Positions 1 through 32,188 of a stretch of 32,188 nucleotides of DNA are shown one piece after another (positions within the stretch are counted from its first letter, which is position 1; every line of letters begins with the position of its first letter). Source of the DNA: Alphaproteobacteria bacterium (GTDB taxonomy: Bacteria > Pseudomonadota > Alphaproteobacteria > Rhizobiales > JAJRRF01). The notes beneath the pieces are model-generated. The model had not been told where the DNA came from. It ran no database searches and saw only the letters and a list, made by a program, of their open reading frames with translations. Location of the stretch: assembly GCA_024279735.1 (NCBI GenBank), contig JAJRRF010000162.1, positions 1 to 32,188 of the forward strand. Reading direction: 5' to 3'. Position numbers and translations under genes: made by a program.

Positions 1-65
1 GATTATCATTCTGCTGGGTCATATGAAGTTCCTTCGTCGTTGATGGAACACTTCAAATACCTGAT

Positions 66-101
66 TTTCCTCTTTGGGTCACATGTGACCCAAAGAGGAA
101 A
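66..101. repeat. 36-bp perfect palindrome with zero spacer (TTTCCTCTTTGGGTCACATGTGACCCAAAGAGGAAA)
   Basis: Direct reading: 18-nt arm followed immediately by its exact reverse complement. Confidence 0.9.
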
Positions 102-135
102 TAACATCCCCCAAAAGTCCACAGCTCAAGTTACA

Positions 136-765
136 CTACCCGATCCTGGCAAAACGCTTGCCAAAAAATGTGAAGGATGCCCGCATCATTTTTTGCCCCA
201 ATGCGCTGGACATGCCTGGCAGGGCAACAGGGGTTTCTGCTAGGAAGACGCTGACCACCCTGTTGATATAGTGATAGACCACAGCAGTCCCCATAACTTG
301 GGGAATGTCAGCGATATCTATTTTGGGATTGGCAAGAATATCAGAGCCAGGGGACAGTGTGGCATTAGCCCATTCATGGGCCGTAGAGATATTGTCTGGT
401 AAGTGGCTTGGTTTGTCGAGGGAACCAGCTCCCTCAATTATGCTTTCAAACAAAGAGGCATGTACAGTAACGCAATAGGGGCACTTGTTCAGTTCTGAAA
501 CAGCTGCTGCCACGGCTTCACGCATGGCACGCCCGTGATAGTTTACAACATAAGATTCCCTTGCCGCGCTCCACACACCTGCCATTAGTTCTGGGTCACT
601 GCTGTGTATTGTGACAGGTGGCGCAATCTGGAACTCGTCTCCACATTGCTCCAGAACCTGTCGAGCCAGAGGGTGTTTTGGTGTCAGGTTCGGCCTGGAC
701 AGATAGCGGATAGCCTGGGGTGCGGCCTTGCGAAAAATTTGGTTTTCGATGGCATGAAATAACAT
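136..765 (-). CDS. AhpD-like / carboxymuconolactone decarboxylase-family protein (ORF can extend to 798)
   Basis: CPYCVTVH motif of the AhpD/CMD fold. ATG at 765 is preceded by an AAAGG-like RBS. Divergent from a TetR gene. Confidence 0.75.
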   Translation of the reverse strand: MLFHAIENQIFRKAAPQAIRYLSRPNLTPKHPLARQVLEQCGDEFQIAPPVTIHSSDPELMAGVWSAARESYVVNYHGRAMREAVAAAVSELNKCPYCVTVHASLFESIIEGAGSLDKPSHLPDNISTAHEWANATLSPGSDILANPKIDIADIPQVMGTAVVYHYINRVVSVFLAETPVALPGMSSALGQKMMRASFTFFGKRFARIG

Positions 766-883
766 GGCGAACCTTTCTGGATCGGGAGAGGGCGGCATCC
801 CGATTGATAAAATTTTGGCTGATTTCAGTCTTAAAATGCTGTCTGTAGCAGAAGGAAATGGTCAATGGGGTACTGTTCATACT

Positions 884-933
884 TATAGATGATGGTTGTA
901 ATCTTAATATATAGATGATACGTATAATCTATA
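884..933. promoter_or_regulatory. Tandem operator-like sites, probably for the adjacent TetR regulator
   Basis: TATAGATGATAC|GTATAATCTATA at 910-933 is an 11/12 palindrome. A related degenerate copy TATAGATGATGGTTGTAATCTTAA is at 884-907. Both lie between divergent genes. Confidence 0.55.
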
Positions 934-993
934 AAGTCAAGCACTCTTTTTGACAAAGCGAGACGGGCAAGTGAATTTGGAGAGAAGTTTATT

Positions 994-1566
994 ATGAGGG
1001 TGACCAAAGAGGCCAAGGCCTATACCAATGAAAAAATAATTGAGGAGGCTTCCCGGTTGTTTCGGGAAAAGGGCATTGGGGCAACGAGTGTGACTGATAT
1101 AATGGTTGCTGCTGGGTTGACACATGGCGGGTTCTACCGTCATTTTAAATCCAAGAATGACCTGGCTGTTACGGCGATCAGGAAGATGTTTGATGCAGTG
1201 ATTATTGCACTGGAAGAGGATATAGCCAAAAATGGTGCGTATCAGGCAGTGACGGATTATATAGGGCGTTATCTGTCAATGCAGCATGTTGCCAACCTCG
1301 GGAAGGGGTGTCCTATTGTGGCACTCGGTGCTGAGGTTGGTAGGGGAGGCGAACTGTACGCAGATGTCATGTATGAGGGGGAGCAAAAGTTGATAAGCCT
1401 TCTTGTCCTGGGAATGGGGGATTCTGAAGGGCGAAAAAAAGCAGCTGGGTTGTTGGTAATTCTTGTCGGGACGTTGGTTATGGCACGTTCTGTCTCGGAC
1501 AAAACTCTGATAGATGAAATATTGTCATCAGGCAGGAAATTGGCTCACGGTTGTCTTGAAAAGTAG
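994..1566 (+). CDS. TetR/AcrR family transcriptional regulator
   Basis: N-terminal HTH 'IIEEASRLFREKGIGATSVTDIMVAAGLTHGGFYRHFKSKNDL'. Confidence 0.93.
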   Translation: MRVTKEAKAYTNEKIIEEASRLFREKGIGATSVTDIMVAAGLTHGGFYRHFKSKNDLAVTAIRKMFDAVIIALEEDIAKNGAYQAVTDYIGRYLSMQHVANLGKGCPIVALGAEVGRGGELYADVMYEGEQKLISLLVLGMGDSEGRKKAAGLLVILVGTLVMARSVSDKTLIDEILSSGRKLAHGCLEK

Positions 1567-1697
1567 GTTTTGGAGAGGTGTGGGGGAGTCGGTAAGCTTG
1601 AACGGCCAGACATTCAGAAAGATATTGCAGTCACAAGGTGAGAACAGTAAGAGGAAGTGTAGACTACAAACCAAAAACTGACAAAAGAAACCAGCTT

Positions 1698-2315
1698 ATG
1701 ACGACCAATAGGGTGATACTAAAACTTAAGAATATCTGTGTGTTTTGTGGGACGGGGAATGGGAAAGACCCTGCTCTGAAGGCTTCGGCGACGCGGCTAG
1801 GGGAAGACCTGGCCAAGGCGGGAATCGGGCTGGTTTACGGCGGCGGCGACCTGGGGCTGATGGGGGAGGTGGCCAATACTGCCATTGCCCATGGCGGCCA
1901 TGTCACCGCAATCATACCGCAATTTTTGGAGCAATATGTCAGGCCTGTGGAGGGTGTGCAGGACTATATTGTCACCAAGACCATGCATGAGCGCAAGCAG
2001 AAAATGTTTGACCTGTCAGACGGCTTTGTCGCCCTGCCTGGCGGCGTTGGCACCGCAGAAGAGGTGATTGAGCAGATTACCTGGGGGCAGCTCAAGCAAA
2101 GCCACAAGCCTGTGATCCTGGCCAATATTAACGGCTACTGGCAGCACCTGCTGGATCAGATCGAGCATATGCGCAGCGAAGATTTTATCCATCCTGACTT
2201 TGAGTTGAATTTTAAGGCTGTGGGTAAGGCAGAAGAGATCTTGCCAACCATCCAGGGCATCCTGTCCGCCCATCCAGATTATCTGGAAGAAGACATTCAC
2301 CTTGATGACCTGTAA
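1698..2315 (+). CDS. LOG family (TIGR00730) Rossmann-fold protein, putative cytokinin riboside 5'-monophosphate phosphoribohydrolase
   Basis: Motifs CVFCGTG, GLVYGGGDLGLMG, ERKQKM and PGGVGTAEE. ORF opens at 1638; ATG at 1698 is the likely start. Confidence 0.9.
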   Translation: MTTNRVILKLKNICVFCGTGNGKDPALKASATRLGEDLAKAGIGLVYGGGDLGLMGEVANTAIAHGGHVTAIIPQFLEQYVRPVEGVQDYIVTKTMHERKQKMFDLSDGFVALPGGVGTAEEVIEQITWGQLKQSHKPVILANINGYWQHLLDQIEHMRSEDFIHPDFELNFKAVGKAEEILPTIQGILSAHPDYLEEDIHLDDL

Positions 2316-2392
2316 GGGCGGGAGGTTTGCCTTCTACCTAACTATCTTGGATAAGATAAGCAATGCTTAAAGACCAAGCATTTGCGATCACC

Positions 2393-2520
2393 CCCTTGTC
2401 ATTGTGGACTTGATCCGTAATCTATAACCCCAAAAGGTAAAGTGAGGCAGAATACATATCCCAACACCATAACAAAATCCTGGAAGTATGGATCCTGAAC
2501 CAAGTTCAGGATGACAAGGT
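2393..2520. repeat. MITE-like element bounded by imperfect inverted 'CTTGTCAT..' repeats
   Basis: CCTTGTCATTGTGGACTTGATCCGTAATC at the left and TGGATCCTGAACCAAGTTCAGGATGACAAGG at the right form an imperfect inverted pair. Confidence 0.5.
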
Positions 2521-2644
2521 GATATATCAATGGGTTAGTGGTCGCCTAATCACAAAGGGGATATTGCTTTCTAAGGGAACAAAATTCTCAGGCTGTTGCA
2601 GTCTGGCGGCTTGACACAAGAGTTGCGCCCTTTGTGAATCAGTA

Positions 2645-3442
2645 TTATTTTGCAACAACCACCTTGCCATTAAGCATGGGCTGGATCACCTTGTCCATTT
2701 CAGCCAGGGTTTTTGCGCCGCGCATTGGGTGGGCGTTGATGAAAAAGGACGGCGTGCCAATAACGCCAAGTTCACGCCCTGCCTGCTTGATGGTCTTTAG
2801 GTCTGCCGCCAGCTTTTTATTGCTGATACATTCATTAAAGCGGGCACGGCTCATGCCAGTTGCCTTCTTGGCCACGGCATATATTTCATCATAGCGTATT
2901 TTAAGTGAAACCCATAGCCGCTGTTTTGAAAGATAGGCATCATAAAGCTTGAAATAGTCCCTGTTATTGGCAGTGCAGCGCAGTGCCAGTGTGGCAACGC
3001 CAGAGGCATGGCCAATAGGGAATTCGCGGATGATATAGCGTACCTTGCCAGTATCAATATATTTCTTTTTGAAGGCTGGAAAGGTGTCGATATGGAATTT
3101 TCGGCATACAGGGCAGGTCATGGAGGCGTATTCTATCATGGTGACAGGCGCATTTTTTGAGCCAAGATAGCGTTCATCCAGCGGCCCTGCCTTCATAAGT
3201 TCTTGGGCGGTTGGCGGCGGCGCATTCTTGCGGCGCATAGCCAGGCTTGGCTTTTCCTCATTGGTTCCAAATGGGTTAAAACTGCTTTTGCCAGAGCTTT
3301 GGGTGGCCTGTCCCTCAGTTGTCTTAAGCAGGGCGGTCGTCAGTTGGCTATTTCCGCAGGACACAAGCCCAGTCAGTACCAGTAAGGCGAGGGAACCCCT
3401 GATAATGGGGCGAAAAATTGTGCTGTGCATTAATATATTCAT
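2645..3442 (-). CDS. DsbA-family thioredoxin-fold protein, predicted lipoprotein
   Basis: CPVC active site, cis-Pro loop GTPSFF, lipobox-like LVSC near the N-terminus. Confidence 0.88.
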   Translation of the reverse strand: MNILMHSTIFRPIIRGSLALLVLTGLVSCGNSQLTTALLKTTEGQATQSSGKSSFNPFGTNEEKPSLAMRRKNAPPPTAQELMKAGPLDERYLGSKNAPVTMIEYASMTCPVCRKFHIDTFPAFKKKYIDTGKVRYIIREFPIGHASGVATLALRCTANNRDYFKLYDAYLSKQRLWVSLKIRYDEIYAVAKKATGMSRARFNECISNKKLAADLKTIKQAGRELGVIGTPSFFINAHPMRGAKTLAEMDKVIQPMLNGKVVVAK

Positions 3443-3585
3443 TGTCCAACACTCTTATTCATTGTTTAGGTTGATTCGCCAAAATGAGTTGGGTTCAGGT
3501 CATTATGAGTGAGTATAGGTCATTTTTATGTCTTGGATAAGAGGGCGCGTCTAAACATTTCCTGCTGTGATGCCCAGGTGCAACA

Positions 3586-3615
3586 ACACCCTGACATCAA
3601 AAGGTGTCAGGGTGT
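3586..3615 (-). terminator. Hairpin downstream of the second DsbA-like gene
   Basis: ACACCCTGACA / TGTCAGGGTGT 11-bp perfect stem with 8-nt loop; only a weak T-tract follows. Confidence 0.5.
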
Positions 3616-3647
3616 CTGGTGTGAAGTTGATTTTATAAAAGGCAGTT

Positions 3648-4334
3648 CTATTTCAGCTTTTTGTCGAGCATTGCTGAGAAGGATTTGACATCACCAAATT
3701 GCTTGATCAGTTCGCCATTGACAAAAAAGGAAGGTGTTGAGTTGATGCCCAGCTTGGAGCCCCTTGCCCTGACAGCATTGATGCCATCAAGGATTTTCTG
3801 ATCCTTCAGGCATGTGTCAAAGCTTTCCTTGGTGAAACCTGCACCTTTGGCAAGCTTGAGCATGGCTGGCAGGGGATCGCCCTTGCCAAAGGCCCATACC
3901 TTTTGCTTGCCATACATCATTTCAATGAAAGGAAAATACTTGTCTTTTGGGGCGCAACGGCCAAGCATGAAAGCGGCAGCCGCGAGATTGTCGAGGGGGA
4001 ATTCACGCAGGATATATTTGACCTTGCCAGTATCAATATATTTTTTCTTGATGGCAGGAAGGACTTCCTCATGGAAAGTCGCGCAGTGGGGACAGGTCAT
4101 GGAGGAATATTCCACAATAGTCACCTTGGCATTTTTTGAGCCAAGAATGTTCTCGGGCAACTGGTTTGGTTCCATAAGTGTCTTGATGCTGACAATCTTG
4201 TTGGCGGCCTGGGTTGGGGAGCTGATGATGTTGTCAGCAGTTGTTCCCTTGGGCTGCATGTAATAGCCAAACCCCAATATAGAAACAATTGCAGCTATTG
4301 TGGCGATGATTGTGTTGGTTTTGGATCGAAACAT
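3648..4334 (-). CDS. DsbA-family thioredoxin-fold protein
   Basis: CPHC active site, STPSFF cis-Pro loop, N-terminal signal/TM. Paralogous to the preceding gene. Confidence 0.88.
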   Translation of the reverse strand: MFRSKTNTIIATIAAIVSILGFGYYMQPKGTTADNIISSPTQAANKIVSIKTLMEPNQLPENILGSKNAKVTIVEYSSMTCPHCATFHEEVLPAIKKKYIDTGKVKYILREFPLDNLAAAAFMLGRCAPKDKYFPFIEMMYGKQKVWAFGKGDPLPAMLKLAKGAGFTKESFDTCLKDQKILDGINAVRARGSKLGINSTPSFFVNGELIKQFGDVKSFSAMLDKKLK

Positions 4335-4554
4335 ATGGGGTGCCTATATCTTAAATGAATATGCGCTACCATTATTGCTATTTTTGAGTATGGCGCAAGG
4401 CTTTGCAGTAAAAAATAATCTATTTTTTAGAAAATAAGTTATTTTACAGTGTTTTTCAAGAGTTCTTTACCTAAAAATAAAGCATAAATGTTGGCTGGAA
4501 ATAAGGCGGTATGCGGAGTTCTGGCCATAATTGAGTGTGGTGGCTATGACATCG

Positions 4555-5097
4555 TCATCGCCTGTTTTCTCCAAGTTTTTGCAGTGCCTGCATCAGTCCC
4601 TCATCCTCAAGACCATCAAATAAGGTCTTTTCAACCTTATGTTTGGGCTGTGGTTTCGGGATATTGTCCGTTTTCTTGTTGTGGCGGTTGGCAGAAATCT
4701 GGATGATGCGCAGTCCAGTTATGGCACGGTAGCCAAAGAACTGGTTGATCTTTTCCAGTATTTGCTCTGACTGGTACTCAACATCAAGGGCGCGGTGGCT
4801 TTCAACGCCAAGCATCAGGGTTGCGCCATAATGCCCCTTGTGACTGGATTTTTGGGCACGCTGGTTGCCTTCCTGGTCATAATGGGTACGCGGCCAGCTG
4901 ACTTTTTCTGGCCAGCTATAGGCTGCCAGGTCAGAGCCAACAATACTGTCCCATTCTGTAATCAGGCTGACGGTTGAAAAGCCATAACGTTCAAACACCT
5001 TTTTGGTGACACCTGGCAAGATGGCATTGATTGACTGAAACCCCTGTCTTCTGAAATAGGGTTTGCGGTAGCTTTTTTTTGTTGGCCAGTCTGTCAC
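4555..5097 (-). CDS. DUF721 / DciA-family protein
   Basis: 'W..IVGSDLAAYSWPEKVSW' and 'LMLGVESHRALDVEYQSEQILEKINQFFGYRAITGLRI' match the DUF721 pattern. Adjacent to dsbA-like and mutY genes. Confidence 0.8.
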   Translation of the reverse strand: MTDWPTKKSYRKPYFRRQGFQSINAILPGVTKKVFERYGFSTVSLITEWDSIVGSDLAAYSWPEKVSWPRTHYDQEGNQRAQKSSHKGHYGATLMLGVESHRALDVEYQSEQILEKINQFFGYRAITGLRIIQISANRHNKKTDNIPKPQPKHKVEKTLFDGLEDEGLMQALQKLGENRR

Positions 5098-5130
5098 AGT
5101 AAAATACCTGTTTATAAGTGTGCCCCTATT

Positions 5131-6318
5131 TTGGGGCAGGGTTATCTGTCAGCTATAATAGCAGATAATTTGCAAATATCAATTTTTTCAGGTGACAGGT
5201 GGCTCATGACAGGTAGGGAGATAGGCAACAGGGATCGCCATGCTGAAATTCTATTGTCATGGTATGATGTCCAGGGACGCACCCTGCCGTGGCGTTATAA
5301 AAAGGGGGACAACCAGGCCAACCCCTACCATGTCTGGCTGTCTGAAATGATGTTGCAACAAACCACAGTCAAGGCGGTGATCCCCTATTTTAAAAAGTTT
5401 CTGGAGCTTTGGCCTACTGTGGGGATGCTGGCCGAGGCTTCCTTGGATGATGTCCTGACCCAGTGGGCTGGTCTGGGCTATTATGCGAGGGCGCGAAATC
5501 TGCATAAGTGCGCCATAGCTGTGGTGAAGGACTATGGTGGCATTTTTCCTGCCAGTGAAGCGGAGTTACTGAAGTTGCCTGGTATTGGTCCTTATACCAG
5601 CGCGGCGATTGCTGCCATAGCTTTTGGTCAAAGGGCTGTTGTGGTAGACGGTAATGTAGAGCGGGTGGTGAGTCGGATTTTCAGGGTGGAGTTGCCCCTG
5701 CCTGACAGTAGGCCAGCCTTGAGGGGGTATGCGGCTGAACTGACCCCGCCAAACAGGTCAGGGGACTATGCCCAGGCGATGATGGATCTTGGCGCGGTTG
5801 TCTGTACGTCCAGGTCGCCGTCCTGTCTGCTGTGCCCGGTCTCGTGTCATTGCCAGGCTCTGGCATCGGGTGTGGTGGCAGAATTGCCACGTCGCAAGAA
5901 AAAGGCGGCGAAACCACGCCGCAGCGGAGCCTGTTTTTTTGTGCTTAGCAGTGATGGCCATATCCTGCTGGGCAAGCGGCCTGACAAGGGGCTGCTTGCC
6001 AAAATGGCTGAAGTGCCTGGAACGGAATGGGCAGAAGGAACACGCAGTATAGCAGAACTGGAGGAAGATGCCCCGTTCCAGGCATCTTGGGTTTTGCTGG
6101 AAAAGCCTGTCCTGCATGTCTTTACCCATTTTCACCTGACCCTACAGGTGTTTGCAGTATCGCTGAACCGGAAAAAGGATGAAATTATAATTGGCCAGTC
6201 ATCAGGGAATGGGAAGCTGTATTGGGTTCAGCAAGACAGGCTTGCTGGCCAGCCCTTGCCATCAGTGATGCAGAAGGTGGTTGTCGCAGGCCAGGAACAT
6301 GCGGGGATGTCAGGCTGA
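5131..6318 (+). CDS. mutY: A/G-specific adenine glycosylase (MutY)
   Basis: MMLQQTTV, LPGIGPYTSAAIAAIAFG and VVDGNVERVVSR motifs. C-x6-C-x2-C-x5-C iron-sulfur motif (CTSRSPSCLLCPVSCHC). C-terminal Nudix-like domain. Start codon may lie downstream, e.g. near 5206. Confidence 0.92.
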   Translation: MGQGYLSAIIADNLQISIFSGDRWLMTGREIGNRDRHAEILLSWYDVQGRTLPWRYKKGDNQANPYHVWLSEMMLQQTTVKAVIPYFKKFLELWPTVGMLAEASLDDVLTQWAGLGYYARARNLHKCAIAVVKDYGGIFPASEAELLKLPGIGPYTSAAIAAIAFGQRAVVVDGNVERVVSRIFRVELPLPDSRPALRGYAAELTPPNRSGDYAQAMMDLGAVVCTSRSPSCLLCPVSCHCQALASGVVAELPRRKKKAAKPRRSGACFFVLSSDGHILLGKRPDKGLLAKMAEVPGTEWAEGTRSIAELEEDAPFQASWVLLEKPVLHVFTHFHLTLQVFAVSLNRKKDEIIIGQSSGNGKLYWVQQDRLAGQPLPSVMQKVVVAGQEHAGMSG

Positions 6319-6333
6319 ACGCTAGGACAGAAC

Positions 6334-6981
6334 CTATTTCATCGCTGTATATGCCTTGGTCAGACCCTTGAGGGAAATGGGGATGGCAATGCCGCGTTCT
6401 GGGGTCTTGAAGATAATAAACATGGCTGTGTTGCCATTCTTGAACTTGGTTTCCAGCTTGTTATCAATGAAGACATTGGCAATGCAGCCACTGACAGTGC
6501 AGCGCACAAAATTGACCCGCCCCACATCCTTGTCATCAATCTTGAGACCCAGGCCTGTTGGCAACAAAATGCCAAGCGGTGCCCTGATGCGTAGTAAAAC
6601 CTTGTCATTGCGGCTGGTTTTCATGAAGGTAATAACCAAGCCAACATCCGGAATGTCGGCAGCCTTGACCTTGCTGACAGCACCGCATTTTTCTGTTTTT
6701 GCGCCAAGGGGCTTGGCACAGATGACTTCCCATTCGCCATGAACAGCAACCACCTTCTCACCATTCTTGCCAGCAAAGGCTGGAGAGCTGAAAGGTGCTG
6801 TTGAGACCAGCAGGACAAGTGCTAACTGTCTGGCCAAAGCCGAGCCAATAGTGTTGGTAAAGGGCTGTAAGTAAGATTTTCGGCAACTGTTGTGAAGGGG
6901 CATGGGATGTTGGTTACCTGGCAATAGAGTTGAAATGTGTTTGTTTTGGTTATCTTGCTTTGGTGAGTTTTCTGTCAGCAC
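6334..6981 (-). CDS. Invasion-associated locus B (IalB) family protein
   Basis: 'GEWEVICAK...' N-terminal core and 'LGLKIDDKDVGRVNFVRCTVSGCIANVFIDN' typical of IalB; signal peptide region. Start may be internal. Confidence 0.8.
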   Translation of the reverse strand: MLTENSPKQDNQNKHISTLLPGNQHPMPLHNSCRKSYLQPFTNTIGSALARQLALVLLVSTAPFSSPAFAGKNGEKVVAVHGEWEVICAKPLGAKTEKCGAVSKVKAADIPDVGLVITFMKTSRNDKVLLRIRAPLGILLPTGLGLKIDDKDVGRVNFVRCTVSGCIANVFIDNKLETKFKNGNTAMFIIFKTPERGIAIPISLKGLTKAYTAMK

Positions 6982-7560
6982 TCTGTGCCAATAATATGGC
7001 CATTTTATACGTTGTGTTTAATGGCCGCAACTTGCGTGCTGGAAACTTCTTTGGAATGGCTGTGATATTTTAGGTGTTTCGTGAAGTGTGGGTCATGGTC
7101 AGCGTCCCTGGAGGCAAGACTCTATCCTTGGGAAGGGTTTGATTTAAATAGCGTTTTGGTGCTTGAGGATATGGAGGGTGGAAAATCAAGAGGGGGAAGT
7201 ATTATAGTGTCACTATGCCGCACAATCTCTCAGGGCTTCATTGTATCGCGGAAATTCGTCAGCCAGTTTTTTTATGGGGCAGGTGCTTCAGAATAAATAC
7301 AGCTAAGGAGTAAAACAATAAAATTCAATGGGTTGCTATGTTTTTTGCGGGGTTTTTCTGTTAGGGTTATATGTGATGTTTTTAGTTGTTTTTGTCTTTT
7401 ATGTCTTGTGTAACGAAAAGGATTTGTGCCATAAAGTGATATGCCTATGGTTCTTCTATGTTTTTTTACTAGGGTTGGCGTTAAAAAAATCTGGTAAATT
7501 TGAGTGGAATTACCTATAACACGAATAAATTTAACAGAATAATGATATATGGAGCTGTTT

Positions 7561-8469
7561 ATGGATTGTAAGTCCTTGAAGTTGGGAAAGGGTTTCGCAT
7601 TTGCAGTATTCGCAACTGCCTTTTTCTCGTTTGTAGTCCTGTTGTTTGTTCAGGGTGCATTGGCAGAGAGCACTTTGCCTGTGAGTTACCAGACTGGGTT
7701 TCAGGGAGCTGTTACCGAAGTTGCTGAAGACATCCATAGTTTTCATGCCTTTCTGTTCTACCTGATTACGGTTGTGACGATTTTTGTAACAGTTTTGTTG
7801 CTTTATACAATATATCGTTTCAGGGAAGGTGCAAACCCGATACCTTCAACAAATGCCCATCATACCCTGCTTGAAGTTGCATGGACAATTGCACCAATCA
7901 TTATTTTGCTGGTGATTTCGATCCCGTCGTTCCGTCTGCTCTATAAGCAATATAGCTTTCCGAAACCGGATGTTGTGATCAAGGCAACAGGAAACCAGTG
8001 GTATTGGAGCTATTCCTACAAGGATCAGGGAGAGCTGGAGTTTGACAGCTATATGGTCAAGGATGAAGACCTGAAGCCAGGGCAGCCCCGTCTACTGACA
8101 ACTGATAATGCAGTTGTTGTTCCAATCAACAAGGTTGTGGAGGTTCATATCGTTGCAAGTGATGTCTTGCATAACTGGACAGTGCCTGCCTTTGGGGTTA
8201 AGTCTGACGCGGTTCCAGGGCGTTTACTCCGAACCTGGTTCAAGGCTACGAAGCTTGGCACATATTATGGCCAGTGTTCAGAACTGTGCGGCAAGGATCA
8301 TGCCTTTATGCCAATTATGGTAAAGGTGGTCAGTGATGCGGATTATGCTGCCTGGCTGGTCAAGGCGAAAGAAGAATTTGCATCACTCGAGTCTGCCAAG
8401 AAATTTGCGTCCAGGCAGGGTGGTCTTAAGTATGGTGTCAGGACAGCCAGGTTGTCAGGCGTGAAATAA
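7561..8469 (+). CDS. coxB: Cytochrome c oxidase subunit II
   Basis: CuA motif 'YYGQCSELCGKDHAFMPIMV', aromatic 'GNQWYWSY', two N-terminal TM segments. ATG at 7561 has GGAG upstream; ORF opens at 7549. Confidence 0.97.
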   Translation: MDCKSLKLGKGFAFAVFATAFFSFVVLLFVQGALAESTLPVSYQTGFQGAVTEVAEDIHSFHAFLFYLITVVTIFVTVLLLYTIYRFREGANPIPSTNAHHTLLEVAWTIAPIIILLVISIPSFRLLYKQYSFPKPDVVIKATGNQWYWSYSYKDQGELEFDSYMVKDEDLKPGQPRLLTTDNAVVVPINKVVEVHIVASDVLHNWTVPAFGVKSDAVPGRLLRTWFKATKLGTYYGQCSELCGKDHAFMPIMVKVVSDADYAAWLVKAKEEFASLESAKKFASRQGGLKYGVRTARLSGVK

Positions 8470-8481
8470 TTGAAATAATAG

Positions 8482-10128
<1,647 letters not shown>

Positions 10129-10142
10129 GCAGCTACCAAATT

Positions 10143-10186
10143 TTTGGGCGGCGTTTGCGATACGCGCCGCCCAAAGTTTTTATTTT
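10143..10186 (+). terminator. Intrinsic terminator-like hairpin after coxA
   Basis: TTTGGGCGGCG / CGCCGCCCAAA 11-bp perfect stem followed by GTTTTTATTTT. Confidence 0.75.
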
Positions 10187-10222
10187 CAGGCTCTCTTTAT
10201 GGGAGAGCCTGAAAATAAAAAC
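10176..10222 (+). promoter_or_regulatory. Second hairpin, 20-bp perfect stem, overlapping the T-tract of the first
   Basis: GTTTTTATTTTCAGGCTCTC - TTTATGG - GAGAGCCTGAAAATAAAAAC. Confidence 0.7.
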
Positions 10223-10265
10223 GGTTCGATATTTTTCTGGAGATATATTGAGGTAAAGGAGAGAA

Positions 10266-10733
10266 GTGATTCGCCTTTCAGTTCCTGTACTTTGGATAGC
10301 TGGTGTTGGGTATTTTGCATTGGTTGGGGGATTGTCAGCTTTAGTATTGATGAAGGAAGGAAGTGCCACTGGATCGGGGGTGTCTGATTATTACTATTTC
10401 CAGGCACATGCTTATTTTGTTTTGTCCATCGCTGTTATGTCTTTCTTTTTTACTGCCTGGTATTATATGTTTCCAAAAATAACAGGTCTGCGCTACCATG
10501 AACTGATAGGGCAAATCCATTTTTGGATGACGATGTCTGGTACGGCTCTGTCTTTCTTTTTCAAGCACCTTATCGTGGCGGAGGGAATGCCTAGAAGAAT
10601 AGTTGATTACCCTGATGGTTATGCAATGTGGCAGTTTTTATCTGGGATAGGGGTTGATATAAGTCGTACTGTGATTTTTGTTTTTGGCGTGGTGGTTGCC
10701 CTTATCCAAAGAAAAAAGGTCGCTGACCTTTAG
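10266..10733 (+). CDS. Stand-alone C-terminal CoxA-like protein (helices IX-XII of haem-copper oxidase subunit I)
   Basis: GTG start with AAGGAG RBS. Collinear with the C-terminal third of the CoxA encoded just upstream: YYYFQAHAYFVLS, AWYYMFPK, IGQIHFW, GMPRRIVDYPDGYAMW. Confidence 0.85.
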   Translation: MIRLSVPVLWIAGVGYFALVGGLSALVLMKEGSATGSGVSDYYYFQAHAYFVLSIAVMSFFFTAWYYMFPKITGLRYHELIGQIHFWMTMSGTALSFFFKHLIVAEGMPRRIVDYPDGYAMWQFLSGIGVDISRTVIFVFGVVVALIQRKKVADL

Positions 10734-10812
10734 GGCAGTGGGAGTTTGAGCCGTTAGTGTTTAGGCACTTAAGGAATTGGCTGGATTGCAGGGCTTTGTT
10801 TGGGAAGAAAAT

Positions 10813-11730
10813 ATGAGTGATATACAGACAGGTTTGGATGAGGTTGGTGAAGTCAAGGACTATATAGCCCTGCTGAAGCCCCGTGTCATGTCGCTTGTTG
10901 TCTTTACAGCCCTTGTCGGAATGGTTTTGGCTCCTGGTGACATCCATCCTGTTTTTGGCTTTGTTGCCTTGCTCTGTATTGCTATTGGTGCTGGGGCATC
11001 TGGTGCACTTAACATGTGGTATGATGCCGACATTGATGCCATTATGGCGCGGACAGCTTCCCGCCCGATACCGCGCGGCGCGATGCCAGCTGGCGAAGCC
11101 CTGACTTTTGGGACTGTGTTATCTGTTGGCTCTGTCCTGACACTTGGCGTTCTTATTAACTGGATGGCGGCATTTTTGTTGGGCTTTACCATTGTCTATT
11201 ATTTCTTTTTCTACACCATGTGGCTGAAGCGCAGAACGGCGCAAAACATTGTTATTGGTGGTGCAGCTGGTGCCTTTCCCCCAATGGTGGGCTGGGCAGC
11301 TGTCACAGGCAGTGTTTCGCTGGACAGTGTGATCCTGTTCCTAATTATCTTTATCTGGACTCCGCCCCATTTCTGGGCATTGGCTCTGTACCGTTCAAAA
11401 GATTATGAACGTGCCTCAATTCCGATGTTGCCTGTGACCGCAGGGCCTGAAGTCACCCGCCGTCATATCTGGCTTTACACTTTGGTGCTTGTGCCGACGA
11501 GTATCTTGCCATTTGTGACAGGTCTTGCTGATCTGCTGTATTTGGTGACGGCTTTGGTTGCAGGGGGAGCCTTTATGCTATTGGCTTGGCGGGTCTATAA
11601 ACCGCGAAAAAATATAGAATATCCTGCTGATGAACGTCAGCTGTTTAAATTCTCAATCTTTTATCTTTTCCTTCTCTATGCCGTTTTACTGATAGAGCAT
11701 ATGTTGAATTTTAGATTTATATGGAGCTGA
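10813..11730 (+). CDS. ctaB: Protoheme IX farnesyltransferase (haem O synthase)
   Basis: '[18 protein letters not shown]', '[21 protein letters not shown]', '[27 protein letters not shown]'. ATG at 10813 is a probable start; ORF opens at 10777. Confidence 0.96.
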
Positions 11731-11736
11731 CCTGTC

Positions 11737-11982
11737 ATGACACAAGTCGCAAAGAAAAATACGGTTGGTATGGATGATTATTCTGACATTGAGCCAATGA
11801 ACAGAAAGCAGGCCAGTCACAGGCACAAGCGGTCTGTCGCGATTGCATCAATTTTGGGCTTTCTTGTTATCCTGTTTTATATTACGACTATTACGCGATT
11901 GTCAGAGAACATTAAAAAAAAGCAGGCTTCCCTCAAAAAGGCTTCTGATATTACGGTGGCAGTTCCTGCCCCGAAAAAATGA
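11737..11982 (+). CDS. Small single-TM protein, CoxF-like by position
   Basis: 81 aa, basic N-terminus plus one TM, between ctaB and ctaG as in many alphaproteobacterial cox operons. Confidence 0.6.
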   Translation: MTQVAKKNTVGMDDYSDIEPMNRKQASHRHKRSVAIASILGFLVILFYITTITRLSENIKKKQASLKKASDITVAVPAPKK

Positions 11983-12018
11983 TGGCCTGTGTGTTTGGTT
12001 AGGACACACGTAGAAATA

Positions 12019-12059
12019 AAGGCTCAGGGTGAGCAATATGAGCCTTATTCCTTTTTTTT
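12019..12059 (+). terminator. Terminator/attenuator-like hairpin between the CoxF-like gene and ctaG
   Basis: AAGGCTCA...TGAGCCTT stem followed by an 8-T run. Confidence 0.65.
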
Positions 12060-12095
12060 GGTAATGTGTTCTAAGTTATAGTTTGGAAAAGCAGA

Positions 12096-12674
12096 ATGGC
12101 TGGTTCAGGAGAAAAAAAGAATAATGTGGTTGCTCTCTCCGTCGCTGGGTTTGTAGTGGCAATGGTCGGCATGGCCTATGCCGCGGTACCGCTTTATAAG
12201 ATTTTTTGTCAGGTAACGGGGTATGGCGGGACGACCCAGGTTGCGAAAAAGAATGAGGGCGTTGTTCTGGGTAAGACAATTGTTATCCGCTTCGATGCAA
12301 ATGTGTCAAAGGACATGCCCTGGAAATTCAGGCCTGTGCAAGAAAAGATGGTTGTGAAAATCGGGGAGAACAGGCTGGCACACTATAAGGCTGTTAACCT
12401 GACTGACAAGGAAGTGACTGGAACGGCAACATTTAATGTCACACCATTGGTAGCAGGAAGTTATTTTAACAAGATCGCCTGTTTTTGCTTTACGAAACAA
12501 ACTCTTAAGCCTGGAGAGACTGCCGATATGCCAGTCAGTTTTTATGTTGATCCTGAGATCGCGACTGATCCAGAGACATCCATGATTAGGGAAATTACGT
12601 TGTCCTATACATTTTTCCCAGTCAAGGAAGACGTGCAGACTGTAGCAGGGACAATTGACAAGGTGCAAAGATAG
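12096..12674 (+). CDS. ctaG: Cytochrome c oxidase assembly protein CtaG/Cox11
   Basis: 'AAVPLYKIFCQVTGYGGT', 'NKIACFCFTKQTLKPGE', 'FYVDPEIATDPE', 'LSYTFF'. Confidence 0.97.
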   Translation: MAGSGEKKNNVVALSVAGFVVAMVGMAYAAVPLYKIFCQVTGYGGTTQVAKKNEGVVLGKTIVIRFDANVSKDMPWKFRPVQEKMVVKIGENRLAHYKAVNLTDKEVTGTATFNVTPLVAGSYFNKIACFCFTKQTLKPGETADMPVSFYVDPEIATDPETSMIREITLSYTFFPVKEDVQTVAGTIDKVQR

Positions 12675-12738
12675 CAGGAGAAAAAAGGTATATGCTGTAA
12701 TGATATTTTTATAATGTCATTTTAAAAGGGAGAAGATT

Positions 12739-12900
12739 ATGAGCGATGAAGATGGAGATGTGAAGCAGAGTACCGAATGTCAGCCTTGTACACCTTGCCC
12801 AAAAATTATCAAGTTCTGGATTTTGGGGCTTGTTGTCCTGAATACAATTATTGTTGTCATGCTAGCCTGGCAATGGATTTCGCGAATTTTTGCCGACTAG
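12739..12900 (+). CDS. 53-aa Cys-rich single-TM protein of unknown function (not in the ORF track)
   Basis: Translates to MSDEDGDVKQSTECQPCTPCPKIIKFWILGLVVLNTIIVVMLAWQWISRIFAD. GGGAGAAG RBS upstream; lies between ctaG and coxC. Confidence 0.72.
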   Translation: MSDEDGDVKQSTECQPCTPCPKIIKFWILGLVVLNTIIVVMLAWQWISRIFAD

Positions 12901-13094
12901 CAACTGTTGGACTGAAAATAGAACAGCAAGAAAATGAACGCGTTATCTTGCATCAGATTTCCTGAAGGCCAAATTCCAGCCAGCCCATAAAAAAGCTTGC
13001 TGAAATTTGGGTTTTGGATCACCGAAGTATAATACTAAAATTATAAAAATAGTCCCTTGCTGTGATTGGGGGGAAAAGGGAGAGAAGTAGGATA

Positions 13095-13952
13095 ATGTCT
13101 GATACACACGCAAATAACCATGATTACCATCTGGTTGACCCCAGTATATGGCCTCTTATTGGTTCGCTCAGTGCCTTTTTAATGGCAATAGGTGGCATTG
13201 TATGGATGAAAACCGCAGATGGCGGCCTGTTTGGAATGACAGGACCATACCTGTTTTTCATTGGACTTCTGGGTGTGCTGTTCACGATGTTTCGTTGGTG
13301 GGTTGATGTCACGAACGAGGCTGAACATTTGGGGCATCATACGCCTGTGGTTCAGATGCACTTGCGGTATGGCATGATCCTGTTCATTTCTTCAGAAGTC
13401 ATGTTCTTTGTGGCCTGGTTCTGGGCCTACTTTAATACCTCACTGTTTCCAGCTGACAGTGTCCAGTATATGCGTGAAGCCTTTATTGGCGGCGTATGGC
13501 CTCCAAAAGGTGTGAAGACCTTTGATCCATGGGGTTTGCCACTGATAAATACATTGATCTTGTTGACCTCAGGCGCAACAGTCACCTATGCCCATCATTC
13601 CCTCGTAAAGGGTGACCGCAAAGGTCTGGTCTGGGGGCTTGTCTTTACTGTTGCCCTCGGCCTGATCTTTACCGTGTTGCAGGCTATTGAGTATTCTCAT
13701 GCCGGTTTCACCTTTGCCGACAATATTTATGGGGCGACCTTCTTTATGGCAACCGGGTTTCATGGTTTTCATGTGATCGTGGGTACAATTTTTCTGTTTG
13801 TCATCCTGCTAAGATCACTGAAGGGACATTTTACCCCGACCCATCACTTTGGTTTTGAGGCAGCTGCGTGGTACTGGCATTTTGTAGATGTTGTTTGGCT
13901 GTTCCTGTTTATTGTGATCTATGTTCTGGGCGCAGGTTCTGGCCCTCATTAA
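13095..13952 (+). CDS. coxC: Cytochrome c oxidase subunit III
   Basis: '[16 protein letters not shown]', '[34 protein letters not shown]', '[14 protein letters not shown]', '[18 protein letters not shown]'. Confidence 0.97.
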
Positions 13953-14007
13953 ATGAAGGGTGCGGCAACATACTAAATTGTAAAACAATGAAGTATCACG
14001 CAACATT

Positions 14008-14039
14008 AAGGGCGGTCTCGTTTGGGACTGTCCTTTTTT
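14008..14039 (+). terminator. Terminator-like hairpin downstream of coxC
   Basis: AAGGGCGGTCTC-GTTT-GGGACTGTCCTT imperfect stem followed by a T-run. Confidence 0.6.
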
Positions 14040-14061
14040 TATGAAAGATTATGGGCGGTAA

Positions 14062-14445
14062 GTGATGACACTGAATAATGAAAAGCCCCTGCCTTCCACA
14101 GTGCGGACAGGTGTTTTGGGGCGGTGTCCCAGATGCGGTGAGGGAAAACTGTTTTCAGGCTATCTGTCACTGGAAAAGGGCTGCACTGAATGCGGACTGG
14201 ACTATGACTTTGCCGACAGTGCTGATGGCCCCGCTGTTTTTATCATGCTGATAGCTGGGCTGATTGTAGGCGGGGGAGCCATGGTGACGGAAGTCCTGTA
14301 CCAACCGCCATACTGGCTTCATGCGGTAATCTGGTTGCCGCTTGCAATTATACTGCCCTTGTTGATGCTGCGTCCCCTGAAGGGATGGTGGGTCAATAAC
14401 CAGTTTGTACGTGATGCCCGTGAGGGCAGGCATACTGATCTTTAG
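14062..14445 (+). CDS. DUF983 family protein
   Basis: 'GRCPRCGEGKLFSGYL...CTECGLDYDFADSADGPAVFIMLI' and two TM segments. Standard position after coxC. Confidence 0.9.
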   Translation: MMTLNNEKPLPSTVRTGVLGRCPRCGEGKLFSGYLSLEKGCTECGLDYDFADSADGPAVFIMLIAGLIVGGGAMVTEVLYQPPYWLHAVIWLPLAIILPLLMLRPLKGWWVNNQFVRDAREGRHTDL

Positions 14446-14521
14446 TCAAATAGCCTGTTCAGCAAGATGCCAAATCGGTCTTTGCATCTCTTTCTCTAGC
14501 TTGTTTTGTTAAGGTCTGTTT

Positions 14522-15313
14522 ATGACTAAAAATACCGTGTCTGTTTTGGTAATGGCGAGTATTATGGTTTTGGTACTGGTGAGCCTGGGGGTTTGGCAGT
14601 GGAAACGTATGGCGTGGAAAGAGGGGATACTTGCCCAGATAGAACAAAATGGTCAGGCAGAACCTATTGGTTTGTCGGCTGTTATAGAGAAGGTTAAAGG
14701 TGCTATAGGGGGACTGAACAAGGCAGAATATAGCCATGTCCGCCTGACTGGGGAATATGACCACAGCCGCCAGCTGTATTTTTTTGGCCAACAAAAGGGC
14801 AGGGTTGGTTGGTTCCTCTATACGCCACTTGAATATAAGACAGGTTTTTTTGTTTTTGTGAACCGGGGATTTTTTCCAGGTAACCGCCCGGAAGCATCGG
14901 CAAAAGGCCTGCCCTTGCCCAATGGTAAGGTTGAGGTTGTTGGGCTGCTGCGGATGGGGCTGGAGAAGAAGCCTTCTCGGTTTACGCCCAAGAACAATAC
15001 GGAAAAAAAGGAATATTTTTGGCGTTCCCTCAGAGATATGACACTGGGGAGTTTTGGGGGCAAGGCTGTGCTGTCTTCCATCAATAGCTCTTCTATTCAT
15101 AGCAGGGAGGGTAGTACAGGGTATCAGGTGGTGTTGCCCTTTTCCATCGACCTTGAACGAAAGGACCATGCAGGAAAGTGGCCAATGGCAGGGACAACGA
15201 TCCTGAAGCCAGCCAATAGCCATTTTACCTATATGATGACGTGGTTCAGTTTTGCCATAACATTGCTGATAATTACTGGATTATATCTTGCAGGCCAGGG
15301 ACGCAAAGAGTAA
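14522..15313 (+). CDS. SURF1 family cytochrome oxidase biogenesis protein
   Basis: N-terminal TM then 'LGVWQWKRMAWKEG', 'VRLTGEYDHSRQLYFFGQQ', 'FVNRGFFPGNR', C-terminal 'HFTYMMTWFSFAITLLI'. Confidence 0.92.
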   Translation: MTKNTVSVLVMASIMVLVLVSLGVWQWKRMAWKEGILAQIEQNGQAEPIGLSAVIEKVKGAIGGLNKAEYSHVRLTGEYDHSRQLYFFGQQKGRVGWFLYTPLEYKTGFFVFVNRGFFPGNRPEASAKGLPLPNGKVEVVGLLRMGLEKKPSRFTPKNNTEKKEYFWRSLRDMTLGSFGGKAVLSSINSSSIHSREGSTGYQVVLPFSIDLERKDHAGKWPMAGTTILKPANSHFTYMMTWFSFAITLLIITGLYLAGQGRKE

Positions 15314-15385
15314 TAGTTTGCTGGGGGTCAGCCTGGATATCTAGTCAGGCTCTAAGGGTTGATATAAGTTTTTTTGGAGAAAAAC

Positions 15386-16798
15386 GTGAAATATGTAAGT
15401 ACGCGCGGCGATGCGCCAGTTCTTGGCTTTAACGATGTCCTGCTTGCTGGGCTTGCGCGTGATGGCGGACTTTATGTGCCGGAAAGCTGGCCACAACTGT
15501 CCATAGAGACCATTCAGGGTTTTGCCAAAATGCCCTATGCTGATGTGGCCTTTGAGGTTATGTGGCCCTTTGTTCGTGAAGACCTGGATGAGGTCAGTTT
15601 TAGGGAAATGCTGAAGCAGGCCTATGACAGTTTTGACCACCACGCTGTTGCACCTCTTGTTCAGCTTGACCATAATGACTGGCTGGTGGAACTTTTCCAT
15701 GGCCCGACCCTGGCGTTCAAGGACGTTGCCATGCAAATTTTGTCCCGCCTGATGGACAATGCCCTAGCAAAAGAAAACAGACGTGCCACCATCGTTGGGG
15801 CGACATCAGGCGATACTGGCGGGGCGGCAATCGAAGCATTTCGCGGCAGGGATGCAATAGATATTTTTATCCTCCACCCTCATGGCCGGGTCAGTGACGT
15901 GCAGCGCAAGCAGATGACAACGCCGACCGAGAGTAATGTCTTTAATATTGCGATTGAGGGTACATTTGATGACTGCCAGGCTCTTGTGAAGGGGCTGTTT
16001 AATGACCTTGATTTTCGGGATGAAATCAAGCTGGCTGGGGTCAACTCCATTAACTGGGCGCGTATCCTGGCGCAGGTGGTCTATTATTTCACGGCCTCTG
16101 CCGCTCTTGGGGTGACTATGGATCGTAAAATGGCTTTCTCTGTCCCGACTGGTAATTTTGGCGATATTTTTGCTGGGTTTGTCGCCCATAAAATGGGGCT
16201 GCCAATTGAGAGACTGGTGATCGCGACCAATGTCAATGACATCCTTGCTCGTACCTTGCATGAGGGGACATACCAGCCGCAGGGTGTGGTGGCAACGGCC
16301 AGCCCAAGCATGGATATCCAGGTCTCCAGTAACTTTGAAAGGCTGCTGTTTGAACTTTCCGGGCGTGATGCTGGGCGGGTGAAACAACTGATGGCAGACT
16401 TTGCCGACAAGGGAAGCTTTAGCTTGTCCGCAACTGAACTTGAACCGATGAGGGCTTTCTTTTCAGCCTATAAAATTGATGAGCAGGCCACAGAACAAAC
16501 CATTAGAAACTTGTATAAGAGCAATGGCTATGTGGCAGACCCGCATAGTGCTGTTGGGATAGGGGCGGCCATTAGACTGCGTGTTGATCGGAAGATAGCG
16601 GATGATGTCCCGTTGCTGACCCTGGCAACAGCCCATCCTGCCAAGTTTCCTGATGCTGTGAAGAAGGCCATTGGTCAGGATCCCGGTATTCCTGAAAAAA
16701 TTCGTCACCAACAGGATATGGAAGAGCGTTTTGTGGTTTTGGCCAATGACCTTGGAAAATTGTCTGATTATGTCAGGACTCATTCAAGGGCTGTCTGA
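15386..16798 (+). CDS. thrC: Threonine synthase
   Basis: 'YVSTRGDAPVLGFNDVLLAGLARDGGLYVPE', 'HGPTLAFKDVAMQ', 'GATSGDTGGAAIEAF'. GTG at 15386 after GGAGA is a better start than TTG at 15374. Confidence 0.95.
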   Translation: MKYVSTRGDAPVLGFNDVLLAGLARDGGLYVPESWPQLSIETIQGFAKMPYADVAFEVMWPFVREDLDEVSFREMLKQAYDSFDHHAVAPLVQLDHNDWLVELFHGPTLAFKDVAMQILSRLMDNALAKENRRATIVGATSGDTGGAAIEAFRGRDAIDIFILHPHGRVSDVQRKQMTTPTESNVFNIAIEGTFDDCQALVKGLFNDLDFRDEIKLAGVNSINWARILAQVVYYFTASAALGVTMDRKMAFSVPTGNFGDIFAGFVAHKMGLPIERLVIATNVNDILARTLHEGTYQPQGVVATASPSMDIQVSSNFERLLFELSGRDAGRVKQLMADFADKGSFSLSATELEPMRAFFSAYKIDEQATEQTIRNLYKSNGYVADPHSAVGIGAAIRLRVDRKIADDVPLLTLATAHPAKFPDAVKKAIGQDPGIPEKIRHQQDMEERFVVLANDLGKLSDYVRTHSRAV

Positions 16799-16934
16799 AC
16801 AGGCCAGCTCGAGCATAATGAAGACAAGTCGCCTGCGGCTTGTCTGGTTAAAGTATGCGACCAATAGGGACTCTGGAGCAAAAAATGATCGAAATTAAAT
16901 GCATTTTGCTCTAGAACTGTAAAGGACAGGGTGT

Positions 16935-17519
16935 GTGATATTCTGGGCTTCAGCATCTCAAGAAAAAAGTCCTGTGCTTGAGGGGCAAGGTATTGTCATG
17001 AGGCTTCCTGTACTTGATGACTTCCAGCAATGGTCTGATTTGCGCCACCAAAGCCAGATTTTTTTGCAGCCCTGGGAACCTGTCTGGACGGAAAATGAAC
17101 TGACAAAAAGTTCATTCCGTCGCCGTGTCAAATTTTATGAAAAACAGAGGCTTGAGGGGGGGAGCTTTTGCTTCCTGATTTTTGATGGCAAGACAGGCTC
17201 GTTGGTAGGGGGGCTGAACATGACACAGGTTCGCAGGGGCGTGATACAGAGCTGTGTGCTGGGTTACTGGATCGGGGAATGCTATGCGTCACAGGGATAT
17301 ATGACCAGGGCAGTCAGGCTGGTCTGTGACTTTGCCTTTGATGCGCAGGGACTGCACCGTGTTGAAGCTGCGTGTCTGTTGGATAATATTGCTTCTGTAA
17401 AATTGCTGAGAAAGACAGGGTTTGTATTTGAGGGACTGGCACGGCAATATCTCAAAATTAATGGCATCTGGCAGGATCATTTCTTATTCGCAAAAATTAA
17501 GGATGAGAACCAAAAGTAG
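16935..17519 (+). CDS. GNAT (RimJ/RimL-type) N-acetyltransferase
   Basis: 'LGYWIGECYASQGYMTRAVRLVCDFAFDAQGLHRVEAACLLDNIASVKLLRKTGFVFEG'. Confidence 0.9.
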   Translation: MIFWASASQEKSPVLEGQGIVMRLPVLDDFQQWSDLRHQSQIFLQPWEPVWTENELTKSSFRRRVKFYEKQRLEGGSFCFLIFDGKTGSLVGGLNMTQVRRGVIQSCVLGYWIGECYASQGYMTRAVRLVCDFAFDAQGLHRVEAACLLDNIASVKLLRKTGFVFEGLARQYLKINGIWQDHFLFAKIKDENQK

Positions 17520-17665
17520 AAAAAACAGACTTTTGTCCCAAACATGCCATATATTCAGGCGGATCGTGTTGTAGGCTCTGGACTATTATGGGGTCAGGGA
17601 CAATAACCTTTTATGGGGTGGCCTATGATATATGATGTCAACGGCGGCCAATTGGGAATAGGTAT

Positions 17666-20600
17666 ATGAGCGAAGCCAGGTTATGTTTGGGTTTTTTGGA
17701 TATGGCCTTGCCAGGTTGTTTTGTTCGTCTTTATGCTGCGTTTTATAGAAATTTTTCAACCTATCCTCGGCTTGGAATGTACCTGGTTATCGGGGTGCTG
17801 TTTTCTGTCTTTTCCCTCTCGCCAGTACTTGCCCTTGAGCCAATCTTGCTGAAGCAGCATTCAGAAAAGGGGCTTGGCAAAGCCTCGACTGACAACCGGA
17901 TTGATATCAATCAAAAAGGTGATTTTTATCTTGGCAAAAGCAAACAGATACAGGTGAGGACGGCTGCTGATGCCGAAGGTATATCCCAACGTATGGTCGT
18001 GGGGAGTAAATTTGGGGCTGCCAAGCCAAACTGGGTCGTATTCGCCCTAAAGAATACTACAGACCAGCAGATGGAACGCTGGCTGGTTGCCAAGCGGTAC
18101 AATATAATGGGGTCAGGAATTTTCTGGCCAGACCTTGACCGCAGGCGCATATTGGCAGTGACCCCGTCTGTCGGGTTTCGCCCTGAGGCTGTCAAGAGCG
18201 ATCAGACGGATATTTTCAGGCTGACTGTTGAACCAGGTGCAACTGTAACATTTGTAGCTGAGTTGACAAAGGGACGTTTCCCAGACCTTTCATTATGGAA
18301 AAGCTCTGCATTTGAGGAGAAGCGACGGGATATTGTGCTGTTTAATGGCATTCTGCTTGGCATTACAAGCCTGCTGGCTCTATTGCTCTCTGTACTCTTT
18401 ATTGCAAATCCCCGGGTACTTTTTCCTGCTTCAGCCCTGGTGGCCTGGAGTGTACTGGCCTATTTCTGTGTTGACTTTGGTTTCTGGGGTAAATTGTTTA
18501 ACCTTTCGGCGGAGCATAACGCCGTTTACCGGGGCATTACGGAGGCAGCGATACCTGCGAGCCTGACGATTTTTCTTTACTTGTTTTTGAGGATCAGCCT
18601 TTGGTATAAGTGGGTACGTTACAGTTTTCTGTTATGGATCGCAGCTTTGCTTTGCCTGGTTGTGTTTGCCAGTTTCCAACCCCAGATTGGCAGTGGGCTT
18701 GCCAGGCTCGCACTCCTTGGAACGGTTGGGGCATCAGGCTTCCTGTTACTGTACCTCACTTTTTCCGGTCATGGCAGGGCGATGTCATTGATGCCGACAT
18801 GGCTTCTTTTTATGGTCTGGCTGTTTGCAGGGATGATGGCTGTGAACGGTGTCTTGCAGGGGGATTTTATCCCGCCAGTACTGAATGCTGGCCTGATGTT
18901 GTTCCTGGTTCTGATTGGCTTGTTGGTCACCCAGTTTGCCTTTGAGCATACCGAGTTTCTTGAGGGAACCCCGCCAGGGTCACTGCAAAAGAAAATTATG
19001 GCTCTTGAAGCTGCCAAGGCACATGTCTGGGAATGGAATATCAAAAAAGATCGTGTCACGGTTGGGCGTGAAATAGAGGAAAACCTGGGACTTGCCTGGG
19101 GCAGTATTAAAAAGAGGGAGCAGTGGCTTGGTTATATGCACCCTTCAGACCGGGATAAATTTTCCCATCTGTTGTCAGACATCAAGCAAAACGAGGGCGG
19201 GAACATTTGTGAAAGTTTTCGGATGCGCCGTACTGACGGTTCCTATCTGTGGTTTGACCTGAAAGCCTTCAGTCAGGAAATCGGGACACGCCGTACTCTG
19301 CGTTGCATTGGCCTGATCACCAATGATACAGATACCAGACGCAGCAGCGAAAGGCTGAAAAATAATAGTGTGTTAGACAATATGACAGGCCTGGCCAACA
19401 GGGAACTTTTTCTGGACCGGTTGTCAACTGCTCTGGTGCTAACCCGTGAAAACAGGGACATGCCGCCAACTGTTATCATTATTGATATTGACCGCTTTAA
19501 AAGTATTAACTCCAGTTTTGGTATGGGTATTGGCGATACGATCCTGCTGACTGTTGCCCGCCGGATTACAGATCATTTGCGGCCACAGGATACGCTGGCT
19601 CGTGTGGGTGGAAACCAGTTTGCTGTCAAGCTGAATGCCCAGGCCAACCAGGATGAGGTTATGGCCACTACGGTAGGGTTGCAACAGTCCCTGAAAGAGC
19701 CAATCATTATCAGCGGGCAGCACATTGCCTTGACGACCTCTATAGGGATCACAGTCTATAACGGAACCCAGATTGATCATGAAGAGCTGTTCCGCGAGGC
19801 TGAAATTGCCATGTTCCACGCCAAGCATGGGGGAACGAACCGTATTGAGGTCTTTAGGAATGAGATGCGGGACAATGAGGACAACAACCTGTCCTTACTC
19901 AATGACCTACGGTTGGCCATAGGCAGTAATGAACTGGAAATCGTTTACCAGCCCATTTTGCGGATGAGCCGTGATGAGCTTGTCGGGTTTGAGGCTTTGT
20001 TGCGCTGGCACCATCCACGTCTGGGTGTTATCAGTCCAGAAGAGTTTATACCGCTGGCAGAAAAAAATGGCCTGATCCACAAGATAGGACTCTATGTTTT
20101 GGAAAGTGCGACAACGGCTGTCCTTGGATGGAACAGGCTGCTTAAGGATCCAAAGAAACCGGTCTTTGTCAGTGTCAATGTTTCTAGCCGCCAACTGTTC
20201 AGGGGAGAGCTGGTCAGTGATGTCAGCCAGATTTTGGAAGGTAAAAAAATACCCAGTTCGATGCTGAGGCTAGAGATTACGGAAACGATCGTGATGGAAA
20301 ACCCCGAAGAGGCGGGCGGAATATTGAGAGAGCTCAAGGCTTTGGGTGTTGGCCTGTCAATGGATGATTTTGGTACAGGGTATTCTTCCTTGGCCTATTT
20401 GCTCAGGTTTCCGTTTGACACTATCAAGATTGACAAGGAGCTGGTCAGCCTGGAGCACGATGGCAAGATTATCCTGCGTTCTGTGGTGGCCATGGTTCAT
20501 GAGCTGGGAAAGTTTCTGGTGGCTGAAGGCGTTGAGACTGTTGAGGAAGTCAATTTTCTCCATTCTATTGAATGCGATTATGGGCAGGGTTTTCTCTATG

Positions 20601-20902
20601 GAGAACCAATGGATAATGAGGCTGTCATGAGCTTCCTTGGCAGTTTTTCTATCTTTACCCGCAAATCCCTGAAGGTAAAGCTTAAGGAGAAAAAGGCGCA
20701 GGCTCTGCAAGAGGCATCTCTGGTTACAGGACAGGGAGAACATGCTGGAGCAGTTGTGCAAGGTCATAATACAGGAACAGGGCAGCCACTACAGCCTGCT
20801 GCACCCAATGGTGATTTGGCTTTGCCAGTCCGTTATCAGCAAGCAGACAATGTAGATTTGGCTTCTGAGGTTTCCCCGGTTAACCCATTAGCTTCAACCT
20901 GA
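17666..20902 (+). CDS. Membrane 7TM-PAS-GGDEF(degenerate)-EAL cyclic-di-GMP signalling protein
   Basis: N-terminal signal and multi-TM region, PAS-like segment, 'DIDRFKSIN...RPQDTLARVGGNQF', 'FEALLRWHHP', 'DDFGTGYSSL', 'AEGVET'. Confidence 0.93.
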   Translation: MSEARLCLGFLDMALPGCFVRLYAAFYRNFSTYPRLGMYLVIGVLFSVFSLSPVLALEPILLKQHSEKGLGKASTDNRIDINQKGDFYLGKSKQIQVRTAADAEGISQRMVVGSKFGAAKPNWVVFALKNTTDQQMERWLVAKRYNIMGSGIFWPDLDRRRILAVTPSVGFRPEAVKSDQTDIFRLTVEPGATVTFVAELTKGRFPDLSLWKSSAFEEKRRDIVLFNGILLGITSLLALLLSVLFIANPRVLFPASALVAWSVLAYFCVDFGFWGKLFNLSAEHNAVYRGITEAAIPASLTIFLYLFLRISLWYKWVRYSFLLWIAALLCLVVFASFQPQIGSGLARLALLGTVGASGFLLLYLTFSGHGRAMSLMPTWLLFMVWLFAGMMAVNGVLQGDFIPPVLNAGLMLFLVLIGLLVTQFAFEHTEFLEGTPPGSLQKKIMALEAAKAHVWEWNIKKDRVTVGREIEENLGLAWGSIKKREQWLGYMHPSDRDKFSHLLSDIKQNEGGNICESFRMRRTDGSYLWFDLKAFSQEIGTRRTLRCIGLITNDTDTRRSSERLKNNSVLDNMTGLANRELFLDRLSTALVLTRENRDMPPTVIIIDIDRFKSINSSFGMGIGDTILLTVARRITDHLRPQDTLARVGGNQFAVKLNAQANQDEVMATTVGLQQSLKEPIIISGQHIALTTSIGITVYNGTQIDHEELFREAEIAMFHAKHGGTNRIEVFRNEMRDNEDNNLSLLNDLRLAIGSNELEIVYQPILRMSRDELVGFEALLRWHHPRLGVISPEEFIPLAEKNGLIHKIGLYVLESATTAVLGWNRLLKDPKKPVFVSVNVSSRQLFRGELVSDVSQILEGKKIPSSMLRLEITETIVMENPEEAGGILRELKALGVGLSMDDFGTGYSSLAYLLRFPFDTIKIDKELVSLEHDGKIILRSVVAMVHELGKFLVAEGVETVEEVNFLHSIECDYGQGFLYGEPMDNEAVMSFLGSFSIFTRKSLKVKLKEKKAQALQEASLVTGQGEHAGAVVQGHNTGTGQPLQPAAPNGDLALPVRYQQADNVDLASEVSPVNPLAST

Positions 20903-21074
20903 CCGCTGAAGGCTGTTCCATATCTTATCTGATGGGGTCTCCTTATAGCTTTATGGGGTGTATTGTGGGCAGGGTAAGCTTTATGACTGCGGTTAATTGG
21001 AACTTGCAAAACAGTTGTGGGCAGGCTAGATATTCATTTTTTCAATGTAAACAGAAATATTGGAGCCTTCCCTT

Positions 21075-21809
21075 ATGAAACTTCATATCTTGAGTGACCT
21101 GCATATTGAGACCAAGGCATTCACCTTGCCAAAAACGGATGCCGATGTACTGGTTTTGGCAGGGGACATTAACAGGGCAGGCAAGGGGATTGACTGGGCT
21201 CTGGAGAGTTTTCCTGAGAGGCCTATTCTTTATGTCATGGGAAACCATGAATATCATGGCTATGCGATGCCTTCCCTGACCAATGAGATGAGGGAAAAGA
21301 CCAAGGGGACGCGGGTTCATTTCCTTGAAAATGATGTGACAGAGATTGATGGCGTTTCCTTTTTTGGTGCCACGCTCTGGACAGACTATAACTTGCTCAA
21401 TGACCCCAAAAAGGCACAGCTTTATGCAGAAGAGAACCTTAAAGACCATAAGTTGATCAGGGTAGACGGGGAGGATCGGGTTCTGAAGGGAGCTGACAAG
21501 TTGGTCTATCATCACAGAACCCGTGAAGCTCTGGAAAGCGTGGGGCAGGTTGATGTGGTGATTACCCACCATACCCCCAGTGTGCGATCTGTGCCTGAGA
21601 AATTTATAAAAGGGATCAGGGCAACCTCTTCAGCATCCAATATGGATGGCTGGGTGCCGCGTCATGCGAAAAAACTGTGGATACATGGCCATACCCATTT
21701 TAGTGCTGACTATGACATTGAGGGTGTCCGTGTCGTCAGTAATCCGCGCGGCTATATCCCTTTTGAGCCAAATGAAAAATTTGATGAAAATTTTATGGTT
21801 GAGGTTTAG
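21075..21809 (+). CDS. Metallophosphoesterase (calcineurin-like)
   Basis: 'ILSDLHIE', 'LAGDINRAGKG', 'GNHEYHG', 'ITHHTPS', 'IHGHTH'. Confidence 0.92.
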   Translation: MKLHILSDLHIETKAFTLPKTDADVLVLAGDINRAGKGIDWALESFPERPILYVMGNHEYHGYAMPSLTNEMREKTKGTRVHFLENDVTEIDGVSFFGATLWTDYNLLNDPKKAQLYAEENLKDHKLIRVDGEDRVLKGADKLVYHHRTREALESVGQVDVVITHHTPSVRSVPEKFIKGIRATSSASNMDGWVPRHAKKLWIHGHTHFSADYDIEGVRVVSNPRGYIPFEPNEKFDENFMVEV

Positions 21810-21835
21810 GGGGGTGAGCCTATACCATAGGCTGT

Positions 21836-23053
21836 ATGGTAGAAAAAAACTTGGCTCAGGTAGACTGGCTTGCTGACAGTGCAACGCAACGTGTTTTTTC
21901 CCTTCTGCATGAGGGGGGCTTTCAGGCGCGTGTCGTTGGCGGGGCAGTGCGCAACACCCTTCTTGGCCTGCCCATTTCTGATATTGATTTTGCAGGTACA
22001 GCACTGCCAGAGCAGGTTATGGCTCTGGCTAAGGCGGTCGAGATCAGGTGTCTGCCAACAGGGATATCCCACGGGACCGTCACCCTTATGATTGAGGGGA
22101 TGTCTTTTGAGATTACGACCCTGCGCAGGGACGAGCAAACCAATGGCCGCCATGCTGTCGTTGCCTTTACAGATGACTGGGAGCAGGATGCGGCGCGGCG
22201 GGACTTTACGATCAATGCGCTTTACGCAGATGCAGATGGCAGCCTGTTTGATCCTTTGGGGGGATTGCCTGACCTGGAGCGGGGGCGGATCGCATTTATT
22301 GGCAATGCTGATGCGCGGGTGAGAGAAGATTACCTGCGTATCCTGCGTTTCTTTCGTTTCTATGGGCAATATGGGGTCGGGGATATAGACCAGGTCGGCT
22401 TTGAGGCCTGTATACGTGGCGGGGCTGGTTTACGCCAGGTTTCTGGCGAGCGTATCCATGTTGAACTTCTGAAAATTTTGGTCGCTGTCCAGGCCGAAAA
22501 GGCGACCCATGTCCTGTACCAAAGCGGCCTGCTGTTGCAAATTGTGGGGCAGGTCCCGTGTCTTTCCCGCTTTGTGACGATGCTTGCTACAGAACGTGCC
22601 CTGGGACTGGAGCAGGACGCACTTTTCAGGCTGGCAGCCCTATATATCCATATCCCTGAAGATATCAAGATTATAGGCAGGCGTTTGCGGCTCTCCAACA
22701 AGGAAAAACAGCGGCTGGAATGGTTTTCTAGAGCTGTTGATACGGAAAACTTTGTGGGTGGCAGGCTGGGGGAACTGCTTTATTTTCAGGGTGTGGAGGC
22801 TGTAAGGGTTTTTGTTCTACGTGCCGCCCTGAACTGTTCCGCGCCTTCGTCGCAACACCACAGGTTTCGGGCTGTGTTGGCACGGGTCGAAGCCTGGCAG
22901 CATCCTGTTTTTCCAGTCAGCGGGAAAGACTTGATTGCGCAAGGGGGTAAAAGCGGAAGAGAGTTGGGCGAGACCCTGAAACGGCTTGAGAACCAATGGG
23001 TTGCAAGCGGGTTTACAATGCCTAAAGAGCGGTTGCTCCAGATGACTTTTTAG
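21836..23053 (+). CDS. CCA tRNA nucleotidyltransferase / poly(A) polymerase family protein
   Basis: 'RVVGGAVRNTLLGLPISDIDFAG', 'RRDFTINALYAD', 'DPLGGLPDLERGRIAFIGNADARVREDYLRILRFFRF'. Confidence 0.95.
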   Translation: MVEKNLAQVDWLADSATQRVFSLLHEGGFQARVVGGAVRNTLLGLPISDIDFAGTALPEQVMALAKAVEIRCLPTGISHGTVTLMIEGMSFEITTLRRDEQTNGRHAVVAFTDDWEQDAARRDFTINALYADADGSLFDPLGGLPDLERGRIAFIGNADARVREDYLRILRFFRFYGQYGVGDIDQVGFEACIRGGAGLRQVSGERIHVELLKILVAVQAEKATHVLYQSGLLLQIVGQVPCLSRFVTMLATERALGLEQDALFRLAALYIHIPEDIKIIGRRLRLSNKEKQRLEWFSRAVDTENFVGGRLGELLYFQGVEAVRVFVLRAALNCSAPSSQHHRFRAVLARVEAWQHPVFPVSGKDLIAQGGKSGRELGETLKRLENQWVASGFTMPKERLLQMTF

Positions 23054-23730
23054 GTCTTCTGTCCCTTGACATCACGGCTCAGGGTCTCAACAGCCTCAAT
23101 GGCAGATTGCAGGTGTGGGTTAATCGACAAAAGCTTTTGATAGGCTTTCAGAGCAGCCTTTTTATGTCCTGTTTCCCGCAGGATATTGGCCATACCATTG
23201 ATGGCCTGAAAATGCTTTGAGTCCAGGGTCAAAACCTGTTGCAGGTTGATCATGGCATTATGGTAATCTTCTGCCATAAAATAGACCATGGCGCGCTTGT
23301 TCCAGGCCTCAGTAAATCCTGGCTTTAGCTCAATGATCTTTCTGAGGATATAGGCTGCCTTGGGATAATCCTTGTCCTCAATTGCCAGCAGGGCATTGTT
23401 CATGAGCACGTCAATATGGTCGCTGCCTGAGGTCAGCCAGAGCTGTTCAATCGCATCAGACACTTGCTGGGCATTTTCTTTGGAGCGCACTTTTTGCAGC
23501 TTGGTATAGAGCCGCCCTAACAAGGTTTTCTTTTGGGAAAAGTTGAAATTGTCAGGGATCAGTGTAAGTTTCTTTGTTGGCGGAAAGGATGCCGTCTGCC
23601 CAGCCAGATCCTTTTTAAGGAAGATTGGCGCACTGTTGGCACTTACGGAAAAACCCAATGAGAGCAACATGACAGATGTCAGGCTAACAATATTTTTATG
23701 ATGTGCATACATAGAGAGAAATCGCCGCAT
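23050..23730 (-). CDS. TPR-repeat protein with signal peptide
   Basis: Tandem TPR-like repeats 'KPGFTEAWNKRAMVYFMAEDYHNAMINLQQVLTLDSKHFQAINGMANILRETGHKKAALKAYQKLLSINPHL'. Confidence 0.85.
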   Translation of the reverse strand: MRRFLSMYAHHKNIVSLTSVMLLSLGFSVSANSAPIFLKKDLAGQTASFPPTKKLTLIPDNFNFSQKKTLLGRLYTKLQKVRSKENAQQVSDAIEQLWLTSGSDHIDVLMNNALLAIEDKDYPKAAYILRKIIELKPGFTEAWNKRAMVYFMAEDYHNAMINLQQVLTLDSKHFQAINGMANILRETGHKKAALKAYQKLLSINPHLQSAIEAVETLSRDVKGQKT

Positions 23731-24233
23731 AACCCCAGACCCTTGTTAATTGTATCATCCTGCAACACAAAACTAACTATCAGGTTGAATAAATATCTAG
23801 AAATCGGAACGCGGAAAATAAGCCGATGGAAGGAAACCTGATATATGAAACGCCTCATATCACAGATTCTTTAACGATTAGTAGTCTATTGTTTTTTGTT
23901 ATACAAGTGTATTTTATACAACTGTGCATATGTATAAAGAGAATTTACGTCTTAGAAAATTATCTGATTGCAAAAATGCCAGGCAAACTTTCTTGAGCCA
24001 GTGTGCAATATAATTGAGATTTACGTGGAATTTATGACACAGGACTACAGCCACGGATCTGGATAACGATTGCCAGGTCAGTTTGCAAGCAAGATTAGGC
24101 CAGTAGACCTTACCCTAGCCCTTACATGGCGCATATCTTAACCCGCATGTGTAGCCACTTACTTGCACTATCCATATACTTCAATTGTGACCAAAAGTTT
24201 TTTAATGATGGCAAGGAAGACAGCAACCAGAAT

Positions 24234-24359
24234 TTATCCTTGGCGCGCCTTGAACCTTTTATTGACCTTGTTAATGATATAGAGGCGGCCACGGCGGCGC
24301 ACAATCTGGTTGTCGCGATGACGGTTTCTAAGGGATTTTAGAGAATTCTTAATTTTCAT
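24234..24359 (-). CDS. rpmJ: 50S ribosomal protein bL36 (zinc-free, C-minus type; not in the ORF track)
   Basis: Reverse-strand reading gives [41 protein letters not shown], a bL36 signature (41 aa). Confidence 0.95.
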
Positions 24360-24441
24360 GACTGTGAATGGGTTTACCTGCGTATTGGCAAACCAACGTC
24401 CCATACTTAAATGTTAGATAAATAAAGTTTTTAATGAAATA

Positions 24442-24516
24442 TGGTGGGGACGACTGGGATTGAACCAGTGACCCCTTCGATGTCAACGAAGTGCTCTCCC
24501 ACTGAGCTACGCCCCC
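24442..24516 (-). tRNA. tRNA-Val (GAC)
   Basis: GGGGGCGTAGCTCAGTGGGAGAGCACTTCGTTGACATCGAAGGGGTCACTGGTTCAATCCCAGTCGTCCCCACCA folds as a full cloverleaf. Anticodon loop TTGACAT; CCA encoded. Confidence 0.97.
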
Positions 24517-25080
24517 CATGCCATTAAAGCGCAATCCCTAGCACATCATTTTATAAACAGCAAGACCCGTTTGTCATCTTGTCATAATATTTTGGTATCT
24601 GCCTGTCATGTGGCTTGTCTTGAAGTGTGATAATGCCAAGTTTTTCTGTGTTCTGGGATAAAATTTAAGCCCAGTGTATTTCTTGTTGCAGAAACGACAC
24701 TGTGGTGCATTAATGATTTGTTAAGGATTGCTTTGCTAAGCTGGAGAGGCCTACAGCTATAGGGCAGGCCATCAAATCCACAAGGCAAAAGTCGTGGTGG
24801 AAAATATATCGTGGACAATTTATAGTAGCATCTTGTCATGATGATTCTGTATCGTCTAGTCTTTGGGCAATCGAATCGGAGTACCTCTTTCCTGGCTTGT
24901 CACCCGGTAACTATCAGGGACACCAAGAGGAATGAGTTTGCAGCTTTTGGGTTAAGTAATTGCGTGTTTTAAGATCATAAAACATTTTGGGAAGGGCAGG
25001 TGCAGCTGAATGCTGTAGTATGAGCGACCTTTCAAAAGTGCAACCTTTTTACCTAAAACAGACAAGCAGAGGGAAATTTC

Positions 25081-25581
25081 ATGGGCTCCTTACTTCAACA
25101 CCACTTTATTCCTGCCAGTAACCCGATTGACCTGGTAGAGCAAATTGCAAATTCACATGACTGGTCGTTTGAGCGGGCTGTGGAAGAGGAACTCACATTG
25201 GCTGTTGAGGGCAACTGGTGTGACTACCATATTTCCCTGAACTGGCGACAGGATCTTGAAGCCTTGCATATGGCCTGTGCCTTTGACCTAAAAGTTCCTG
25301 ACAGCAGGTTGTCCGAAGTGTACCGTCTGGTTGCCAAGATTAATGAACAGATGTGGATTGGTCATTTTGATGTCTGGTCTTCTGAAGGGCTTATCATGTT
25401 CCGTCATGGGCTGATGCTTAACAATAGCCAGCCTTCTGTTGAACAATGTGAAGCCCTGTTACAGGCAGCACTCGAATCTTGTGAACGCTATTATCAGGCC
25501 TTCCAATATGTGATCTGGGCAGGAAAAAATGCGCCGGATGCGATGGCTTCTGTTATGTTTGAAACCCAGGGCCGGGCCTAA
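25081..25581 (+). CDS. YbjN domain-containing protein
   Basis: 'NPIDLVEQIANSHDWSFERAVEEELTLAVEGNWCDYHISLNWR' and 'VAKINEQMWIGHFDVWSSEGLIMFRHGL'. Confidence 0.88.
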   Translation: MGSLLQHHFIPASNPIDLVEQIANSHDWSFERAVEEELTLAVEGNWCDYHISLNWRQDLEALHMACAFDLKVPDSRLSEVYRLVAKINEQMWIGHFDVWSSEGLIMFRHGLMLNNSQPSVEQCEALLQAALESCERYYQAFQYVIWAGKNAPDAMASVMFETQGRA

Positions 25582-25668
25582 AATATCTTCTTAAATCTTG
25601 ACATGCCTAGCCTTTGGTTGCTCTATGGGCAGCCAGTATAGACGTGCTGTGGTAACGAGAGAAGGGAG

Positions 25669-26493
25669 ATGTCCATGATCAGGATGGATGAACAGGTTTT
25701 GCTGGTGGGGGCTGGAAAGATGGGCTGCGCGATGTTGGTTGGTTGGCTGGACGCTGGTCTGAAACCAGAACAGATTTTGGTGCTTGAGCCGTTCCCGTCA
25801 AGCCAGCTGAAGGTCTTGATGCAGCAAAAAAATATCAAGATTTTTGACAGCAGCACTAAAAACCATGATCCGAATATTGTTATCCTGGCAGTCAAGCCCC
25901 AAATGATGCAACAAGTTATAGCCTCTATTGACACTGTTTTCCAGCCTGGATGCCTTTTCATATCAATTGCGGCGGGACAAAATATCCAGGCTCTGGAAAG
26001 TTATGTCGGCAGGGACAGAGCTGTGGTCAGGGTGATGCCAAATACGCCGGCTTCTATTGGGCGCGGCATGAGTGTGGCCTGTAAAAATAGCTATGTCAGT
26101 TCCGAGCAGACGGCCATATGTTCGGTATTGTTGGCAGCAGCAGGAGAGGTGGCTTGGGTCGAGGATGAGGCGATGATGGATGCAGTGACAGCTGTTTCCG
26201 GTTCTGGGCCTGCCTATATCTTCCTGCTTGCAGAGGTGATGGCGGCGGCAGGGCAAAAGGTGGGCTTGCCTGCGGATCTTGCGCGGCAACTGGCGAATGT
26301 CACAGTTTCAGGCTCAGGTGAATTGCTGCGGCAAAGCGATGGGGCTGCGTCTGTTCTGCGTGAGAATGTGACCTCACCAGGGGGCACAACGGCAGCGGCT
26401 CTGAATGTCCTGATGGATGAGAAGGACGGTATGGGGCAATTGATGGACAGGGCTGTGCAGGCAGCGGTAAAACGCTCGAAAGAACTGTCCTGA
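25669..26493 (+). CDS. proC: Pyrroline-5-carboxylate reductase
   Basis: 'LLVGAGKMGCAMLVGWL', 'VILAVKPQ', 'RVMPNTPASIGRGMS', 'VTAVSGSGPAYIFLLAEVM', 'NVTSPGGTTAAAL'. Confidence 0.95.
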   Translation: MSMIRMDEQVLLVGAGKMGCAMLVGWLDAGLKPEQILVLEPFPSSQLKVLMQQKNIKIFDSSTKNHDPNIVILAVKPQMMQQVIASIDTVFQPGCLFISIAAGQNIQALESYVGRDRAVVRVMPNTPASIGRGMSVACKNSYVSSEQTAICSVLLAAAGEVAWVEDEAMMDAVTAVSGSGPAYIFLLAEVMAAAGQKVGLPADLARQLANVTVSGSGELLRQSDGAASVLRENVTSPGGTTAAALNVLMDEKDGMGQLMDRAVQAAVKRSKELS

Positions 26494-26521
26494 CTGAAAT
26501 TTCAAACCTGCTGCACAAGAA

Positions 26522-26551
26522 AAAAGGCTCTCCAAAACAGGAGAGCCTTTT
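26522..26551. terminator. Bidirectional terminator between convergent proC and carD
   Basis: AAAAGGCTCTCC-AAAACA-GGAGAGCCTTTT. Confidence 0.85.
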
Positions 26552-26578
26552 CTTTATTGATTATGTGGCGTGCTGGGT

Positions 26579-27166
26579 TTAGGCAACAGCTTTATTGTCG
26601 CTGTCATCTTCAGCAGCACTCTTGGCAGCGGCAGCCTTGCTGGCTTTGGCAGCACTGGTCACAAGAATGTCTGTCACCTTGTCAAGGGCTTCCCTTTGGT
26701 CAAGCTTCTGGGTCGCAGAAATTTCACGCGCCATACGGTCAAGAGCCAGTTCATAGAGCTGTCTTTCTGAATAGGACTGCTCTGGCTGGTTTTCGCCGCG
26801 AAACAGATCCCTGACAACTTCTGCCACAGCCACAAGGTTACCAGAATTAATCTTGGCCTCATATTCCTGGGCGCGACGAGACCACATGGTTCTTTTAACG
26901 CGCGGTTTTGTTTTCAGAGTGTCGAGAGATTTTTTTGTGATTGACTTGTCTGATAGTTTACGCATACAAACTTCCTCAACCTTAAAGGTTGGGACGCGAA
27001 GGGTCATCTTGTCAGTCTCAAAATGGATGACAAAAAGTTCAAGTTCGCAACCAGCAATTTCTTCTGTCTCAATGCTGGTAATCTGTCCTACGCCATGAGC
27101 TGGATAGACAATAAATTCGCCTGTCTTGAAGCCTTTTTTTGTTTGTACGGTTTTTTTAACAGCCAT
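26579..27166 (-). CDS. CarD/CdnL-family transcriptional regulator
   Basis: 'FKTGEFIVYPAHGVGQITSIETEEIAGCELELFVIHFETDKMTLRVP' and 'WSRRAQEYEAKINSG'. Confidence 0.94.
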   Translation of the reverse strand: MAVKKTVQTKKGFKTGEFIVYPAHGVGQITSIETEEIAGCELELFVIHFETDKMTLRVPTFKVEEVCMRKLSDKSITKKSLDTLKTKPRVKRTMWSRRAQEYEAKINSGNLVAVAEVVRDLFRGENQPEQSYSERQLYELALDRMAREISATQKLDQREALDKVTDILVTSAAKASKAAAAKSAAEDDSDNKAVA

Positions 27167-27619
27167 GCTTAGGTCTCTCTTTATAAATCATGTCGATAGT
27201 GTTCGCACCCAAAAAACGGGTCAAAAACAGGCAAGGCAAAACAATCCTAAAGTCTTGGGTTTCTGGCAGGAGAAACAGGTTAGGATTTAATTTTGCCCCG
27301 TATTTATGTGAACAGTTATCTCGGTGGCATTATTGTTTTTAGATGAGATATACCCTCGGGGTTGGTCAAGGTCTCAATAAGCATCATTCTATCAACCAAT
27401 TTAGCTTAAATTTAGGTAGAAAGTCAAAAAAACACACGCAACATAGTTTTTGAGACCTGAAGATGATGGCTAGATTTATTGGCCTGCTGTTAAGAGTATA
27501 TTCATGCTGTTGTAGCTATAGCACATTTTTAACTGTTTTTAAACCTTTTGGGACAAATAGCTTTATCTTCATAGGCTTAGGGGCTATGATTTTGTGCTGC
27601 CAGAACAGCTAAAAACAAA

Positions 27620-27655
27620 CAAGACCCTGCATAAATACAGGGTCTTGCCGTTTTT
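27620..27655. terminator. Strong hairpin terminator, T-rich on both sides
   Basis: CAAGACCCTG-CATAAATA-CAGGGTCTTG with flanking TTTTT on each strand. Lies downstream of fdxA on the minus strand. Confidence 0.75.
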
Positions 27656-27720
27656 ATCCCCAGTTAAGGGGATTAACCAAATGATGAGTTAGTTTTTTAA
27701 AATATAGTTTTTGACAAGGA

Positions 27721-28059
27721 TCAATCGCCTTCACCTGGATTCGGATCAAAGTGTTTGTCAAACTTGTCCTTCACTTCTGCAAACTCCTCGGCTTCAGGCA
27801 AGGGCGGTTTTTGCATGGTGATATTTGGCCATTTTTCTGAATATTTCAGGTTGATCTCAACCCATTTGTCCATGCCTGGCTCGGTATCCGGCTTGATGGC
27901 ATCAACAGGACATTCAGGTTCGCAGACACCGCAGTCAATACATTCGTCGGGGTGAATGGTTAGGAAATTTGCGCCCTCATAAAAGCAGTCAACAGGGCAG
28001 ACTTCCACACAGTCTGTATGTTTGCATTTTACGCAGGCATCAATAACGACATAGGTCAT
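27721..28059 (-). CDS. fdxA: 7Fe ferredoxin FdxA
   Basis: '[55 protein letters not shown]' cluster motifs. Confidence 0.95.
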
Positions 28060-28281
28060 AACGTTTATCCGGGAGCAAAAGGTCGAGGAATTGCATCATG
28101 TCTGGGTTGGAAGTCGCCAAAGACCTCATGCCTCAATCATGTGCAGTATATAGGGTTAATATTATCTAATATAATCCTTTTGCAAGGACAAGTATTAAAA
28201 ATACTTAATATTTGCAAGAAAATAAAGTAACGGAGCTTGCAGCAAACCAACGCAATTCAAACTCCATCACCACCCAGGTCA

Positions 28282-28704
28282 TCACTCAAACTCCTGGTTT
28301 TTGGTAAACTTGTCCAGCTCGCGTCTGTCGCGCTTGGTGGGGCGGCCAGTATGGTCGTTACGGGCATGATTATCAACCCGCCTGCGCCGCCTGGGCTGGG
28401 TCGGCGGGAAGAAGGTTTCCAGCTCATCCACAGGTGTCAGGTCGTCATAGAGCAGCTTTGCCTCTTCATAGGGGCCGCGCCGCGCGCCAATATCGACCAC
28501 TTTCAGCACCCGCAATTTTTCATGGATGACACCGGAAATGACATCGCCTTCCTTGACCCCGTAAGAGGCCTTGGTGACGGGCTGCTCATTGACGCGGAAC
28601 TTGCCACGGCTGACCAGCTGGCTGCCAAGATTGCGCGTCTTGACCTGCCGCGTAAACCACAGCCACTTGTCAAGACGTACCTTTTCAACCTTGTCATCAC
28701 TCAT
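28282..28704 (-). CDS. S4-domain RNA-binding protein (HslR-like)
   Basis: 'VRLDKWLWFTRQVKTRNLGSQLVSRGKFRVN' S4 motif. Confidence 0.9.
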   Translation of the reverse strand: MSDDKVEKVRLDKWLWFTRQVKTRNLGSQLVSRGKFRVNEQPVTKASYGVKEGDVISGVIHEKLRVLKVVDIGARRGPYEEAKLLYDDLTPVDELETFFPPTQPRRRRRVDNHARNDHTGRPTKRDRRELDKFTKNQEFE

Positions 28705-28710
28705 AATGGT

Positions 28711-31630
28711 TTACTTCTTCTTTTGTTTGTCCTTCAGGTCATTTTTCAGGCCCATCAGGGCGGCAAACGGCGAATCAGGATCCATCACAGCAACTTTCTT
28801 GGGACGGGATGAGCCATAACTTTGCTTGCCCTTGCCGCCGCCAGCATTATTTCTGCCACGGTCATTGCTGCGTTTTTTGCCTTTATAGCCATCTTTTTTA
28901 AAGTTGCCGCCGTCACGCCTCTTGCCATCACGTCCTGGCCTCGCACCATTCCTTGCTCTTTGGTCGGGTTTTTTACGGTTATTTTGATTATTGTTGTTAT
29001 ATTTGCGGCGCGGTTTCCACAGTTCATCATACAGCACTTCTTCTTCAGCGTCAGGGTCAACCACTTCAGGCTCAAACGACAGGCCTGAAATATTGAGGTA
29101 AGGCGAGAGCATTTCAGCTGCGGCCTTGCTGACCTGTAATTCCTGCGCTGTATCAATTTTCTTTTTCTTTTGTGGAATTACCCGCTTGTTCATCTGGAAA
29201 TTCAGGGATTTCAGGATATTGGTCATTTCATCCATAGAGCAGCCGAGAATGGACAGCATGTCAGTCTGGATACGGAAAGAACCAAATCCGGTTGCGCCTT
29301 CTGGCAAGGGGGTCTTCTTGTCCCTGTTATAGGCCAGCAGGGGGCGGATCATTTCACTAAGCCGTTCCAGCATGTCGATACGGACAGCCCGTTCGCCGCA
29401 GAGATGATAGCCGCAGGCGCGGTATTGCCGCTCATTCAGGCTTTTGTCAGCCTTGACGGAGGTCAGCCCGGCAGCGGGCGGCTCAGGAAAGGCATGTTCC
29501 TCATCGGCAGGGTTTTCTGATGTGCTGGTCAGCAGCAGGATAAGTTCGGCAGCAGCGGGCTTCAGCAGAATAGGGATATAGATATTAAATGCGCCAAAGC
29601 GTACACCATACTTGCGCAACTGGGCACGGGCGGTCTGGTCAAGCTGCTTGATATCATTGGCAATGCTTTCGCGCTTGAGTGAACCAAGGCTTTCAATGAT
29701 CTGGAAGGCAACGCCTTTTGCCAGACCTGAAATTTCCTCAGCCTTCTGGAGTTTGACCAAAGGGTTCAGCACAGTCTCGATATGGCTGGTGATCCAGGTC
29801 TTGAGCTTTTCCTCGACCTGGCCTTTTTGCGGATCGGGAAGAGATTCGTCTGCAAACAGGATAATGTCTGGGGACAGCGGGCTTGCGCCTTTTGCCAGCC
29901 TGCCAATCGCCTCATCTTTCCAGGTGATCGCGCCTGTGCGTGTCAGGACAAAACTGGCATCAGATGCCTTGAGGAGTTCTTCTGCTTTTTGGATCATTGC
30001 TTGTGTCAGCACCTTGCTTGCCGCATTGCGTGCTGCCTTACCTTGTGTTGTCTGGTTCCGGTTCAGTGGTGCAAACCTGAAACCTGATATTTTTCCGACT
30101 GCGTGGTTTTCGACATAGAGTTTACCATCATGCCCGATTTCTGCAAACAGTTCTTCATTGTCTCGCAATTTACGTAACAGGGTGCTGGTCTTGTGGTCAA
30201 CAAACTGTTTGGTCAGGCACAGGTGAAGTGCATCTGACAACTTGTTTTCTATCTCATGTGAACGCTCCTGCCAATAATCTGCATTTTCCAGCCAGTCCGG
30301 ATGGTGTGATACAAAGGTCCATGTCCTGATATGGGCAACCCGTTGTGACAGGCTGTCAATATTACCGTCTGTCCGCTCTGCAAAAGAGATTTGGCGGGCA
30401 AACCAGTCTTCAGGAATCCGTCCCTTTGGGGACATTAAGAACATAAATACCGTTTTGACAAGTTCTGCATGGGCATTGATCGAAATTTTTTTAAAGTCAG
30501 GCATCTGGCAGACTTCCCAAAGCTTTTGGACATGACGCTTGTTTTTCAGGTTGTGAATAACTTCCTCGTCAGTGGAAAGAATTTCCAGCACAGCCAGGTC
30601 ATCGGCAAGCCCAGAGCGGATCAGAGCCTTGTTGTTGGGCAGGACAGACAAGCTGGTGAGCAAGGCCTTGAGGGAAGAAAAGTTCAGCCTGTTATTGCGC
30701 CATTGCAATGCCTTGATGGGCTGGAAGCTGTGGGTCTCAAGCTGTTCAATAAGCTGGGGATCAAAAATATCAACATCCCCCGTTACGCCAAAAGTGCCGT
30801 CATTCAGGTGCCGTCCCGCGCGCCCTGCAATTTGCGAGAGTTCGGCAGGGGACAGGTCGCGGAAACGGCGGCCATCAAACTTGCGGGTGGCAGCAAAGGC
30901 GACATTGTCCACATCAAGGTTCAGTCCCATACCAATGGCATCGGTGGCAATCAAATAATCGACCTCGCCCGACTGGTACAGCTCGACCTGGGCGTTACGG
31001 GTGCGCGGCGACAATGCGCCGATCACCACAGCTGCGCCGCCCTGTTGCCTGCGAACCAGTTCAGCAATGGCATAGACCTCACTGGCGGAAAAGGTGACAA
31101 TGGCGGTGCGGCGGGGCAGGCGGCTGATTTTCTTTTTACCGGCATAGCTGATCTGTGACAGGCGGGGGCGGGTAATGACATTAATGCCAGGCAGTACGAT
31201 ATTGAGGATGTGCATCATGGTGGCCGCGCCGAGCAACATGGTCTCACTCTGGCCGCGCATATGCAGCAGGCGGTCGGTAAAGATATGGCCGCGTTCTGCA
31301 TCCCCGGCCAACTGTACCTCGTCTATTGCCAGAAAGGCGACAGGCAGGTCGCGGGGCATCGCCTCCACTGTGCAGACATAAAAGCGCGCCTCTTCAGGCT
31401 TGATCTTTTCCTCGCCTGTAATCAGGGCAACCTGGGACGGGTCAACCCGTTGGCAAATCCGGTCATAGACCTCACGCGCCAGCAGCCGTAGCGGCAGGCC
31501 AATCATGCCCGTTTCATGCCCGAGCATCCGTTCAATTGCCAGATGGGTCTTGCCCGTATTGGTCGGACCAAGCACCGCCGTCACATTGCGCGAATGCGTC
31601 CCGTCCACCCCCAGTATAACCTGCCCCATG
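28711..31630 (-). CDS. SUV3/MgpS-like ATP-dependent RNA helicase
   Basis: 'GPTNTGKTHLAIERM', 'LALREVYDRI'-type region, 'AIDEVQLAGD', 'ATDAIGMGLNL', 'QIAGRAGR', Lys/Arg/Asn-rich C-terminal tail. ORF opens at 31686; MGQVILGVDG near 31630 is a plausible start. Confidence 0.92.
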
Positions 31631-31728
31631 TCTTTCCCCTTACAAATATGTCCAGTGCTTGTAACATTTTTTGTCCGTGGTGGCACAAAAGTTGGGGGAT
31701 TGTGTGGTTGTGATGCTTTTGGGCGAAG

Positions 31729-31753
31729 GTCATGTCATGTCATGTCATGTCAT
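31729..31753. repeat. Pentanucleotide microsatellite (GTCAT)5
   Basis: GTCATGTCATGTCATGTCATGTCAT read directly. Confidence 0.95.
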
Positions 31754-31768
31754 GACGTGCTTCTTTTG

Positions 31769-31945
31769 CTTGTTATCCTGAATTTAGTTCAGAATCCAAA
31801 CGTGCTGAAGTCTGTTTTTTTGCCCGTCAGGAACTGAGGGGCGGAAAGCAGTTCTGACTGCCTCGGTCTTGGTTTGTGTTGGCGGCTGTGATAAAGTAGT
31901 GGACATTCGGGGTTATGAATCCTGAAACGAGTTCAGGATGACAAA
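31769..31945. repeat. MITE-like element bounded by inverted TTGTYATCCTGAA repeats
   Basis: TTGTTATCCTGAATTTAGTTCAGAATCC (left) and GAATCCTGAAACGAGTTCAGGATGACAA (right) are an imperfect inverted pair. Confidence 0.5.
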
Positions 31946-32154
31946 GGGCGTGGTTGCAGATAATGTGAATGATTTTGTCCTGAGCGTTTTGCCTCTTTGA
32001 GCCTTTTAGGATAAACCTGTGTTCAGGCAGACCAGAAAACACACACCTCTTCAATAGTTCGGACAGTTTTCACCCAACAAAAAAATAAGTGAGCCCTCAA
32101 TTTGTGGGAAGATGGTGTTGTAAACGACATCAATCCTTCAAAACGGAGGAACTC

Positions 32155-32188
32155 ATGGACATTGTAACAACTGTTCTGGATCAAATGC
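32155..32188 (+). CDS. 5' end of a CDS truncated by the window edge (MDIVTTVLDQM...)
   Basis: ATG preceded by AACGGAGGAACTC, a strong RBS. Too short to identify. Confidence 0.5.
   Translation, partial: MDIVTTVLDQM

Follow-up and report, generated by a model that had tools for sequence, protein, structure and literature searches.

A separate open reading frame for helices IX-XII of cytochrome oxidase subunit I beside an intact coxA in a Rhizobiales draft genome

Subunit I of the aa3-type cytochrome oxidases (CoxA, or CtaD; PF00115) is defined by twelve helices, the CuB ligands of helices VI-VII, and two haem-a ligands, in helices II and X. In bovine numbering, His376 ligates haem a3 and His378 ligates haem a. 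A C-terminal piece of this subunit is made as its own polypeptide in protists, where the nucleus-encoded Cox1-c, about 25 amino acids of hydrophilic tail, makes up for the absence of this part from the main Cox1 (PMC5664110). The open-access literature yielded no stand-alone C-terminal CoxA fragment from bacteria. Extra copies of the gene occur in Rhizobiales, the order of the genome treated here: five relatives (L155, L156, L157, L159 and L162) carry an orphan second coxA with no recognisable coxB or ctaB nearby, and in L157 and L159 the product of the gene that follows it is short, resembles a membrane protein and is of similar type in both.

The DNA analysed here (the window, 32,188 nucleotides) is one entire contig of a 3.03-Mb draft genome, and the relatives of its ctaB are mostly from Rhizobiales/Hyphomicrobiales. 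It carries an oxidase cluster in the order coxB, coxA, mini-CoxA, ctaB, a small ORF, ctaG, coxC, DUF983, surf1 and thrC, with names assigned from similarity together with established gene order; synteny was also observed. A tRNA-Val(gac) gene lies elsewhere in the window, at 24442-24516 on the reverse strand. The features of the coxA-ctaB region that concern the encoded proteins are as follows.

8530-10128, forward strand: coxA (ctaD), full-length and canonical aa3 oxidase subunit I of 532 amino acids, recognized by Pfam and NCBIfam
10255-10261, forward strand: Shine-Dalgarno-like AAAGGAG, well spaced at 4 nt 5' of the GTG, read from the sequence
10266-10733, forward strand: the mini-CoxA ORF, 155 amino acids, GTG start, no internal stops, corresponding to helices IX-XII of CoxA
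10407-10415, forward strand: codons H48-A49-Y50, matching CoxA H393-F394-H395 with F394 changed to A and H395 to Y
10587-10613, forward strand: codons M108-P-R-R-I-V-D-Y-P116, the haem-propionate Arg-Arg/DYP loop, with all invariant residues retained
10813-11730, forward strand: ctaB (haem O synthase), the next gene 3' of the mini-CoxA ORF after a 79-nt gap

Homology of mini-CoxA to CoxA far exceeds chance. BLASTP aligns it with residues 349-500 of the upstream CoxA only (66 of 154 positions identical, or 43%; E 1e-40), with two gaps of two residues each, both in frame. The Pfam COX1 model matches from profile position 302 to 433 of 436 with 65 bits (cut-off, 34.8 bits), while the NCBIfam CtaD_CoxA model is covered only from 325 to 473 of 504 and scores far below its full-length cut-off. 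The best PDB sequence matches are again to this C-terminal part of aa3 oxidase subunit I. The GTG coincides exactly with the helix IX boundary and follows an in-frame TAA at 10254-10256, read directly from the sequence. The initial annotation, made from the letters of the sequence, had described a product that aligns only with the C-terminal part of the upstream CoxA, a start and ribosome-binding site of its own with no internal stop, and a diverged, truncated paralogue in which HFH has become HAY, so that the haem-a ligand is gone while the a3 histidine and Arg-Arg pair are kept; each of these points was borne out by the alignment and the 155-codon open frame.

By bovine numbering, we take CoxA H393 to be the a3 histidine, present in mini-CoxA as H48, and H395 to be the haem-a histidine, which is Tyr in mini-CoxA. 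The Arg-Arg pair (CoxA R455/R456) is retained as R110 and R111, and the MPRR, DYP and HFW motifs are shared along with the same predicted fold. Against this, mini-CoxA has none of helices I-VIII of CoxA/CtaD, and so neither the CuB ligands nor the haem-a ligand of helix II; it also lacks the haem-a histidine of helix X, the residues of the Mg site and the SPP..H tail at the C-terminus. Changes affect about half of the invariant residues, and of the 60 columns in which at least 98% of 115 CoxA sequences agree, 32 are retained. Bovine Asp364 and His368 belong, together with Arg438, to a Mg-water cluster (PMC10194837); mini-CoxA has an equivalent of Arg438 and none of the other two. Because the CuB ligands reside in the absent helices, the protein by itself cannot act as an oxidase; judged from its sequence, it is a truncated homologue of COX1 that does not have the features by which oxidase subunit I is defined. 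An AlphaFold2 model (pLDDT 82, pTM 0.78) predicts all four helices and matches PDB CoxA chains with a TM score of about 0.8; since the underlying alignment of 47 CoxA segments is nearly all CoxA, the model shows compatibility with the CoxA fold and not independent proof of folding. Mini-CoxA and Cox1-c are alike in being C-terminal pieces of subunit I made as separate polypeptides. Unlike Cox1-c, mini-CoxA consists of four membrane helices beside a complete CoxA, with no N-terminal partner found in its own genome, and unlike the orphan copies of the Rhizobiales relatives, which are full-length and 74-79% identical to the window CoxA, it is truncated.

The interval between coxA and the mini-CoxA ORF contains two overlapping hairpins; the U-tract of the first contributes to the second hairpin's 5' arm.

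10142-10186, forward strand: terminator-like hairpin with U-tract 3' of coxA, GC-rich, stem of 12-13 bp, loop of 9
10176-10222, no strand assigned: 22-bp hairpin with a loop of 3, its core occurring once in the genome

The folding z-score of this region is -6.4, and terminator-like sites by a strict pattern are present in 11 of 100 coxA-ctaB gaps. With the terminator-like hairpin lying between them and coxA, mini-CoxA and ctaB are probably downstream of a terminator; coxA and mini-CoxA, from this arrangement, appear not to be simply consecutive in one message. A search for a consensus promoter for mini-CoxA found none. The longer hairpin was considered as a mobile repeat and set aside on account of its single genomic copy, and Rfam returned only sub-threshold microRNA matches to a long hairpin.

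We judge it just about probable that mini-CoxA is a truncated, non-catalytic paralogue of CoxA that has been maintained as a membrane protein. Evidence for this comes from the kinds of substitution that the frame has accepted. In simulations, the CoxA segment drifted neutrally to the loss observed at 67 invariant sites (31 changed). Under such drift a stop codon is predicted in about 96% of runs, and about five nonpolar residues at invariant membrane sites should be replaced by polar ones. Mini-CoxA has no stop, an outcome of 3.7% of neutral runs, and none of its 23 changed nonpolar membrane sites has turned polar, an outcome of 0.3%; the two occur jointly in 0.05% of runs (joint neutral P about 0.0005). 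The stop count by itself is weak evidence (P 0.016-0.037). Over the whole ORF, the proportion of conservative replacements is 0.36, versus 0.22 under neutral drift (P 0.003), and invariant residues of the Arg-Arg loop are kept at 8 of 8 positions versus 28 of 61 elsewhere (Fisher P 0.005, the loop having been chosen post hoc). Changes at invariant sites are as a class not clearly conservative (about 9 of 32 by hand count), and a looser count gives three new charged residues within the helices. Taken together, unconstrained decay appears unlikely as a fit to this substitution pattern, and the favoured history is one in which, for most of its existence, the frame was preserved to encode a membrane protein other than an oxidase. 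Constraint is much weaker than that on CoxA. A dN/dS near 1, which the initial annotation had named as an argument against a retained paralogue, was not obtained: pairwise values against CoxA are 0.18-0.32, with dS saturated.

The strongest competing explanation, quite possible though short of probable, is that the ORF is what remains, at the 3' end, of a second coxA that arose by duplication and then lost its first two thirds by deletion; the frame would have survived by chance or by weak past constraint, and any product would be inert. Second coxA genes are found in several relatives, which makes duplication a common feature of the order; 31 of 67 otherwise invariant sites have been lost; and mini-CoxA has the lowest GC3 (0.40) and the weakest codon-usage score among the window genes compared. 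The main support for this explanation is another CoxA piece in the same genome, recovered when that genome was searched with PF00115 and full CoxA. These searches returned coxA, two cbb3-type CcoN, one other full-length subunit I, mini-CoxA, and the following feature.

Contig C259 of the same genome (G000, L003), 113-418, forward strand: CoxA tail covering helices XI-XII with a portion of X, on a contig of 1.9 kb

This tail is flanked by a divergent reverse ORF and ppa, and like mini-CoxA it is an N-terminally truncated CoxA fragment with the Arg-Arg loop (here MPRRIADYP). It is shorter than mini-CoxA, has no plausible start or ribosome-binding site, and keeps more of the invariant residues (25 of 36 in the shared part). 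It looks like a decayed coxA copy, and if so read it shows that coxA copies are lost piecemeal in this genome. Only one derived state is common to the two fragments, which suggests that the C259 tail is probably of separate origin from mini-CoxA. Two other comparisons were set aside: the overlap of kept sites between mini-CoxA and the tail is not significant (P 0.45), and in a tree both sit at the maximum branch length, an extreme end branch that renders the placement of mini-CoxA meaningless. That mini-CoxA might be a decayed second full-length coxA was counted by the initial annotation as evidence against its view; the C259 tail makes such decay more credible. Set against decay are the substitution results above, the clean start and ribosome-binding site at a helix boundary, which would be coincidence, and the expectation of a frameshift. 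With the indel:substitution ratio assumed to be 0.05, the absence of any frameshift has P 0.016; the argument needs indels to amount to about 5% of substitutions or more. The absence of stops and frameshifts and the joint neutral P may still be compatible with a recent loss of function. A maintained four-helix membrane protein ranks as somewhat more likely than a late-stage relic.

The relic explanation also draws on the lack of an orthologue in every set searched; mini-CoxA is known so far from one genome. No homologue was present in about 99 other coxA-ctaB gaps, none in 80 named coxA-ctaB loci, and no orthologue in 61 relatives for which every match was listed, none of them of the same family or genus. 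Nothing closer than CoxA was found among the matches listed for samples from the order (397 genomes), the class (386) and the phylum (399); these samples (about 1,200 genomes) overlap, and thresholds differed between searches. A pattern scan of GTDB contigs and viral contigs gave no orthologue, and searches of GTDB contigs, viral contigs and plasmids gave either none or just CoxA-like matches below 60% identity; the stricter searches could overlook a strongly diverged mini-CoxA. Short-frame matches in G617:C96 and G625:C183 lie at contig edges and are read as cut full-length genes (the contig end was checked for G625), as are short matches at contig edges in L045, L083, L109 and others. In one relative (G038, L013), the 504-nt coxA-ctaB gap holds a different ORF, unrelated to mini-CoxA and predicted to encode a membrane protein of at most 168 amino acids. 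A lack of orthologues in related genomes had been named in the initial annotation as evidence against its view, and none was found in these sets, which lack a genome of the same family. As far as the sampled families go, the absence speaks against the idea that mini-CoxA is an accessory gene of long standing, conserved across the order.

For mini-CoxA as a maintained paralogue, a course of events can be proposed. On the ctaB side of the coxA terminator, an N-terminally truncated, catalytically dead copy comprising helices IX-XII only would be translated into a four-helix membrane protein whose N- and C-termini are presumably cytoplasmic. The protein would contribute no redox chemistry; its most likely role, tentatively, would be to pack as a non-catalytic partner on the oxidase or on assembly intermediates, through surfaces normally offered by CoxA helices IX-XII and with the Arg-Arg/DYP loop facing the periplasm. 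The earlier proposal of a retained paralogue with a candidate role as assembly factor, scaffold or decoy is supported in part: it is retention that gains from a substitution pattern unlikely for unconstrained decay. That mini-CoxA, a repurposed piece from the C-terminal third of CoxA, has become a real accessory or assembly subunit of an aa3 oxidase and acts on its own parent, in a Rhizobiales family not yet sampled, seems rather unlikely.

Its use as a regulatory decoy, limiting CoxA assembly by replacing CoxA against CoxB/CoxC or a haem-inserting factor, is a good deal less probable still. In its favour, the periplasmic loop residues and a3 histidine are kept while CuB ligands are lacking, and a gene on the ctaB side of the terminator could be expressed apart from coxA. 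Complementation of a separate N-terminal CoxA fragment by mini-CoxA helices IX-XII, for which the split respiratory subunits of eukaryotes such as Cox1-c offer a precedent (PMC5664110), is scarcely credible and looks close to refuted, since searches of its own genome with full CoxA and PF00115 found no N-terminal fragment and the haem-a ligand is gone.

If cells make and use mini-CoxA, it would be one of few instances in which part of a respiratory catalytic subunit persists as a separate membrane protein next to the intact enzyme, and would test naturally which subunit I surfaces are important in assembly. Should it be a relic, it would present a duplicate coxA trimmed from the front while its tail stays open. 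The same 3-Mb genome also carries two separate cbb3-type ccoNO pairs, on contigs C280 and C64 (L140 and L141).
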